A stretch of DNA of 61,173 bases from Asticcacaulis sp. Lineage in GTDB: Bacteria; Pseudomonadota; Alphaproteobacteria; Caulobacterales; Caulobacteraceae. Under the pieces are notes generated by a model. It had not been told where the DNA came from, ran no database searches, and saw only the letters and a program-made list of their open reading frames with translations. Both the position numbers and the translations under genes were made by a program. The stretch covers positions 1-61,173 of the forward strand of contig NZ_JAIXSV010000327.1 of the NCBI RefSeq assembly GCF_027484505.1, given 5' to 3'. Shown here one piece after another: positions 1 through 61,173 of the stretch (position 1 is its first letter; the number at the start of each line of letters is the position of its first letter).

Positions 1-360
1 GCGTTTGATACACTGGTGGCGGCGGGCTATCCGCGCGAGGTGGCGTGGTTTGAAACCTGCTACGAACTGAAATTGGTCGTCGATCTGTTGTGGGAGCGCG
101 GCATGTCCGGCGGCTTCGAGAAGATTTCCAATACCGCTGAATACGGGGCCTATCTGACCGGCCCGCGCATCATCGGTGACGCCTCAAAAGCGGCCATGGA
201 CGCGGTGCTGAAGGACGTGCAGTCGGGCGATTTCGTCCGCACCCTGATGGCCGATTACGAAGCGGGGGCGGTCGATCTCAAACGCCGCCGCGCGGCTCTG
301 GCTGACAATGCGCTGGACCAGACCAAGCGGTACTTGGATGGGGTGGCGGACAAGGCGTAG
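1..360 (+). CDS. ilvC: Ketol-acid reductoisomerase, C-terminal part (cut by window edge)
   Basis: This is the last 119 codons of IlvC, which converts acetolactate or acetohydroxybutyrate to the dihydroxy acid in valine, leucine and isoleucine synthesis, using NADPH and Mg2+. The reading frame is open from base 1 (AFDTLVAAGYP) to a TAG at 358-360. The C-terminal knotted domain is recognisable from the helix around ELKLVVDLLWERG and the block TAEYGAYLTGPRI, both typical of the short (class I) enzyme. The N-terminal Rossmann domain lies outside the window. The gene converges on the minus-strand DUF1593 gene with only 16 bases between them. Confidence 0.93.
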   Translation, partial: AFDTLVAAGYPREVAWFETCYELKLVVDLLWERGMSGGFEKISNTAEYGAYLTGPRIIGDASKAAMDAVLKDVQSGDFVRTLMADYEAGAVDLKRRRAALADNALDQTKRYLDGVADKA

Positions 361-376
361 CGCGCGCTATGTGCCT

Positions 377-1831
377 CTACCGCTTCACGTCGATGATCAC
401 CCGCTTATAGCGCGTCAGGGCCGGCGTGCCTTTGTCCGTCACGGCCACGATGACGTGCAGGGTGCCGGTGCGGAAGACGCTGTTTTTCGGGATGGTCAGG
501 CTTATTTTGGGCTGATCGGCATTGGCGATGGTCGCCATGCGGCCATTGCGCCCGTTTGAGGTCGTAAAGCCGCCGGCTTCACCATAGACAAACCACTCAA
601 AGCTCAGCGCGTCCTTATCGGGGTCGGTGGAACCCTCGGCGCTGAGTGCCAGCGTATCGCCCAGCCGCGCCGTTAAACGATCCGGATGCGACAGCTTGGG
701 CTCTGGCGGGTGATTGGCCTCGGCATAGGGCTTGATCGTCCAGTCCATGCGTGCGGCAAAGTCGTTCTGATAGGCCTGACGCCAGCGCCAGATGGTCGCG
801 TGATTATCGGTGTGCCAGTTGCCATCGACCCCCAGCACCTCATCCTCGGCATTGGTCCACAGGGGCCGCGTTTCCGGGATCAGGTGCCAGCGGGCGGGCG
901 GAGGGGTGTAGAACTCATAGCGACCGCCCCAACTGCCCCAGTCGGGGTGTTCGGGCGCGCCCAGACCGTTATTGATCAGGTACAGGAAGCTGGGGGTATC
1001 GCCTTCCATCAGGTAGATGGGTTTCGGGTATTCGGCCCCCAGCGGCCCTTTGCTCATAATGTGGGTTTGCAGCCACGGCCCATCGACCAGACTGAAATCC
1101 GCCCCGACAAAACGCCCGTGAAAACGGTCGCCGCTGATGCCTGACCAGGTGGCGTGGTGATAGGCGCCGCCGTCGTGCATACCGGGGCTGGCGATATAAA
1201 AGAGGTCCGGAAAGGTTTGACGCAGCCACGGGCCGGAATCGTCCTGATCCGAGATGGTATAGACGCGCAGCTTGGCCACAAAGCGCTTCAGTTCGGCCTT
1301 GCTCCGCGTGGCGCGCACCTTATGCAGGGCCTGAGCCAGCGTGTTGGGCCCGCCCCAGACCAGCACCCACAGGGGGCGCCCATCGCGGCGATCCACCGCC
1401 CGGATCAGTTGCTCAGCCCCCGGCGAGGTCAGGCCCTTCCCCACGGCTGTCAGGCCGTAGGCCTGTGGGCCTTCGCTGACCACGGACAGCAGGTGTTCGG
1501 CGGACGGATAGCCGGGCTCATGGCGGTTGAGGTTTGGCTGTACCTGCCCATAGGCGCGCACGATCTGACGGATACGCTCCGGGGCCGTATGATGGCGCAT
1601 ATGGATGGAGGTCGTGGCGACCAGCCCCTCTATATCCCACTGATTGGCATAGGTCAGGAACCGCACCAGAGACTCCGCGTCATCCGGTTCATTCTCGATG
1701 TCGGTCAGGACGAAGACGCGCGGCTTTTCTGCCGGGGCCGTTGCGGCTTTGGCGACCGGCTCTGCGGCCTGCGCCAGCGGGCTTCCCCACACCATCAGAC
1801 ACAGGGCCGCAGCCCATCCGTGCAGTCTCAT
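377..1831 (-). CDS. Secreted DUF1593 (nucleoside-hydrolase-like, Sde182-type) protein
   Basis: The protein is about 484 residues, with a signal peptide ([16 protein letters not shown]..., cleavage near AQA-AE). The mature N-terminus carries the DUF1593 signature [20 protein letters not shown], an Asp-rich motif like the metal site of nucleoside hydrolases. A C-terminal Ig/cadherin-like segment (near [17 protein letters not shown]) follows. Family members are found with plant polysaccharide-degradation genes and some are annotated as cellulose-binding; the substrate is not known. Two starts are possible. The ATG at 1831 has GAGACGG/AAGGG in front at usable spacing, while the ATG at 1840 directly abuts AAAGGG, so 1831 was chosen. 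Neighbours give no pathway clue. Confidence 0.85.
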
Positions 1832-1894
1832 CCGTCTCATCCCTTTATTCTTGGCCCGGCACTGTGGTGGGCCACGGGAGGAGCGTCAACCGAA

Positions 1895-2755
1895 TTAATC
1901 CCGCAGCAGTTCGTTGATGCCGGTCTTTGAGCGCGTCTGGGCATCGACGCGTTTGACAATGACGGCGCAGTAGAGGTGCGGGGCGTTCGGGTTCTTGTCA
2001 TTGGCCGAGGGCATGGAGCCCGCCACGACCACCGAATAGGGCGGGACTTCGCCATAGAAGACTTCGCCGGTGGCGCGATCAACGATGCGCGTTGATTGCC
2101 CCAGATAGACGCCCATGCCCAGCACCGAGCCTTCACGCACGATGACGCCTTCGACCACTTCGGAGCGCGCGCCTATGAAGCAGTTGTCTTCGATAATGGT
2201 CGGGTTGGCCTGAAGCGGTTCAAGCACGCCGCCGATACCGACGCCGCCCGACAGGTGCACGTGCTTGCCGATCTGGGCGCAGGAGCCGACCGTCGCCCAG
2301 GTATCGACCATGGTGCCTTCGCCGACATAGGCGCCGATGTTCACGAACGACGGCATCAGCACGACATTCTTGCCCACAAACGCACCATGACGCACAATGG
2401 CGCCCGGCACCGAGCGGAAGCCGGCGTCCTGATAGTCTTCGGCCTTCCACTTGGCGAACTTGTTGGGCACCTTGTCCCAGAAGGGACCGATGGGGGCCTC
2501 TTCAAACAGGCCGCGACCCGTGTGCATCAGGTGGTTGCCATTGAGGCGGAAGGAGAGCAGCACGGCTTTCTTCAGCCACTGATGCGTAACCCATTCGCCG
2601 TCGATCTTTTCAGCGACGCGGAAGCGGCCGTTGTCGATCAGGCCCAGCGCCTTCTCCACCGCATCGCGCACCGGACCGGTGGTGGACGGCGACAGGGTGT
2701 CGCGGATTTCCCAGGCGGCTTCGATATCGTCGTGGAAGGCGGCGAGGTCGGACAT
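1895..2755 (-). CDS. dapD: 2,3,4,5-tetrahydropyridine-2,6-dicarboxylate N-succinyltransferase
   Basis: DapD transfers succinyl from succinyl-CoA to tetrahydrodipicolinate in the succinylase branch of lysine and diaminopimelate synthesis, in the cytoplasm. The N-terminal helical domain is followed by a left-handed beta-helix of hexapeptide repeats (region [20 protein letters not shown] through [16 protein letters not shown]). The motif [20 protein letters not shown] is typical of DapD. The frame extends upstream to a TTG at 2779, but the ATG at 2755 has GAGAG five bases ahead and gives the normal length of 286 residues. The gene stands alone here; dapE and dapC are not in the window. Confidence 0.95.
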
Positions 2756-2855
2756 GGCGGCTCTCATAAGGTCTGTCAAAGAAGGAATGACAGGGCCTTA
2801 AGACCTATGATCCTTCGGATCAAGGTTTCTTTTTTTGCTCGCGCTCAGGCGCTGT

Positions 2856-3659
2856 TTATTGAGAGCGTTTGATCACATACGCCTCTGTGGCCAGTTCGTG
2901 TTTGAGCATAAACGCCGACAGGCTCTCATAGGTGGCGGTGCGGATTGGGCCGGGATGATCGTCGGTGCGCAGGCGCGCATCGGCCATCGGCCCCAGCGTG
3001 CGTTGCAGGAAGCCGGCTCTGACGGTGGTCGGTTCAAACCAGCGCGTCAGATTGGCCTTGATCTGCGGGTAGGAGTCCGTCTCCCACGCTGCCGCTGCGA
3101 CGACATCCAGCACAAATTCCACGCAGTTCTGGTATTTCGCATCCAGCGGATTGGATACCAGCGAATAGTCGGTGACGTGCAGGCGCGCATAGGCGGGCGT
3201 GCCGATCAATGTCCGCAGCCGCCGCTGCATTTCCGGCGTCGGGAGGATGACTCCGACATCGTCTTCGGCGGAGATGCTGGCGAAGTTCAGCGGGAAGTCC
3301 TGCTTCAGGTAGGACTGGCTGACCGGCACGGTCTTTCCGTCGCCATGATAGAGATTATAGACCGCATAGCCCTGAAGATGGCGTCCGTCGGCGGTGGTGA
3401 TGTCGCTGTGGACCCAGAAGGCCCCGTGCGTATAGGCGATGCCGGGCGGCAGCTTGTCATGCGGACGGCTGGTGCGAAAGACAATGGCCACTCGCGCGCC
3501 TTTGGCCGCCAGATTTTGCTCGATCTGTTTGGCGAAGGCGGCGGCTTCGGGCGGGCTGAAATGCGGTTTGGTGTTGGCGGCACTGTCGCCGGATTCGTTG
3601 CCCGCCCACGCACCGGTGGGAAGGAGCAGGGATACGGCCAGCAGGGCCGCCCGCCACAT
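2856..3659 (-). CDS. DUF2145 family exported protein
   Basis: The protein is 267 residues with a signal peptide (MWRAALLAVSLLLPTGAWA). The body matches the DUF2145 family: a region around KGARVAIVFRTSRPHDKLP, the block FWVHSDITTADGR and a conserved QNCVEFVLDVVAAA segment. Function is unknown; family members are predicted periplasmic proteins of Proteobacteria. The start is the ATG at 3659, one base after the stop of the upstream small secreted gene, so the two are almost certainly translated from one mRNA. A longer frame to 3704 would overlap that gene and would bury the signal peptide behind a basic tail. Confidence 0.8.
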   Translation of the reverse strand: MWRAALLAVSLLLPTGAWAGNESGDSAANTKPHFSPPEAAAFAKQIEQNLAAKGARVAIVFRTSRPHDKLPPGIAYTHGAFWVHSDITTADGRHLQGYAVYNLYHGDGKTVPVSQSYLKQDFPLNFASISAEDDVGVILPTPEMQRRLRTLIGTPAYARLHVTDYSLVSNPLDAKYQNCVEFVLDVVAAAAWETDSYPQIKANLTRWFEPTTVRAGFLQRTLGPMADARLRTDDHPGPIRTATYESLSAFMLKHELATEAYVIKRSQ

Positions 3660-3660
3660 C

Positions 3661-4002
3661 TTACTGCGCCTTCTTTTGCGGTTTTTCGGCCTCGCGCGGG
3701 ACATCCGGCGCGTCCTGCGCTACCACGGTTTCGGGGCTGACCGTCAGCGGTTTATTGGCTTCGTCCCAGACGGCCTCGCCGGAATCGCGGAGGGCCGCAC
3801 CGGTGCTTTCGGCGGAAGCCCCAACAGCGACGAAGGGCAATGCGGCGCTGCCCGCGACCACCATCACGCCCGCGCCCGACAACTGGGCGGTGGCTTCGAC
3901 CGAATTGGCTGCGGCTTTGGAGGTGTTTTCAAGGCTGTCCTGCGCGGCGGCGGGCAGGGCAAGGGCTGACGCGAACAGGATAAGGGCAATCGGTTTGAAC
4001 AT
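3661..4002 (-). CDS. Small exported Ala-rich protein, partner of DUF2145
   Basis: The protein is about 113 residues: a signal peptide (MFKPIALILFASALALPAAAQ), a central hydrophobic Ala/Val/Gly stretch (GAGVMVVAGSAALPFVAVGA) that could be a membrane-associated helix, and a charged tail ending EKPQKKAQ. The ATG at 4002 was chosen because GGAG lies nine bases upstream; a second ATG at 4008 is too close to that site. No family was recognised. Its stop is one base from the start of the DUF2145 gene, so the two form a compact two-gene operon. Function is unknown. Confidence 0.7.
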   Translation of the reverse strand: MFKPIALILFASALALPAAAQDSLENTSKAAANSVEATAQLSGAGVMVVAGSAALPFVAVGASAESTGAALRDSGEAVWDEANKPLTVSPETVVAQDAPDVPREAEKPQKKAQ

Positions 4003-4036
4003 GACCATGAGCTCCGTGACACGCCTGTGAACGGCG

Positions 4037-4143
4037 TTAGAGCGCACCCCGAAAAGTGTGACGCACTTTTCGGAAAGAGGTGCGCGTCAAAAAAAAAATT
4101 TAGAGGGCACTTCCGATCCGGCAGGAGCGGAAAGGCGCTCTAA
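4037..4143. repeat. 107-bp intergenic palindromic element (copy A)
   Basis: The element is bounded by perfect 9-bp inverted termini, TTAGAGCGC and GCGCTCTAA. Inside is a perfect 10-bp hairpin CCGAAAAGTG/CACTTTTCGG (4049-4058, 4064-4073), then an A10 run and an imperfect second hairpin around TTCCGATCC. The same layout, inverted, occurs at 32978-33083. It lies upstream of the small exported gene, between that gene and the downstream HAD gene. Confidence 0.75.
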
Positions 4144-4193
4144 ATGAACATGGTTCAGAATTTCCGGCGCGTCAAGTTAATTTTGAACGCCGT

Positions 4194-4844
4194 TCATTCC
4201 GTAAGGAAAACTTTCAGCGACGCTGCCCGGATATGCACGAAATCATCGGCATTGGCTTCGGCGTGCGGGCCGACGAGAATGGTCGTCATGCCCAGCTCGT
4301 GCGCGGGTTTGAGGTTCTTCGGGCTGTCTTCGAAGAAGGCGGTTTCGGGACCGGTCACCGCGTGCTTTTGCATCATGCGGTGAAAGGTGACGAGGTTCGG
4401 CTTGGGGATCAGGTCCGCATGGCCCAGATGGAACACGTCCTCGAACAGGGTGGTCATCTCCAGCTTGTCGAGGATGCGATAGGCGTGCTGTTCGTCGCCA
4501 TTGGTGAAGACCAGCTTGCGACCGGGCAGGGCGGTGATGGCGGCATTCAGGGTCACGTCGGGGACAAGCCCGTCCAGCGACACGTCGTGCACCTCGTTCA
4601 TAAAGGCATAGGGGTCGATGTCGTGATAGGCCATCAGCCCGGCGAGGGTCGTCCCGTGCTCATAGAGGTATTTTTTCTGGAGCGCTCTCGCCTCTTCGCG
4701 CGGCAGGCCCGTCTGACGCATGACGAAATCGGTCATACGGCCTTCGACCAGGGCCATGACCTCGGCTTCGGGCGGATAGAGGGTGTTGTCGAGATCGAAC
4801 AGCCAGGTGGAAACGTGCGGGAGGTTTTGAACATGCGGGCTCAT
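4194..4844 (-). CDS. Pyrimidine 5'-nucleotidase, HAD family (SDT1/YjjG-like)
   Basis: This 216-residue cytoplasmic phosphatase of the HAD superfamily is predicted to hydrolyse pyrimidine nucleoside monophosphates. All four HAD motifs are visible: motif I FDLDNTLYPPEA near residue 16 (nucleophile Asp and general acid), motif II FTNGDEQ, motif III Lys in LIPKPN, and motif IV FFEDSPKNL. The family is annotated as pyrimidine 5'-nucleotidase in alphaproteobacteria. In several relatives it lies next to argB or dapD, as here, but no functional link is known. Substrate preference within the HAD group cannot be decided from sequence. Confidence 0.85.
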   Translation of the reverse strand: MSPHVQNLPHVSTWLFDLDNTLYPPEAEVMALVEGRMTDFVMRQTGLPREEARALQKKYLYEHGTTLAGLMAYHDIDPYAFMNEVHDVSLDGLVPDVTLNAAITALPGRKLVFTNGDEQHAYRILDKLEMTTLFEDVFHLGHADLIPKPNLVTFHRMMQKHAVTGPETAFFEDSPKNLKPAHELGMTTILVGPHAEANADDFVHIRAASLKVFLTE

Positions 4845-4912
4845 ACCGCCTGTTTCGGATTTTACCTGTTTATGTTCAAGCGATTTGTTGGGCGTAGCGA
4901 TAAAAGGTCTTG

Positions 4913-5022
4913 GCCACGAAAAACACGAAAAGCTGAAAAAGTAGGCTTTTTGTGCCTCGTTTTACGAGAGCTAGCCCTGTGTGAAGGAACTGAATTTTCG
5001 AGCTTTTCGTGTTTTTCGTGGC
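4913..5022. repeat. 110-bp intergenic element with perfect 22-bp inverted termini
   Basis: The left arm (4913-4934) starts GCCACGAAAAACACG and the right arm (5001-5022) is its exact 22-base reverse complement. The inner 66 bases are AT-rich and non-coding. It lies between the argB stop and the HAD gene start, about 10 bases after argB, so as RNA it would fold into a long hairpin and could act as a terminator or mRNA stabiliser. Confidence 0.85.
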
Positions 5023-5032
5023 TAAATTTAAC

Positions 5033-5971
5033 CTAATCCCGCGTGATCAGCGTGCCCGCGCCGTGTTCGGTAAACAGCTCGACCAGCATGGCGTGTGGGC
5101 GGCGGCCATCGAGGATAACCACGGCTTCCACACCCGCGTCGATGGCGGCAATGGCGGTTTCGAGCTTGGGGATCATGCCGCCGACGGCGACGCCGGTTTC
5201 GATCAGGGCCTTGGCTTCAGACACCGTCATCTGACGGATCAGGCGCTTTTCACCGTCCAGCACGCCGGCAATGTCGGTCAGCAGCAACATGCGCTTGGCG
5301 TTCATCTTACCCGCCACCGCTCCGGCCACGGTGTCGGCATTGATGTTATAGGTCGCACCGTCTTCGGCCACGCCGATGGGGGCTATGACCGGCACATAGT
5401 CGTGCTCCAGATCACCGATCAGGGTGCGCAGCAGCTTATCGTCCACGCGCTTGGGCTCACCCACAAAGCCGAGATCGACCACCTGTTCGATCATCGAATC
5501 CGGGTCTTTTTTCAGGCGTGTCGCCTTTTCGACGGTAATCAGGCTGGCGTCCTTGCCCGACAGGCCGACGCCACGCACATCGGCTTCCTGACCGGCGCGC
5601 GTGATCCACGAGGCGATTTCCTTGTTCACCGCGCCCGACAGCACCATTTCGGCGATTTCCATGGTCGCTTCGTCGGTGACGCGCAGGCCGTCGATAAAGG
5701 TCGATTTGACGCCCGCCCGACCCAGCATGGCCGAAATCTGCGGCCCGCCGCCGTGCACGACGATCGGATGGATGCCCAGCAGTTTCAGCAGTACGATGTC
5801 CGAAGCAAAGATGCGCGCCGTTTCTTCCTGACCCATGGCGTGACCGCCGTATTTCACCACGACGATTTCGCGGTCGTAGATCTGGATAAAGGGCAGGGCT
5901 TCGGCCAGGGTTCTGGCCGTGGCCCAGCCGTTTTCTTCGATGGTTTCGGTCGTGGCGGTCTGAATGATCAT
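5033..5971 (-). CDS. argB: Acetylglutamate kinase
   Basis: ArgB phosphorylates N-acetylglutamate with ATP, the second step of arginine synthesis, in the cytoplasm. Key motifs are VVVKYGGHAMG (phosphate-binding Lys), PIVVHGGGPQI (substrate loop), NINADTVAGAVA, and the C-terminal Lys-containing GGMIPKLETA. The ATG at 5971 gives about 312 residues, close to the alphaproteobacterial norm; the frame continues upstream to 6043 but those residues are not conserved. An N-terminal helix before the kinase fold (ENGWATARTLAEALPFIQ) is typical of arginine-sensitive ArgB enzymes, so feedback inhibition is likely but inferred. Confidence 0.95.
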   Translation of the reverse strand: MIIQTATTETIEENGWATARTLAEALPFIQIYDREIVVVKYGGHAMGQEETARIFASDIVLLKLLGIHPIVVHGGGPQISAMLGRAGVKSTFIDGLRVTDEATMEIAEMVLSGAVNKEIASWITRAGQEADVRGVGLSGKDASLITVEKATRLKKDPDSMIEQVVDLGFVGEPKRVDDKLLRTLIGDLEHDYVPVIAPIGVAEDGATYNINADTVAGAVAGKMNAKRMLLLTDIAGVLDGEKRLIRQMTVSEAKALIETGVAVGGMIPKLETAIAAIDAGVEAVVILDGRRPHAMLVELFTEHGAGTLITRD

Positions 5972-6133
5972 TTCAGGAAGACTTACCCCGGTTACACCTG
6001 ACGGCGTATCAGCAAAAGGTGACAGTACGATGAGCGCGCGCATTACAGGATATGCGGCGGCGTGTCATTAGCGTTTTATGCCTGATGCGCCGCAAAATTC
6101 AGGCTAAGCTGAGGGCTGCAAAGGAGACGCGCC

Positions 6134-6550
6134 ATGACCGACGCCCAGGCCATCATCGCCGAATTGAAAATGCAGCAGCATCCGGAAGGCGGGTACTATG
6201 TCGAAACCTTTCGGGATAATGTCCATGAAGGGCGCGGCGCGTCTTCGGCCATCTATTACCTGCTTCAGGCGGGGGAGCGTTCGCACTGGCACCGCATAGA
6301 TGCCGTTGAGGTGTGGCACTACTATGCCGGTGCGCCACTGAAACTCAGCCTGCATCATGAAGGGCGCGGGTGGGATGTCGTGTTGGGGCCGGATGTGCTG
6401 AGCGGGCAGAGGCCGCAGGGCGTGGTGCCCGTCGGCGGCTGGCAAAGCGCAGAGAGCCTGGGAGACTGGACTCTGGTCGGATGTACGGTCGCGCCGGGGT
6501 TTGATTTTGCCGGATTTGAGATGGCCCCGCCGGGCTGGGAACCGGGATAG
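6134..6550 (+). CDS. Cupin superfamily DUF985 protein
   Basis: The protein is 138 residues of the cupin_5 (DUF985) family. Recognisable blocks are QQHPEGGYYVETFRD, SSAIYYLL, SHWHRIDAVEVWHYYAG (the cupin histidine cluster) and VVPVGGWQSAE towards the C-terminus. The fold is a small double-stranded beta-helix; no reaction is established for the family. A strong AAGGAG lies seven bases before the ATG. The gene is transcribed away from argB and is followed in the same direction by the antiporter gene. Confidence 0.85.
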   Translation: MTDAQAIIAELKMQQHPEGGYYVETFRDNVHEGRGASSAIYYLLQAGERSHWHRIDAVEVWHYYAGAPLKLSLHHEGRGWDVVLGPDVLSGQRPQGVVPVGGWQSAESLGDWTLVGCTVAPGFDFAGFEMAPPGWEPG

Positions 6551-6666
6551 ACCGCCCAAATCGTTTCTATCCGGGTTTGAAATGGTGACTGGGCACCCTA
6601 TGTCTGAAAAGAGGCCTGTCGATCCGTCCGGGCCGTCCCCTCGCCACACAGGAGCTACGCGACCGA

Positions 6667-7824
6667 ATGCCAGAAACCCACCCCGAAACCCATAACGATA
6701 CACGTACCCCTTCGCCGGCAGAGAGCCCCAAGCCGCACAGCCCTGCGCACGCGGTCCTGCCCTTATGGACGCTGGTCGTGCCGTTTCTGGGGATGGGGGC
6801 CTATCTGGCGCACCTGTCCTATCTGGGGCTGGCCGGGGTGATCGGAGCAGCGGTGATCATGATGGGCTGCGTTCTGGCGGCTGTGCACCATGCCGAGGTC
6901 GTAGCGCATCGGGTGGGGGAGCCCTTCGGTACGCTGGTTCTGGCCATTGCCGTGACCATCATTGAGGTGTCTCTGATCGTGTCGCTGATGCTGTCGGGGT
7001 CAGGCGATACCGCGACTCTGGCCCGCGACACGGTGTTTGCAGCCATCATGATCATTATGAATGGCATTGTCGGCATCTGTCTGCTGGTCGGCGGGGTGCG
7101 CCATCACGAGCAGCGCTTTGTGCTCAAAGGCGTCAGTTCGGCCCTGTGCGTGCTGGCGGCCATGGCGTCTTTGTCTCTGGTCCTGCCGAACTTTACCTCC
7201 TCCGTACCGGGGCCGTTCTTTTCGACGTCACAACTGATCTTCGTCGCCGTGGTGTCGCTGATCCTCTACGGGGCCTTTGTGCTGGTGCAGACGGTGCGTC
7301 ACCGCGACTATTTCCTGCCGTCGGGTGAAGGTGATCTGAAACCCGACGTCCATGCCGAGCCGCCGACGCTGAAAGAAACCCTGATCGCCTTCGGCGTGCT
7401 GATCGTGGCGCTGGCCGGGGTGGTTCTACTGGCCAAGAGCCTGTCGCCGCATATCGAAAAGGCGGTGGTGGGCGCCGGCCTGCCGCTGGCCGTGGTAGGG
7501 GTGCTGATCGCGGCTCTGGTGCTGGCCCCCGAAAGCCTGTCGGCCATCAAGGCGGCGCGGCGTAACCGCCTTCAGACCAGCCTCAACCTCGCTTTGGGCT
7601 CGGCTCTGGCGACGATCGGTTTGACTATCCCGGCGGTGGCGGTCTTAAGTGTCATCATGGGCTGGCCCCTGTCGCTGGGGCTCGATACCAAGTCGATGGT
7701 CCTGCTGCTGCTGTCGTTTGTGGTGTCGATTTTCTCACTGGGCACGGGGCGCACGACCGTGTTGCAGGGCGTGACGCATCTGGTGATCTTTGCCACCTAT
7801 CTGTTTGTAACCGTGGTGCCGTAA
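6667..7824 (+). CDS. chaA: Calcium/proton antiporter, ChaA/CaCA type
   Basis: This 385-residue inner-membrane cation/proton exchanger has about eleven hydrophobic segments and a hydrophilic N-terminal tail of about 30 residues. Two alpha-repeats typical of CaCA exchangers are seen: GTLVLAIAVTIIEVSLIVSL in the first half, with acidic Glu, and LVLAPESLSAIKAARRNRLQ in the second, with the conserved PES core. A charged loop (HRDYFLPSGEGDLKPD) separates the halves. E. coli ChaA exchanges Ca2+, Na+ or K+ for H+; the ion used here is not determined. The only purine-rich site, GGAG, is about 12 bases before the ATG, so the start is slightly uncertain. Confidence 0.88.
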   Translation: MPETHPETHNDTRTPSPAESPKPHSPAHAVLPLWTLVVPFLGMGAYLAHLSYLGLAGVIGAAVIMMGCVLAAVHHAEVVAHRVGEPFGTLVLAIAVTIIEVSLIVSLMLSGSGDTATLARDTVFAAIMIIMNGIVGICLLVGGVRHHEQRFVLKGVSSALCVLAAMASLSLVLPNFTSSVPGPFFSTSQLIFVAVVSLILYGAFVLVQTVRHRDYFLPSGEGDLKPDVHAEPPTLKETLIAFGVLIVALAGVVLLAKSLSPHIEKAVVGAGLPLAVVGVLIAALVLAPESLSAIKAARRNRLQTSLNLALGSALATIGLTIPAVAVLSVIMGWPLSLGLDTKSMVLLLLSFVVSIFSLGTGRTTVLQGVTHLVIFATYLFVTVVP

Positions 7825-7864
7825 GCCCGTCGCCTTTTGCCCCCAACGCAGGAAGAGAAGGTAT

Positions 7865-7951
7865 CCACAGATTACACAGATGGGCGCTTCGCGCCTCGGA
7901 TTAATCCAGATAAAGCTGCCGTTAGACGCTCTTGATCTGTGCAATCTGTGG
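7865..7951. repeat. 87-bp element with 17-bp inverted termini (ATCTGTG type)
   Basis: The left arm CCACAGATTACACAGAT (7865-7881) and right arm ATCTGTGCAATCTGTGG (7935-7951) are inverted repeats with one mismatch. Each arm itself contains a repeated CAGAT/ATCTG unit. It lies just after the antiporter stop in the convergent interval before rpmE. Related CCACAGAT-type palindromes occur in many bacterial genomes as dispersed intergenic repeats. Confidence 0.7.
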
Positions 7952-8024
7952 TTTTTAACCCGGGGTTGAACCTTGCCTGTCATCGACTTCACGTGGCTTC
8001 GCCGCTTCACAGAGGCAAGGACAA

Positions 8025-8058
8025 CAAAAAACCGGCCCAGTTGCCTGAGCCGGTTTTA
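8025..8058 (-). terminator. Rho-independent terminator of rpmE
   Basis: The perfect 9-bp stem AAAACCGGC/GCCGGTTTT (8028-8036, 8049-8057) is followed on the minus strand by TTTTTTGTT. It lies about 60 bases downstream of the rpmE stop. Confidence 0.8.
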
Positions 8059-8115
8059 AAATCTGCAACTAAGTGCTGAGGCTTACTTCTTAAGCCCATG
8101 AGCGTCAGCTCACAG

Positions 8116-8340
8116 TTACTTCTTAAGGAAGCCGCCGAACTTGTTGTTGAAGCGCGACACGCGGCCGGCGCGGTCAAGCAGGGTGTTCTGACCGCCGGTC
8201 CACGCCGGGTGCGTGCGGGGGTCGATGTCGAGGTTCAGGACAGCGCCTTCCTTGCCGTAGGTCGAGCGGGTCTGATAGGACGAACCGTCGGTCAGGGTAA
8301 CCGTGATCCAGTGATAGTCGGGGTGACCGTCTTTTTTCAT
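8116..8340 (-). CDS. rpmE: 50S ribosomal protein L31
   Basis: This 74-residue protein of the large ribosomal subunit shows typical blocks: [10 protein letters not shown] at the start, [23 protein letters not shown] and the C-terminal [15 protein letters not shown]. The zinc-binding CxxC pairs of the C+ form are absent, so this is the zinc-independent version usual in alphaproteobacteria. It is divergent from the ABC exporter gene, and a good terminator lies downstream. Confidence 0.95.
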
Positions 8341-8474
8341 CTCTATTAAGTCCTTAAAAACGTCCGGCCAGCAGGGATGCGGACGCGAAGAAAGGGTGAA
8401 GCTGTTACAGCGAAGCGCGGCTCATAGCGTAAGCGGCGTTGCGGCGCAAGCCATAACGCATTAAACGCGGGTTT

Positions 8475-10325
8475 ATGACCGCACAGACACCCCCGCACAG
8501 CGACGCCGATGCCTTCAAAGACCGCCCCGGATCGGGAGCCGAACTGGTAGGGCAGATCACCTCCGCCGCTGCCGGGCGGGAAAAGACGCGCAACCTCAAG
8601 CCATTATTGCGCCTGTGGCCCTATATTGCGCGGCTGAAGGTCGATGCGGTCTTTGCCATCTTCTTCCTGCTGTTGTCGTCGGGGGCCACCCTGTCCCTGA
8701 CGGTCGCCTCGCGTTACCTGATCGACAATGGTTTCGGCTCTCAGGACGCGTCGCAACTGAACCTGTGGTTTGGGGTGATGGCCGGGGTAGCGCTGGTGCT
8801 GGCTCTGGCGACGGCGCTGCGTTACTTCTACATCACCAAGCTGGGTGAGCGGGTGGTGGCCAATCTGCGCAAGGATGTGTTCAACCACATTCTGGGCCTC
8901 GATCCCGGCTTCTTCCTGAAAATCCGCACGGGCGAGGTGATTTCGCGCCTGACCACGGACCTTCAGATCGTCGATACGCTGGTTTCGACCTCGATATCCA
9001 TGGCGCTGAGGAACGGCATTTCGTTCGTCGGCGGACTGATCCTGCTGATGTTCGTCAGTCCCAAACTGACGCTGTTCGTGCTGTGTATTTTCCCGGTGGT
9101 GCTGGTGCCGCTGTTCACCTTCGGCAAACGCGTGGGCCAGTTGACGCGCCAGACGCAGGACAGTTTTGCCGCTGCCGTCGGCACGGCGGGTGAAACGCTC
9201 GATGCGCTGGAAACCGTGCAGGCCTTTGTGCGCGAAGACTATGCGCGTGGGCGCTTTGGCGACGGCGTGGAAACGGCCTTTCGTCAGTCGCTGAAGCGCA
9301 TGGGCGCGCGGGCCTTGATGACGGCGCTGGTCATTTCGCTGGTGTTTGGCGGCATTGCCTTTGTGCTGTGGCTGGGGTCGCGGGCGGTACTGGCCGGGGA
9401 GATGTCGGAAGGCACGCTGATCCAGTTCGTCATGCTGTCCGTGCTGGTCGCCGGTTCGGTAGGCTCGCTGTCGGAAACCTGGGGCGATGTGCAAAAGGCG
9501 GCCGGTGCCATGAGCCGCATCGACGAGCTGCTGACGGCGCAGCCGACCATCGTTGCCCCCGCCAATCCTCTGCCGCTGCCGGAACCGGCGCGCGGCGCGG
9601 TGGTGTTTGATCAGGTCGATTTCGCCTATCCGGCGCGCCCGGAACAGCCGGTCCTGAGCGGTTTTTCGCTCAGCGTACAGCCCGGTGAGACGGTGGCTCT
9701 GGTCGGGCCGTCGGGGGCGGGGAAATCGACTGTGTTCAAGCTGCTTCTGCGCTATTACGAACCCACGGCGGGTACGATTGCGCTGGATGGTGTCGATATT
9801 GCCAAAGCCGACCCCAAGGCGGTGCGTCGCCGCCTGTCTCTGGTCGCGCAGGATGCCGCCCTGTTCTCGACCTCACCCGCTGAAAATATCCGTTTCGGCC
9901 GGGAAGACGCCACGCCTGATGATATCCGCACGGCGGCGGTGAAGGCACAGGCGCACGCCTTCATCGAGGCCCTGCCGCAGGGCTTTGATACGCCTCTGGG
10001 CGAACGCGCCAAGTCCCTGTCCGGCGGGCAGAAGCAGCGCCTGTCGATTGCCCGCGCGCTGGTGCGTCAGGCCCCGGTGCTGCTGCTCGATGAGGCGACC
10101 TCGGCGCTCGATGCGGAAAACGAGCGGCTGGTGCAGGACGCGCTGAACGAGGCGATGAGCGAACGCACGACGCTGGTCATCGCCCACCGGCTGGCCACAG
10201 TGCTCAAGGCCGACCGCATTGTGGTGATGGACGAAGGTCGCGTGGTCGAGCAGGGGACGCACGAAGAACTGGTGGCGCAGGGTGGGTTGTATGCCCGTCT
10301 GGCGGAGCTGCAATTCGGGGCCTGA
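8475..10325 (+). CDS. ABC exporter, fused permease-ATPase (MsbA-like)
   Basis: This 616-residue half-transporter has an N-terminal membrane domain with six hydrophobic helices (about residues 55-330) and a C-terminal nucleotide-binding domain (about 375-610). The ATPase motifs are complete: Walker A GPSGAGKST, Q-loop SLVAQDAALF, signature LSGGQKQR, Walker B VLLLDEATSALD and the switch His in VIAHRLATV. It would work as a homodimer in the inner membrane. The alphaproteobacterial group to which it belongs is annotated as MsbA-related, but lipid A or drug export cannot be told apart by sequence. Its last 25 bases and stop are part of a 38-bp direct repeat. Confidence 0.88.
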   Translation: MTAQTPPHSDADAFKDRPGSGAELVGQITSAAAGREKTRNLKPLLRLWPYIARLKVDAVFAIFFLLLSSGATLSLTVASRYLIDNGFGSQDASQLNLWFGVMAGVALVLALATALRYFYITKLGERVVANLRKDVFNHILGLDPGFFLKIRTGEVISRLTTDLQIVDTLVSTSISMALRNGISFVGGLILLMFVSPKLTLFVLCIFPVVLVPLFTFGKRVGQLTRQTQDSFAAAVGTAGETLDALETVQAFVREDYARGRFGDGVETAFRQSLKRMGARALMTALVISLVFGGIAFVLWLGSRAVLAGEMSEGTLIQFVMLSVLVAGSVGSLSETWGDVQKAAGAMSRIDELLTAQPTIVAPANPLPLPEPARGAVVFDQVDFAYPARPEQPVLSGFSLSVQPGETVALVGPSGAGKSTVFKLLLRYYEPTAGTIALDGVDIAKADPKAVRRRLSLVAQDAALFSTSPAENIRFGREDATPDDIRTAAVKAQAHAFIEALPQGFDTPLGERAKSLSGGQKQRLSIARALVRQAPVLLLDEATSALDAENERLVQDALNEAMSERTTLVIAHRLATVLKADRIVVMDEGRVVEQGTHEELVAQGGLYARLAELQFGA

Positions 10326-10401
10326 GGTGCTGAATGCTGTTACCGCCAGACAAAACACAAGATGTCTGGCGGAGCTGCAATTCGGGGCCTGAGGCGCTGA
10401 A
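10297..10401 (+). repeat. 38-bp direct repeat across the ABC exporter stop codon
   Basis: Copy 1 (10297-10334) contains the last codons and TGA of the exporter; copy 2 (10364-10401) repeats it with one mismatch, 67 bases downstream. The junction holds a perfect 10-bp hairpin CCGCCAGACA/TGTCTGGCGG (10343-10352, 10363-10372). It looks like a partial local duplication that recreated the gene tail, and the hairpin may help end transcription. Confidence 0.85.
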
Positions 10402-10533
10402 GGGCCGAAATCCATCAACAATTGTTACGGTTGTGTACAAACGGTATCATAAGCCCGTAAATCGCGTGATCGGGGATAAAAATCTACTCATGCGAGAAAA
10501 ATTTTCCCTTTTGAAGTCATGTATTTAACGGAC
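10402..10533. other. AT-rich non-coding stretch upstream of the SDR-TetR promoter
   Basis: This stretch has no convincing gene. It contains the perfect palindrome AACAATTGTT (10417-10426) and long A/T runs. A 64-codon open frame covers part of it (10334-10528) but starts inside the duplicated exporter tail and has no ribosome site, so it is not called. Confidence 0.5.
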
Positions 10534-10547
10534 TGAATACGTATTCA
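10534..10547. promoter_or_regulatory. 14-bp palindrome, probable upstream operator
   Basis: TGAATACGTATTCA is a perfect 14-bp palindrome with a TACGTA core. The same core is found in the palindrome inside the promoter 34 bases downstream (centre to centre). It is probably a second site for the TetR regulator encoded in this operon. Confidence 0.55.
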
Positions 10548-10560
10548 CGTCTTCATATCA

Positions 10561-10589
10561 TTGATATACTGTACGTACAGTTTTATATA
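10561..10589 (+). promoter_or_regulatory. Promoter with palindromic operator in its spacer (SDR-TetR operon)
   Basis: TTGATA (10561-10566) and TATATA (10584-10589) are separated by 17 bases and resemble the -35 and -10 elements of a housekeeping-sigma promoter. The perfect 14-bp palindrome ACTGTACGTACAGT (10568-10581) fills the spacer, where a bound repressor would exclude polymerase. The expected transcript starts near 10596, ahead of the SDR gene. Confidence 0.65.
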
Positions 10590-10666
10590 GCGGCAACCCG
10601 GAACCTCCCCCATCCGGATGAGTTTGGCCGTCCTCACCCGCACCGGCCGCTTTGGGATCGTGTACC

Positions 10667-11527
10667 GTGTCAGATGATGTGTTGAACGCCGGAGAGGTTT
10701 CCGAAGCGTCGGAAAGCCACCGGGTATGGTTCATCGCCGGGGCCTCGCATGGCCTGGGGCGTGAACTGGTGCGTGCCGCGCTCGAACGCGGTGATTTTGT
10801 GGTGGCCACGGGCCGCCGCCCGGAAACTTTTGCCACCGGGTTTGAAGACTATGCCCATGCGCTGGTGGCGCTGGCCATGGACTCCGATGACGCCCACGAA
10901 GTGCGTGTGGCGGTCGATACGGCCATCCGCTGCTTTGGTCATATTGATATTCTGGTCAATAATGCCTGCGCCAGCCTGATCGGCGCGGTGGAGGAGGCGA
11001 GCGACCTCGAAGTGCGCCGCCTGTTTGAAACCAATCTGTTTGGCGTGCTCAATGTCATGCGCGAAGTGCTGCCGCACATGCGCGAACGCCGCCGCGGCCA
11101 TGTGGTGACGCTGGCTTCGTGCCATCCGGAGCAGGCCGCAGGCTTCGGCCTGACCCATGCCGTGCGTGGCGCGGTGATCGGCCTGTCCGAAGCCCTGACG
11201 CAGGAACTGAAGCCACTGGGCATTCAGGTGACAACGGTAGACCCCGGTATGCTGGGTGGCCCGGAGGCGCGCCTCATCGCGCGTCAGGTGATCGCCGATT
11301 ATGACACGCGGCTTGGGCCGGCGCGTCTGTGGCAGGAAGAGTTGGACGAGATGGTCATGGCCGGGCGCGCGCAAGCCGTGTTGCGCGCCATGGACCTGCC
11401 CGAAGCGCCGGGCCATCTGGTGCTGGGGGCGCGCGCCTATGAACGGGCGCTGCGCCGCCTGAGCGCCTTACAGGCCGAACTGTCGGCCTGGCGTAATCTG
11501 AGTTTGTATCAATCCGAGGCCGCGTAA
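10667..11527 (+). CDS. SDR-family protein with degenerate catalytic site
   Basis: This 286-residue Rossmann-fold protein of the short-chain dehydrogenase/reductase family has the cofactor motif GASHGLG (about 25-31), the conserved NNA (98-100) and the Asn-containing FETNLFGV. The catalytic YxxxK is missing: the aligned stretch reads THAVR before GAVIGLSEAL, so Tyr is Thr and Lys is Arg. A Ser remains in TLAS (151). It may bind NAD(P) but probably lacks normal oxidoreductase activity. No good ATG exists near the start, and the GTG at 10667 with GGGA upstream was chosen over a TTG at 10652. Its stop abuts the TetR start, so the two are co-transcribed. Confidence 0.75.
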   Translation: MSDDVLNAGEVSEASESHRVWFIAGASHGLGRELVRAALERGDFVVATGRRPETFATGFEDYAHALVALAMDSDDAHEVRVAVDTAIRCFGHIDILVNNACASLIGAVEEASDLEVRRLFETNLFGVLNVMREVLPHMRERRRGHVVTLASCHPEQAAGFGLTHAVRGAVIGLSEALTQELKPLGIQVTTVDPGMLGGPEARLIARQVIADYDTRLGPARLWQEELDEMVMAGRAQAVLRAMDLPEAPGHLVLGARAYERALRRLSALQAELSAWRNLSLYQSEAA

Positions 11528-12172
11528 ATGACCATCGACACACTCTCGCCCCCCGTAAAGCGCCCGCGGGGTCGCCCGCGCTCGGAAAGCGCGCGCGAAC
11601 AGATCCTTCAGGCGACGCTCGACCTGCTGGAAGCCGGGAACCTGCGCGACATCACGGCCGAAGCCATTGCGCGCAAGGCCGGGGTATCCAAGGCAACCCT
11701 TTACAAGTGGTGGCCGAATAAGCTGCATATCGCCTTCGATGCCTTTATGGCGCGCATGAGCGATGAAATCGTCGTGCCGGACACCGGCTCGTCGGAGCGT
11801 GACTTCCTGATGGCGATGCGTGATGCCATGGCCTTCTATGCGTCGGCGGCCGGGCGCACGCTGGCGCAACTGATTGCCGAAGGGCAGGGGGATGAAACCT
11901 TCAATCAGGCCCTGCTGGAAAGCTTCCTCAACCAGCGCCGCGAAGCCGTGGCGACCATCTGGCGGCGGGGCGTCGAGCGCGGCGACCTGCGCAGCGATAT
12001 CGACATGCAGATGGGGCTTGATCTGATCTATGGCCCGCTGATGTTCCGCTTTCTGGCCGGGCGCTTCCATATGATGAATGCCGAAGAGGCTGACAAGCTG
12101 ATCGGGATGGTCTTCCGCGGCATTGCGCCGGTTGCGCAGCCCGTCAGTGCGGACGTCCTGATCGACGCCTGA
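11528..12172 (+). CDS. TetR/AcrR family transcriptional regulator
   Basis: This 214-residue regulator has a basic N-terminal arm (KRPRGRPRSESAREQ), a TetR helix-turn-helix at about residues 25-70 (ITAEAIARKAGVSKATLYKWW) and a C-terminal all-alpha ligand and dimer domain (about 85-205). It starts at the base after the SDR stop (TAA-ATG), so it is translationally linked to that gene. The palindromes at 10534-10547 and 10568-10581 are the obvious candidate operators, giving autoregulation of the operon. The ligand is unknown; it is likely the substrate or ligand of the SDR-like partner. Confidence 0.88.
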   Translation: MTIDTLSPPVKRPRGRPRSESAREQILQATLDLLEAGNLRDITAEAIARKAGVSKATLYKWWPNKLHIAFDAFMARMSDEIVVPDTGSSERDFLMAMRDAMAFYASAAGRTLAQLIAEGQGDETFNQALLESFLNQRREAVATIWRRGVERGDLRSDIDMQMGLDLIYGPLMFRFLAGRFHMMNAEEADKLIGMVFRGIAPVAQPVSADVLIDA

Positions 12173-12200
12173 TCGCGTCTGAGTTGTTCGTGAGGCATAG

Positions 12201-12235
12201 ACAAAGGTTAATAGCTCTGGCAGGTTAACCTTTGT
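12201..12235. repeat. 11-bp perfect inverted repeat between TetR gene and membrane-protein gene
   Basis: ACAAAGGTTAA (12201-12211) and TTAACCTTTGT (12225-12235) form a perfect stem with a 13-base loop. It could terminate the SDR-TetR transcript, although no clear U-run follows, or serve as an operator for the gene at 12254. Confidence 0.55.
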
Positions 12236-12253
12236 AGGCTGGGGGGCAGGATA

Positions 12254-13096
12254 ATGGCGAAGGTCGCAGGAACACTCGAGGTTTGGCTTTATCGCATCTG
12301 GATGTGGCTGGCGACGGCCTTCGCTACCTTCGTGTGTATCATAGCCATCGCCGCGTTGTGGCAAACCGTTATTACGACTCCGGCCGCTTTTGTTGACAGT
12401 GCCGGTACGGCTGCCCGGGACGCTTTTCTTAGCAAGATATTCGATGTTATCTTCAAAAATGCTTTCACGGCCATAGCTACCTCTACGACCATTGCCCTCA
12501 TTGTCTCAGTCCCTGTTGTACTCGCCGTAAGGGTCGAATTTCGCAGGGCACGATCCTTTAATCGCGATGCTATCGCGGCTTTTCTGGCACCTTTGGATGA
12601 GGCTATTAAAACATCAGCAGAGGTCGGGCTTCTCGAACTTGATGCACGCGGTCAGATTATACGCGGAAATCTAGCGGCCCTGGACCGCTGGGTAAAAGCC
12701 TTTAATTCTTCGCTTTCCAAAGATCTCAGGGCTGTGATTGAACTGACGGACCCCAACGGCAAGCGGCCAGTGAACGACATAGAGTCCAATGCCTCTATTC
12801 GACTGGATGTGCCCGACCTTACCTTATCAGGGGAAGGGCCCAAACTCAGGCCGGAAGCTAATTATGAGCGGTTGCATCAACTCAGAGCTACTATCGACCG
12901 ACTTGCGATCAACAGGGTGACGGTTATCAGTGGCCTTTCCAATGCTTTGAACGATGTGCTGAATGAGCTTGAAGCCAGTTCAGCCGGTGTAACCGCAAAG
13001 AGTCTGGCGCTGCGTCAGTTATGGTTATTGATCGGCAGCGCCATTATGGTGGGGTTCACGGCCGCATGGATATTCCTCATCCTGGCGAATGGATGA
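12254..13096 (+). CDS. Membrane protein of unknown function
   Basis: This 280-residue protein was not assigned to a family. It has three hydrophobic segments: about residues 15-38 (WMWLATAFATFVCIIAIAAL), 72-93 (AIATSTTIALIVSVPVVLAV) and 257-277 at the C-terminus (LWLLIGSAIMVGFTAAWIFL). Between them is a mostly helical soluble domain of about 160 residues with a predicted heptad-rich part (YERLHQLRATIDRLAINRV). Codon use is more AT-rich than in its neighbours, suggesting acquisition. A CAGGA lies six bases before the ATG. It ends stop-to-stop against suhB with no intervening base, so transcripts must converge. Confidence 0.7.
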   Translation: MAKVAGTLEVWLYRIWMWLATAFATFVCIIAIAALWQTVITTPAAFVDSAGTAARDAFLSKIFDVIFKNAFTAIATSTTIALIVSVPVVLAVRVEFRRARSFNRDAIAAFLAPLDEAIKTSAEVGLLELDARGQIIRGNLAALDRWVKAFNSSLSKDLRAVIELTDPNGKRPVNDIESNASIRLDVPDLTLSGEGPKLRPEANYERLHQLRATIDRLAINRVTVISGLSNALNDVLNELEASSAGVTAKSLALRQLWLLIGSAIMVGFTAAWIFLILANG

Positions 13097-13891
13097 TCAC
13101 TTCGCCAGTTGCAGCTTTTCCAGCAGTTGCGGATAAAGCTCGTGATTGGCGGCCAGCATTTCGCCGGTGATCAGCGGCGACTGATCACCGTCCAGCGAGC
13201 CGATCTTGCCGCCCGCTTCGGTGATCAGCAGGGTCCCGGCGGCCATATCCCACGGCTTCAGACCGCGTTCCCAATAGCCATCCACCCGACCCGCGGCCAC
13301 CATGGCGAGGTCGAGCGAGCAGGCCCCCAGACGGCGGATACCCGCCGTGCGCTGCATGATCTGATGCAGTTCTTTCAGGGCCTGTGCGTGGCCGGTCTTG
13401 CCGATAAAGGGCAGGCCGGTGGCGATCAGGCTGTCTTCCATCACCTTGCGTGCCGAAACGCGCAGGCGGCGGTCATTGTGGTAGGCGCCCTTGCCCTTTT
13501 CGGCCCAGTAGAGGTCGTTGGTGATCGGGTTATAGGTCACACCGGCGACGATCTCACCATCGCGTTCCAGCGCCACGGTGCAGGCAAACACCGGGATGCC
13601 GTGCATGAAGTTGGTAGTGCCGTCGATGGGATCGACGATCCAGCGGTGCGTCTTGTCCGTGCCTTCGCGCAGGCCCTGTTCTTCCCCCAGAAAGCCGTAG
13701 CCGGGGCGCAGGCGGGTCAGTTCCTCGAACAAGGCGGCTTCGACGCGCTTGTCGGCGGCGGTGACGAAGTCGCCGGGGCCTTTGCGCGAGACCTGAAGCT
13801 CGCTGATTTCGCCGAAGTCGCGGGACACGCCCTTGCACGCCTTGCGGATGGCGGCGACCATGGCCTGAATGAGGGCGGATTGGATTACCAT
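13097..13891 (-). CDS. suhB: Inositol monophosphatase family protein
   Basis: This 264-residue Mg2+-dependent phosphatase of the IMPase fold has metal-site motifs FLGEEQG (Glu), WIVDPIDGTTNF (DPxDGT) and LKPWDMAAGTLLITEAGG (the WD motif). SuhB homologues dephosphorylate inositol-1-phosphate and in E. coli also join rRNA antitermination complexes. The start ATG at 13891 has AAGGA six bases upstream. The gene converges on the unknown membrane protein gene, and upstream of it lies a GGGGAG-type repeat that separates it from efp. Confidence 0.92.
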   Translation of the reverse strand: MVIQSALIQAMVAAIRKACKGVSRDFGEISELQVSRKGPGDFVTAADKRVEAALFEELTRLRPGYGFLGEEQGLREGTDKTHRWIVDPIDGTTNFMHGIPVFACTVALERDGEIVAGVTYNPITNDLYWAEKGKGAYHNDRRLRVSARKVMEDSLIATGLPFIGKTGHAQALKELHQIMQRTAGIRRLGACSLDLAMVAAGRVDGYWERGLKPWDMAAGTLLITEAGGKIGSLDGDQSPLITGEMLAANHELYPQLLEKLQLAK

Positions 13892-13902
13892 GTGGTGTCC
13901 TT

Positions 13903-14061
13903 CATCCTCCCCTGTGAAACGGGGGAGGTGGCATTGAGCGAAGCGAAATGATGGAGGGGGCTGTGTTCATGACGGTCCCCCATCCACCGCCCATAGAAGC
14001 GTGCTAACGCTTCGCTTCTAGAGACATTGCGGTCCCCCCTCCCCGCAAGCAGGGAGGGATG
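13903..14061. repeat. GGGGAG/GCGAAG-type intergenic repeat (copy 1)
   Basis: This interval is made of nested palindromes: CCTCCCC/GGGGGAGG at the left, GAAGCG-TGCTAA-CGCTTC in the middle and CCCTCCCC/GGGAGGG at the right. The order CTCCCCTGT, ACGGGGGAGGTG, a GCGAAG segment, then GGAGGGGGC also occurs on the other strand at 16147-16250, so the two belong to one repeat family. Confidence 0.65.
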
Positions 14062-14067
14062 TGAAAC

Positions 14068-14634
14068 CTAGTCGGCGCGGCGCATATATTCGCCGGTTTC
14101 GGTCGAAACGACGATGCGCTCGCCCGTGCCCATAAAGGGCGGGATCATGACGCGCATACCGTTGGAGGCCTTGGCGGGCTTATAGGAAGACGAGGCGGTC
14201 TGGCCCTTGATGGTCGGCTCGGTTTCGATGACTTCGAGCACCACCGTGTCGGGCAGGCTCATGCTGATCGGCTTGCCTTCGTGCGATTCGATGACGACGA
14301 TCATGCCGTCGTGCAGGAAACGGACCTGATCTTCGCCGACCCAGTCCTTCGATAGCGAAATCTGCTCGTAGTTTTCCTGATCCATGAACACCAGCATGTC
14401 GCCATCTTCATACAGGTACGAGTGATCGCGTTGCTCCAGCACCGCACGCTCGACCGTATCGTCGGAACGGAAGCGCTCGTTCAGCTTGGTGCCGGTGACG
14501 AGGTTCTTCATTTCGACCTGGGCAAAGGCACCGCCCTTGCCGGGCTTCACGTGCTCGGTCTTCACGACGGCCCACAGACCGTTCTGATATTCGAGGATCA
14601 TGCCCGGTTTGATGGTATTGGCGTTGATTTTCAT
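14068..14634 (-). CDS. efp: Translation elongation factor P
   Basis: EF-P is 188 residues with three beta-barrel domains. It enters the ribosomal E site and rescues ribosomes stalled at polyproline. The modification loop is [10 protein letters not shown], with Lys33 at its tip, the lysine type usually beta-lysylated by EpmA/EpmB. Further conserved blocks are [16 protein letters not shown] and the C-terminal [18 protein letters not shown]. No epmA or epmB is in the window. The gene is flanked by the GGGGAG-type repeat downstream and by a divergent lipoprotein gene upstream. Confidence 0.96.
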
Positions 14635-14798
14635 GGATTCGACTTGTCAAGGAGCGAGCGCGGAGGCCCAGAAGAGTTTGCGCGCGTTACTACACGCTTA
14701 CCCCAGACGAGGCAAGGGGCCGCGAAGCCGCAGCGGGAATCGACTTTTTATGCGCGCCAGCGCATGGTAACGCCCGTTGAGACAAAGAGGAGCGCGAC

Positions 14799-15479
14799 AT
14801 GCTTAAGCCGACTGGTATAGCCCTTATGGCCCTTCTGACCCTGACGGCCTGTGGCAAGCCGGACACGCCGGCGGCATCGGACGAAGGCTCAGGCGTGTCG
14901 TCGTCATCCATCGCGGATCAGGGCGCGCAAATCCTGTCGTGCGAAACGCCGGTGGCCAGATCAGCCACAGCGGCACAACTGCTTCAGGCCTTTGCCGGTA
15001 AGACGCGCGAAGAAACGGTGCCTGGGCCGGAAGGCACGACCGAAAGCGCCGTCGTCCTCTATCCCGACGATCCGGCGCGCAAGGTGGTGGTCACCTTCTG
15101 GGACGAAGCCAAAACGCAGGTGGCGGATGTGCGCATCGGTCGCGGCGCGGTGCAGTGGTCCGGTCCCGGCAATATCCGCATCGGGTCTGCGCTGAAAGCG
15201 GTTGAGGCGGCCAATGGCAAGGCGTTTGACCTTTATGGTTTTGACTGGGACTACGGCGGCTATGCGGCGGACTTCAAGGGCGGCACGCTCGGTATGATGT
15301 CGGGCGACTGCGTGCTGAGCCTACGCTTCGCGCCCCCGGAAAGCCACACCGGTCAGTTGACCAGCGATATTGTCGGCGACACGCAGGTCGCATCATCCAA
15401 CCCCAATATGCAGGCGCTGCAACCGGTCATCGTCGAAATGTCGGTCGGCTGGCCGTCACCTTCGGCGGCGGTGGAGTAG
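14799..15479 (+). CDS. Predicted lipoprotein of unknown function
   Basis: This 226-residue protein has a lipoprotein signal peptide and lipobox LTAC (Cys18). Ser/Ala-rich residues 20-45 form a linker; the globular part has two Cys (CET and DCV) that could pair, and blocks such as FWDEAKTQVADVRIG and WDYGGYAADFKGG. No family was recognised. GAGGAG precedes the ATG at normal spacing. It ends one base before the thiE stop on the opposite strand. It is probably anchored in the outer membrane facing the periplasm; the role is unknown. Confidence 0.75.
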   Translation: MLKPTGIALMALLTLTACGKPDTPAASDEGSGVSSSSIADQGAQILSCETPVARSATAAQLLQAFAGKTREETVPGPEGTTESAVVLYPDDPARKVVVTFWDEAKTQVADVRIGRGAVQWSGPGNIRIGSALKAVEAANGKAFDLYGFDWDYGGYAADFKGGTLGMMSGDCVLSLRFAPPESHTGQLTSDIVGDTQVASSNPNMQALQPVIVEMSVGWPSPSAAVE

Positions 15480-15480
15480 G

Positions 15481-16098
15481 TCAGATCGCGCTCAGCAACG
15501 CCCTGACGCCGGCCGCCGGGCCGTCCGGATGGGTCCAGACGGCGCCGGACACGGCGATAAAGTCGGCCCCGGCTGCGGACACTTCGGCCGCATTCGCCGC
15601 GGTGATGCCGCCGATGGCGACGCAGGGCACTTCCATCGTCTCCTGCCAGATGGTCAGGGTGTCTAGCTCGGCCATATGTTCGACCATCTTAGTGGCGGTC
15701 GGATAGAAGGCTCCGAAGGCAACATAGTCGGCCCCGGCCTCGGCGGCCTCCATGGCTAGATGGCGGCTATTGTGGCACGTGACGCCGATCATGGCTTCGG
15801 TCCCCAGCCGCTTGCGCGCCTCCTTGTAGGGTGTGTCGGACTGACCCACATGCACGCCATCAAGCCGCAACTCCTTGGCCAGATCGACATGATCGTTCAT
15901 CAGCACCGCCGTGCCGTGCCGGTGAGCGATCGGCGTGATCAGCCGCGTCAGGGCACGGATTTCATCCAGCGACACGTCTTTGAGTCGAATTTGCAGGGCC
16001 GGAACCGACCCGGCCGACAGGGCGTCGTCCAGAGCGCGCGCAAAGGCGGTGTGGTCGGCAATGGTCGGTGGCGTGATGAGGTAGAGTTGCAAGGTCAT
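15481..16098 (-). CDS. thiE: Thiamine phosphate synthase
   Basis: ThiE couples HMP-pyrophosphate with the thiazole phosphate to give thiamine monophosphate. The protein is about 205 residues, a TIM barrel starting [11 protein letters not shown], with ALQIRLKD (pyrophosphate-site region), [20 protein letters not shown], the motif [14 protein letters not shown], the late loop [12 protein letters not shown] and VAIGGIT. The frame extends upstream to 16215 but that part runs through repeat DNA and is not conserved; ATG 16098 follows GAGGCG. No TPP riboswitch is visible upstream. No other thi gene is nearby, so this could be one of two ThiE-like proteins in the genome. Confidence 0.88.
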
Positions 16099-16146
16099 CG
16101 CCTCGTCCTGCCCCAAAAGCGGGCCGGGGGCAAGTTTTTCATCCCA

Positions 16147-16250
16147 CCCGCTTCGCAGGGGAGAGGTCGAAACGGTTGGTAAATGCCCCCTCCGTCGCCG
16201 ACTTCGCGGCGACACCTCCCCCGTGCGCTTCGCTACAGGGGAGGAGAATA
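16147..16250. repeat. GGGGAG/GCGAAG-type intergenic repeat (copy 2, inverted)
   Basis: Read on the minus strand this contains CTCCCCTGTAGCGAAGCG, then GGGGGAGGTG, the hairpin GTCGCCGCGAAGTCGGCGAC and GGAGGGGGC, matching the plan of the copy at 13903-14061. It separates thiE from rcdA. Confidence 0.65.
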
Positions 16251-16769
16251 TCAGAGGTTGCCAAACGTATTGCGCAGCAGGGCCATCTGATCCAGCACCG
16301 GATTTGTCTGCGGCTTGTCGGCCTCGGCCTCTACGAACATACGGCGGTCGAGGTGCGAGATGCGATCATACAGGCGGTTGGAGCGGTCCAGCAGTTCCAG
16401 CAGGCCCTGCGGCAGCACCTTAAGCTGGTCGCCATATTCGCTCTGGGCGGCGGCCGACAGGCGATATTTTTCGTCGCAGGCGTCGGTGGCTTCCATATCG
16501 CCTTCGCGCACGGCGCGCTGCACCAGCAGCCACGAGGCAATCTGCATCAGGCGCGTGGTCAGGCGCATGGACTCACCGGCATAGAGCAGGGCGTCTTCGC
16601 GGCTCAGGATGCGTGAGTCGCGGCGGCCGTCGCCGTCCAGATAGGAGGCGGTTTCTTCCACCAGACCCATGCCTTCGCGGAAGGTCCGGTCGAACAGGTC
16701 CGAACGGGCAAAATCACGCACGAGGTCCGCACGCTGTGACAGGGAAACTACGGCACCGGTATCGGACAT
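16251..16769 (-). CDS. rcdA: DUF1465 protein, RcdA-type regulator of CtrA degradation
   Basis: This 172-residue all-helical protein matches the DUF1465/RcdA family: [58 protein letters not shown] and [14 protein letters not shown]. In Caulobacter, RcdA is an adaptor that links cargo, including CtrA, to PopA and the ClpXP protease at the stalked pole, timing CtrA removal at the start of S phase. The ATG at 16769 has GAAGG six bases upstream; the frame to 16817 is longer but unsupported. The C-terminal tail (about 150-172) is Gln/Asn/Pro-rich and likely disordered, as in RcdA. Confidence 0.88.
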
Positions 16770-16914
16770 GGCTGGCCTTCGGAAAATCTCAAAACACACA
16801 ATACGTAAGGGGCGCAAACCGCACCCCCAAGATCACTGATCGTCCTGCAACGGGCGTGCCACCCGAAGCGACAGGACGGGGCGCGCACCTGACACGCGGC
16901 TCCCTAATAAAGCC

Positions 16915-17139
16915 CTAACTCCCCTTGAAGGAGAACAGGGCTTCCGCCGCGCTGCGACCACTCTGCTTGGAGTCCAGCATAGTCCGGGTACGCACGATTT
17001 CGGCCTCAAGCGCGCCGATGCGCTCCTTAAGGTCGATGACCGAATAACCGCTCAGATCCTCATGGATCAAGGCATTCAGCGGCCCGCCCGGCCCGGTGCC
17101 TGAGCGAAAAGCGGGGGTAAACGCTTCCTCGTCCGACAT
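16915..17139 (-). CDS. DUF1192 small coiled-coil protein
   Basis: This 74-residue protein of the DUF1192 family is typical of alphaproteobacteria. The second half is a short coiled coil (YSVIDLKERIGALEAEIVRT), with a conserved tail (KQSGRSAAEALFSFKG). AGAGGAG lies in front of the ATG. It is upstream of rcdA in the same direction and divergent from the oxidoreductase gene; similar placement near rcdA occurs in relatives, so a shared cell-cycle context is possible but not shown. Function is unknown. Confidence 0.85.
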   Translation of the reverse strand: MSDEEAFTPAFRSGTGPGGPLNALIHEDLSGYSVIDLKERIGALEAEIVRTRTMLDSKQSGRSAAEALFSFKGS

Positions 17140-17276
17140 GCGGCGTCTCCTCTGGGGTTATATCAGGGCTTGGAAACCTTTGCAGCCAGCGCGCGAACCG
17201 TTGCGCGGGCCGTAAATGTCTCTACATGTCCTATAAAACCCCCATGGGGCGAAGAAAGCAAGCGGCACGGTTGATC

Positions 17277-18248
17277 ATGAAAGCTATTCTCATCCGCGAA
17301 GGCGGCCACTCTGCCGATGATCTGTATGTGGGCGATGTGCCGCGTCCCGAAGTGGGGCGGGGACATGTGTTAATTCGGGTCAGCCACGCCGGTGTGAACC
17401 GCCCCGACATCCTGCAAAGGCAGGGCAGCTACCCGCCGCCGCCCGGTGCGTCGCCGATTATGGGCCTTGAGGTCGCCGGGACGGTCGAAACCGTCAACAG
17501 CGACGAAAATCTGTGGACAGCGGGCGACCGCGTGTGCAGCCTGGTCAATGGCGGTGGCTATGCCGAATATGTCAGCGTCGATGCCCGCCACCTCCTGCCG
17601 GTGCCGCGCGGTCTGAGCGAGGCCGAAGCAGCGGGCCTGCCCGAAGTGTGCCTGACCGTCTATGCCAATCTGATGGAGCACGGCGCGTTGCAGGCCGGTG
17701 AGACCGTGCTGGTCCACGGGGCCAATTCTGGTATCGGTTCGATGACGGTAATGATGGCCAAGGGCTTTGGTGCCCGCGTCATCGCCACGGTCCGCGGGGC
17801 GGAGCGGGCGGCGTGGGTGAAGGCGCTGGGGGCCGATCACGTCATCGACACCCGCGACAGCGACTTCGTGACGCCGGTCAAAGACCTTGGCGGGGTCGAT
17901 GTGGTGCTCGACATCATGGGCGGCGACTACACGCCCAAAAACATCCTGTGCCTCAAACACCGGGGCCGCATCGTGCAGGTCGGGATGATCCGCGGCAATA
18001 CTGCCGAAATCGAGCTGCCCCGCCTGATGCAGAAACAGGGCATACTGACCGGTTCGATGCTCAGGCCGCGCAGCGCCGACGAAAAGGCCCGTCTCAGCGC
18101 GGCGGTGGCCGAACAGGTGTGGCCGCTGATCGAAGCCGGGGCCATCCGCCCGGTGCTGGCTAAGGTGTTTGACGCCGCCGCCGCCGGCGCGGCGCAGGCC
18201 TATCTCGACAGCGGCCAGCACACCGGCAAGGTGGTTTTGAAGTGGTGA
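17277..18248 (+). CDS. NAD(P)H quinone oxidoreductase, PIG3 family (zinc-independent MDR)
   Basis: This 323-residue medium-chain reductase of the PIG3/QOR type begins MKAILIREGG. GroES-like domain: SHAGVNRPDILQRQGSYPPP, typical of PIG3, with no zinc-binding Cys cluster. Rossmann domain: VLVHGANSGIGSMTVMMAKG for NADPH, followed by ARVIATVRG. The last quarter ends AYLDSGQHTGKVVLKW. It probably reduces quinones or other electrophilic carbonyls in the cytoplasm. The longer frame from 17226 is basic and not conserved; the ATG at 17277 fits the family start, although its ribosome site is weak. Confidence 0.88.
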   Translation: MKAILIREGGHSADDLYVGDVPRPEVGRGHVLIRVSHAGVNRPDILQRQGSYPPPPGASPIMGLEVAGTVETVNSDENLWTAGDRVCSLVNGGGYAEYVSVDARHLLPVPRGLSEAEAAGLPEVCLTVYANLMEHGALQAGETVLVHGANSGIGSMTVMMAKGFGARVIATVRGAERAAWVKALGADHVIDTRDSDFVTPVKDLGGVDVVLDIMGGDYTPKNILCLKHRGRIVQVGMIRGNTAEIELPRLMQKQGILTGSMLRPRSADEKARLSAAVAEQVWPLIEAGAIRPVLAKVFDAAAAGAAQAYLDSGQHTGKVVLKW

Positions 18249-18372
18249 CCGGGCTGCCCGTTTTGTCGCGGATAATCCTATTCCCTTCGATGAAAAATCG
18301 GTCTATAGCGGTATCAAGAATCCCCTCACGCCCGGTCGCAAAGGCCGGGCGTAGCTATTTGTGAGACTGAAT

Positions 18373-19083
18373 ATGGCCGATATCCTGATGCCGAAAGCGA
18401 CCGCCGTGTGGCTGGTCGATAATACCAGCCTCTCGTTCGAGCAGATCGCCGATTTCTGCGGCCTGCACCTGCTCGAAGTGAAAGGCATTGCCGACGGCGA
18501 AGTGGCGCGCGACATCCGCGGGGCCGACCCGATCGCCAATGGTCAGTTGACCCGCGAAGAACTGGACAAGGCGGAAAAGACCCCGTCTTACCGTATGCAG
18601 GCGCAAAAGAGCCGCCACGCCGAACTGCTCAAGCCGCAGAAGAAGGCCCCGCGCTACACGCCCGTGTCGCGCCGTCAGGACCGCCCGGACGCCATCTACT
18701 GGTTCGTCAAGAACCACCCGGAAGTCACCGACGCGCAGATTTCCAAGCTGCTCGGCACCACCAAGACCACCATCGAGCAGGTGCGCAACCGCACCCACTG
18801 GAACGCCGCCAACCTGAAACCGGTCGATCCGGTGACGCTGGGCCTCGTGTCTCAGATCGAGCTGGATGCCGCCGTCAGAAAGGCCGCCGAAGTCAAGCGC
18901 AAGCAGGCCGAAAAGCTGGGCATCCCGCTGGATGATCCGTCGCTGCAACCGGCCGCCCCGGTCGTGGTGCCGTTCGACGAGGAAGAAGAGACCTTCTCGC
19001 GCAAGGCCGACCTGACGGTCGAAGACGTCTTCGGCTCGGCCCCGTCCAAGCCCGTCCATGACGAGGAAGACGACGAATACTGA
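18373..19083 (+). CDS. trcR: DUF1013 protein, TrcR-type cell-cycle transcriptional regulator
   Basis: This 236-residue member of the DUF1013 family, annotated as cell cycle transcriptional regulator TrcR in alphaproteobacteria, has two helix-turn-helix-like stretches: SLSFEQIADFCGLHLLEVKG near the N-terminus and DAQISKLLGTTKTTIEQVRN in the middle. The conserved linker PRYTPVSRRQDRPDAIYWFV lies between them, and the C-terminus is acidic (DEEEE, HDEEDDEY). It likely binds DNA or RNA polymerase-related targets; the mechanism is unproven. The ATG at 18373 gives the conserved start MADILMPKATAVWLVDNT. A strong terminator follows at 19108. Confidence 0.87.
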   Translation: MADILMPKATAVWLVDNTSLSFEQIADFCGLHLLEVKGIADGEVARDIRGADPIANGQLTREELDKAEKTPSYRMQAQKSRHAELLKPQKKAPRYTPVSRRQDRPDAIYWFVKNHPEVTDAQISKLLGTTKTTIEQVRNRTHWNAANLKPVDPVTLGLVSQIELDAAVRKAAEVKRKQAEKLGIPLDDPSLQPAAPVVVPFDEEEETFSRKADLTVEDVFGSAPSKPVHDEEDDEY

Positions 19084-19107
19084 TCGGCCACGCGGCCATC
19101 AAACCGG

Positions 19108-19137
19108 AAAAAGCCAGCGGAAACGCTGGCTTTTTTT
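19108..19137 (+). terminator. Rho-independent terminator after trcR
   Basis: The stem AAAAAGCCAGCG/CGCTGGC has a GAAA-type loop and is followed by seven T residues (19131-19137). It ends the trcR transcript and marks the left border of the AT-richer restriction-modification island. Confidence 0.93.
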
Positions 19138-19323
19138 GTGCGAGCGGGGCGTAAAATTCAATTGTACATCCGTATTCAGCAGAACGCGCTGGTAAATTAT
19201 AGATACGAGTTGAATGATTAATTCGCTTTCGATTCGACAATCAAGCTGTTTGGGGTGGGCCTCGGCTCAAACAGGTTAAAGATGTTGGCGGGCTGAAGGA
19301 CAGAGAATCAGTTAGGATGCCTC
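19138..19323. other. AT-rich leader of the restriction-modification island
   Basis: No gene is seen. Base composition drops sharply compared with trcR. A weak stem CTGTTTG/CAAACAG (19246-19252, 19268-19274) lies about 50 bases before the endonuclease start. No integrase, direct repeat or attachment site was recognised. Confidence 0.45.
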
Positions 19324-20286
19324 ATGCCGGTTAATCTTGATAAGCCACATCTATGGAAAGCCGATATATTGCAGTCGGTTGACATGTATAATTCATGGTT
19401 TATGAAATTCGCGCCAGATGCATTTCGTGAAACTCGGTTACGTGTGACAGACAGTGTCACAGAAGCTCTTAAGATAACGCATTATTTAAGAGACATTGAA
19501 CCTGAGACTTTGCGTCGCCACCCGGAAATTCTGCCCAGTCTTCGTATGTCAACCTGTCCGCCAATTGCAGTTGACAGGTTGATCGGGTTATCTGGCGTCT
19601 CTCCTGGCTTCGTCAAGTGTATGGAGCAAGACAAGCGCATACCGTTACGGATGGCGTTTGACCATGCAAATGCTCAGTTGGAAAAGATTGCGATAACAAT
19701 CCGGCGAATGATTGACCCGGATATTTTTGTCTGGCTACAACGTAAACAAAACCCAACTGAAGTCGAAATATACCGTGCCGCCACCATCGTAGCCGACCGG
19801 CTCTGTAGTGCCGTGGCGAACCCAATTATCCGCAATGCTCAGGAAAAACGACAATTAGCGGCTATCAAGTCCTGGCTGGAGATGAGAGGCTACACCCAGC
19901 TTGCAGAAGGTGCACAAGTCAAATTTAACCAGATGCAGCCCGGTACTTTCAGTTTTCGTATGAATGTCCCAACTACTCACGAAGACGGGAGTAAATCAGT
20001 TAATATTCCGGTTGATGCGGTAATAATGCCTCTCTCCCGTGTTGCAGGGCAATTGCCTGTGTTTATCGAGGCGAAGTCAGCGGGCGATTTCACCAATACG
20101 AACAAACGCCGTAAAGAAGAAGCTGCTAAAATGCATCAGCTCCGTTCTACCTATGGGGCGGATGTTCAATTCAATCTCTTTTTATGTGGTTATTTTGACA
20201 GCGGCTATCTGGGCTACGAAGCCGCCGAAGGCATAGACTGGGTTTGGGAACATAGGATCGATGACTTGGAGAAATTCGGACTGTGA
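19324..20286 (+). CDS. XamI-family type II restriction endonuclease
   Basis: This 320-residue protein matches the XamI endonuclease family, whose founding member cuts GTCGAC (a SalI isoschizomer). A PD-(D/E)xK-type site is visible: Asp231 in IPVDAVIM, then Glu249 and Lys251 in VFIEAKSAGD. The N-terminal half includes PDAFRETRLRVTDSVTEALK and the family block LIGLSGVSPGFVKCME. AGGA precedes the ATG at six bases. Its stop overlaps the methylase start (GTGA), so nuclease and methylase are made from one mRNA. Codon use is AT-rich, unlike flanking genes, pointing to horizontal transfer. The exact target here is inferred, not proven. Confidence 0.87.
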   Translation: MPVNLDKPHLWKADILQSVDMYNSWFMKFAPDAFRETRLRVTDSVTEALKITHYLRDIEPETLRRHPEILPSLRMSTCPPIAVDRLIGLSGVSPGFVKCMEQDKRIPLRMAFDHANAQLEKIAITIRRMIDPDIFVWLQRKQNPTEVEIYRAATIVADRLCSAVANPIIRNAQEKRQLAAIKSWLEMRGYTQLAEGAQVKFNQMQPGTFSFRMNVPTTHEDGSKSVNIPVDAVIMPLSRVAGQLPVFIEAKSAGDFTNTNKRRKEEAAKMHQLRSTYGADVQFNLFLCGYFDSGYLGYEAAEGIDWVWEHRIDDLEKFGL

Positions 20287-21809
20287 ATCCGCGCGTTACA
20301 ATTTCTCACGAACAAAAACGTCTTATTTTGCAAGAAGACTTGGATGCTGCAAAAAGCCGAGGCGAGCGTAATAAGCTGGGCCAGTTTGCGACCCCCGGAA
20401 CACTTGCAAATCAGATTATAACTCACGCGGGCGTTCTCTTGGGTGAGACCGAGGATATCCGTTTTCTTGACCCTGCCATTGGGACTGGATCATTTTATTC
20501 GGCCCTGCGCTCTCTCTATCCAAATGCTCGTATCTCGGCTGCCCGTGGCTATGAGATAGATCGACATTACGCCGAGTCGGCAATCTGTCTATGGAGGGGG
20601 ACGAATCTCGAATTACGGCTTGCAGACTTCACCAAAGAAAAGCCTGAACCGTGCTTCAATATGCTGATTTGTAATCCACCCTACGTTCGGCATCATCACA
20701 TTGCTAATGAAGACAAAATCCGGCTTCGATTGACGGCACACGAAATCTCAGGGGTAAATCTCAGTGGTCTTTCGGGGCTGTATTGTTACTTTATCGCTTT
20801 GGCTCACGGATGGATGAGCGATGAAGGTGTCGCTGGGTGGTTGGTTCCCAGTGAATTTATGGATGTAAATTATGGAAAAGCGATCAAACAGTATCTTTTG
20901 ACTCAGGTCACTTTGTTACAAATTCATCGCTTCGATCCTCGCGATGTGCAGTTTGCAGATGCTTTAGTTTCGTCTTCTGTGGTTTGGTTCCGAAAGGCGC
21001 CCCCTCCACCGGGCCATAATGTGAAATTTACATATGGTGGTACATTTGCAGAACCAACGACTTCGCGCCTCGTTTCCATTGATGCTTTAGCACAGGAGTC
21101 TAAATGGACACGCTTTCCCGTTCACGAGAGGCGTAGTCCTAATACAAGAGGCATTGTTTCCGATTTTTTTAAAATCAAACGGGGGATTGCTACGGGGGAC
21201 AATGACTTTTTCATATTGCCCGAAGAAGAAATTGAGCGCCGAGGATTGCCGCTTGAATTGTTCCGTCCCATATTGCCGAGTCCAAGATACGTAAAATCAG
21301 ATGAGGTTGAATCTGATCCCGAAGGAGTGCCGTGTTTAGAGAAACGCTTATTCTTGCTCGACTCCAAGCTTGCTGAGTCTGAGATAGAGCGTCGTTTTCC
21401 TGAACTCTATACGTACCTTCAAGAAGGCCGTGCCAAGGGGTTGCATGAGCGGTATTTATGCCGGCATCGAAGCCTTTGGTATGCGCAGGAAGCTAGGCCA
21501 CCCGCACCTGTTGTTTGCACTTATCTAGGGCGTGCAGATACCAAAAATGGGCGTCCTTTCCGATTCATATTGAACAAGTCGAAAGCGACGATAGCAAATG
21601 TGTATCTTGCAATGTATCCTACGGCTCTGACGGAAAAGGCGATGCAGGCCGATCCAACCTTTGTACGGCGAGCTTGGGAAGCTTTGAATCGGATAAACCC
21701 CGATCAGCTTTTAAGCGAAGGACGCGTTTACGGCGGCGGGCTTCATAAGCTGGAGCCGAAAGAGCTTGCAAACGTACCTGTTCCAGAATTGATGGAATTA
21801 CTCCCTTAA
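20283..21809 (+). CDS. DNA adenine-N6 methyltransferase of the XamI-type system
   Basis: This 508-residue class I SAM methyltransferase protects the host against the preceding endonuclease. Motif I is FLDPAIGTGSFY (about residues 61-72) and motif IV is NPPY (131-134) in LICNPPYVRHHH, the order of gamma-type N6-adenine enzymes of the Eco57I-like family. The C-terminal half is the target-recognition part (KIKRGIATGDNDFFILPEEE is a common block in this family). It starts with GTG overlapping the nuclease TGA. The expected product is N6-methyladenine in GTCGAC if specificity matches XamI. Confidence 0.88.
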   Translation: MNPRVTISHEQKRLILQEDLDAAKSRGERNKLGQFATPGTLANQIITHAGVLLGETEDIRFLDPAIGTGSFYSALRSLYPNARISAARGYEIDRHYAESAICLWRGTNLELRLADFTKEKPEPCFNMLICNPPYVRHHHIANEDKIRLRLTAHEISGVNLSGLSGLYCYFIALAHGWMSDEGVAGWLVPSEFMDVNYGKAIKQYLLTQVTLLQIHRFDPRDVQFADALVSSSVVWFRKAPPPPGHNVKFTYGGTFAEPTTSRLVSIDALAQESKWTRFPVHERRSPNTRGIVSDFFKIKRGIATGDNDFFILPEEEIERRGLPLELFRPILPSPRYVKSDEVESDPEGVPCLEKRLFLLDSKLAESEIERRFPELYTYLQEGRAKGLHERYLCRHRSLWYAQEARPPAPVVCTYLGRADTKNGRPFRFILNKSKATIANVYLAMYPTALTEKAMQADPTFVRRAWEALNRINPDQLLSEGRVYGGGLHKLEPKELANVPVPELMELLP

Positions 21810-21811
21810 CC

Positions 21812-21934
21812 AATTTTCGTCTGTCTTGGACTGAGGACAGCCTGACTGACCTGTTGCAGCGCGTCACCACGGTCAGCGTGAAAACCGTGGCCATCACCGA
21901 GGCGATGAAAGGCTTCCCGCGCAAGCCGTCATAA
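21812..21934 (+). pseudogene. Possible 3' remnant of a coding sequence
   Basis: Immediately after the methylase stop a GC-rich reading frame runs to a TAA at 21932-21934 and translates to a plausible C-terminal tail (WTEDSLTDLLQRVTTVSV, then KTVAITEAMKGFPRKPS). Its third-position GC is like chromosomal genes rather than the island. It has no start or ribosome site. It may be the stump of a gene cut by island insertion; no family was recognised, and it could also be chance. Confidence 0.35.
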
Positions 21935-21976
21935 AACCACTACCCAGCCTTCAAACGCCCGTCACACAACCGTCGG
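21926..21976 (+). promoter_or_regulatory. Candidate tandem Pho box upstream of phoX
   Basis: CCGTCAC-ACAA-CCGTCGG (21959-21976) resembles the PhoB direct repeat CTGTCAT-N4-CTGTCAT. A poorer copy, CCGTCAT-AAAA-CCACTAC, begins 33 bases earlier at 21926. They end 39 bases before the PhoX start codon. This fits phosphate-starvation control but is a by-eye match. Confidence 0.4.
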
Positions 21977-22015
21977 AAGAAGAGCCACCGAAGATAATTC
22001 AGAGGGGCTCCCAAC

Positions 22016-24463
22016 ATGTCCGATTCGAAGCTGACCGGCCGTCACAGCGACGGTGATCTTGAGTTCAACACCTCGACCAATCCGTCGCTGAGCGAAGTGA
22101 TCGCTGAGCGCCAGTCGCGCCGTCAACTGCTGGGCGGCATGGTGGCCGTGGCCGGTCTGTTCGGCCTGAGCGCCTGCGGCGGCAGCGACGACAGCAAGTC
22201 GGCGTCGGTGGTCAATGCCGGTCAGGTCGGGGCTTCGACCTCGGGCCGCGTCGTGACGCTTAACGGCAGCGCCACCCAGGCGGCGAGCCTGAGCTGGACG
22301 CAGGTCGCCGGTCCGTCGGTCACCCTGACCAACGCCAATACGCCCAATCCGACCTTTATCGCGCCTTCGGTCGCGGCGGCCACCAATCTGGAATTCCGCC
22401 TGACCGCCGTTGATGGTCAGGGCCGCAGCACGTCTCAGGACACGCTGGTCACCATCAACCCGGCGCAACTGGGCTTCACCGCCGTGGCCAAGAACAAGAA
22501 CGACATCGTGACCGTGCCGGAAGGCTATTCGGTCAGCGTGCTGTACCGTCTGGGCGACCCGATCCTGTCGGGCGTCGCTGCCTATGCCAATAACGGCACC
22601 GACACCAACTTCGCCGCCCGCGCCGGCGATCACCACGACGGCATGGCCTTCTTCGGTCTGGCCGCGACGGGCACGGCGCGCGATGCCAACAGCTCGACGC
22701 GCGGCCTCTTGGTCATGAACCACGAAAACATCACGGCCTCCTATCTGCACGCTAATGGCCCGACGGCCGGTGCGGCGCGTCTGGAAGCCGAGGCGATCAA
22801 GGAAATCGAAGCCCACGGCGTCAGCGTCGTCGAAGTGACGCAGTCGGGCAATGCCTGGACCTATGTGCAGGGTGGGGCGCTCAACCGCCGCATCACGCCG
22901 AACACGCCGATGGCGCTGAGCGGCCCGGCGCGCAGCGACGCGCAACTGAAGACCGTCTATTCGACCGATGGCACCGGGGCGCGCGGCACCATCAATAACT
23001 GCGCCAACGGCATCACCGCCTGGGGCAGCTATCTGACCTGCGAAGAAAACTGGGCTGGCTATTTCCGCCGTGCGTCGGGCGACAATGCCAACCGCAGCGC
23101 CAAGGCTGTGGTGGCGCTGAACCGTTACGGCCTGTCGCAAGGGGCTGCCGGGGCCAATAACTGGGCCACGGTGACCGCCGCCAGCGCCGCCGATCAGTGG
23201 AAGTTCTCCAAGTGGAACACCACGGTCGATACGACCAAGGCCGCCGACGGCACGGGCGACTACCGCAACGAAGCCAATCAGTACGGCTGGGTGGTCGAAA
23301 TCGACCCCTATGATGCCAATTCGGTGCCGCGCAAGCGCACGGCGCTGGGCCGCATGGGTCATGAAGGCGCCTGGCCGGCGAACTTTGTGGCGGGCCGCAA
23401 GCCGGTCTTCTACATGGGCGACGACTCGCGCGGCGAATATTTCTACAAGTTCGTGTCGGCCACGCCGTGGTCGGCGGCGGACGCCAACGCTACGGATCGT
23501 CTGGCCATTGGCGACAAGTATCTCGATAACGGCACGCTCTATGTGGCGCGTTTCGACGCCACGGGTCAGGGCGTGTGGCTGCCGCTCGTCTTCGGCACCG
23601 GCGTGCTGACGGCGGCCAACACCACCTACGCCTTCGCCAATCAGGCCGATGTGCTGATCAACACCCGTCTGGCCGCCGATGCTGTCGGCGCGACCAAGAT
23701 GGATCGTCCGGAATGGGCGGCGGTCAATCCGGCCAATGGCGAGGTCTATCTGACCCTGACCAACAACAATGCCTCAAACCGCCCGCTGACCGGCACCAAT
23801 GCCGCCAATCCGCGTCACTATAATGACCCGGTGGGCACGTCGAACAACTTCGGCAACCCGAACGGCCACATCATCCGTCTGCGCGAAGCCGGGGATACGC
23901 CGGAAGCCACCACCTTCCAGTGGGATATCTACGCCTTCGGGGCCGGGGCCGATCTGGATGCGACCAATATCAACATCTCGGGCCTTGACGCCACCAACGA
24001 CTTCTCGAGCCCCGACGGTCTGTGGTTCTCGCGCAGCAGCAATGCCGGTGGTCTGGTCAATCCGCTGCTGTGGATACAGACGGACGACGGGGCCTATACC
24101 GACGTCACCAACTGTATGATGCTGGCGGCCATGCCGGGCCGTGTCGGCGATGGCGGCGCGCGCACCATCACCAATACGGGCACGGGCGGCGCGACGGCGA
24201 CGCAAAGCACCTTCGTCGGTAAGGCGCCGGGGATGCAGTTGCGCCGCTTCCTCGTTGGGCCGAAGGAATGCGAAATCACCGGTATCGACTCGACGCCGGA
24301 TGGCCGCACCCTGTTCGTCAATATCCAGCATCCGGGTGAAAACGGTTCGGCCAGCAACATCACCTCCAACTGGCCCTACAGCCAGTCGGGCACCACGGCG
24401 GGCCGTCCGCGTTCAGCCACTGTCGTCATCACCAAGACCGACGGCGGTGTGATCGCGCTCTAA
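22016..24463 (+). CDS. phoX: PhoX-family (DUF839) alkaline phosphatase, Tat-exported
   Basis: This 815-residue exported phosphatase has a twin-arginine signal with RRQLL at 35-39 and then GGMVAVAGLFGLSAC, so the Tat leader ends in a lipobox-like LSAC (Cys54). A PKD/Ig-like domain follows (about 65-155: VVTLNGSATQAASLSWTQVA). The DUF839/PhoX beta-propeller fills the rest, with typical blocks GLLVMNHENI, SYLTCEENWAGY, WVVEIDPYD, GRMGHEGAW and MGDDSRGEYFYKFV. PhoX enzymes use Ca2+ and Fe and release phosphate from organic esters outside the cytoplasm. GAGGGG precedes the ATG, and a candidate Pho box lies upstream. A terminator follows at 24486. Confidence 0.9.
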   Translation: MSDSKLTGRHSDGDLEFNTSTNPSLSEVIAERQSRRQLLGGMVAVAGLFGLSACGGSDDSKSASVVNAGQVGASTSGRVVTLNGSATQAASLSWTQVAGPSVTLTNANTPNPTFIAPSVAAATNLEFRLTAVDGQGRSTSQDTLVTINPAQLGFTAVAKNKNDIVTVPEGYSVSVLYRLGDPILSGVAAYANNGTDTNFAARAGDHHDGMAFFGLAATGTARDANSSTRGLLVMNHENITASYLHANGPTAGAARLEAEAIKEIEAHGVSVVEVTQSGNAWTYVQGGALNRRITPNTPMALSGPARSDAQLKTVYSTDGTGARGTINNCANGITAWGSYLTCEENWAGYFRRASGDNANRSAKAVVALNRYGLSQGAAGANNWATVTAASAADQWKFSKWNTTVDTTKAADGTGDYRNEANQYGWVVEIDPYDANSVPRKRTALGRMGHEGAWPANFVAGRKPVFYMGDDSRGEYFYKFVSATPWSAADANATDRLAIGDKYLDNGTLYVARFDATGQGVWLPLVFGTGVLTAANTTYAFANQADVLINTRLAADAVGATKMDRPEWAAVNPANGEVYLTLTNNNASNRPLTGTNAANPRHYNDPVGTSNNFGNPNGHIIRLREAGDTPEATTFQWDIYAFGAGADLDATNINISGLDATNDFSSPDGLWFSRSSNAGGLVNPLLWIQTDDGAYTDVTNCMMLAAMPGRVGDGGARTITNTGTGGATATQSTFVGKAPGMQLRRFLVGPKECEITGIDSTPDGRTLFVNIQHPGENGSASNITSNWPYSQSGTTAGRPRSATVVITKTDGGVIAL

Positions 24464-24485
24464 AATCATATTATACGACTAAAGT

Positions 24486-24516
24486 AGGCCGGATACCGCA
24501 GGGTGTCCGGCCTTTT
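24486..24516 (+). terminator. Rho-independent terminator after phoX
   Basis: The near-perfect stem AGGCCGGATACC/GGTGTCCGGCCT is followed by TTTTT, 23 bases after the phoX stop. Confidence 0.85.
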
Positions 24517-24549
24517 TGCGTTTGACCGGCAGGGGCGGGCGGGGTTAGC

Positions 24550-24561
24550 GTTAGCGCTAAC
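24550..24561. promoter_or_regulatory. LacI/GalR-type palindromic operator GTTAGCGCTAAC
   Basis: This perfect 12-bp palindrome with a central CpG lies 22 bases before the esterase start. A partial repeat GGTTAGCG sits directly upstream. LacI-family operators have this form, and TAGCGCTA-centred sites control xylan genes in Caulobacter and Xanthomonas. The regulator is not in the window. Confidence 0.65.
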
Positions 24562-24583
24562 AATAACACAGGGAGTTATCATC

Positions 24584-26521
24584 ATGCGACGACACTGGTT
24601 TGCCGGACTGATCGCGCTCAGCCTGCCTATGGCGGCGCAGGCGCAGGACAAACCGCTTCTGGCCGACATGTTCCGCGACCACGCCGTGCTTCAGCGCGAT
24701 CGGCCCGTCCCCGTCTGGGGCGAGGCGAAGCCGGGAGAGACGGTGACGCTGAGTTTCGGCTCCGCCCGCGTGACGGCGGTGACGGACGCGACCGGGCGCT
24801 GGCGCGCTGAACTGCCCCCTCTGTCAGCGGGTGGCCCCTATGTGCTGACGGCCTCGGCCGGCGCGGTGAAGCAGACCGTGTCCGATGTGCTGGTTGGGGA
24901 TGTCTTCCTCTGTTCCGGTCAGTCGAACATGGAATGGAACCTGAAGGACACCATCGGCGCGGCGGATCAGATCGCGACTTCGCAAAACCCGACCATCCGC
25001 ATGATGACGGTGCAGAAGACGCAGGCCTTCACGCCGCAATCGCACTTTCTCGCCCCGACCGAATGGCAGACGGCCTCCCCCGCCACCACGCCCAACTGGT
25101 CAGCCGTGTGCTATAATTTCGCCCGCGATCTGCAAACGCACGCCAATGTGCCCATCGGCCTGATCAATGCCTCCTGGGGCGGGTCGAAGATTCAGCCGTG
25201 GATGAGCCACGCCGCCTTGCAAAAGATTGGCGGCTATCAGGCCGATCTTGATGTGCTCGACACCTATGCTGCCGATCGCAGTCAGGCGGCGCAGGTCTAT
25301 GGCCAGACCTATATCCGCTGGTGGCAGGCCGCAGGCGGGCCGGGGACACCGTGGGCGGTGACACCGCAGGCGCTGAGCGGCTGGGCCGCCGTCCCGGATG
25401 TCAGCCGCAATTTCGAGGACTGGGGAATCAAGGACCTGAGCGACTATAACGGGCCGCTGTGGTACGCGCTGACGGTCAAACTGACCGCTGAAGAAGCGAA
25501 ACAAGGGGCGACGCTCAGCCTGGGCGCTATCGACGATATCGACCTGACCTTTGTGAATGGTGTGGCCGTAGGCTATACCTCGGCCCCGGCCGATGCGCGC
25601 CATTACAAGCTGGCCCCCGGAGCCCTGAAGGCCGGTGACAATGTTATCGTCGTGCAGGCCGTTGATCTGTGGGCCAAGGGTGGCATGTTCGGCGACGCCG
25701 TGCGCGAGCTGCGGCTGGCCAACGGCACGGCCAAGCCCTTGCAGAGCGGCTGGCGCTACTGGCAGCCGCCGCAAAACGTCCGCTTCCCGCCGACCGCGCC
25801 GTGGGACCCGACCGGCGGCCTGATCACCCTGCATCAGGCGATGATCGCCCCCATCGGGCCGTACGCCCTGACCGGGGCGCTGTGGTATCAGGGCGAGTCC
25901 AATACCGGCGAAGCGGCGAAGTACGAAGCGCTGATGGCCGGGCTGATGGCCGACTGGCGGCAGCAGTTCGGGCCGGACTCCGCCTTCCTTCTAGTACAAC
26001 TGGCCAATTTCGGGCCCATCCCCACCGCGCCCGTCGAGTCGGGCTGGTCTGGTGTGCGTGAGGCGCAACGCCGCGCCGCACTGAATGACAAGCGCGCCGC
26101 CTATGCCGTTACTATCGACATCGGCAATCCGCTCGACATCCACCCGCGTGACAAGCTGACGGTGGGTAAGCGCCTGTCGCGCGCGGCGCAAAGCCTGATC
26201 TATAAGGCCCCGTTCTCGCCCTCCGGCGGTGTGCCGATCGAAGCCACCCGCGCCAACGCGCAGGTGACGGTTCGCTTCGCTCACCTCGACGGTGCTCTGA
26301 AAACGAGCAATGGACAGGCGGCTGTGCGCTTTGAACTGTGCGGCGAGGGCATGGGAAGCTGTCAGTACGCTGAGGCGCGCCTTGCCGGTGACGCCGTGGT
26401 GCTCAGCGGACCTTCGGCGGCCACGGCCACGCGCGTGCGCTACTGCTGGGGCGACTCGCCTGTGTGCAATCTCACCGACACCACCCTGCCGGTCAGTCCG
26501 TTCGAGATAGAGGTCAAGTAA
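24584..26521 (+). CDS. Secreted sialate/xylan-type O-acetylesterase (SGNH family)
   Basis: This protein of about 645 residues has a signal peptide (MRRHWFAGLIALSLPMAAQAQ). It has the features of 9-O-acetylesterases: DMFRDHAVLQRDRPVPVWG at the mature N-terminus, the nucleophile block DVFLCSGQSNMEWNLKD, NASWGGSKIQPWM, a central jelly-roll insert (about 270-400) and GALWYQGESNTGEAAKYEAL, with the late catalytic DIHPRDK. Bacterial members remove acetyl groups from sialic acid or from xylan and other plant glycans. The LacI-type operator favours a plant polysaccharide role here. GGGAG lies before the ATG at 24584; the frame extends further upstream but through the terminator and operator. Confidence 0.88.
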   Translation: MRRHWFAGLIALSLPMAAQAQDKPLLADMFRDHAVLQRDRPVPVWGEAKPGETVTLSFGSARVTAVTDATGRWRAELPPLSAGGPYVLTASAGAVKQTVSDVLVGDVFLCSGQSNMEWNLKDTIGAADQIATSQNPTIRMMTVQKTQAFTPQSHFLAPTEWQTASPATTPNWSAVCYNFARDLQTHANVPIGLINASWGGSKIQPWMSHAALQKIGGYQADLDVLDTYAADRSQAAQVYGQTYIRWWQAAGGPGTPWAVTPQALSGWAAVPDVSRNFEDWGIKDLSDYNGPLWYALTVKLTAEEAKQGATLSLGAIDDIDLTFVNGVAVGYTSAPADARHYKLAPGALKAGDNVIVVQAVDLWAKGGMFGDAVRELRLANGTAKPLQSGWRYWQPPQNVRFPPTAPWDPTGGLITLHQAMIAPIGPYALTGALWYQGESNTGEAAKYEALMAGLMADWRQQFGPDSAFLLVQLANFGPIPTAPVESGWSGVREAQRRAALNDKRAAYAVTIDIGNPLDIHPRDKLTVGKRLSRAAQSLIYKAPFSPSGGVPIEATRANAQVTVRFAHLDGALKTSNGQAAVRFELCGEGMGSCQYAEARLAGDAVVLSGPSAATATRVRYCWGDSPVCNLTDTTLPVSPFEIEVK

Positions 26522-26535
26522 GAGGCCTCCGGCGG

Positions 26536-26554
26536 GCAGGGGCATAGCCCCTGC
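26536..26554 (+). terminator. Possible terminator hairpin after the esterase
   Basis: The perfect 8-bp stem GCAGGGGC/GCCCCTGC has a 3-base loop and lies 15 bases after the esterase stop. No U-run follows directly, so activity is uncertain. Confidence 0.5.
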
Positions 26555-26572
26555 ACTCGGTTGGTTCGCAAT

Positions 26573-26603
26573 AAAAAACGCCGGAGGTGTACCCTCCGGC
26601 GTT
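26573..26603 (-). terminator. Rho-independent terminator of the DUF465 gene
   Basis: The perfect 11-bp stem AACGCCGGAGG/CCTCCGGCGTT ends on the minus strand in a run of six T. It serves the DUF465 gene at 26631 and may stop plus-strand transcripts too. Confidence 0.85.
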
Positions 26604-26630
26604 CGTGTTTCTGAAAACCATCACCCCCCA

Positions 26631-26831
26631 TCACTGGAGAGTCTCATGCGTTCGTTCCTGTCGCAGAGTGGCTTTGATGGTGTCGATTTCATCCTTCAGT
26701 TTCAACTTCTTACGCTTAAGTTCCTTGAGATAGAGCGAGTCCGCCGAGGGCGAACGCGATTCGCGGGCGATGGTGTCCTTGAGGACCTGATGACGGTGAT
26801 CAAGTTCACGCACTCTCGCTTCGATGCTCAT
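26631..26831 (-). CDS. DUF465 (YdcH-like) small coiled-coil protein
   Basis: This 66-residue, highly charged helical protein carries the DUF465 pattern: RVRELDHRHQVLKDTIARES, then YLKELKRKKLKLKDEID. AAGGAG precedes the ATG. The family is widespread in Proteobacteria and has no firm function. A second, longer DUF465 protein lies on the other side of ubiX at 28228, so the window holds two paralogues with the same core LKRKKL. Confidence 0.85.
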   Translation of the reverse strand: MSIEARVRELDHRHQVLKDTIARESRSPSADSLYLKELKRKKLKLKDEIDTIKATLRQERTHETLQ

Positions 26832-27071
26832 GAGCTATCTCCTTTGCTCGTAAGACTGGGCCGGAAGAGGATACTGCCGACCGGAACCCCATCCCTTTTT
26901 CCCACATCCTCCGTGGTCGGATCGAGGCCTGAACACGTATAGGGAACACCCAAAATGCTTTACTGTGTAATCACGATCCATTACATCCGATCACGGATTT
27001 GCGAGATTCATATTTAGTAAAAGCTTAATCTTATGAGCCACTTATTGTGGTGATAAAAAGGACGCGCGGCA
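26832..27071. other. Divergent intergenic region between DUF465 and ubiX
   Basis: This is a 240-base AT-rich interval with no gene, presumably holding both divergent promoters. A repeated ATCACGATC/GATCACGGAT element occurs near 26970-26998, but no clear operator or -35/-10 pair was identified. Confidence 0.4.
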
Positions 27072-27650
27072 ATGGCGGAAGCTAATCAAAGACTTATCAT
27101 AGCCATTTCGGGGGCGTCTGGCGCGGTCTATGGTATCACCGCACTGCGAATGCTGCGTGAGCTTAAGGTCGAAAGTCATCTGGTGGTGTCGCGGGCAGCG
27201 GCCCTGTCGCTCAACGCTGAAACCGACCTGACGATTGGCGATCTCAACGCCATGGCCGATCAGGTACATAAGGTTGGTGACATTGGGGCGACGATTGCTT
27301 CGGGCTCCTTCCGCACCCTGGGGATGCTGGTCGCCCCGTGCTCGATCAAGACGATGAGCGAAATCACTACGGGCGTGACCTCCAACCTGATCAGCCGGGC
27401 GGCCGATGTGGTGCTGAAGGAGCGTCGGCGGCTGGTGCTGATGGTGCGCGAAAGTCCGCTGCATCTGGGGCACCTGCGCACCATGACCGCCGTGACCGAG
27501 ATGGGGGCCATTGTCGCCCCACCGGTGCCGGCCTTCTATACCCGCCCTCAATCCTTGCAGGAGATGGTCGATCAGAGCGTGGCGCGAGCGCTGGACCTGT
27601 TCGGCCTCGATGCCCCGATGACGCGCTGGAACGGGCTTAAGGATGACTGA
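27072..27650 (+). CDS. ubiX: Flavin prenyltransferase UbiX
   Basis: UbiX attaches a dimethylallyl group to FMN to make prenylated FMN, the cofactor of the decarboxylase UbiD in ubiquinone synthesis. The 192-residue protein shows ISGASGAVYGITALRML (FMN phosphate loop), GSFRTLGMLVAPCSIKTMSE, the block LISRAADVVLKERRRLVLM, RESPLHLGHL and late VAPPVPAFYTRPQ. AAGGA precedes the ATG. The following TIGR02444 gene overlaps its last eight bases, so the two are co-translated. Confidence 0.95.
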   Translation: MAEANQRLIIAISGASGAVYGITALRMLRELKVESHLVVSRAAALSLNAETDLTIGDLNAMADQVHKVGDIGATIASGSFRTLGMLVAPCSIKTMSEITTGVTSNLISRAADVVLKERRRLVLMVRESPLHLGHLRTMTAVTEMGAIVAPPVPAFYTRPQSLQEMVDQSVARALDLFGLDAPMTRWNGLKDD

Positions 27651-28143
27651 CACCACCTTCTGGGACTGGGCGCTGACGACCTATGCGGGTGAGAACGTGC
27701 CGTCCCTGTGTCTGGAGCTACAGGACACGCACGGGCAGAACGTACCGCTGGTGCTGTTTGCCGTCTGGGCCGGGGTGCGCGGCGTGGCGCTGGACGAAGA
27801 GACGGCGGAGGCGGCGGTCGATATATCGCGCGCCTACGCCGATACAGTCGTCGTGCCGTTACGCACCATCCGTCAGCGGATGCGCGCTGTCGTCGGCGAC
27901 ATGGACGACGCGCACCGCGCAGCCTTGCGCACGCGCGTCAAGGCGCTGGAGATCGAGGCCGAACGCGCCCAGATGGAAGCCTTGGCGGCATTGGTCGGCG
28001 ACGGCTCGGCTGAGCCGGAAAAGACCGCGCGGGACAACCTGCTGGCCGTGGCGCGGGTATGGGCGCGGGTGGTGCCACGAAATCCGCTGAATGCCTTCTG
28101 CGATGCCCTTTCGGAGCGCGGTTTTTTGAGGTATAATGCTTAA
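27643..28143 (+). CDS. TIGR02444 family protein
   Basis: This 166-residue protein of the TIGR02444 family starts MTDTTFWDWALTTYAGENVP and has the conserved block CLELQDTHGQNVPLVLFAVW. No biochemical function is known; in several alphaproteobacteria it follows ubiX as it does here. The first ATG overlaps the end of ubiX by eight bases (ATGACTGA), and AAGG sits directly in front. The middle is a long Ala/Arg/Glu-rich helix (VVGDMDDAHRAALRTRVKAL). It is predicted cytoplasmic. Confidence 0.82.
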   Translation: MTDTTFWDWALTTYAGENVPSLCLELQDTHGQNVPLVLFAVWAGVRGVALDEETAEAAVDISRAYADTVVVPLRTIRQRMRAVVGDMDDAHRAALRTRVKALEIEAERAQMEALAALVGDGSAEPEKTARDNLLAVARVWARVVPRNPLNAFCDALSERGFLRYNA

Positions 28144-28227
28144 TATTCACAGGCCGTCCGGTGCGTACACGGGAACAGCCTGGCCCTCTCAGAATGTCCC
28201 ATTCAGAACGAACCGGAGCTGGTCCAC

Positions 28228-28656
28228 ATGCACGATGACAGCAATATCCGCGCTCTTTTCCGTCCCGACTCGCTGCAACTGGTGAAAAACACACCGGTCG
28301 AATCGAGCAGCGACCTCGAACGGCGGGTGATCCATCGTGAAGACCTTGATCACAGCAATCTGGAACTGGTGACCGAAGAGGCACTGGAATACCAGAAGGA
28401 CGACCTCGAACCCGTTCTGCGCGAAACCGATCCCGCCATCGCCTCCCTGCCGCTGGATGCCGAAACGGTCAATCTGCGCACCCAACTGGCGCACCTGCGT
28501 CAGGAGCATAAGGATCTCGACGATTCGATTGTGGCGCTGGAAACCATGCCCCTGCCGGATCAGATCCTGATTGCGCGCCTGAAGCGCAAGAAGCTGGCCG
28601 TGCGCGACCAGATCAGCACGCTGGAAGACCGCATCCGCCCGGATATTATCGCCTGA
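28228..28656 (+). CDS. DUF465-containing protein with N-terminal extension
   Basis: This 142-residue protein has a C-terminal DUF465 hairpin at about residues 82-138 (QLAHLRQEHKDLDDSIVALE, LIARLKRKKLAVRDQISTLE). The N-terminal 75 residues are acidic and unlike the short DUF465 protein at 26631 (SSSDLERRVIHREDLDHSNL). GGAG lies nine bases before the ATG. It follows the ubiX-TIGR02444 pair by 84 bases. Function is unknown; probably cytoplasmic and oligomeric through its helices. Confidence 0.75.
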   Translation: MHDDSNIRALFRPDSLQLVKNTPVESSSDLERRVIHREDLDHSNLELVTEEALEYQKDDLEPVLRETDPAIASLPLDAETVNLRTQLAHLRQEHKDLDDSIVALETMPLPDQILIARLKRKKLAVRDQISTLEDRIRPDIIA

Positions 28657-28659
28657 TAT

Positions 28660-28690
28660 CTCCTCCCCATTGCGGCGCAACAGGGAGGAG
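28660..28690. terminator. Bidirectional hairpin between convergent genes
   Basis: CTCCTCCC (28660-28667) pairs with GGGAGGAG (28683-28690), and an inner TTGC-GGC-GCAA stem extends it. It lies between the DUF465 gene and the convergent membrane-protein gene and resembles half of the GGGGAG-type repeats. No U-run is present. Confidence 0.5.
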
Positions 28691-28699
28691 GGTTGAGGT

Positions 28700-29584
28700 T
28701 TACTCCTGATCGCGCTGGCGGCCGCCGATGGCCCCGGCGACGGCGCCGATAAAGGCGCCGATCAGCAGCGACAGGAAGCTGTAGATCATCACCTTGGCCC
28801 ATGCCTTGCGCGCCTCATCGGCGGCTTCCAGCGTGGCGTCGCGGGCGGTCTTGGCCTGAGCCAGAACCGTATCGACACGCGCCGAGGCATCCGCTTCGCT
28901 GAGATTGGTGCGCGCCGCGATCAGTGACGCCAGATAGGCTTTGTCCGCCGGCGACACGTCGCCATGTTCGATGCCGTAGCTGAGGATGCGCCCCGTTTCG
29001 GCCGTTACATCCGGCAGGGTCTGATCCGTCGGCGCACCCGCAACCGGTGCGGCGGGATTGGCAGAGGCGCGGTATAGCATATCGGTATAATAGGCCGTTG
29101 CCGCATCGGTCTTGTCGCTCGAAGCGGCGACGGCGGCCCCGGCCTGTACGCCGGAACTCACGACCGCACCGGCGACGCTGGCCAGTACGGCAGCGGTAAA
29201 CAGCGTGGCCACGGCCCAGGCGAGGAAACCCTGCGCCGTATCGCGGAAGAAGGCTTCATCCTTATCAACGCCGACATAGGTCTTGCGCAGGCGTCCGGCC
29301 AGATAGCCGCCCAGCGCCGAGGACAGCCACTGCATGACGATCAGCCAGATGGCTGCACCGACGGTCAGCTTGGCGGCGGTTTCACCCAGGGGTTCCCACG
29401 GGGATACCGAAGACAGCCCCAGCCCTTGCCCCAGCATCAGCAGCATCAGGGACAAAGCCGCCGCGGCCGCTGCTCCGGCCAGAATTGACGGCCAGCAGGC
29501 CCCCGACCCGGGCGTCACCTCGTAATAGTCGTCTTCGTAAAGGTCCGCGGACGCGGGCGTTACCGCCGGATCGAGCGTTTTCAT
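28700..29584 (-). CDS. Multi-spanning membrane protein of unknown function (PhnA-like annotation in relatives)
   Basis: This 294-residue protein has four likely transmembrane segments: residues about 30-58 (ILAGAAAAAALSLMLLMLGQ), 70-96 (TVGAAIWLIVMQWLSSALGG), 120-150 (FLAWAVATLFTAAVLASVAG) and 265-288 (SFLSLLIGAFIGAVAGAIGG). A soluble helical domain between the third and fourth is Ala/Asp/Thr-rich. The N-terminus is acidic and Tyr-rich (YEDDYYEV). Similar proteins in Rhizobiales and Caulobacterales carry the label PhnA-like without evidence for phosphonate use. The start at 29584 has AGAGGTGA; a longer frame to 29929 runs through the small-peptide gene and is not real. Confidence 0.7.
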   Translation of the reverse strand: MKTLDPAVTPASADLYEDDYYEVTPGSGACWPSILAGAAAAAALSLMLLMLGQGLGLSSVSPWEPLGETAAKLTVGAAIWLIVMQWLSSALGGYLAGRLRKTYVGVDKDEAFFRDTAQGFLAWAVATLFTAAVLASVAGAVVSSGVQAGAAVAASSDKTDAATAYYTDMLYRASANPAAPVAGAPTDQTLPDVTAETGRILSYGIEHGDVSPADKAYLASLIAARTNLSEADASARVDTVLAQAKTARDATLEAADEARKAWAKVMIYSFLSLLIGAFIGAVAGAIGGRQRDQE

Positions 29585-29597
29585 ATGTTCACCTCTA

Positions 29598-29675
29598 TTA
29601 ACGGAACAGAAGCGCCAGCAGGATGATGACGGGGATCGGCACCCCCAGAAGCCAAAGCAGAGCAGCACGGCCCAT
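29598..29675 (-). CDS. 25-residue hydrophobic membrane peptide
   Basis: This short gene reads MGRAALLWLLGVPIPVIILL followed by ALLFR and a stop. It is a single transmembrane helix with a Gly-Val-Pro-Ile-Pro kink and Arg at both ends. GGGAGAT lies seven bases ahead of the ATG, a better ribosome site than many larger genes here have. It ends 13 bases before the start of the four-helix membrane protein gene, so both belong to one transcript. Similar very small LLWLLGVP-type peptides occur in other Proteobacteria. It may assist folding or assembly of the partner; this is inference. Confidence 0.65.
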   Translation of the reverse strand: MGRAALLWLLGVPIPVIILLALLFR

Positions 29676-29837
29676 GATCGTATCTCCCTATGATGATCGG
29701 TCGCGTCAGCTTGGTCCTTTCGCGGTGGGTTTGCTGTGCCGGAAAGCGAGCCGTTTGTAATTTCACCGTAAAGGGGACTTGCGGTTTCATCTTGCCGGGC
29801 GCGCTGTGGACCGCTACCAGCAATACCGGAGGTGCCC

Positions 29838-30245
29838 ATGCTCAACCGTGTCGAAGACGACGTTTTCATCACCACGCTTAAAGTGCGCGATTCCGAATGC
29901 GACGCGCAGGGCGTGGTCAATAACGCCAACTATCTGGTCTATATGGAATATGCGCGGCACGAATTCCTGGAGCATCAGGGCGTGAAGTTCGCCGATCTGA
30001 TCCCTCAGAACATCTTCCTGATGACTTCGCACATGGAGATCGACTTCGTGAACTCGCTCACCGGTGGGCAGGTGTTCGAAGTGCGCTCACAGGTGCGGCG
30101 GGACCGTGCCAAGATCATCTTCGATCAGCAGGTGGTGCGCGTCGCCGATCAGGCCGTGTGCATCCGCGCGCGCGTCGATGTGATCTGTAAGATCGACGGC
30201 CGCCTGACGCGCGGTGACTGGTTCGATCGATATATGCCTGTCTAA
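29838..30245 (+). CDS. Acyl-CoA thioesterase, 4-hydroxybenzoyl-CoA (hotdog) type
   Basis: This 135-residue single hotdog-domain thioesterase has the catalytic block of the 4HBT/YbgC type, VRDSECDAQGVVNNANYLVY (catalytic Asp in DAQG, then NANY), followed by YMEYARHEFLEHQGVKFADL. The C-terminal strands include RDRAKIIFDQQVVR. It would hydrolyse acyl-CoA in the cytoplasm. A strong GGAGG is five bases ahead of the ATG at 29838; a GTG at 29832 overlaps that site and is less likely. It could be the YbgC that in many genomes sits beside tolQ, but here it is 24 kb away and followed by a PP2C gene. Confidence 0.85.
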   Translation: MLNRVEDDVFITTLKVRDSECDAQGVVNNANYLVYMEYARHEFLEHQGVKFADLIPQNIFLMTSHMEIDFVNSLTGGQVFEVRSQVRRDRAKIIFDQQVVRVADQAVCIRARVDVICKIDGRLTRGDWFDRYMPV

Positions 30246-30254
30246 GGAGCCCTC

Positions 30255-31079
30255 ATGCGTATTGTCTCTCAGGGCTCAGATCGTGGCGGCGTCTATAATG
30301 AGGACGCACTGGGGGCAGCGGGGGATGCCGTGTGGCTGCTCGATGGGGCCACGTCGCTGGGGCCATCGCGCATGGCGGGGACCAGTGACGCTGCGTGGTT
30401 TGCGCACTTCGTCTCGGACAGGCTGGCCCACACGACCGGCAGCGTGCGTGAGCGCTTCAGTGCGGCCATCGACGCGGCGCGGGCTGTTTTTGAGGCGGCT
30501 GGACCCTTGCCCGACGCCCCGTGGGCCATGCCGTCGGCAGGGGCCGCGCTGCTGCGGCAGGATGGGGATACGCTAGAAATTGGCGTGCTGGGTGACGTCA
30601 AGGTGTGGTTGATCGCCCCGGACGGCGCGGTCACGGCCCTGCCGGGGGGCGAGGTGCTGGAAGCGCTCGATGCCGCCGCGCTGGAGCGGCTGGTGGCCAT
30701 GCGCGCCGAACAGGGACCAATAGGACTGAAGGCGGCGCGGACGCAGCTTGATCCGCTGTTGCGCGATAACCGCTCGAAAATGAATAGGCCGGGCGGATAC
30801 TGGGTCCTGAGCCTCGATAAAGCCTGCCTGACGGGGATGCAGATCACGCGCGTCCGGGTGGCCGGGGTGCGCTCTGTGCTGATGGCCACTGACGGGTTTT
30901 ACGACCTGTGGGGCGCCTATGGCGTGCCCTTTGCCGAGGTGCGGGAGGGGCTTGCGGCCGGGCAGGGCGAAGCGCTGATCCGGCGCTTGCGTGACATCGA
31001 ACGCGCCGATGCGGAAGGCCTGCACTACCCCCGTTTCAAGCCGCATGACGACGCCAGTTGGGTGCTGACCGAAATATAA
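30255..31079 (+). CDS. PP2C-family protein phosphatase
   Basis: This 274-residue Mg2+/Mn2+-dependent phosphatase-like protein has metal-site motifs in order: SDRGGVYNEDALG (about 8-20), VWLLDGATSLG (about 26-36), GVLGDVKVWL, MATDGFYDLW (about 213-222) and the final HDDASWVL. An AAGGAG lies six bases before the ATG and the gene starts nine bases after the thioesterase stop, so the two form an operon. No partner kinase or anti-sigma factor is nearby, so the substrate is unknown. Compared with bacterial SpoIIE/RsbU types it has no N-terminal sensor domain. Confidence 0.8.
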   Translation: MRIVSQGSDRGGVYNEDALGAAGDAVWLLDGATSLGPSRMAGTSDAAWFAHFVSDRLAHTTGSVRERFSAAIDAARAVFEAAGPLPDAPWAMPSAGAALLRQDGDTLEIGVLGDVKVWLIAPDGAVTALPGGEVLEALDAAALERLVAMRAEQGPIGLKAARTQLDPLLRDNRSKMNRPGGYWVLSLDKACLTGMQITRVRVAGVRSVLMATDGFYDLWGAYGVPFAEVREGLAAGQGEALIRRLRDIERADAEGLHYPRFKPHDDASWVLTEI

Positions 31080-31195
31080 AGGGATGATGCGGTTTGCAGG
31101 GCGTGGGATAGGCGTGCCCTTTTTCGGTCGATTTTTGCCTTATCAATCAAGGGGCGTGGCGGAAGTGGGTGGATTCGTGAACAGAAAGGTTTTCG

Positions 31196-31759
31196 ATGAC
31201 GCGTTTAAAATCCGGGGCCCTGATTGTGGCGATCCCCCTTATGCTGTCGATGACGGCCTGTGCCAGCCACAAATATGTTGATGAGAAAATTACGGCGACC
31301 AATGGCCGTATCGACCAGCAGGAGACCCGTCTCACGCAACTCGATCAAACGACGCAGGAGGCGCTGAGCCGCGCCACGGCGGCGGGCAAGCTGGCTGAGG
31401 GTAAGTTCAACTACGCCGTCGTGCTGAGCGACGATTCCATCAAGTTCGAGACCGATAAGGCCGTTTTGTCCGAAGCGGGCAAGCAGGTGCTGGCGGACCT
31501 CGCCGCGCGGCTGAAACGCGACAACAAGAATGTTTATCTGGAAATTCAGGGCTTTACCGACTCGACCGGGACGGATGACATCAATTACCGCCTGGGCAAT
31601 GCCCGCGCCGACAGCGTGAAACGCTTCCTGAACAGTCAGGGCGTGGCGCTGAACCGCATGGCCTCCATCTCCTATGGGGCGGAGCAGCCTGTCGCACCGA
31701 ACACGACGCGCGAAGGCCGCGCCGCCAACCGGCGTGTGGTGATCGTGGTTCTGTCGTAA
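31196..31759 (+). CDS. OmpA-family peptidoglycan-binding lipoprotein
   Basis: This 187-residue lipoprotein has the lipobox MTAC (Cys22) followed by a short coiled coil (YVDEKITATNGRIDQQETRL). The OmpA C-terminal domain occupies about 75-187: SDDSIKFETDKAVLSEAGKQ, YLEIQGFTDSTGTDD, NYRLGNARADSVKRFL and GRAANRRVVIVVL, including the Asp and Arg that hold diaminopimelate. It would tether the outer membrane to peptidoglycan, like Pal (a second OmpA-type lipoprotein at 57850). AAAGG precedes the ATG. A strong hairpin follows the stop. Confidence 0.88.
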   Translation: MTRLKSGALIVAIPLMLSMTACASHKYVDEKITATNGRIDQQETRLTQLDQTTQEALSRATAAGKLAEGKFNYAVVLSDDSIKFETDKAVLSEAGKQVLADLAARLKRDNKNVYLEIQGFTDSTGTDDINYRLGNARADSVKRFLNSQGVALNRMASISYGAEQPVAPNTTREGRAANRRVVIVVLS

Positions 31760-31762
31760 TCA

Positions 31763-31794
31763 AAACGCCCGGCTGAGCGATCAGCCGGGCGTTT
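31763..31794. terminator. Bidirectional terminator between the OmpA-like gene and nagA
   Basis: The perfect 14-bp stem AAACGCCCGGCTGA/TCAGCCGGGCGTTT has a GCGA loop and lies between two convergent stop codons. On the minus strand it ends in TTTTG, which suits nagA; the plus-strand tail is GTTTC. Confidence 0.85.
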
Positions 31795-31818
31795 CAAGAT
31801 GTCGGGTGCTGAACGGCT

Positions 31819-32955
31819 TCAGGCTGCCTTACGCAGGGCCTCGTCCGACTGACCGCCGATCCAGACGCCGCGCACCTGAAGGTCGGCATCAAGCCATACG
31901 AGGTCGGCGCGCGCCCCCAACGCCAGATGGCCGTAGGTCTTGGGCAGCTTCATGAAGCGCGCGGGGGCTTCGGAAGCCATCATCGAAGCCGTTTCCAGCG
32001 GCAGGCCCAGCATCTGAACGCTGTTGCGCACTGCGGTGGCCATATCGAGATCGGACCCGGCCAATGTGCCGTCCGGCCCGACGCAGACGCCGTTTTCGAC
32101 GCGGATATCCTTGCCCATCAGGTTAAAATGCTTGGTGGCAGAGCCCACCGTCGGCATGGCGTCCGTGACCAGCATGAAGCGGTCGTGCGGGCGGCTTTTC
32201 AGCGCAATCTTCAAGGCCACCGGATCGACGTGTGCGCCATCGACGATGATACCGGCGTAGATGTCATCGCTTTCGAGCACGGCCCCGACGACACCCGGCG
32301 CGCGATGCGACAGGGGCGACATGGCGTTATAGAGGTGGGTGACGCCGGTAATGCCGGCCTCAAAGCCGCCCCGCGCTTCGGCATAGGTGGCGTCTGTATG
32401 GCCGGCGGCAATGATCACGCCCGCATCGGCCAACGCCCGGATGTCCTCCGGCGCGGCCAGTTCGGGGGCCAGAGTCACCAGCACCTTACCCGCCTTGAGC
32501 GACGACAAAAGCCGCACGGCCTCGGCATCGAGGCGGCGGAACTTGCTTTCGTCGTGGGTGCCCTTGCGCTTCACATTGAGGAAGGGCCCTTCGATATGGA
32601 TGCCGAGTACGCCGGGTACACCCTGGGCGATGGCGGCTTCGGTGGCGCGCAGGGCCTTGTCCACCACGCTCAGATCGTCCGAAATCAGGGTGGTGAAGAA
32701 GCCCGTCGTGCCATAGGTGCGATGCGCGGCCCCGATGGCGGCAATGGCTTCGGCGGTCGGGGTGTCGTTGAACAGCACGCCGCCCCCGCCATTGACCTGC
32801 GTGTCGATAAAGCCCGGCAGCAGATAGCCGCCTTCGAGATCAAGCCCGCCGGTTTCGGCCCCAATGGCGGTGATGTGATCACCGTCCATGGTCAGGGAAC
32901 CTTCGACAACGCCGACCGGCGTGACAAGGCGAGCATTGGAAAGGGTAAAACTCAC
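31819..32955 (-). CDS. nagA: N-acetylglucosamine-6-phosphate deacetylase
   Basis: NagA removes acetate from GlcNAc-6-phosphate to give glucosamine-6-phosphate in chitin-sugar and peptidoglycan-sugar catabolism. The 378-residue amidohydrolase shows LPGFIDTQVNGGGG (metal-site region), GIHIEGPFLNVKRKGTHDES (metal Glu in EGPF), AAGHTDATY, GVTHLYNAMSPLSHR, VDGAHVDP and LVTDAMPTVG. It starts with GTG at 32955, with GAGG seven bases upstream. It is last in a minus-strand row GntR-nagX-nagP-nagK-nagA but is separated from nagK by a 203-base interval rich in palindromes. Confidence 0.94.
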   Translation of the reverse strand: MSFTLSNARLVTPVGVVEGSLTMDGDHITAIGAETGGLDLEGGYLLPGFIDTQVNGGGGVLFNDTPTAEAIAAIGAAHRTYGTTGFFTTLISDDLSVVDKALRATEAAIAQGVPGVLGIHIEGPFLNVKRKGTHDESKFRRLDAEAVRLLSSLKAGKVLVTLAPELAAPEDIRALADAGVIIAAGHTDATYAEARGGFEAGITGVTHLYNAMSPLSHRAPGVVGAVLESDDIYAGIIVDGAHVDPVALKIALKSRPHDRFMLVTDAMPTVGSATKHFNLMGKDIRVENGVCVGPDGTLAGSDLDMATAVRNSVQMLGLPLETASMMASEAPARFMKLPKTYGHLALGARADLVWLDADLQVRGVWIGGQSDEALRKAA

Positions 32956-32977
32956 GAAACAACCTCACTTGTAATAC

Positions 32978-33083
32978 CTAGAGCATCCGTCGGCTCAGTT
33001 GAGCCGCCGAATGGCTCTAAGTTTTTGTTTGGTCGCGCAATTTTTCCGAAAAGTGGTATCCACTTTATCGGCTTGCGCTCTAG
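32978..33083. repeat. 106-bp intergenic palindromic element (copy B, inverted)
   Basis: It begins CTAGAGC and ends GCGCTCTAG. Read on the minus strand it follows copy A (4037-4143) nearly base for base in its first 60 bases: terminus, CCGA(T)AAAGTGG/CCACTTTTCGG hairpin, GCGCG, an A-rich run, TTAGAGC, then a second GGCTC/GAGCC hairpin. It sits in the nagK-nagA interval, just upstream of nagA. Confidence 0.75.
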
Positions 33084-33114
33084 GGTCATTGAAAATGACA
33101 CTGGGTATGCCTTT

Positions 33115-33155
33115 CGCGAATGTCTCATATCTTTGATACGGACGAGACATTCGCG
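33115..33155. repeat. 12-bp perfect inverted repeat just after nagK
   Basis: CGCGAATGTCTC (33115-33126) and GAGACATTCGCG (33144-33155) form a perfect stem with a 17-base loop, three bases downstream of the nagK stop. It may stabilise or end the nagK mRNA; no U-run follows. Confidence 0.65.
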
Positions 33156-33158
33156 ATT

Positions 33159-34079
33159 TCACAACGGCCGGATGCTGTCAGCATCCTCGGCCGTTGGCAT
33201 AAGACGACTCAGGCCATTGCCTGCGCCCTTGGCCATCAGCAGCGCGCCTTCGATGGCGTCCTGCTCCGGTGTGGCCAGAAGCGGCCGGGTCCACGGCGCC
33301 AGCCAGGGCGTCAGCACCCCGGCCATGCCGCCGACTAGGCAGACCTGCGCGGCCCCCAACTCGTTCAGGCGGCGGATATAGCGGCCCAGATCACGGGCCG
33401 CCTGTTCGATCAGGGCCACGGCCACCGCGTCCCCATCCTGCGCGTGCGACAGGATCAGCGGGGCCAGCGTGCCATAGTCCTTGGGGCGCGCCGTCGTCGC
33501 CCAGGCCACGACCTGCGACGGCTGATCGTTGAAACGCGCCATCACGGCGTCGGTAAAGGCACTGCGCGGCGCAAGGCCATCATAGGCGTGCAGGGCGACG
33601 CGCGTCGCTTCGCGGCCCAGAACGGCGGCCGAGCCGTCGTCGGAGACTTCAAAGCCCCAGCCGCCCACCGCATGGCCCTTGCCCTTTACCCAGGCATAGC
33701 CCGCGGAGCCGGTGCCTGTGATCAGAATCGCGCCGTCGCGGCCCGAAAAGGCCCCCAGCACGGCGGCGTGGGCGTCGGTTCCGGCCGCCGCAAAGGCAAA
33801 GCGCGGCCCGGCGGCAATGGTGCGCGCGGCGTCTTCGGCGGTGGTGATGCCGGCCAGACCCAACCCGATCGACGTGTGGGCAAAGGCGTCGCGCCTCAAT
33901 CCGGCCTGCGCCAGCGCCTGATCCGTGGCTTCGAGGATGTGGCCCCAGACGAGGTCGAGGCCCAGACGGATATTGGCCGATCCGCTCATGCCTTCGCCCA
34001 GAAGGCGGCCTTCGGCGTCACGCAGACGCGCGCGGCAATTGGAGCCGCCGCCATCTATGCCGAGGAAGTACTTAGTCAT
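33159..34079 (-). CDS. nagK: N-acetylglucosamine kinase, BadF/BadG/BcrA ATPase fold
   Basis: This 306-residue sugar kinase of the ASKHA fold has the phosphate-1 motif YFLGIDGGGSNCRARL at the N-terminus, the sugar and catalytic region HAAVLGAFSGRDGAILITGT, GGWGFEVSDDGSAAVLGREA typical of BadF-type GlcNAc kinases, and a C-terminal adenosine motif VCLVGGMAGVLTPWL. It would phosphorylate GlcNAc entering through the adjacent NagP. The ATG at 34079 has AGGA seven bases ahead; a GTG at 34085 is too close to that site. It begins 11 bases after the nagP stop, so the two are one operon. Confidence 0.88.
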   Translation of the reverse strand: MTKYFLGIDGGGSNCRARLRDAEGRLLGEGMSGSANIRLGLDLVWGHILEATDQALAQAGLRRDAFAHTSIGLGLAGITTAEDAARTIAAGPRFAFAAAGTDAHAAVLGAFSGRDGAILITGTGSAGYAWVKGKGHAVGGWGFEVSDDGSAAVLGREATRVALHAYDGLAPRSAFTDAVMARFNDQPSQVVAWATTARPKDYGTLAPLILSHAQDGDAVAVALIEQAARDLGRYIRRLNELGAAQVCLVGGMAGVLTPWLAPWTRPLLATPEQDAIEGALLMAKGAGNGLSRLMPTAEDADSIRPL

Positions 34080-34090
34080 ATCCACGTCCT

Positions 34091-35362
34091 TTAACCCTTT
34101 GCCGCCACGCGGCTGCCGAACAGGGCGAAGAACAGGATATAGAGATAGGCCGGGGCCATCACGACGAGGAAGGCCGTCTGGAACGGTATGGCCTCAGCCA
34201 GACCGACATAGAGGCGCGGCAGGATGGCTCCGCCACAGATGCCCATGATCATCAGAGCCGAGCCGATCTCGGTATGACGGCCAAGCCCCCGGATGCCCAG
34301 CGGGAAGATGGCCGGCCACATCATGGCATTGGCAAAGCCCAGAGCGGCCACGAAACCGACCGAGACATAGTCCTTGGTCAGGAAGGCTCCCAGGGTGAAC
34401 AGCACACCCAAAATGGCCGAAAAGGCGAGGTATTTTTCCTGAGACACAAAGCGCGGAATGACGATCCAGCCGACGATATAGCCGACCAGCATCCCGGCGA
34501 GGGTCAGCGAGGTGAACAGGACCGTGCGATCGAGCGGCAGACCAAAGGCCGCGCCATAGGTGCCGATGGCGTCACCGGCCATCACCTCAACGCCCACATA
34601 CAGGAAGATACACAGAACGCCAAAGAACAGGTTGGGGTGAGCGAACAGGCCCTTGCCGCCCTTCTCTGAAGCAATCTCGGCCTTCGACTCGCCCTTCAGT
34701 TCGGGCAGGGGCGATTTCAAAACGAAGACAGCCAGCGCCACCAGCAGGGCGGCCATGCCCATATAGGGCCACAGAACCTTTTGCGCGAAGCCGCTGAGCA
34801 ACAGTTCGCGGGCGGCGGGGTCGGTCGTGGCCTCCAGCTTGGCCCCGAACTCGGTGATGCCGCTCATCACCAGAGCACCGAAGACGAAGGGCGCGGCGAT
34901 GCCGGCCAGCTTGTTAAAAATGCCCATGACGGCAATCCGCTGCGCCGCCGATTCAATGGGCCCAACGATGGAGATATAGGGGTTGGCCGCCGTTTGCAGC
35001 AGCGCCAGACCCGCGCCGATGGTGAACAGGCCGGTCATGGCCCCGACATAGACGCGATGCGTGGCGAACTGCCCGAACATGGCGGCACCCACCGCCATGA
35101 CCAGAAGCCCCAGCGCCATGCCCTTCTTCATGCCCGTCACCCGCAGGATGAAGGCCGACGGCAGGGCCAGCACGAAATAGGACATGTAGAACACCATCAA
35201 CACCATGAAGGCGCCGATATTGTCGAGGTCGAAGGCGAACTTGACGAAGGTGATCAGCGGTCCGTTCAGCCAGGTCACAAAACCGAAGATGAAGAACATC
35301 AGGCCAATCAGGCCCATGGTGACGACAAGGCTGGGGGCTTTTTCCGGGGGAGACGCATTCAT
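34091..35362 (-). CDS. nagP: N-acetylglucosamine permease NagP (FucP-family MFS)
   Basis: This 423-residue proton-coupled sugar transporter has twelve transmembrane segments and belongs to the FucP/GluP branch of the MFS: GLMFFIFGFVTWLNGPLITF in the first helix, QTAANPYISIVGP, the loop GESKAEIASEKGGKGLFAHP between helices 6 and 7, and YVGVEVMAGDAIGTYGA. Location beside nagK, nagA and nagX assigns it to GlcNAc. It follows nagX after a 303-base gap that contains a possible GntR operator and several palindromes, so it probably has its own promoter. Confidence 0.9.
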   Translation of the reverse strand: MNASPPEKAPSLVVTMGLIGLMFFIFGFVTWLNGPLITFVKFAFDLDNIGAFMVLMVFYMSYFVLALPSAFILRVTGMKKGMALGLLVMAVGAAMFGQFATHRVYVGAMTGLFTIGAGLALLQTAANPYISIVGPIESAAQRIAVMGIFNKLAGIAAPFVFGALVMSGITEFGAKLEATTDPAARELLLSGFAQKVLWPYMGMAALLVALAVFVLKSPLPELKGESKAEIASEKGGKGLFAHPNLFFGVLCIFLYVGVEVMAGDAIGTYGAAFGLPLDRTVLFTSLTLAGMLVGYIVGWIVIPRFVSQEKYLAFSAILGVLFTLGAFLTKDYVSVGFVAALGFANAMMWPAIFPLGIRGLGRHTEIGSALMIMGICGGAILPRLYVGLAEAIPFQTAFLVVMAPAYLYILFFALFGSRVAAKG

Positions 35363-35387
35363 GATCTATAGGACCTATTCTGCATTT

Positions 35388-35399
35388 TGGTATTGTCCA
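35388..35399. promoter_or_regulatory. Possible NagR/DasR-type GntR operator upstream of nagP
   Basis: TGGTATTGTCCA matches 9 of 12 bases of the DasR/NagR-type palindrome TGGTCTAGACCA and lies 26 bases before the nagP start codon. The GntR gene of the cluster is the likely regulator. By-eye match only. Confidence 0.4.
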
Positions 35400-35516
35400 G
35401 ATAGGAGGGCAAAATCGCAATTCTGTCTATAGAAAACTTGGTTTCAATTGTTTGAGGTGGATTTTCGGCCCTTCAATGGTCGTCTGGGATGGTAAAATTG
35501 GATATGAATTGGGCTA

Positions 35517-35653
35517 GATCATTATGATTTCTGGTGGAAACATAATGATCCAGCTTTTTGTTTGGCCCCTCGCCGGGCGGTGGCTTGCGCCACCTTGGCC
35601 GCCGCCTCAATGGCGGCTTGAGCGGAATGATTCCATTTGAAATCATTCCGCTC
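35517..35653. repeat. Cluster of palindromes between nagX and nagP
   Basis: Three stems follow each other: GATCATTATG/CATAATGATC (35517-35526, 35541-35550), a GGTGGC-TTGC-GCCACC and GCCGCC/GGCGGC region (about 35578-35617), and a perfect 13-bp stem GAGCGGAATGATT/AATCATTCCGCTC (35620-35632, 35641-35653). The last contains GATTC, a GANTC site for the CcrM methylase, and resembles the AGAGC-bounded intergenic repeats of alphaproteobacteria. The rest of the 303-base gap has no gene. Confidence 0.65.
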
Positions 35654-35665
35654 TAAAAAGCAGGT

Positions 35666-36802
35666 CTAAACCTTGATGATCCAGCCCTTGCGGCGCAGAT
35701 ATTCGACCGGCAGCCAGACGCAGAGGATGAACAGGGCGACCGGAAACAGGGCCGCCACGGCTTCGCCTACCGTGGCACGGCTCAGGACATAGGTCTGGGT
35801 CAGCAGGTCCCAGCCGAGCAGCGGGTTCATCAGAAAATGCAGCACATAGGCGGCAATGGCGTTGACACCGAAGGCCGTGGCGAAGGTCGCGGGCAGGCTG
35901 AGGGGGCCACGCAGTGGGGTGTCGCGATTATCCAGACACGCATGGAGCGGTACCAGAGCAAGCAAGGTGATCCCCGTCGTCACCAGCACAAAGGACGATG
36001 ACCAGATGTCCTTGATGACCGGAAAGACAAAGCTCCAGCCTGCGCCAACGATCAGCAGAACCGCTCCCGCACCGGCGAGGGTCAGGGCGCTGCGCCTATG
36101 GGACTGCATCAGGAACTCGCCCGCCGCCATGCCGAGCAAGGCTTGTGCGATGGCGGGCAGGGTGCCGAGCAGCCCTTCGGGGTCGTAACCCTCCGGTCCC
36201 TTGACGTAGTTGTGGCCGCCGGCACCGAACATCAGGCGATCGACCGAGGCAATGAAGTTGTGGCCGCGTTCCCAGATATCGCCGGGCAGGCCATCGAGTG
36301 CGGGAAGCAGACTCAGGGGCCAGTAGAGCAGCAGGATGGCCGCGGCTATCCCCAGTCGCGTTTTCGGCCCGAACCACAGGAACAACACCGCCGCTGCGCC
36401 ATAAACGAGGCCGATGCGTTGCAGCACGCCCCAGAAGCGCCAGGGTTCGCCATCGAAATGCGCCAGCCAGCCAAGATTCGACAGCAACCAGCCGATGAGG
36501 AACAACCGCACGACGCGCCAGCCGATCTTGCGGGCCTGTGTGGCATCGAGCCCCGTCGTCATCTTGGCCTTGTGCAGGGCCATGGGGATAGACAGGCCGA
36601 CCATGGTCAGGAAGGCGGGAAAGACCACATCGGCGATCTTCAAACCCTCCCAGTGGGCGTGCAGAAGCAGCGGAAAAACCTTGGCCTGAAGGCCGTAATA
36701 CATGCCTGCTGTGGCATTGACGAGGATCATGCCGATGACCGTCAGGCCGCGCAGGACATCCAAAGAGGGCAGGCGCTGCGCCGTGGTCTTCACATCGTTC
36801 AC
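35666..36802 (-). CDS. nagX: NagX-type membrane acyltransferase (heparan-alpha-glucosaminide N-acetyltransferase-like)
   Basis: This 378-residue inner-membrane protein has about ten hydrophobic helices. The first segment PSLDVLRGLTVIGMILVNAT carries the conserved LDxLRG start of the family, followed by ADVVFPAFLTMVGLSIPMAL and HNYVKGPEGYDPEGLLGTLP, the latter typical of NagX and the human HGSNAT enzyme. It may acetylate glucosamine during import, as HGSNAT does; this is inferred. The GTG at 36802 was chosen because GGGGAGA lies six bases upstream; the frame reaches 36856 without ribosome site. It follows the GntR gene by 75 bases, so it is probably co-transcribed. Confidence 0.87.
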   Translation of the reverse strand: MNDVKTTAQRLPSLDVLRGLTVIGMILVNATAGMYYGLQAKVFPLLLHAHWEGLKIADVVFPAFLTMVGLSIPMALHKAKMTTGLDATQARKIGWRVVRLFLIGWLLSNLGWLAHFDGEPWRFWGVLQRIGLVYGAAAVLFLWFGPKTRLGIAAAILLLYWPLSLLPALDGLPGDIWERGHNFIASVDRLMFGAGGHNYVKGPEGYDPEGLLGTLPAIAQALLGMAAGEFLMQSHRRSALTLAGAGAVLLIVGAGWSFVFPVIKDIWSSSFVLVTTGITLLALVPLHACLDNRDTPLRGPLSLPATFATAFGVNAIAAYVLHFLMNPLLGWDLLTQTYVLSRATVGEAVAALFPVALFILCVWLPVEYLRRKGWIIKV

Positions 36803-36877
36803 TGGCTGTCTCCCCGCCTGATTATACAGAGGGGGACGATGCCCGATTACGCGCAAAAGTCAAAAGGCGTGTTGCGC

Positions 36878-37615
36878 TCAAAGATCGTTCAGTTCGGCGA
36901 CCACATCATAGGCGTCGCCGCGATAATAGCTCTGGGTGAATTCAGCGGCGCGCCCATCGGCCAGAAAACCGCGCCGTTCGATAAACAGGCCGGGCTCACC
37001 GGCTGTGACATTCAACTGTTCGGCCTGATCGCGTGTAAAGGAGATGGCGCGCAGGCGCTGAAGCGCGCGCACGGGACGGTGGCCGGAGGTTTCCAGCGCC
37101 GCATAGAGCGAATCGCCGACCGCTTCGATGGAGGACAGGCAGTAGCCGGGAATGGTCGAATATTCGAGCGCCATGGTCGAGTCATCGGCATAGCGGATGC
37201 GGTGAAAGCGATAGACCAGTGAACCGGGCGACAGGCCCAAAGACAGGGCTTCTTCGGGGGTGACGGCCCCTTCCGACTTGCTGACCCAGACGCTGTGCGG
37301 CTTGCGACCACGCGAAATCATGTCTTCGGAAAACGAAGACAGTTTGGAAAAGCTCTTTTCGACGCGCGCGGCGACAAAGGTGCCGGCGCCGCGACGGCGC
37401 GTCAGAAGCCCTTCGTTGACCAGCCCGTCAATGGCCTTGCGCACGGTAATGCGTGACACGTCAAAGGCTTCGGCCAGATCGCGTTCGGGCGGGATGGCGT
37501 CATCGGCCACAAAGACGCGCGCGCGGATGGCTTCGCGCAACACCTTTTGCAGTTGCAGATAGAGCGGGGCGGGATCGTTTTTTTCGAGGCGACCGACAGA
37601 GTCTATGATGGACAT
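36878..37615 (-). CDS. GntR/HutC-family regulator of the N-acetylglucosamine cluster
   Basis: This 245-residue regulator has an N-terminal winged helix-turn-helix of GntR type (about 15-80: IPPERDLAEAFDVSRITVRK, then GLLTRRRGAGTFV) and a C-terminal UTRA ligand domain (about 95-240: FSEDMISRGRKPHSVWVSKS, YRFHRIRYADDSTMALEYST, FIERRGFLADGRAAEFTQSY). HutC-type regulators in such clusters (NagQ, NagR, DasR) bind GlcN-6-phosphate or GlcNAc-6-phosphate. It heads the row nagX-nagP-nagK-nagA. The ATG at 37615 gives the family start; a frame to 37657 is longer but not conserved. Confidence 0.9.
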   Translation of the reverse strand: MSIIDSVGRLEKNDPAPLYLQLQKVLREAIRARVFVADDAIPPERDLAEAFDVSRITVRKAIDGLVNEGLLTRRRGAGTFVAARVEKSFSKLSSFSEDMISRGRKPHSVWVSKSEGAVTPEEALSLGLSPGSLVYRFHRIRYADDSTMALEYSTIPGYCLSSIEAVGDSLYAALETSGHRPVRALQRLRAISFTRDQAEQLNVTAGEPGLFIERRGFLADGRAAEFTQSYYRGDAYDVVAELNDL

Positions 37616-37764
37616 GGAGTTTAAGTCTCTCTCGCGACCTGTGCCGCTCTCACTCAAGCCGCAGGTGTCGGCGACTCAGACCCAGTATAATAGCGACCGG
37701 GCGGCGTCAAAGTCAAAGCCACAACCGGGGCAGGGTCTTGTCATCCACCTGTGTCGCCAAGGCC

Positions 37765-40017
37765 TCAGCCCTGACCCACGGCCAAAAGCGTCGGTGGCGT
37801 TTCGCTCAGGCAATAGGCCTGTGGTCGTCCGATCAGATAGCCCTGCACGGCGTCGGCCCCCATATCGCGCAGCAGGTCCATCTGTTCCTGCGTTTCCACG
37901 CCTTCGGCGATGACCGGTATGTTGATGGCGTGGGCCATACCGATAACGGCGCGCACGATCGCTTCGGCGGGGATGCCGTGCTTGTGCACCTTGCGGTCCG
38001 GCGAGGGGGTCAGGCCTTCGACAAAACTGCGGTCGATCTTGATCAGGTCGAAGGGGAAGGTCTGAAGGTAGGAGAGCGACGAAAAGCCGGTGCCGAAATC
38101 GTCCATGGCAATGCGCACGCCTATGCCTTTGAGCTGACGCAGCACATGCAGAGCACGGTCGGTATTTTCGATCAGCACGCCTTCGGTGACCTCCAGCTCC
38201 AGCCGTTGCGGGCGGAATCCGGTGCGGATCAGTTCCTGCTTTACATAGCGGGTTAGATCGCCTTCACAGATTTGCAGGGGTGACAGATTGACCGCAAGGT
38301 TCAGATGCGCGGGCCAGGTGGTGGCGGTTTCCAGCGCGCGCGACAATATCCATTGCCCCAAAGCGGTGATCAGGCCGGCCTCTTCGGCCACCGGAATAAA
38401 ATCACACGGCGGGATGGCCCCCAACTCCGGATGCGTCCAGCGCACCAGTGCCTCATAGCCGATGAAGCGATTGAGGTTCAGGCAGAACTGCGGCTGATAG
38501 ACCAGCGACAAACCCCGCTGACCGTGGGCCAGCGCGTCGCGCAGATCGGCTTCAAGGCGGCGACGGCGACGCAGGGCCTCGGCCATGGTGGCATCAAAGG
38601 CGCGCCAGCAGCCGCGGCCATCCGTCTTGGCCTTATACAGCGCCATATCGGCATGACGCGTCAGGCGATCAAGCGTCGGGCCTTCGTCGGGGTAGAGGGC
38701 AAAGCCAAGGCTGGCGCCGACATCAGGGGCCTGATGGCCGAACTGCGCCTGCATCTCCGATTGAAGGGCGGTCACCAACGCCTCGGCCCTCGCTTCGGCC
38801 TGAGCGCGCTGCGTCACACCCACCTGAAGAAAGACAAACTCATCGCCGCCTAACCGCGCCAGCACGTCGCCGGGGCCCGCCTGACGTCTGAGGGTTTCGG
38901 CAACGGTAATCAGCACTTCGTCGCCGACCATGTGCCCCATGGTGTCATTGACCTCCTTGAAGCGGTCAAGGTCAATCAGATGCAGGGCCAGTTGCGTCTT
39001 CTGCTGGGTGGCGCGTCCGGCCTCTTCGGCCAGTCGCGCCTGAAAGAAACCGCGATTGGGCAGGCCGGTCAGGGAGTCGTGATGGGCCAGGTATTGGATA
39101 CGTGCCTGATAAGCGTCCTTCTCGAAGGCTAAGGTACTCAACTGCGCACAGATTTCGACGATGCTCTTTAAGAACAGGTTCAAAACGAAGGGCTGGGTTG
39201 AATAAAAGGCAAAAGTGCCCATTACCTGACCGGTCTTGCTCTTGACCGGCGTGGACCAGCAGGCCGTAAAGTCGAGATGTGCAGCCAGATCCTGAAAGGG
39301 TGCCCACAGCGGGTCAGTACGCATGTCGTTGACCAGCACGGGTTCGCCACGCCAGGCGGCGGTTCCGCACGATCCGACAATCGGGCCTATGGGAAGTCCT
39401 TCTATGGCCGCATTGTACCAGTCAGGCAGACCGGGCGCGGCCAGCGGGCTTAGCTTGCCGTCGATGACGCGCAGTACGGACATGCTGACGTCTTGCAGCA
39501 TATGCCCCACCTCAAGACAGAGCAGGGTCAGGGTTTCAGACAAGGGCTTGTCCTGCAACATGGCATTAAAGACCAGCCGTTGCAGGGTGTCGTTCAGCTT
39601 GGTGTAGGTGATGTCGCTGACCGTGGCGATGACACGGCGACGATGGGTAGTATCGGTCATGGTGGTGGCGCTGAAAGACACCCACATGGGGTGACCGTTG
39701 CGATCGTGGACCAGCAATTCGCCGCTGCGCTGACCGTTGCGGTGGACGTCGGTCAGTATGTCTTCGAGGTGCTCACAGGAATCTGAATGCAGACGGCACA
39801 GGTCCCCCAGCGTATGGCCGCTTAATTCCGAGGCACTGAAACCGAGCAGAGTCCGAAACGCCGCGTTGACATACAGAAACCGGCCGCTGGTGTCGGTAAT
39901 CACCATGGCTGTATCTATCGCATCCACGGCCTCTCCCTTGAGCTGCATCAGCTCAGTGGCGTCGCCCTCCATATAGCGGCAGGGCAGGGAGGCAGGGGGG
40001 GTAAGCGGAACGGTCAT
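37765..40017 (-). CDS. PAS-GAF-GGDEF-EAL cyclic-di-GMP signalling protein
   Basis: This protein of about 750 residues has PAS (about 28-138), GAF (about 148-298), GGDEF (about 305-475) and EAL (about 485-740) domains. The GGDEF motif is intact (RLGGDEFVF), as are the EAL residues: EALVRW, ELEVTEG, IAMDDFGTGFSSLSYL and VIAEGVET. The allosteric I-site Arg is absent (GPGD where RxxD is expected). It could therefore make or break cyclic-di-GMP depending on signals sensed by PAS and GAF. No transmembrane segment is present, so it is cytoplasmic. The start is uncertain; ATG 40017 was used. A CtrA-like motif lies upstream at 40096. Confidence 0.88.
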   Translation of the reverse strand: MTVPLTPPASLPCRYMEGDATELMQLKGEAVDAIDTAMVITDTSGRFLYVNAAFRTLLGFSASELSGHTLGDLCRLHSDSCEHLEDILTDVHRNGQRSGELLVHDRNGHPMWVSFSATTMTDTTHRRRVIATVSDITYTKLNDTLQRLVFNAMLQDKPLSETLTLLCLEVGHMLQDVSMSVLRVIDGKLSPLAAPGLPDWYNAAIEGLPIGPIVGSCGTAAWRGEPVLVNDMRTDPLWAPFQDLAAHLDFTACWSTPVKSKTGQVMGTFAFYSTQPFVLNLFLKSIVEICAQLSTLAFEKDAYQARIQYLAHHDSLTGLPNRGFFQARLAEEAGRATQQKTQLALHLIDLDRFKEVNDTMGHMVGDEVLITVAETLRRQAGPGDVLARLGGDEFVFLQVGVTQRAQAEARAEALVTALQSEMQAQFGHQAPDVGASLGFALYPDEGPTLDRLTRHADMALYKAKTDGRGCWRAFDATMAEALRRRRRLEADLRDALAHGQRGLSLVYQPQFCLNLNRFIGYEALVRWTHPELGAIPPCDFIPVAEEAGLITALGQWILSRALETATTWPAHLNLAVNLSPLQICEGDLTRYVKQELIRTGFRPQRLELEVTEGVLIENTDRALHVLRQLKGIGVRIAMDDFGTGFSSLSYLQTFPFDLIKIDRSFVEGLTPSPDRKVHKHGIPAEAIVRAVIGMAHAINIPVIAEGVETQEQMDLLRDMGADAVQGYLIGRPQAYCLSETPPTLLAVGQG

Positions 40018-40095
40018 GGGCAAAGATACTTACCGCTGGATTGCGGAAGTAACCATGATATCCGATGCGCGTGAACATTCCGGTAAGCGACAGGG

Positions 40096-40110
40096 TTAAC
40101 CGGAGCTTAC
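40096..40110 (-). promoter_or_regulatory. CtrA-box-like sequence upstream of the GGDEF-EAL gene
   Basis: On the minus strand the site reads GTAA-GCTCCGG-TTAAC, one mismatch from the CtrA consensus TTAA-N7-TTAAC. It lies about 80 bases before the GGDEF-EAL start and overlaps the end of the upstream ABC-F gene. Confidence 0.35.
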
Positions 40111-41735
40111 CCGTTAGGGTGCAGGCCCGGCGCTTCCTGACCGGTACGCGCCACATATTCCGTATAGCCGCCGCCGTATTCGTGCACGCCGTCGGGCGTT
40201 AACTCCAGCACGCGGTTGGACAGGGCCGCCAGAAAGTGACGGTCGTGCGACACGAACAGCATGGTCCCTTCGAAATCGGCCAGCGCCGTGACCAGCATTT
40301 CCTTGGTCACCATGTCGAGGTGGTTGGTCGGTTCGTCCAGCACCAGCAGGTTCGGCGGATCGAACAGCATCCGCGCCATAACCAGACGCGCCTTTTCCCC
40401 GCCGGACAGCACACGGCAGGGCTTTTCCACATCGTCGCCGGAGAAGCCGAAGCAGCCCGCCAGCGTGCGCAGCGCGCCTTGCGGGGCCTGCGGGAAAGCG
40501 CCTTCCAGCGACTCGAAAATCGTCTCATCGCCGTCGAGCAGGTCCATGGAGTGCTGGGCGAAATAACCCATCTTTACACTGGCCCCGACGGTGACCGTGC
40601 CCTTGTCCGGTGTGGTATCCCCCGCCACCAGCTTCAGCAGGGTCGATTTGCCCGCACCGTTGGCCCCCAGGATGCACCAGCGTTCCTTGCGCCGTACTTT
40701 GAAGTCCAGTCCGGCATAGATGGACAGGTCGCCATAGCTCTTGTGGACGTCGCGCAGGTTCAGCACATCGTCGCCTGAACGTGGGGGGGCACGAAACTCG
40801 AACTGCACCGACTGGCGACGGCGGGGGGCTTCGACGCGCTCGATCTTGTCGAGTTTTTTGACGCGGCTCTGGACCTGTGCGGCGTGGCTGGCGCGCGCCT
40901 TGAAGCGCTCGATAAACTTGATCTCCTTGGCCAGCATGGCCTGCTGACGCTCGTACTGCGCCTGCCGCTGCGCCTCGGTTAGGGCACGTTGTTGATCATA
41001 GAAGTCGAGATCGCCGGAATAGGTGATCAGCGAGCCGGCGTCGATTTCGATCACCTTGCCGATGATGCGGTTCATGAAGGCGCGGTCGTGCGAGGTCATC
41101 AGCAACGCGCCGTCGTAGTTTTTGAGGAAGGCTTCCAGCCAGATCAGGCTTTCGAGGTCCAGGTGGTTCGACGGTTCGTCGAGCAGCATGCCGTCGGGCC
41201 GCATCAGCAGGATGCGCGCCAGCGCCACGCGCATCTTCCAGCCGCCGGAGAGCAGGCCGACATCCCCGTCCATGCGCTCCTGACTGAAGCTCAAACCCGC
41301 CAGCACTTCGCGCGCCCGCGCCTCCAGCGCATAGCCGTCCAGCTCCTCAAAGCGCGCCTGCACCTCGCCATAGCGCTCTATAACGGCATCGAAATTATCC
41401 GCCTGATCCGGGTCGGCCATGGCGGCCTCAAGCTCAGCCATTTCGGCAGCCAGCGCGCTCACGGGGCCTACGCCATCCATCACGGCGGCCACGGCGCTCT
41501 GGCCTGACATCTCGCCGACATCCTGACTGAAATAGCCAATGGTCATGCCGGCATCGATCGACACCTGACCGTCATCGGGCGGTTCCTGACCGGTGATCAT
41601 GCGAAACAGCGTCGTCTTGCCCGCGCCGTTCGGCCCGACCAGCCCGACCTTCTCGCCTTTCTGCACGCCCATGGAGGCGTCGATGAACAGGATCTGGTGG
41701 CCGTTTTGCTTGCTGATATTGTCGAGGCGGATCAT
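40107..41735 (-). CDS. ABC-F family ATPase (ribosome-associated, YbiT/Uup-like)
   Basis: This 542-residue protein has two ATP-binding domains and no membrane segment. First domain: Walker A GPNGAGKTT, signature LLSGGWKMR, Walker B GMLLDEPSNHLD. Second: GANGAGKST, VLSGGEKAR, LLVLDEPTNHLD. A charged helical linker between them (FIERFKARASHAAQVQSRVK) is the P-site tRNA interaction motif typical of ABC-F proteins. These bind the ribosomal E site and affect translation or antibiotic protection; YbiT is the closest E. coli type by linker length, but this is a by-eye judgement. It is transcribed toward the GGDEF-EAL gene with a 90-base gap. Confidence 0.9.
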   Translation of the reverse strand: MIRLDNISKQNGHQILFIDASMGVQKGEKVGLVGPNGAGKTTLFRMITGQEPPDDGQVSIDAGMTIGYFSQDVGEMSGQSAVAAVMDGVGPVSALAAEMAELEAAMADPDQADNFDAVIERYGEVQARFEELDGYALEARAREVLAGLSFSQERMDGDVGLLSGGWKMRVALARILLMRPDGMLLDEPSNHLDLESLIWLEAFLKNYDGALLMTSHDRAFMNRIIGKVIEIDAGSLITYSGDLDFYDQQRALTEAQRQAQYERQQAMLAKEIKFIERFKARASHAAQVQSRVKKLDKIERVEAPRRRQSVQFEFRAPPRSGDDVLNLRDVHKSYGDLSIYAGLDFKVRRKERWCILGANGAGKSTLLKLVAGDTTPDKGTVTVGASVKMGYFAQHSMDLLDGDETIFESLEGAFPQAPQGALRTLAGCFGFSGDDVEKPCRVLSGGEKARLVMARMLFDPPNLLVLDEPTNHLDMVTKEMLVTALADFEGTMLFVSHDRHFLAALSNRVLELTPDGVHEYGGGYTEYVARTGQEAPGLHPNG

Positions 41736-41831
41736 GCGGAACTTACAATGTAGAGACGGGGAGGGCCGCGCGTTTTGCAGCGCAAGGCGGTTCGCACAGG
41801 CCTCTACAATGGCAGGATCATTTAGGAAAGG

Positions 41832-44800
41832 CTAATAGTCCCGCGAGTATCGGAGATTGACGCTGGTCCCTGTCGTTGTGCCGACCTGAGTCAGAACCGA
41901 CAGGACGCGCGACAGGGCGATCTCGACCTGTGTTGCCGTAAAGCCGCGCGTATCGGTGACGATCTCGACATAGATGTCGTTGGTCAGGTACTGACCCGCC
42001 GCCAATGCCGTGCCGCGGCCTGTCGAGGCATCGGCCCCCAGCACGCGCAGGCGGTCAATACCGGTCACCGAGCGCAGCTTGCCCAGCGGGTTGAGCCCGC
42101 CGCCCCCCTGAAGCGCCTGAAGCGAGGCCGCCAGTTGCAGGGCCTGCGTCGCCGACAGGTTGGCGACATTCTGCCCGAACAGCAGACGCGACAGCACCTC
42201 GTCCTGCGGCAGGGCCGGGGTGGAGCCAAAGGCGATCTGCGGGTTCTGGGCGCGGCCTGATACGCCGATGGTGCCGGTGATATCATCGACCTTAGTGGTG
42301 GCGGTCAGGGCGATTTCCGGATTGCTCAGACTGCCGCCATCAAAGATGATCTCGCCCTTGTCGATGGCAAATTCGCGACCGGAGAAGGCATAGGTGCCGC
42401 GCAGGGCATTGAGCCGCCCGACGACGCGCGGGTCGCGGGTGGTGCCGCCGACATTTACATTCATCTTCCATTCCGACTCCAGTCCCATGCCGGAAACGAA
42501 GATCTGGTTATCGGCGCGCAGACGGATATCGAGGTTCCACAGGGTCGGCGCGGCACGGGCGGTCTTTGGGTCCACGACGCGCGCGCCCTTGATACGCACA
42601 CCTTCCAGCTCATCGACCTTGGACGCGCCTTGAAACACCACCTGATAGCGGAATTGCGGCAGGCTGAGATTACCGCGAATCCACGGGCCGTTCTGTGCAT
42701 CATGGGTGATGTCGAGCGTGCCCGAAACGGTCGATGCCAGGGCGTCGGAGGCCGCGAGCCGGGCATTGTCGAGTTTAGCATTGAGTTTCAGCGGGAAGTC
42801 GTCGTCGGCGCTTAAGCCGACAAAACCGGTGGCTGAGACACGACCGTTTCCGGCGCGGCCCTCAAACTTTTGCAGTTCCAGACGGTCGTTGGAGAAACGG
42901 CCTTCGAGGGCAATGTCGCTGATGCGCGTGCCGAAGGTCAGGTGTTCGTACACCAGGCCGTTGCCACGCACCAGACCGTTGAGCCGCGGCTGGCGCAGCG
43001 TACCCGACAGGTCAGCCGCCAGCGCCACATTGCCGGTCATCTGCTGATCCCCAAGACCGGCAAGCGAAAACAGTACGCTGGACGGGCCGTTGAAACGCAG
43101 GCCACCGGAAACAGCGCCGTTCTGCAATTGCTGCGTCCACGCCCCGTCACCGCGCGGGTCGATGCTGAGGGTGAAACGACCTATGTCCGCATTGCCCTGC
43201 CGCAGCAGGCCGCGCGCTTCGGAGCGGTTTTCACTGACGCTGGCCTGCATCTGGATGTCGAGGGGCGTCGAAACGCGGGCGATGGTGGTGCGCGTCAGAT
43301 TGTCGAAGCTGAGCTGCATCTGGGCCTGCGGGAAGGCCTTGCCGCGCTGGGTGTAGTCGAGCCCGCCGGACACCGTGCCATTGACGCCCAGATTGGGGTC
43401 TATGATGTTCAGGATACTCAGGTCAAAGCGATCAAACTGCGCCTGCGCGCGAATGATCTCACCGAAACGTCCGGCCAGATTGACTTTTCCCTGCGCGGTC
43501 ATGAGGACGGCGGGGGCCAGCACCCAGTCATTGCCCTGACGCACCACGCGGGCGGGGCGTTCCAGCGCAAACGGCACCTGCCCGGCGCGACCGGACAGGG
43601 CGATCAGGGCGTCATCGGGTGACACCTGCGCATTGGCCGCCAGATTGAACGACGTGCCGGCGTCGCCATTGGCGATCATCTGCACCGTGCCGCGCATCCC
43701 TTTGAGGTCGATGCGGGCGCGGGCTTTTTCAATAGAGTTCTGGCCATAGACCACGTCGGCCAGTTGCACATCGCCCTTGATGGTCGGTTGGTCGTCAAGA
43801 CGCGCCGTGGCTTCGATAATGGCGCGACCGATGCGGATTTCGGCCTCGCCGGGCAGCAGGGCATTGTTGGCGCGGGCCGAGACCTGCGCGCCCTGAACGG
43901 CGTCAAAGGCCAGCAGACGCGCCGTGCCGTTGATCCCGCGTCCCGTGAGGTTCAGCGTGCCCGTGAAGGGGCCGCTGTCTGATTGCGCCACGCGGCCCTG
44001 CGCGTTGAAGCCTGCCACCTGCGCCGTGCGCACGTCAATGGTCAGCGGGCCGTCGCTTTTCAGCACCAGCACATCGGCCTTCAGCGGGCCGTACTGCGAG
44101 CCGCCTTCCGCCGTAATGGCATAGCCTTGCGGCGTGGTATTGATGTGCGCCACCACCTGTTGTAGCCCCAGCCCCAGACCCGGCTTTTCCGCGCGCAGGG
44201 TCAGGGTCGGGGCCTTTAATGTCCCTCCGGCGTCGGCGCTCAGCGGGCCATATTTGGCCGACTGCGCCCCCAGCTTGAAATCCAGCCGCCCTTTCGACAG
44301 GCGACCGTTCGCTGAGGTCAGGCGAAAATCGGGTGCCGTCAGGGTCAGGCGTTGCAGGATGACATCCCCAGTAGCCGTGGTGTTCATCGCCCCGGAGAAT
44401 TTGAAATTGCCGCCGAAGAACGACTTCAGACCGCCATTGTCGAGGCGCAGGCTTTCGCCATCGACCTTGCCCACAATACCGAAGCCGCCGGCCCTGAGCT
44501 GACGCAGATCGGCATCAATCATCAGGTTGAACAGGCCCACGCCATCGACCAGATACGAATTGATGCGCCCCTTGAGCGCCCCTTCGTAGCGGCCTTCCGA
44601 TGGCTGGGCGAGGATGATGGCCGTGCCATTGATCTTGTCCGAACGGATTTTGAGATTGTCCGACAGGATCAGGCCGTCCGACCAGGCCAGATCGCCATTG
44701 ATCGTGATGTTGCTGACTAACGACTCTGCGGCGGCATTCAGCCCCGTCATATGCTTTGCCGAAGCCTTGACCGGAATCAGGATGTGGTCGCCATCAAGGC

Positions 44801-46094
44801 GCGATTTACCCTCGGCGCGTAGCTGATGCACCACTACGTCATTGAAACCAATACTTCCCGCTGACAGCTTATAGTCGATCAGGGGGCGCTTGAACGCCCC
44901 ATCCAGCCGCACGGTTGCCACAATATCCTTGCCGTTCAGCCCCTTGGCGATATGGGCGGGTTTGAGCAGGGCGGCGTTGATAGCCAGATCGCCGAACGCC
45001 CCTTTTCCGAGATCGACGCGGCCCTTGGCATCAAGAGTCAGAGCATCGGCGGCCAGAGAGAGCGTCCCGTCGGCGACGCGGTCTTTAAACGTCGTCGAAA
45101 GATCGACGCTGACGGCCGGAGACAGCATGTCCGACAGTGATGGCACAAGGGCCTGCGGTCGCGCCGTGCCCTTCACACCGAACAGGCCGTCGCGCGCCGT
45201 CAGACTCAAATCGGCCAGCGGCTGATCCCCCGCCGTGCCACTGAGGCGGCCGTTCCATACTTTCCAGTCGCCCTTGCCCTCCAGCCGCACCGTCAGGGGC
45301 GTCTCCAGTTTGGCCAGTCCCGTGATGGCACCGCCCTTGGGGGCATCGACCGCCGCACTCAGGTCAAAGCGGTTGGCATCGGGCTGGGCGTCGAGTTTCA
45401 GGACGGCGCGGTCGCCGCGATCGCCGCTCAGACGGGCGTCGATCAGGGCGCGCTTGTTTTTCAGATGGGCCGTACCGCTAAGCGTCAGGGTCTGGGCCTC
45501 GCCGATCACCGGCGGGGCCAGATAAATGGCCCTTATATCCACCTTTTCGGCATCGATCCGCAGATCAGGCAGGGTGAAGGGTTCGGACGGCGTCGTCTTG
45601 GCCGTTTCGCTCAGGGCGGGTTGCCGCAGCCATTCGACGCGCGGCGACGACAGTTCGCGCACATCGAGATGCTTATTCAGCAACCCAAAGGGCCGCCAGT
45701 TGAGCCGCACCGCCGGGCTTTTGAGGAAGACGCCTTGAGGGTCGGACAGGGTCAGGTCGTGGACGGTGAAATCGCCGTAGATCGAGCCGTCGATGCGCCC
45801 GACACCGATCCTCAGGCCGTTATCGGGCTTAAGGCCGGTGATCTGAGAGACGATAAACCGCTTGCCCGGCGCGCTATCGAGCGTCGCCACACCGATCCCG
45901 CCCAGCACCAGCAGGCCGCCTGCAGTGCCGCCCGCCCACATCAGCACCTTACGCCATGCGAACGGCTTGCGCACCGGGGCAGGACGTTCCAGCGGCGGCA
46001 GGTCGTCGCTCGTTTCCACGCGCGCGTGGTCCTGCGTCTCTTTTGACGCGGCATTCGCGAGCTCAGGCGTGTCGGGAGTCGGGTCCTGCGTCAT
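41832..46094 (-). CDS. tamB: Translocation and assembly module subunit TamB
   Basis: TamB is a 1420-residue periplasm-spanning protein with a single N-terminal transmembrane helix at about residues 45-70 (VLMWAGGTAGGLLVLGGIGV) after a Pro/Asp-rich cytoplasmic tail. The long middle is the beta-taco of AsmA-like repeats. The last 300 residues are the conserved DUF490 domain, including GVRIKGARVVD, LNALRGTYAFSGREFAIDKG and QDEVLSRLLFGQNVANLSA. It bridges the membranes with TamA to help insert outer-membrane proteins or move phospholipids. Its start overlaps the tamA stop by one base (TGATG), giving translational coupling. Confidence 0.95.
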   Translation of the reverse strand: MTQDPTPDTPELANAASKETQDHARVETSDDLPPLERPAPVRKPFAWRKVLMWAGGTAGGLLVLGGIGVATLDSAPGKRFIVSQITGLKPDNGLRIGVGRIDGSIYGDFTVHDLTLSDPQGVFLKSPAVRLNWRPFGLLNKHLDVRELSSPRVEWLRQPALSETAKTTPSEPFTLPDLRIDAEKVDIRAIYLAPPVIGEAQTLTLSGTAHLKNKRALIDARLSGDRGDRAVLKLDAQPDANRFDLSAAVDAPKGGAITGLAKLETPLTVRLEGKGDWKVWNGRLSGTAGDQPLADLSLTARDGLFGVKGTARPQALVPSLSDMLSPAVSVDLSTTFKDRVADGTLSLAADALTLDAKGRVDLGKGAFGDLAINAALLKPAHIAKGLNGKDIVATVRLDGAFKRPLIDYKLSAGSIGFNDVVVHQLRAEGKSRLDGDHILIPVKASAKHMTGLNAAAESLVSNITINGDLAWSDGLILSDNLKIRSDKINGTAIILAQPSEGRYEGALKGRINSYLVDGVGLFNLMIDADLRQLRAGGFGIVGKVDGESLRLDNGGLKSFFGGNFKFSGAMNTTATGDVILQRLTLTAPDFRLTSANGRLSKGRLDFKLGAQSAKYGPLSADAGGTLKAPTLTLRAEKPGLGLGLQQVVAHINTTPQGYAITAEGGSQYGPLKADVLVLKSDGPLTIDVRTAQVAGFNAQGRVAQSDSGPFTGTLNLTGRGINGTARLLAFDAVQGAQVSARANNALLPGEAEIRIGRAIIEATARLDDQPTIKGDVQLADVVYGQNSIEKARARIDLKGMRGTVQMIANGDAGTSFNLAANAQVSPDDALIALSGRAGQVPFALERPARVVRQGNDWVLAPAVLMTAQGKVNLAGRFGEIIRAQAQFDRFDLSILNIIDPNLGVNGTVSGGLDYTQRGKAFPQAQMQLSFDNLTRTTIARVSTPLDIQMQASVSENRSEARGLLRQGNADIGRFTLSIDPRGDGAWTQQLQNGAVSGGLRFNGPSSVLFSLAGLGDQQMTGNVALAADLSGTLRQPRLNGLVRGNGLVYEHLTFGTRISDIALEGRFSNDRLELQKFEGRAGNGRVSATGFVGLSADDDFPLKLNAKLDNARLAASDALASTVSGTLDITHDAQNGPWIRGNLSLPQFRYQVVFQGASKVDELEGVRIKGARVVDPKTARAAPTLWNLDIRLRADNQIFVSGMGLESEWKMNVNVGGTTRDPRVVGRLNALRGTYAFSGREFAIDKGEIIFDGGSLSNPEIALTATTKVDDITGTIGVSGRAQNPQIAFGSTPALPQDEVLSRLLFGQNVANLSATQALQLAASLQALQGGGGLNPLGKLRSVTGIDRLRVLGADASTGRGTALAAGQYLTNDIYVEIVTDTRGFTATQVEIALSRVLSVLTQVGTTTGTSVNLRYSRDY

Positions 46095-48271
46095 CAGAAG
46101 GCCTGCCCGATACCGACATAGAGGGAGACGGGCGATTCCCCATCACGGCGTGAGATCGGCGTGGCGATGTCGATGCGGATGGGCCCGAAATTGGTGTAAT
46201 AGCGCGCCCCGACGCCCACGCCAAAACGCAGGTCGGAAAACTGCGGGAAGGGTTTGTCATAGACCTGACCGGCATCGACGAAGGGCACAATGCCGATATT
46301 GCCCATGCGATAGCGCGCCTCAAAGGCCAGTTCGACCGAGGAGCGCCCGCCGATGGGGTTGTTGTTATTGGCCGGGTCACGCGGCCCCAGTTCCTGATAG
46401 CCGAAGCCGCGCACCGAGCCGCCACCCCCGGCATAGAGACGCCGCGATGGCGCGATATTGGAGGTTTCGGCCCCGTAGATAGAGGCAAGTTGCGCCCGCG
46501 CCGCCAGCACGACCTTCGGGCTGACCTGACGATAAAAGGTGGCGCTGCCGACATTGGCAATAAAGTTGCCCGCCCCGCCATTGAGCGCCACGGTCGGGGT
46601 CGATTGCACACCGGCGCGCCAACCGCGCACCGGATTGAGCAGATTGTCCGAGCGGTCGTAGTTCAGCTTCAGCGGCACGGAGGCGTAGAAGTAGTCGTCC
46701 TGCACATTGGCGTTGCGGCGCTTCGAAAAGCCGGTTTCGCGCGTCGCCAGCACCTCGGCTCCGTAGGACCAGGTCCAGCGCTTTTGCCATAGAGGGGTAG
46801 AGACGCGCGACACGTTCACGCTGAACGAGATGGTCTGCGCTTCGTAGGAATCGTAAGTCTGATTGTTGAAGGCCGCACCATACTGAAAGGTGCGGTCGCG
46901 GCGTTTGGCGTTGGAGCGGCGGAAGGTGACGCCAAGACCCTGTTCCTGCGTCCCGGCGATGACCGAGGCGATCAATGCGCCTTCGGGCGGGCGGAAGTTG
47001 CGGTGCGTCCAGTTCAGTTCGGTGCGCAGGCCCTGACCGGTGGAAAAGCCGATATCGCCGGCCAGTGTGCGCGGGCGTCCGGCGTTCTGTGTGACCTTAA
47101 GATCAACGACCGTCGTGCCATCGGGATTCTTTTGTTCGGTCAGGACCGGCTCGACCGCTACCGAGGCAAACAGGCCGGTGGCCGACAGGGCCTGACGCAG
47201 GTCGTCTACCTGACGGCTGTCGTACAGGTCGCCGCTGTCGAAGCGGGACAGGACGCGCACATGATCGTCACTAAAGGCCTGACGCTGGCCTTCCGAACGA
47301 ATGGCCCCAAAGCGGGCGCGCGGGCCGGTGGTAACGGGCAGGGTATAGTCGCCCGTGCGCGTCTGCGGGTCGATCAGCACGTCGCGCATCTCCAGATCGG
47401 CAAACGGATAGCCCTGTTGCGGCAGGACCAGCGCCAGATTGGCCTCAGCGGATTTGATGAGGGTGGCGTCCACCGGATCGCCGGTTTTCAGCGGCAGATT
47501 ATCGGCAATCAGGCTGGGTGGTTCTGTGGGGTCGGCCTTCACGGTGACGGACGACAGGGTGTAGCGTTCTCCGGCGCGGGCGGATACGCGCACCTGAACC
47601 CGGCCCTGCGTGCGCCCGGTCGCGTCCTGAAGGCTCTCACCCGGTTGCAGGACGGGGGATTCGATCCGCGCCACGACCACGGCGTCGTAATAGCCTTCGC
47701 CTTTCAGCAGGCGCAGCGCCGTCTGCTCATCCTCGGTCAGGCGGGCGCGCAGCATGGCGGCGTTGGCGGCGGCACCTTTTCCGGATTGCAGGGCGCTCAG
47801 GTCCTTGAAGCGGGTTTCGAGATCCAGCGCCGCCAGACCATCTATGTGCAGGTCATAGTGGATGGCCGGCATCACCTGCTGATTTTCGCTGATAATGACG
47901 GGGGCGGCCTGCGGGTTGAAACTGTCGAGCGGCGGCAGGGCAGCGGTCAGGGCTGGGTCTTCGGCGGGTTTAAGCGGGGGCAGTTCCAGCGTTTCGGCGA
48001 CCGGGGCGGGCGTGGCGACCACCGGCGTTTCGGACTTTTCTGTCCCTTGTGTCTGTGTCGTCGTCTGCGGCTTGATGGCCGGGGAGGTCAGGGACGGCAG
48101 GGCCTTTTCGAAGTCGTCATCACTGATGATGGGCGTCTCAGTAGCCGGGATGTCCGTCGCGGGCGGTGTGGACGCAGGGCTGGCCTCCGACGAAGGCGGA
48201 GCGGGTGTCTGGGCCGTCGCCTGTCCTGCCAAGCAGGTAAATGCCATCAAGGCCGGAGCCGCCAGACGCAA
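46094..48271 (-). CDS. tamA: Translocation and assembly module subunit TamA (BamA family)
   Basis: TamA is a 725-residue outer-membrane protein. A signal peptide (RLAAPALMAFTCLAGQATAQ) is followed by a Pro/Thr/Glu-rich linker (about 22-125), longer than in E. coli TamA. POTRA domains follow (about 135-350, including LKGEGYYDAVVVARI and SGDLYDSRQVDDLRQALSAT), then the 16-strand barrel with YAGGGGSVRGFGYQELGPRD, the conserved (V/I)RGF motif in loop 6, and a terminal strand ending LYVGIGQAF. The start appears to be TTG at 48271, with AGGA seven bases upstream; the next ATG at 48247 would shorten the signal peptide. Confidence 0.93.
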   Translation of the reverse strand: MRLAAPALMAFTCLAGQATAQTPAPPSSEASPASTPPATDIPATETPIISDDDFEKALPSLTSPAIKPQTTTQTQGTEKSETPVVATPAPVAETLELPPLKPAEDPALTAALPPLDSFNPQAAPVIISENQQVMPAIHYDLHIDGLAALDLETRFKDLSALQSGKGAAANAAMLRARLTEDEQTALRLLKGEGYYDAVVVARIESPVLQPGESLQDATGRTQGRVQVRVSARAGERYTLSSVTVKADPTEPPSLIADNLPLKTGDPVDATLIKSAEANLALVLPQQGYPFADLEMRDVLIDPQTRTGDYTLPVTTGPRARFGAIRSEGQRQAFSDDHVRVLSRFDSGDLYDSRQVDDLRQALSATGLFASVAVEPVLTEQKNPDGTTVVDLKVTQNAGRPRTLAGDIGFSTGQGLRTELNWTHRNFRPPEGALIASVIAGTQEQGLGVTFRRSNAKRRDRTFQYGAAFNNQTYDSYEAQTISFSVNVSRVSTPLWQKRWTWSYGAEVLATRETGFSKRRNANVQDDYFYASVPLKLNYDRSDNLLNPVRGWRAGVQSTPTVALNGGAGNFIANVGSATFYRQVSPKVVLAARAQLASIYGAETSNIAPSRRLYAGGGGSVRGFGYQELGPRDPANNNNPIGGRSSVELAFEARYRMGNIGIVPFVDAGQVYDKPFPQFSDLRFGVGVGARYYTNFGPIRIDIATPISRRDGESPVSLYVGIGQAF

Positions 48272-48423
48272 GGGATTATCCTGTCAGTAAGTACCGTAAT
48301 ATGCCGGGACTACACCCGCACCGCGCTTTATGCACGCCGGATATATAAAAAAGCACTTAGATAGTTTTGCCGAGTTCGGATAGCGGGGCACCGTGTCTTT
48401 TTCGCCCGCCCGGCTCAGCAAAA

Positions 48424-48449
48424 AAGCGCCCGGCGGGCACCGGGCGCTT
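48424..48449 (-). terminator. Rho-independent terminator of the lipoprotein gene
   Basis: The perfect 10-bp stem AAGCGCCCGG/CCGGGCGCTT is followed on the minus strand by a T run (TTTTTTG). It lies about 25 bases after the stop of the gene at 48473 and separates it from tamA. Confidence 0.88.
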
Positions 48450-48472
48450 CGGAAATCCGTCTTTGCGGAAGT

Positions 48473-48853
48473 CTATTTCCACCACCAATTGCCGCGCTTG
48501 GGCGGGTCTTTTGGCAGATCGGTACGCCCACGCGCCACCGTGGCATCGGTGCACGACACCGGGCGTGAACCGCCGACCTTGCCTTCCATGCCCAGTGAGG
48601 TCGCGTCAGGCTTGTTCTGGGCCGTAACGGTGACCAGCTTGCCATCCTGATTCAGGTGAACTTCGGTCTTGCTCTGCGAGTCGTAGGTCATCACCTGAGG
48701 CGCCGTGCCGTTCGGCTCAAACTGCGCCACGCAGGCGTCGGCGCGCTGCGCCTGAGTGCGGGCATCGACATAGTCGTAACGGGGCGTAGGGCTACAGGCC
48801 GAAAGCCCCCCCATTAGCGCAACGCCCCCCATGATTACCAATGCGCGTTTCAT
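48473..48853 (-). CDS. Small lipoprotein of unknown function
   Basis: This 126-residue protein has a lipoprotein signal (MKRALVIMGGVALMGG) and lipobox LSAC (Cys20). The mature part holds two Cys (ADACVAQF, VSCTDA) that may form a disulfide and a Trp/Lys-rich tail (PPKRGNWWWK). No family was recognised. GAGGGATAGG precedes the ATG. An ATGGTTAA half-site, as found in CtrA boxes, lies about 32 bases upstream at 48885-48892. The gene is flanked by tamA downstream, beyond a strong terminator, so it is a single-gene unit. Confidence 0.75.
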   Translation of the reverse strand: MKRALVIMGGVALMGGLSACSPTPRYDYVDARTQAQRADACVAQFEPNGTAPQVMTYDSQSKTEVHLNQDGKLVTVTAQNKPDATSLGMEGKVGGSRPVSCTDATVARGRTDLPKDPPKRGNWWWK

Positions 48854-48966
48854 ACCTATCCCTCGAAATGCCGCCGCTAAAAATATGGTTAACGCCTATA
48901 GTGGCACAGATGCCGCCTGAGTCAAAGCCTTAGAATGTGACGTTTTTCGTCTGTCGCTTCCCGGCA

Positions 48967-49317
48967 TCACCCCTTGTAGAAGATGAAACCGGCCCCCAGT
49001 GCGATCAGCGCAAACCCCACAATGTGCTTCCAGCGGATGGCTTCGCCGAGATAGAAGACCGAGAACAGCACAAATACCGACAGGGTAATGACCTCCTGAA
49101 TGGTCTTGAGCTGCGCTGCGGAAAAGACGCCATAGCCGATGCGGTTGGCCGGCACCATCAGGCAATACTCAAAAAAGGCGATGCCCCAACTGACCAGAAT
49201 GATGATCCAGAGCTTCTCGTGCTTGACCTTCAGGTGCCCATACCAGGCAAAGGTCATGAAAATATTGGAACCGATCAGCAAAAGCACGGTCATCAGACCG
49301 GGGGGCAGGGCAGGCAT
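48967..49317 (-). CDS. DUF486 small membrane protein (DMT-like)
   Basis: This 116-residue protein of the DUF486 family has four transmembrane helices: LMTVLLLIGSNIFMTFAWYG, IIILVSWGIAFFEYCLMVPA, QEVITLSVFVLFSVFYLGEA and HIVGFALIALGAGFIFY. The conserved NRIGYG and FYLGE are present. It resembles one half of drug/metabolite transporters and probably works as a dimer; the substrate is unknown. The gene stands alone, between the lipoprotein and the TPR protein. Confidence 0.85.
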   Translation of the reverse strand: MPALPPGLMTVLLLIGSNIFMTFAWYGHLKVKHEKLWIIILVSWGIAFFEYCLMVPANRIGYGVFSAAQLKTIQEVITLSVFVLFSVFYLGEAIRWKHIVGFALIALGAGFIFYKG

Positions 49318-49422
49318 AGGCGAGTCTCACGAAATGAGAGCCCTATGCTCTCCGCTTCGCCATAGGGTATTCAGTTATAAGATTTCAAGTTGTCTTGAGA
49401 TAAGCCGCACGTTTCGCCGGGG

Positions 49423-51246
49423 TCAGGCGCTCAGACGTTCGGCGTCCCGACGGGCGTTTTCGGCCATGGCCTTCAATCCGGCATGATCCGGTACGCGCGC
49501 CGACAACTCGGCAAAGACGCGATGAGCGTGCTGATAAAGCGGTGCCGCCTTCGGGCCTTCGCCCAGCAGTTCGCGTACCTGCGCCTGTTTGGCCAGGGCG
49601 ATGGCATGAGCGGAACGCTTTTGCAGATTGTCCGGGTCTTCGGCCGACAATTCGCCCCGGATGCGGCTCAGCTCTTCCAGCGCCTGCGCCGTATGGCCAA
49701 GGTGGCCGCCCGCCTGTGTCAGTTCGGCATATTGCGTCAGCAGGTCAAGCCGCGTGTCTCGGTCGGTCACCACGCCTAACGCCCGGCCGATGACCGGCAA
49801 CAGCTTGTCCGTTTCATTGACCATGCGGTAGCGGTGGATGAGATACATATGAATATTGGCGTCGGCCGTATCCAGCGCCGACACCTGCTCATAGGCGTGC
49901 ATGGCTGCTGTATCGTCACGGCCCATATGCAGGGCCCCATAGATGCGCCACAGCTCGGCGGATTTTTCCGGCAGGCGGGCGTCGGCAAAGGCCTGCGCTT
50001 CCTGCGCGATGACCGCCGCTCCGCCGCTCAGATCGCCCTGAATGATGCGCGCAAAGGCTTCGCGGCTTTGCAGGGCATTGTCGTGATAGAGTTGTGCCAA
50101 GCGCACACGCAGTTCGCCTTCGGCAATGTCGCGCGTGGCGTCAGGCCAGTGGGTGAGGGCCGCCGCCAGAGCGCGGTCGATTTCGGCCTGCGGATTGACG
50201 GAGGACAGAGAGACGGCGTCAGCTTCGACCTCAGGTTCGGATTCTGATGCGGCTTCGGCCACCGGTGCGGCTGCGGCCGGAGCCGTTTCCAGCACCACCG
50301 AGTCAAGCAAGGGCGCAGCCTCTTCGAAGCCGCCATTGTCGGCCAACGCTTCTGACAAAGCCTTGTATTCGGCCGTTGATCCGATTGGGGCCTCATGCAT
50401 CCGGTCGCTCAGCGACTCCGTTTGCGCAGCGCGCGGCGGGGCATCGGAACCGACCTCCTGCGTGCGCACGGCGTGGACTTCCTCGACACTTGTCACCGAG
50501 GTCGGGTCGGGCTTGTCGATAAAGCGCATAGCCGAATGGATGACCGCATTGATATCCGGGGCGGCCTCTGGTTCGGTCCGCGCTTCGGGGCCTTCGTGCA
50601 GCAGGGCCGCCGCGATGGGGTCGCCCGCCGCCACGGGCGTTTCTGCTACCTCAGGCTCGGTCTCAGCCGCCGGTTCGGGGAGGTCTGCGACGGGTTCAGG
50701 CGCCGCCACCTCTGTGGGTTCGGGCGCAGGTTCCGCCCGGAAGGGGATGATTTCGGCGCTGGGCAGGGGTTGCGCCGGGGCTTCGGGCTCAGGCGACGCG
50801 CTGACGGGCAGAGGCGGCGGGGCGGCGGCGACCGGCGCTTCGAAGCGCAAAGACGCCTTGCGTGTGTTGTCAGCCACCAGTTGCGCCACCGGCACGGGCG
50901 TCTCAGAGGCCTCAGAGGCGGCGACCGGCTCCGCTGCGATGGCGGGAGCGGGTGCCGGGGCGACGGTTTTGGCGGGGGCGCGCCTGACCGGCGCTTTACG
51001 CGCCGGCGTCATCAGGCTGACCACCGTGCCCACGATTCCGACCAGCAGGCCGACCAGCCCCAGGGCCAGAAGGCCCGACATGGACGGCGTGATGCGTACC
51101 CAGTTGATCCAGTCCGGAAGATAAAGCCCGGCGGACAGAGGCGCACCGCCGTTGATCAGCGCAAATGCCACCGCGGCCCCCGCGGCGATGGCAATACCGA
51201 TAAACAGGCCTGCATTGGCGCGGGAATGTCCCTTATGTGCCGCCAT
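49423..51246 (-). CDS. Large TPR-domain membrane protein, Ala/Pro/Glu-rich
   Basis: This protein of about 607 residues has two hydrophobic segments near the N-terminus (LFIGIAIAAGAAVAFALING and GLLALGLVGLLVGIVGTVVS), then a low-complexity Ala/Pro/Glu region (about 75-340) likely to be disordered, and a C-terminal helical part of TPR type (about 365-600: AEIDRALAAALTHWPDATRD, RLPEKSAELWRIYGALHMGR, LPEKS repeats and a final QHAHRVFAELSARVPDHAG). It is probably anchored in the inner membrane and serves as a scaffold; no partner is evident. Among several in-frame ATGs, 51246 has GGGGG eight bases ahead. It is divergent from ruvC. Confidence 0.75.
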   Translation of the reverse strand: MAAHKGHSRANAGLFIGIAIAAGAAVAFALINGGAPLSAGLYLPDWINWVRITPSMSGLLALGLVGLLVGIVGTVVSLMTPARKAPVRRAPAKTVAPAPAPAIAAEPVAASEASETPVPVAQLVADNTRKASLRFEAPVAAAPPPLPVSASPEPEAPAQPLPSAEIIPFRAEPAPEPTEVAAPEPVADLPEPAAETEPEVAETPVAAGDPIAAALLHEGPEARTEPEAAPDINAVIHSAMRFIDKPDPTSVTSVEEVHAVRTQEVGSDAPPRAAQTESLSDRMHEAPIGSTAEYKALSEALADNGGFEEAAPLLDSVVLETAPAAAAPVAEAASESEPEVEADAVSLSSVNPQAEIDRALAAALTHWPDATRDIAEGELRVRLAQLYHDNALQSREAFARIIQGDLSGGAAVIAQEAQAFADARLPEKSAELWRIYGALHMGRDDTAAMHAYEQVSALDTADANIHMYLIHRYRMVNETDKLLPVIGRALGVVTDRDTRLDLLTQYAELTQAGGHLGHTAQALEELSRIRGELSAEDPDNLQKRSAHAIALAKQAQVRELLGEGPKAAPLYQHAHRVFAELSARVPDHAGLKAMAENARRDAERLSA

Positions 51247-51478
51247 GTCCATAACCCCCATCAAGAATTTACTAACAAACCTTAACCCCAAGCCGGTGTT
51301 CTTGACAATCGCTTCCTGCGTCACTTTGAGGCAGGCAGGGGCATCAAGGCCTGGTTTGAGCTCGCTTCGCGACTGTGGGTGCAGGTTTCACGCCACGGTT
51401 TGGCGGCTCAAAGCGGTTAACCCCGGCGGCAAGAATTGCCGATTGCGCGGGGGGCAGTGAAGGGGTAATGCTGAACGA

Positions 51479-52003
51479 ATGCAGAACAACAGGATTCGCA
51501 TTATCGGTCTCGACCCCGGCCTGCGCCGTCTGGGCTGGGGCGTTCTGGACGTCGAAGGGGCGCGGCTGAACTGGGTCGCGCACGGCGTCATTCTGCCTGA
51601 TGAAAAGGCGGAACTGTCGGTGCGTTTGCTCTATCTGTTTGAAGAACTGGGCAAGGTCATCCTTCAGTATCGCCCGCAGGAAGCCGCGATCGAAGAGACG
51701 TTTGTCAATATGAACCCGGCCTCGACGCTGAAGCTCGGTCATGCGCGGGCGGCCGCCATGCTGGCCCCGGCGCAGGCGGGTCTGAGTGTTGCCGAATACG
51801 CGGCGCTGGATGTCAAGAAATCCGTGGTGGGCGCCGGGCGCGCCGACAAGGATCAGATACTCTTTATGATCAAGCGTCTGCTGCCCCGCGCGGCGACGGC
51901 TGAAAACGGACTGACGGCGGACATGGCCGATGCGCTGGCCGTAGCGGTGACCCACGCGCACAAGCGCAAGCATAGACTTCTCACCAAAGGGGCGGCGGCA
52001 TGA
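51479..52003 (+). CDS. ruvC: Holliday junction resolvase RuvC
   Basis: RuvC is a 174-residue endonuclease that cuts Holliday junctions bound by RuvAB. The acidic residues are visible: Asp in RIIGLDPGLRRLGWGVLDVE, Glu in AAIEETFVNMNP, and the Asp pair in DMADALAVAVTHAH. The block NPASTLKLGHARAAAM is typical. It overlaps ruvA by ATGA, so the three ruv genes form one operon and run directly into the tol cluster, as in Caulobacter. Confidence 0.96.
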   Translation: MQNNRIRIIGLDPGLRRLGWGVLDVEGARLNWVAHGVILPDEKAELSVRLLYLFEELGKVILQYRPQEAAIEETFVNMNPASTLKLGHARAAAMLAPAQAGLSVAEYAALDVKKSVVGAGRADKDQILFMIKRLLPRAATAENGLTADMADALAVAVTHAHKRKHRLLTKGAAA

Positions 52004-52617
52004 TCGGACGGTTGCGCGGTATTCTACTGGAAATCGAAGACGACGAAGCTGTGATTGAGGTCATGGGGGTCGGCTATATCGTCAAGTGCGGGGTGCGCAC
52101 CCTGGCCAACCTGCCCGGCAATGGTCAGGAAACGATCCTGCACATCGAAAGCCAGACGCGCGAAGACGGCACGCGGCTGTATGGCTTCCTGTCAAAGGAT
52201 GAACGCAAGACCTTTCAGCAGCTTCTGACCGTGCAGGGTGTGGGGCCCAAGGCGGCGTTGTCGGTGCTTGATATCCTGACGCCGCACGAACTGGCCATCG
52301 CGGTGGCCCATGAGGACAAGACGAAGGTCAACAAGGCCAACGGCGTGGGTCCCAAGCTGGCCCAGCGCATCGTCATCGAACTGAAAGGTAAGGCGCTGGC
52401 GGTCGGTGAAGCCTTTGTGCCTATGGCCCCAGGTGCGGTGCTGGCCTCGGTGAACCCGGCGGCCAGCCTCAATGGCGAGAGCGTGGCGGCCCTGATGGGG
52501 CTGGGTATCCCCGAAGCGCAGTCGCGGCAGGCGGTCGAGGCGGCGGTGAAGGAACTGGGCCCCGAAGCCGAACTGGCGGCGGTGATCCGGGCGTCACTGA
52601 AATTGATCGGTAAGTAA
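52000..52617 (+). CDS. ruvA: Holliday junction DNA helicase subunit RuvA
   Basis: RuvA is 205 residues and forms tetramers that hold the four-way junction open for RuvB. Domain I (OB fold) starts [20 protein letters not shown]; domain II has two helix-hairpin-helix motifs ([40 protein letters not shown]); domain III (about 155-205: [20 protein letters not shown]) binds RuvB. It overlaps ruvC by four bases and is followed by ruvB after a four-base gap. Confidence 0.96.
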
Positions 52618-52621
52618 AAAG

Positions 52622-53665
52622 ATGGCGCGTATCATTTCAGGCGAACCGACGGACGACGAGGTCGAGGCCTTTGCTTCGGACCGCGCCTTGCGCCCGCAGA
52701 GCTTTGATGACTTTGTTGGGCAGGCCCCGCTCAAGGCCAATCTCAAGGTCTTCGTGCAGGCCGCCGCGGCGCGCAAGGAAGCGCTGGATCACGTGCTGTT
52801 CTACGGTCCGCCGGGGCTGGGCAAGACGACGCTGGCGCAGATCGTGGCCAAGGAACTGAAGGTCGGGTTTCGCGCCACGTCCGGCCCCATGCTGGCCAAG
52901 GCCGGTGATCTGGCGGCCATCCTGTCGAATCTTGAACCCAATGACGTGCTGTTCATCGACGAAATCCACCGCCTGAGCCCGCAGGTCGAGGAAATCCTCT
53001 ATCCGGCCATGGAAGACTATGTGCTGGACCTGATCATCGGCGATGGGCCGGCGGCGCGCACGGTGCGCATTGATCTGGTGCCGTTTACGCTGGTCGGGGC
53101 AACGACGCGGGCGGGCCTGTTGTCGCAGCCCCTGCGCGACCGCTTTGGCATTCCTCTGCGGTTGGAATTTTATACGCCCGAAGAACTGGTGCGCGTGGTG
53201 ATGGGGACGGGGCGTAAGATGGGGGCGGTGATGAGCGAGGACGGCGCCTTTGAGGTCGCCTCGCGTTCCCGCGGTACGCCGCGTGTGGCCGGGCGTCTGC
53301 TGCGCCGGGTGCGCGACTTCGCCACCGCCGAAGGGGCCGAAATCATCGACAAAAAAGTCGCCTCACGCGCACTGGCACGGCTGGAGGTCGATCCGTCCGG
53401 GCTGGATCAGCTCGACCGCCGCTACCTGACGGCCATGATCGAAAACTACAATGGAGGGCCGGTGGGGCTGGAAACCATCGCCGCCGCCATTGCTGAGGCG
53501 CGCGATGCGGTCGAAGACATGATTGAGCCCTATCTGATGCAGCAGGGCTTTATTCAGCGCACGCCGCGCGGGCGGATGGCCTGCGCGCGGGCCTATATGC
53601 ATCTGGGGCTCAACCCGCCGGCCAATGGTACGATGACGCCTTCGACCGGTGATCTGTTTGAGTAA
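52622..53665 (+). CDS. ruvB: Holliday junction branch-migration ATPase RuvB
   Basis: RuvB is a 347-residue AAA+ hexamer that drives branch migration. Motifs are [20 protein letters not shown], Walker [10 protein letters not shown], Walker [11 protein letters not shown], sensor-type [19 protein letters not shown] with its arginine finger, and the C-terminal winged helix ([34 protein letters not shown]). The length is normal. It is the last ruv gene; a 195-base region with a CtrA-like site separates it from tolQ. Confidence 0.97.
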
Positions 53666-53804
53666 GCCTTTCGGTTTTTCCGGAATTTTATAATCCGCGC
53701 GCCACATTAATGTCGCCAAACCCGTGTCAGGATGTGAAGCCTGCGGGTAAAACGCTGCATTGCAGCAAAAAACACCCATTTTGCGCCTTTAAAAATTTGG
53801 TCGC

Positions 53805-53823
53805 ATGGTTAAGCTAGGGTGAA
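53805..53823. promoter_or_regulatory. CtrA-box-like site upstream of tolQ
   Basis: ATGGTTAA-GCTAGGG-TGAA is the reverse complement form of TTAA-N7-TTAACCAT with one mismatch (TGAA for TTAA), 11 of 12 specified bases. It lies 38-56 bases before the tolQ start codon in an otherwise gene-free interval. Cell-cycle control of Tol-Pal synthesis by CtrA is a plausible inference. Confidence 0.5.
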
Positions 53824-53860
53824 TCCGGCCCCGACCTAACTATTGCCTCAGGAGTTGTTC

Positions 53861-54565
53861 ATGGAAGCCGCCCACGCCGCCGAGTCCCTCAGCTTTATCG
53901 CCCTGTTCCTGCGGGCCGACTGGGTTGTGAAGGGCGTCATGCTTCTTCTGGCACTCGGTTCGCTGTGGTCATGGGCCATCATCATCGAAAAGGGCTTCAA
54001 GCTGGCCAAGCTGAATAAGGAAGCCGCCGGTTTCGAAGCCGAACTGGCGGCCGGGCGCGCCCTCGAAGACATCGCGGCCAAGCACGGCACGCAGCCGACC
54101 GCGCCCTTTCCCAAACTGCTTGTGACGGTGACTTCGGCCTGGGGCGAATATAAGGGCAAGAGCATTTCCGCCCCCGAAGGCGAGCTTCTGTTGTCGCGCG
54201 TCGATCGCGAACTGAACCACGTCATTTCGACCGAGGCCGACGCCATGGAAGACGGCCTGAGCCTGCTGGCCGTCGTTGCTACGGCTGCGCCGTTTATCGG
54301 CCTGTTCGGTACGGTGTGGGGCATCATGAACGCCTTTTCGGCCATCGCGTCGCAGGGCGACACCAATCTGGCCACCGTCGCCCCGGCTATTTCCGAAGCC
54401 CTGTTTGCCACGGCCATCGGTCTGGGCGCGGCCATTCCGGCCTATATCTTCTTCAACCTCTACAATGCCAAGGTGGCGCGCTTCGTCGGCCGCCTCGAAG
54501 GCTTTGCCGATGAGCTGATGGTGTCGGTCACCGGTCGCCTCGGCGGCAAGCTGGCTGGTCGCTGA
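53861..54565 (+). CDS. tolQ: Tol-Pal system proton channel subunit TolQ
   Basis: TolQ is 234 residues with three transmembrane helices: about 20-42 (VVKGVMLLLALGSLWSWAII) and two in the second half (LLAVVATAAPFIGLFGTVWG, ISEALFATAIGLGAAIPAYI), with the conserved proline and Thr of the channel. With TolR it uses the proton motive force to energise TolA, which links the membranes during cell constriction. AGGAG lies before the ATG at 53861; the frame from 53843 is longer but unsupported. tolR follows after 13 bases. Confidence 0.95.
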   Translation: MEAAHAAESLSFIALFLRADWVVKGVMLLLALGSLWSWAIIIEKGFKLAKLNKEAAGFEAELAAGRALEDIAAKHGTQPTAPFPKLLVTVTSAWGEYKGKSISAPEGELLLSRVDRELNHVISTEADAMEDGLSLLAVVATAAPFIGLFGTVWGIMNAFSAIASQGDTNLATVAPAISEALFATAIGLGAAIPAYIFFNLYNAKVARFVGRLEGFADELMVSVTGRLGGKLAGR

Positions 54566-54578
54566 GAGGGGTACGCAC

Positions 54579-55061
54579 ATGGCAATGGGTAATGCAGGCA
54601 CAGGCGGCGGACGCCGGCGCGGCAGGCGGCGGGCGCGTCGCGGCGCGCTGGCGGAAATCAACGTAACGCCGATGGTCGATGTCATGCTGGTGCTGCTGAT
54701 CATCTTCATGATCTCGGCCCCGCTTCTGACGTCGGGCATCAAGATCGAACTGCCCAAGACCGAGGCGGCAGCGCTTAAGGACGAGGGTGATCCGATCACC
54801 GTCTCCATCCAGCGTGACGGCGCGCTGTATGTCATGGACGATGCGGCCACGTTTGAACAACTGACGCCGCGCCTGATGGCCATGACCGATAACGACACCT
54901 CCAAGCCTATCTATGTGCGCGCCGAAGGGGCCGCGCCCTATGAGACCGTGGCCAAGGTGATGGCGCGCCTGTCCACCTCTGGCTTCACCAAGATCAACCT
55001 TCTCACCGAAAATCTCGGCAAGACGCAAAAACCGGCGACGGCCGGGGAGGCGGCACCGTAA
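54579..55061 (+). CDS. tolR: Tol-Pal system protein TolR
   Basis: TolR is 160 residues. A short basic cytoplasmic tail (GGRRRGRRRARRGALAEINV) is followed by one transmembrane helix with the essential Asp (PMVDVMLVLLIIFMISAPLL) and a periplasmic domain (about 50-150: KIELPKTEAAALKDEGDPIT, SKPIYVRAEGAAPYETVAKV). It forms the stator/channel with TolQ and binds peptidoglycan. GAGGGG precedes the ATG. Its stop is two bases before the tolA start. Confidence 0.95.
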   Translation: MAMGNAGTGGGRRRGRRRARRGALAEINVTPMVDVMLVLLIIFMISAPLLTSGIKIELPKTEAAALKDEGDPITVSIQRDGALYVMDDAATFEQLTPRLMAMTDNDTSKPIYVRAEGAAPYETVAKVMARLSTSGFTKINLLTENLGKTQKPATAGEAAP

Positions 55062-55063
55062 CC

Positions 55064-55870
55064 ATGAAGATGGGTCGCGCCCTTATCGGTTCGCTTCTCC
55101 TGCACGCGGGTGTGCTGGCGCTTGCCTTCCTCAACTGGAACACCCTGCCGGACGCCAAGCCGGTGGTGTCGGTGCCGGTGCAGATTGTGGCCGAGCTACC
55201 CGAACGCTCGATGGCCGCCGCACCGGTCGATGAGCAGGCCGTGCTGGAGCCGGTACCTGAGCCCGCACCAGCGGAACCTGTGCCGACCCCTGAGCCGGAA
55301 CCGGTCCCCACACCGCCCGCGCCGAAACAACCGGTGCCGGAGGTGAAGAAAGAAACCAAAAAGCCTGAGCCCAAAAAGCTGGAGCCCGTCAAACCGGCCA
55401 AGACCAAGCCGGACCCCAAGGGCACGCAGAAGCCGAAGCCTCAGACGCTCGATCTGGGCGCGCTCAGCCAGTATCAGTCCTCACCGCCCAAGTCCAATAC
55501 GCGCACCCCGGCGCGACCAACGCGCACGCCTACCGACGGGTCATCAGCTCGCGGCAGTGCGGCGGCGGATACTGGCCCGGCCCTGAACGCTCTGACGGCC
55601 AAGCTGCAACGCCTGTGGTCGCCTAACTGCGATGTGCCCGGCGGCAATCAGGTACGCGCCGTCATCGCCTTCACCATTTCGCCCAATGGTCGCGTGATCA
55701 AGGGGCCGGAGTGGCAAAATCCGCGCAATGATCCGGTCTGGCAGGCGGCCGCCGGTCGTGCGCAGGCGGCGGTCAAGAAGGGCGAGCTGTACGACAATCT
55801 GCCCGACGGACTTTATAACCAACCTCTGGAAATCACCTTCAACGCGCAGAAGGCTTGCGCAGGTGCATGA
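55064..55870 (+). CDS. tolA: Tol-Pal system protein TolA
   Basis: TolA is 268 residues, shorter than E. coli TolA (421). The N-terminal helix (ALIGSLLLHAGVLALAFLNW) docks to TolQR. The Pro/Glu/Lys-rich stalk (about 40-165: PEPAPAEPVPTPEPEPVPTP, KKETKKPEPKKLEPVKPAKT) replaces the long helix of enterics. Domain III (about 170-268) has VIAFTISPNGRVIKGPEWQN and LYNQPLEITFNAQKACAGA with two cysteines. It contacts TolB and Pal in the periplasm. Its TGA overlaps the ATG of a second, free-standing copy of domain III. Confidence 0.92.
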   Translation: MKMGRALIGSLLLHAGVLALAFLNWNTLPDAKPVVSVPVQIVAELPERSMAAAPVDEQAVLEPVPEPAPAEPVPTPEPEPVPTPPAPKQPVPEVKKETKKPEPKKLEPVKPAKTKPDPKGTQKPKPQTLDLGALSQYQSSPPKSNTRTPARPTRTPTDGSSARGSAAADTGPALNALTAKLQRLWSPNCDVPGGNQVRAVIAFTISPNGRVIKGPEWQNPRNDPVWQAAAGRAQAAVKKGELYDNLPDGLYNQPLEITFNAQKACAGA

Positions 55871-56244
55871 GGACGTGGGTCATTACCATGAGCGCGGCAT
55901 TGCTGACCGGACTGTTTCTGACAACGCCGGTGCAGGCTGAATCTCTGGGGCAAGGATTAACGCGTCTTGTCGGAAAAATTCAGCGCAATTGGAAGCCTGA
56001 TTGTAAGAGACCTGGCGTAGCAGAGGTCAATATAGTGTTAAAATTCACACTGGCTCCAAACGGCCATGTAAGTGAAGGTCCTGAGTGGGTTAAGCCGAGG
56101 GTTGAGCCTGTTTGGGTAGATGTTGCTGAGTCTGCCTTGGCAGCCTTTAAACAAGGCGAGCCTTACACAGATTTGCCGCAAGGCCTGTACAATGTACCTA
56201 TAGAAGTCAGTTTCAATGCGCATAGGGCGTGCGCCCGTGATTAA
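55867..56244 (+). CDS. Secreted free-standing TolA domain III paralogue
   Basis: This 125-residue protein has a signal peptide (RTWVITMSAALLTGLFLTTP, ending VQA-ES) followed by one TolA C-terminal domain: IQRNWKPDC, VLKFTLAPNGHVSEGPEW, VEPVWVDVAESALAAFKQGE and LPQGLYNVPIEVSFNAHRAC. By eye, about 47 of 88 aligned residues match TolA residues 174-265, and both cysteines are kept. It has no transmembrane anchor or stalk. Its ATG overlaps the tolA stop (ATGA), and tolB starts 20 bases after its stop. The mature part is AT-richer than its neighbours, with rare codons such as TTA, ATA and AGA. It may compete with or tune TolA binding to TolB/Pal. Function is inferred. Confidence 0.85.
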   Translation: MRTWVITMSAALLTGLFLTTPVQAESLGQGLTRLVGKIQRNWKPDCKRPGVAEVNIVLKFTLAPNGHVSEGPEWVKPRVEPVWVDVAESALAAFKQGEPYTDLPQGLYNVPIEVSFNAHRACARD

Positions 56245-56264
56245 ACCTGAAGAGGTAGCGAACC

Positions 56265-57575
56265 ATGCGATCCTTTAAAACATTTTCTGTCCTTATAGGC
56301 GCCTTTCTGGCTCTGGCGGGTGCGCCGCTGGCCGCCTTTGCGCAGGCCCCGATCCGCGCCGAGGTCAATGAGGGCGTGATCGCGCCCCTGCCCATCGCCA
56401 TTGACATCGAATCGAGCGGTTCCGATCTGGGCGACAAGATCACCAAGGTGGTCATGGCTGACCTTGAGCGGTCGGGCTTTTTCAAGCCCATCGACCCCAA
56501 TGCCTTTATCGAACAAAGCGTCGGCATCGACGCCACACCGACCTTCGCCAGCTGGAAGACTATCAATGCGCAGGCCCTCGCCAATGGCGTAGCGCGCGTC
56601 GATGGCGAAGGCCGTCTTCAGGTCGATTTCCGCCTGTGGGACGTCTTTTCGGAAAAGCAGCTTCTGGGGCAGTCGGTAACAGCGACGCCCGAAAACTGGC
56701 GTCGCATTGCGCACAAGATCGCCGACGCCATCTATGAAAAGCTGACCGGTGAAGAGGGGTATTTCGACACCCGCATCGTCTTCGTGGCCGAAAGCGGGGC
56801 GCGCGGCAAGCGCGTCAAGCGTCTGGCCATCATGGATCAGGACGGTGCCAATCCCTCCTATCTGACAGACGGCTCATATAAGGTCATGACGCCGCGCTTT
56901 TCGGCCGACTCGCAGGAAGTGGCCTATATGGTGCTGCGCGAAGACTCGGCGCGCATCTATGTTTTTAATATCGAAACGGGCCGTCAGGAGGCCGTGGGCC
57001 AGATCAAGGGCATGGTCTTCGCGCCACGCTTTTCGCCCGACGGTAGCAAGCTGGCCTATTCGGTGGCGCAGGGCGGCAATACCGACATCTATGTGATGGA
57101 CCTGCGCACGCGTGCCACGCGCCGCGTGACGACCGATCCGGGCATCGATACCTCGCCGTCCTTCTCGCCGGACGGTTCGACCATCGTATTCAACTCCGAC
57201 CGGGGCGGGTCACCGCAACTCTATGCCATGAATGCCGACGGTTCGGGTGTGCGCCGCATTTCGTTTGGCGGCGGCATCTATTCGACGCCGGTGTTCAGCC
57301 CCAAGGGCGACAAGATCGCCTTCACCAAGCAATCGGGTGGGCGGTTCTCCATCGGCGTGATGGATGCCGGTGGCGGCAATGAAAAGCTGCTGACCTCATC
57401 CTTCCTCGAAGAAGGCCCGACCTGGGCCCCCAATGGCCGCTATATCATGTTCTTCCGCGAACCGCCGGGTGCGCTGCCGTCGCTGTGGATGGTGGAGGCG
57501 TCGGGGCGGATCGAGCGTCAGGTGCCCTATTCGGGCGGGGCGTCGGACCCGGCGTGGTCGCCCCGACTCAAATAG
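56265..57575 (+). CDS. tolB: Tol-Pal system periplasmic protein TolB
   Basis: TolB is 436 residues with a signal peptide ([20 protein letters not shown], ending AFA-QAP). The N-terminal domain (about 28-165) ends in a helix before a six-bladed beta-propeller with the repeating motif [51 protein letters not shown] and [11 protein letters not shown]. The residues after the signal ([12 protein letters not shown]) correspond to the TolA box that switches between TolA and Pal binding. It is cotranscribed with the upstream tol genes; a 274-base gap follows before pal. Confidence 0.95.
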
Positions 57576-57743
57576 GACGGCTCCGCCCGGTACTCCCTAT
57601 CGGATTCTGATTTTTACGAGCCCAAATCCTTATTTTGCCGATGAGGATTTGCGCTCACCCTGTTTTTTGAGCGCATTGTGTGTGCAGTGCAACATCTTTG
57701 CCACAAGACTGTTACAGAATGTAACTAAGTGTGGTGTTAGGGT

Positions 57744-57772
57744 TTGACAAATTCGCCTTCTGGCGGAAAAGT
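57744..57772 (+). promoter_or_regulatory. Possible promoter of pal
   Basis: A consensus -35 TTGACA (57744-57749) is followed 17 bases later by AAAAGT, a poor -10. A small inverted repeat GTTAC-AGAAT-GTAAC (57711-57725) lies just upstream. The 274-base tolB-pal gap has no gene, so a separate pal promoter is likely, but this assignment is weak. Confidence 0.3.
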
Positions 57773-57849
57773 AGCATCATTCATTTTCTCAGGAAATGGC
57801 ACGCCGTTTCCATCCACTTTGCAATTGTTCCAACCAAGGGGTTTTTCCG

Positions 57850-58404
57850 ATGACCAAGTCTGTATTCAAACTCGCTCTGCTGGCCTGCGCCACGCTTTCC
57901 GTGGCCGCCTGCGCCGGTAAGAAGCCGGAAGTCGTGACGCCCCCGCCGGCCGTTGTCGAGCAGCCGACCCCGGCACCGGCCTACACGCCCCCGCCGGCCG
58001 CGGAAACCAAGCCGTTGTCGCCGACCGGTCCGGTTCCGGGTTCGCAGCAGGACTTCGTCGTCAATGTCGGCGACCGCGTGTTCTTCGATCTGGATCAGTC
58101 GTCGGTGCGTGAAGACGCCAAGGCTCTGCTCGACAAGCAAGCCGCGTGGCTGGTTCGCTATCCGGCCGTGAAGGTCCGTATCGAAGGCAATGCCGACGAA
58201 CGCGGCACCCGTGAATACAACTTCGCTCTGGGCGCACGTCGCGCCGAGTCGGTGTCGCAGTACCTGACCTCGAAGGGCGTGGTGCCGTCGCGTATCTCGA
58301 CCATCTCCTACGGTAAAGAAAACCCGATCGCTACGGGCGCTGACGAGGAAGCCTGGTCGCAAAACCGTAACGCCCACACCGCCATCACCGAAGGCGCGCA
58401 ATAA
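57850..58404 (+). CDS. pal: Peptidoglycan-associated lipoprotein Pal
   Basis: Pal is 184 residues: lipoprotein signal with a VAAC lipobox, a Pro/Ala-rich linker (TPPPAVVEQPTPAPAYTPPP) and an OmpA-like domain (about 75-184): VFFDLDQSSVREDAKALLDK, RIEGNADERGTREYNFALGA, RRAESVSQYLTSKG and SYGKENPIATG. It is anchored in the outer membrane, binds peptidoglycan and TolB, and is gathered at division sites by TolA cycling. AAGGGG precedes the ATG at 57850. A strong terminator follows. Confidence 0.96.
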   Translation: MTKSVFKLALLACATLSVAACAGKKPEVVTPPPAVVEQPTPAPAYTPPPAAETKPLSPTGPVPGSQQDFVVNVGDRVFFDLDQSSVREDAKALLDKQAAWLVRYPAVKVRIEGNADERGTREYNFALGARRAESVSQYLTSKGVVPSRISTISYGKENPIATGADEEAWSQNRNAHTAITEGAQ

Positions 58405-58428
58405 GCGTTCAGACCAGATTGACGATTG

Positions 58429-58458
58429 AAAAGGGTCCGGTTCGCCGGGCCCTTTTTT
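58429..58458 (+). terminator. Rho-independent terminator after pal
   Basis: The stem AAAAGGGTCCGG/CCGGGCCCTTTT (one G-T pair) has a TTCG tetraloop and is followed by a T run. It separates pal from the next genes. Confidence 0.93.
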
Positions 58459-58622
58459 ATACCCTGAATGGGGGAGGGGTCAGGCTCAGGCTTGCCGCGA
58501 CATCTCCGGCCTGCTATCGCAGGGGAAAGTAGAGTCCGCGTCACCGCGTTGGTCGGCCTGTCCGTTTAACAGGCGACCCTCACCCGAACAGCATCCCGAC
58601 ATTTCATACCAGGGGGTAGGAT

Positions 58623-59558
58623 ATGCATAAATATCTCAACGCCATTGCGTTGGCCGCTCTTGTCGTGCCGGCGACCGGCATGGCCCAGACGGCCAAGCCG
58701 TCCAAAGTTCAGCAAACCCAGAACAGCATGATGGACTCGATCCCGAAATGCACCAAGAAGCTGGGGACCATCTCCATCGTCAATGGCGATGATGAGCGCG
58801 GCTGGGCGCAGAACAATCTGGCACCGCCGCAAAAGCTGCTGCGTGTTATCGTGCAGAAGTCCGGCTGTTTTTCGCTGGTTGATCGCGGGGCGGGCATGAA
58901 TGCGGCGCAGCGCGAACGTGATCTGGCGGCGGGTATCGGCCTGCAAGGCGGCTCCAATGTCGGCCAGAACCAGATCAAGGCAGCGGATTTCGTGCTGGTG
59001 GCTGAGGTGGCCGCGGCCGATTCCAACACCGGTGGTGGTGGCGCTGCGGGTCTTATCGGCGGTATGGTCGGTGGCCGCGCCGGAGCCGTCATTGGCGGTT
59101 TCCGCACCAAAAAGCTCGAAGCCAACACCATCCTGTCGCTGACGGACGTGCGCACGTCGGAATCCAATTCATTTGAAGGCAGCGCGGCCAAGAACGACCT
59201 GACCTGGGGCGTCGGCGGTGGCGTGGGCTTTGCCGGTGCCGTCGGCGGCGGCTATGAAGACACGGAAATCGGCCGCATCGTAACCCAAGCCTTTATCGTC
59301 ACCTACACCAACATGGTGCAGGAAATGGGGGGGCTGGACGTCGGCGGTAAGGCCGCCGCGCCGCAGCGTTCGTTCGTCGTCCTGATGCCGACCAGCCTGC
59401 GCGCCACCCCGGCGGCAACGGGCAAGATGATCCGCGCCCTTCCCAAGGACATGCTCCTGTATCCGACCGGCAACAAGGACGGTATGTGGTGGGAAGTCAT
59501 GGACGACAACGACAATGTCGGCTGGGTGCAGAACGACAAGCTGACCGCCGCGAAATAG
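58623..59558 (+). CDS. CsgG/HfaB-like exported protein with C-terminal SH3 domain
   Basis: This 311-residue protein has a signal peptide (MHKYLNAIALAALVVPATGM, ending AQT) and a CsgG-type domain (about 35-240): SIPKCTKKLGTISIVNGDDE, APPQKLLRVIVQKSGCFSLV, AADFVLVAEVAA, a Gly-rich loop (IGGMVGGRAGAVIGG) and RIVTQAFIVTYTNMV. It lacks the lipobox Cys of CsgG itself. A bacterial SH3 domain occupies about 250-308 (SLRATPAATGKMIRALPKDM, WWEVMDDNDNVGWVQNDKL). It is likely periplasmic and may touch peptidoglycan. Its place between pal and cpoB is unusual. TAGGAT and GGGGG precede the ATG; a terminator follows. Confidence 0.82.
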   Translation: MHKYLNAIALAALVVPATGMAQTAKPSKVQQTQNSMMDSIPKCTKKLGTISIVNGDDERGWAQNNLAPPQKLLRVIVQKSGCFSLVDRGAGMNAAQRERDLAAGIGLQGGSNVGQNQIKAADFVLVAEVAAADSNTGGGGAAGLIGGMVGGRAGAVIGGFRTKKLEANTILSLTDVRTSESNSFEGSAAKNDLTWGVGGGVGFAGAVGGGYEDTEIGRIVTQAFIVTYTNMVQEMGGLDVGGKAAAPQRSFVVLMPTSLRATPAATGKMIRALPKDMLLYPTGNKDGMWWEVMDDNDNVGWVQNDKLTAAK

Positions 59559-59568
59559 CTTGAGGACG

Positions 59569-59594
59569 CCCCGCCACCCGGCGGGGTTTTCTTT
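59569..59594 (+). terminator. Rho-independent terminator after the CsgG-like gene
   Basis: The perfect stem CCCCGCC/GGCGGGG with an ACCC loop is followed by TTTTCTTT, ten bases after the stop. Confidence 0.9.
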
Positions 59595-59672
59595 ACTGCC
59601 GTTACCAAGCCACATCCGGCGTCTTAATTTCGCCGGAGTGGCCCGTCACGATGGAAACCGTTACAAAAATGG

Positions 59673-59703
59673 TTGACATCTGAGGCGCGCACGTCAGGTA
59701 TTT
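59673..59703 (+). promoter_or_regulatory. Possible promoter of cpoB-tilS
   Basis: TTGACA (59673-59678) is followed 17-19 bases on by AGGTATTT, a weak -10. It lies between the preceding terminator and the cpoB start, where a promoter is expected because the upstream transcript ends at 59594. Confidence 0.3.
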
Positions 59704-59735
59704 GAACACGCGCCCCCACAGGTTTCAGGACACGC

Positions 59736-60644
59736 ATGACCCGCCAGAGTTTAAAGGCCACCCTTTCCGCCCTGACGATCGCCGTTGCGACGGCGGCCTC
59801 ACTGAGTGCGGTTGCGCCGACGCCCGCCCACGCCCAGCTCTTTTCGATTGATCAGGACGAGGCCGACGACAAATCGCCTCCGGTCGAATGGGACAAGAAG
59901 CGTCTGGAGCGCCTGGACCGCAATGTGCGTAAGCTGGAACGTGCCATTTCGAATTATGAGGGTAAGACCGGTAAGAATGCCGGTCCGCCCGCGCTGATCG
60001 AACCGGACCCCGAAGTCGTCGCACTTCAGGCGACGGTCGAAATCCTGTCGCGCAAGGTCGATGATCAGGCGCAACAGATCACGCGCCTGACCGGGCAGAT
60101 CGAAGAGGCCGGGTTCGCTGCGCGTCAGGCCAATGAAAAGGTTGCCGGGCTGGAGGCGCGTATCGGCACGCTGATCCAGCGTCTTGATCTGGCCGAAGCG
60201 CACCTCAAAGACATCGACGCGGCTCTGGCCGGACCGCCCCCGCCCCCGCCCACCACCGGCACGGCCGAAGGCGACTTCAATCAGGCCTATGACCTGCTGA
60301 CCAACGGTAAAATGGATGACGCCGAGCGCGCCTTTACCGAGTTTACGACCAAGTGGGCCTCGGCGCCGCAGACGCCGGAAGCCTGGTTCCGTCTGGGTCA
60401 GATCCGCACCGTCAAGGGGGATGTTTCGGGTTCCGTGGCCGCCTATGCCACCTCGCTCAAGGGCTGGCCCAAGACGAGTTGGGCCCCTGAAGCGACCGTG
60501 AAGCTGGCCACCGCCCTGGCGCAAACCGACGCGCCGAAATCGTGCGTCGCGATTGCGGAATTCAACAAGCGCTACGCCTCGGCTGCGTCGGCGGCCATCA
60601 AGTCGCAGGCCAAGGCGCTGGCGACCAAGGGCAAGTGCAGCTAA
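59736..60644 (+). CDS. cpoB: Tol-Pal-associated protein CpoB (YbgF)
   Basis: CpoB is 302 residues with a signal peptide (to about 35). The N-terminal coiled coil (about 48-160: KRLERLDRNVRKLERAISNY, EVVALQATVEILSRKVDDQA, RIGTLIQRLDLAEAHLKDID) is longer than in E. coli, followed by a Pro-rich hinge (PPPPPPTTGT) and a C-terminal TPR domain (about 180-300: GDFNQAYDLLTNGKMDDAER, AFTEFTTKWASAPQTPEAWF, VAIAEFNKRY). CpoB binds TolA and PBP1B and couples outer-membrane constriction with cell-wall synthesis. AGGA precedes the ATG. tilS starts inside its last ten bases. Confidence 0.94.
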   Translation: MTRQSLKATLSALTIAVATAASLSAVAPTPAHAQLFSIDQDEADDKSPPVEWDKKRLERLDRNVRKLERAISNYEGKTGKNAGPPALIEPDPEVVALQATVEILSRKVDDQAQQITRLTGQIEEAGFAARQANEKVAGLEARIGTLIQRLDLAEAHLKDIDAALAGPPPPPPTTGTAEGDFNQAYDLLTNGKMDDAERAFTEFTTKWASAPQTPEAWFRLGQIRTVKGDVSGSVAAYATSLKGWPKTSWAPEATVKLATALAQTDAPKSCVAIAEFNKRYASAASAAIKSQAKALATKGKCS

Positions 60645-61173
60645 TACCTCACGATGTAAAATCGCGGCTTGCGGCGGGTCTGGAGCGGTTTCCGGACATC
60701 GCCGCAAGTCGTTTGCGTTTCGCTGAGTATCTCAATGGCCCGGCGGAACGGCCCGTGGGCGTCGCTGTGTCGGGCGGCGGAGACTCTGTGGCCCTTCTCC
60801 TCCTGTTGTGGCTGTGGGGTCAGCGGCCGCTGGAGGTGTTTACCGTCGATCATGGTATCAACTCCCTGAGCGCCGACTGGGCGCGCGGTGTCGAAGCGCT
60901 GGGGCGTGCATTGGGGGTGCCGGTCACCGTCCTGCGCTGGGAAGGGGACAAGCCCCGTACCGGACTTCAGGCGGCGGCGCGGCGGGCACGGCATCATCTG
61001 ATCCTCGATGCGGCGCGGGCGAAAGGCATCCGCGTCCTGTGTCTGGGGCACAATGCCGATGATGTAGCCGAAGCCGCGGCCATGCGCGCCGAAGGTTCGA
61101 CGGTCGGCGCACCGAAACTGTGGTCGCCCGCACCCTTCTGGCCGCACGGGGAGGGGATGTTCTATCTGCGCCC
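60635..61173 (+). CDS. tilS: tRNA(Ile)-lysidine synthetase, N-terminal part (cut by window edge)
   Basis: TilS attaches lysine to C34 of tRNA-Ile(CAU), so that it reads AUA. About 179 residues are present. The PP-loop ATPase motif VGVAVSGGGDSVALLLLLWL is complete, followed by FTVDHGIN, TGLQAAARRARHHLILDAAR and CLGHNADDVAEAAAMRAEGS, all typical. No ATG is near; the GTG at 60635 has AAGGG in front and overlaps the cpoB end by ten bases, giving MQLIPHDVKSRLAAGLERF. The C-terminal half is beyond the window. ftsH follows tilS in relatives but is not visible here. Confidence 0.9.
   Translation, partial: MQLIPHDVKSRLAAGLERFPDIAASRLRFAEYLNGPAERPVGVAVSGGGDSVALLLLLWLWGQRPLEVFTVDHGINSLSADWARGVEALGRALGVPVTVLRWEGDKPRTGLQAAARRARHHLILDAARAKGIRVLCLGHNADDVAEAAAMRAEGSTVGAPKLWSPAPFWPHGEGMFYLR

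What the first reader, a model, noticed from the sequence alone, without database searches (positions are those of the whole stretch)
55867..56244. A free-standing, secreted copy of TolA domain III encoded inside the Tol-Pal operon
The gene after tolA encodes only a signal peptide and one TolA C-terminal domain, with no membrane helix and no stalk. About half of the 88 aligned residues match TolA domain III by eye, including both cysteines and the GPEW and GLYN motifs. The ATGA overlap with tolA implies matched synthesis. It is known in E. coli that domain III is the part that binds TolB, Pal, colicins and filamentous phage, and that free periplasmic domain III disturbs Tol function. A native version could be a regulator of Tol-Pal cycling, an adaptor for another partner, or a decoy against phage or bacteriocins.
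Basis: partly seen in the sequence, partly recalled or inferred. Interest (0 to 1): 0.78.

Follow-up and report, generated by a model that had tools for sequence, protein, structure and literature searches.

The report
Secreted TolA tip beside tolA
A bacterium carries, next to the gene for the cell-envelope motor arm TolA, a second gene for only the arm's grasping tip, apparently set free in the periplasm; separate lineages seem to have made the same thing more than once, which suggests a natural way of tuning or protecting the Tol-Pal envelope machine.

Summary
Window 55867-56244 encodes a 125-residue protein: a likely signal peptide plus one TolA domain III (dIII), 51% identical to the neighbouring TolA over 100 residues. 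It overlaps tolA by ATGA and lies 20 bp before tolB. The mature part models as dIII (pLDDT 92; Foldseek hits TolAIII/TonB-CTD). No orthologue is evident in the other 24 genus genomes. Composition and a mosaic junction suggest import by recombination.

The wider finding: dIII-only genes between tolA and tolB recur. Of 390 family genomes, 5 have intact and 3 broken copies, and a single origin is rejected (p-AU 8e-8; long branches). In a distant alphaproteobacterial genus (Minwuia/IMCC3096), 5 of 7 genomes carry one, under purifying selection (dN/dS 0.16-0.28); two look like lipoproteins.

Most likely function, untested: an uncoupled TolA tip competing for TolB and tuning Tol-Pal. Rivals: phage/bacteriocin decoy; transient duplicate (remnants show that copies do decay). 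Six searches of open papers found no description.

The parts
55867..56244 (+). free-standing secreted TolA domain III gene (X), 125 aa
55867..55938 (+). signal peptide coding part (residues 1-24, predicted cut after VQA); GC3 0.75, like the neighbouring genes (24 codons only)
   Evidence: no second copy in the own genome
55939..56241 (+). domain III coding part (residues 25-125); GC3 0.43, below all 166 overlapping windows of ten neighbouring genes (lowest 0.69)
56002..56004 (+). first conserved cysteine codon (Cys46)
56230..56232 (+). second conserved cysteine codon (Cys122)
55867..55870 (+). ATGA overlap of the X start codon with the tolA stop codon
55064..55870 (+). tolA (268 aa); its domain III is the paralogue of X
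56245..56310 (+). X-tolB spacer and first codons of tolB, G089-like in an otherwise G042/G104-like operon (approximate right part of the inferred recombination tract)
56265..57575 (+). tolB (proposed partner)
57850..58404 (+). pal
53861..54565 (+). tolQ
54579..55061 (+). tolR

Best explanation
X is a TolA paralogue reduced to the ligand-binding tip: a signal peptide sends one TolA domain III into the periplasm without the TolQR-coupled anchor or the stalk. It most likely works as an uncoupled competitor. It can take the N-terminal peptide of Pal-free TolB by beta-strand augmentation, as TolA does, but cannot pull, so it tunes how much TolB the energised TolA engages and hence how fast Pal is released and how tight the envelope is. 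Translation coupled to tolA (ATGA) would keep its dose proportional to TolA. Shown: the gene, the domain homology and modelled fold, the operon position, recurrence of such genes at this position, and purifying selection on the Minwuia versions. Supported but inferred: more than one origin, and import of X by recombination. Inferred only: secretion, binding to TolB, and the regulatory effect.
For: Domain identity 51/100 with the neighbouring TolA, all seven family-invariant residues kept. Fold: AF2 pLDDT 92.3, pTM 0.82; the ten best Foldseek PDB hits are TolAIII or TonB/HasB C-terminal domains, with 6s3w (TolAIII bound to a TolB peptide) at rank 7 (best E 2.2e-3, none below 0.001, query TM 0.43-0.58). 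Recurrence: of 390 family genomes, 5 intact and 3 broken dIII-only copies, all 8 between tolA and tolB. One origin for six copies of the family rejected, p-AU 7.8e-8. G260's copy also starts with an ATGA overlap. A probably separate case in Minwuia/IMCC3096 (33% to its own TolA, 21% to X; not tested on a tree): 5 of 7 genus genomes, dN/dS 0.16-0.28 in the 9 of 10 pairs with finite dS, fold again TolAIII. TolA-TolB mechanism: PMC7391070 and PMC8928145 (passages). Secreted TolAIII in E. coli promotes release of periplasmic protein: PMC6195910 (passages).
Against: No binding, localisation or expression data. X has no known orthologue, so selection on X now cannot be measured. X dIII has an atypical GC3 and X is in only 1 of 25 genus genomes. 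Related copies are truncated or frameshifted in G052, G124 and G201. The signal peptides are judged by simple rules; three of the other family copies (G073, G202, G260) have no net positive charge in their first ten residues, and the G202 start (GTG) was chosen by me. The published TolAIII-TolB affinity is weak (Kd about 40-200 uM), so competition needs a high dose. The presumed TolB-binding strand beta3 matches own TolA at 4/7 in G000, G085 and G202 and 7/7 in G073, but only 1/7 in G260 and 1/7-2/7 in Minwuia.
Confidence: 0.42

Rival explanations
1. Decoy or immunity: free domain III soaks up phage or bacteriocin proteins that need TolA domain III, so the attacker loses its periplasmic receptor.
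For: Domain III is the docking site for filamentous phage g3p and colicin A (PMC7391070 passages; PMC4339652, title and start of abstract). Patchy, recurrent, fast-diverging copies (long branches) and import of X by recombination look like an arms-race gene.
Against: No defence-family match in PADLOC for 5 copies tested. Retention with purifying selection in Minwuia fits housekeeping as well. No phage or bacteriocin of this host is known here.
Confidence: 0.2
2. Transient duplicate: tandem partial duplications of tolA arise often, are expressed from the operon for a while and then decay; X is one that was picked up by recombination and has little function.
For: Remnants in G052 and G124, frameshift in G201; X in 1 of 25 genus genomes; low GC3 of the domain.
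Against: The intact copies all have a hydrophobic export-like N-terminus in frame, which duplication of the 3' end alone does not give. X keeps an open frame and all seven invariant residues at 51% identity (0.25% in a neutral simulation). Minwuia copies are under purifying selection; in the three copies of genus g3 dN/dS is 0.26-0.40 (one of them is the frameshifted G201 piece).
Confidence: 0.22
3. Adaptor for another partner: the domain has left TolB and binds a different periplasmic or outer-membrane protein, perhaps at the outer membrane in the lipoprotein forms.
For: Minwuia extras diverge faster than TolA domain III (dN/dS 0.16-0.28 against 0.00-0.15). Two of five Minwuia copies have a lipobox. 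G510 has a secreted-looking domain III outside the tol operon.
Against: All 8 family copies and the three Minwuia-genus copies read in context lie between tolA and tolB, which points to Tol partners.
Confidence: 0.14

Closest known systems
TolA domain III (TolAIII) of TolA
   Same: Homologous domain, modelled fold, cysteine pair, GPEW and GLYN motifs, tol operon location
   Different: No inner-membrane anchor with the S-x3-H motif, no stalk; carries its own signal peptide, or a lipobox in two Minwuia copies
Engineered periplasmic TolAIII (ribose-binding-protein signal fused to E. coli TolAIII), used to release periplasmic products
   Same: Same architecture: signal peptide plus domain III; passages in PMC6195910
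   Different: Artificial and overexpressed; here native, in the operon, dose unknown
TonB C-terminal domain proteins (TonB_2, PF13103)
   Same: Same fold; 8 of 32 members of alignment A3 match TonB_2 weakly, best E 0.0049
   Different: X itself gives no Pfam match; tol operon context, and the closest homologue is TolA
CpoB/YbgF and Pal (accessory and core periplasmic Tol-Pal proteins)
   Same: Exported proteins encoded in the tol operon
   Different: Unrelated folds (recalled; read of in passages), not compared here

Membership tests
TolA (full force transducer) | C-terminal domain III homologous to TolA | tested here: met
   51/100 identity; fold
TolA (full force transducer) | N-terminal anchor helix with SHLS-type motif for TolQR | tested here: not met
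   Sequence 55867-55938: hydrophobic stretch ends in VQA, no histidine; neighbouring TolA has SLLLH
TolA (full force transducer) | Periplasm-spanning stalk (domain II) | tested here: not met
   Domain III homology starts at residue 24, at the predicted signal-peptide cut
TolA domain III | Alpha-beta-beta-alpha-beta fold with short C-terminal helix | tested here: met
   H4-17 E31-38 E44-51 H57-73 E87-93 H94-98; predicted model, not solved
TolA domain III | Binds the TolB N-terminus by beta-strand augmentation | not testable with these tools
   No complex modelling or binding assay available
Secreted (Sec) protein | Signal peptide | tested here: inconclusive
   Hydropathy and -3,-1 rule only; no trained predictor run
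Known anti-phage defence proteins | Match to PADLOC model | tested here: not met
   0 families for 5 copies including X
Phage-encoded protein | Match in phage records, viral contigs or PHROGs | tested here: not met
   No match for X; the Minwuia-genus G782 copy has one weak PHROG match, a tail terminator family, E 0.0027 over residues 29-87, not followed up

The most novel reading that the evidence does not exclude
Separate alphaproteobacterial lineages repeatedly turn a copy of the TolA tip into a free periplasmic or lipid-anchored protein, made from the same operon position, as a built-in brake on the Tol-Pal machine (or a shield for it): a natural counterpart of the secreted TolAIII constructs that laboratories use to make cells leak.
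Probability: 0.4. Interest if true: 0.78.

Novelty: new variant of a known kind. Interest (0 to 1): 0.6.

Why it matters
Tol-Pal is usually treated as a fixed machine with typically a single TolA (PMC12204202, passage). A tip-only TolA in the same operon would be a dose-matched competitor that evolution has apparently built more than once. It would give a natural handle on how TolB hand-over, Pal release and envelope tightness are set, and on how cells may protect the domain that phages and colicins use. The version in the complete genome of IMCC3096 (CP018227) would let this be tested with ordinary genetics if that strain can be grown and transformed.

Tried and rejected
Recent duplication of the neighbouring tolA: rejected, because TolA in the four nearest relatives is 92-98% identical to the window TolA while X is only 51%. 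X as a member of the clade of its own TolA is borderline (p-AU 0.0508); X with the G085 copy as one clade is not rejected (p 0.32). The G085 copy moved between the two trees: beside G085's own TolA (93/75), elsewhere with weak support.

Signal peptide derived from the TolA anchor helix: not supported. Own-pair scores exceed shuffles only weakly in G085 (0.03) and not in the five others (0.10-0.90). The stalk-remnant test was negative in both cases tried, G073 and G085.

Donor of X: no closer relative than the genus's own TolA among 385 class genomes, of which 6 (own included) had a match at 1e-4; two weak plasmid hits only (E 0.2 and 0.8); none in phages or viral contigs; the signal-peptide DNA has no second copy in the own genome.

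Second dIII matches set aside: G283 (one domain III split by an insertion) and the second match of G067 (an unrelated 419-aa reading frame). Second matches of G071, G436, G464, G876 and G897 were not examined beyond contig and open-frame length (266-625 aa, not short). G534's two TolA-length copies were looked at only in part.

Census limits: the profile held X and the G085 and G073 copies among its rows. The search scores only a limited number of candidates per genome and did not list the Minwuia-genus copies of G668 and G874 at class level. All prevalence counts are lower bounds.

Full report
What is there. Window 55867-56244 (+) is a 125-residue reading frame between tolA (55064-55870) and tolB (56265-57575), in a tolQ-tolR-tolA-X-tolB-pal operon (family models). 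Its ATG overlaps the tolA stop as ATGA and its stop lies 20 bp before tolB. Residues 24-123 align without gaps to the C-terminal domain of the neighbouring TolA, 51/100 identical, with both cysteines and the GPEW and GLYN motifs. Residues 1-24 look like a signal peptide (simple rules only). There is no stalk and no TolQR-type anchor motif. The mature part was modelled by AlphaFold2 at mean pLDDT 92.3, pTM 0.82, from a 12-row alignment. Foldseek's ten best PDB matches are TolAIII, TonB or HasB C-terminal domains, with modest scores (best E 2.2e-3, query TM 0.43-0.58).

Where X came from. Among 25 genomes of the genus only this one has X; one other, G085, has a different second copy, 34% identical to X, and two (G052, G124) have remnants like that one. 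The four nearest relatives (TolA 92-98%, TolB 94-98% identical) have a plain 13-19 bp tolA-tolB spacer with no remnant. X is therefore not a recent copy of its neighbour: TolA hardly differs between these species, while X differs from it at half the positions. Two signs point to import. First, the domain III part of X has third-position GC 0.43, against a median of 0.77 and a lowest value of 0.69 in 166 overlapping windows of ten neighbouring genes, while its 24-codon signal-peptide part has 0.75. Low values are not unique in the window: a restriction-modification pair at 19324-21809 has 0.44-0.47. Second, both flanks place G000 with G042 and G104, with G099 outside at support 1.000 on both sides, but the spacer and first codons of tolB group it with the more distant G089 at support 0.993. 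That local alignment has only 131-143 bases for the nearest relatives, and over its whole length G000 is still more like G042 (80.1%) than G089 (77.1%), because only its start is G089-like. I read this as replacement of the tolA-tolB junction by recombination with an unsampled relative that carried X. No closer relative of X than the genus's own TolA was found among 385 class genomes.

It is not alone. A profile of 30 domain III sequences, X and the G085 and G073 copies among them, found two matches in 9 of 390 genomes of the family. One (G283) is a single domain split by an insertion. The other eight all lie between tolA and tolB. Five are intact and begin with a hydrophobic export-like segment: X, G085, G073, G202 and G260; the signals of G073, G202 and G260 are weak by the charge rule. 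G201's copy is frameshifted in a 75%-complete assembly. G052 and G124 keep only about the last 45 residues of the domain. G260's copy also overlaps tolA by ATGA and appears to share a loop insertion with G260's own TolA. Holding six copies (the five intact ones and the G201 piece) together as one clade is rejected (p-AU 7.8e-8). The best tree needs four changes and well-supported branches force at least three; the rows have long branches, and the G085 copy moved between trees. The three copies of genus g3 form one group with support 91/78. Whether X and the G085 copy share one origin is open (p 0.32).

A conserved case. At class level (337 genomes) G782 showed a second match beside tolA. Its two sampled congeners, G874 and G668, proved to have one too when the neighbourhood was read. 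A search of the whole family of G782 found the extra protein in 5 of 9 genomes, all in one genus (5 of 7). The named records are Kordiimonadales bacterium IMCC3096 (complete genome CP018227) and Minwuia or uncultured alphaproteobacterial MAGs (lineages). Pairwise dN/dS of the extra protein is 0.16-0.28 in the 9 of 10 pairs with finite dS, against 0.00-0.15 for TolA domain III of the same genomes, so it is kept by selection but evolves faster. For the three g3 copies the values are 0.26-0.40, against 0.04-0.52 for their TolA. Three copies of the Minwuia genus have an ordinary signal peptide (one by rules, two by eye); two (G924, G668) have a LAGC lipobox. The G782 protein models as domain III (pLDDT 83.5), with TolAIII structures as the three best PDB hits. 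It is closer to its own TolA (33%) than to X (21%), so it probably arose separately; I did not test this on a tree. The signal-peptide copies read as soluble and the lipobox copies as lipid-anchored, both inferred. Another secreted-looking domain III (G510) lies outside the tol operon.

How it may work. TolA takes TolB by beta-strand augmentation of domain III with the TolB N-terminus, at weak affinity (Kd about 40-200 uM), and in the proposed mechanism uses the proton motive force to free Pal from TolB (PMC7391070 and PMC8928145, passages seen). [quoted passage not shown] Without anchor or stalk it cannot pull. The simplest mechanism is competition: X parks free TolB and tunes Tol-Pal cycling, with a dose tied to TolA by operon position and start-stop overlap. 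This is inferred. Secreted TolAIII has been used in the laboratory to make E. coli release periplasmic protein (PMC6195910, passages; there some release also occurred without it at strong expression), which suggests that the architecture can act on the envelope when overproduced. A decoy for phages or bacteriocins is the best functional rival, because g3p and colicin A use the same domain (PMC7391070 passages; PMC4339652, title and start of abstract). A transient duplicate is the sober rival: copies do decay, and X sits in a single sampled genome. Against it stand the in-frame export-like N-termini, the neutral simulation (5.4% without a stop, 0.25% keeping seven invariant residues) and the Minwuia conservation. 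Part of the divergence of X may have accumulated while its ancestor was an ordinary TolA, so the simulation does not prove that X is functional now. No element, including the presumed TolB-binding strand, is strongly conserved between extras and their TolA in all lineages, which leaves a changed partner possible.

Novelty. The domain and the fold are known. I found no description of native secreted or lipoprotein TolA domain III proteins in six full-text searches of open PMC papers, where I saw listings and read passages of six papers (PMC12204202, PMC8928145, PMC7391070, PMC6195910, PMC4339652, PMC3477136); closed journals and preprints were not searched. A 2025 survey of TolA evolution says species typically have a single tolA (PMC12204202, passage). 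I therefore call it a new variant of a known kind.

Noticed in passing
window 19324-21809 (+): Two low-GC genes (GC3 0.47 and 0.44) encode a XamI restriction endonuclease (PF09572, E 5e-123) and an Eco57I-type methylase: probably an acquired restriction-modification pair.
   Followed up: partly
L041 (G078) 411-1096 (-): Two small genes that read by eye like a VapBC toxin-antitoxin pair sit between tolA and tolB in another genus of the family, so this junction takes other insertions too.
   Followed up: no
L108 (G510) 1774-2325 (+): A secreted-looking TolA domain III-like protein outside the tol operon in another family of the order.
   Followed up: partly
L048 (G129), tolA domain III: G129 TolB is 94% and Pal 97% identical to the window's, but its TolA domain III groups with G137/G029: domain III may be swapped by recombination between species.
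   Followed up: no
L084 (G283) around genome C78:5318-5713: One genome of another genus has an insertion in the middle of TolA domain III that splits the profile match in two.
   Followed up: no
L105 (G782) 2536-2916 (+): The extra domain III of the Minwuia genus has a weak match to a PHROG tail-terminator family (phrog_6485, E 0.0027), probably chance.
   Followed up: no
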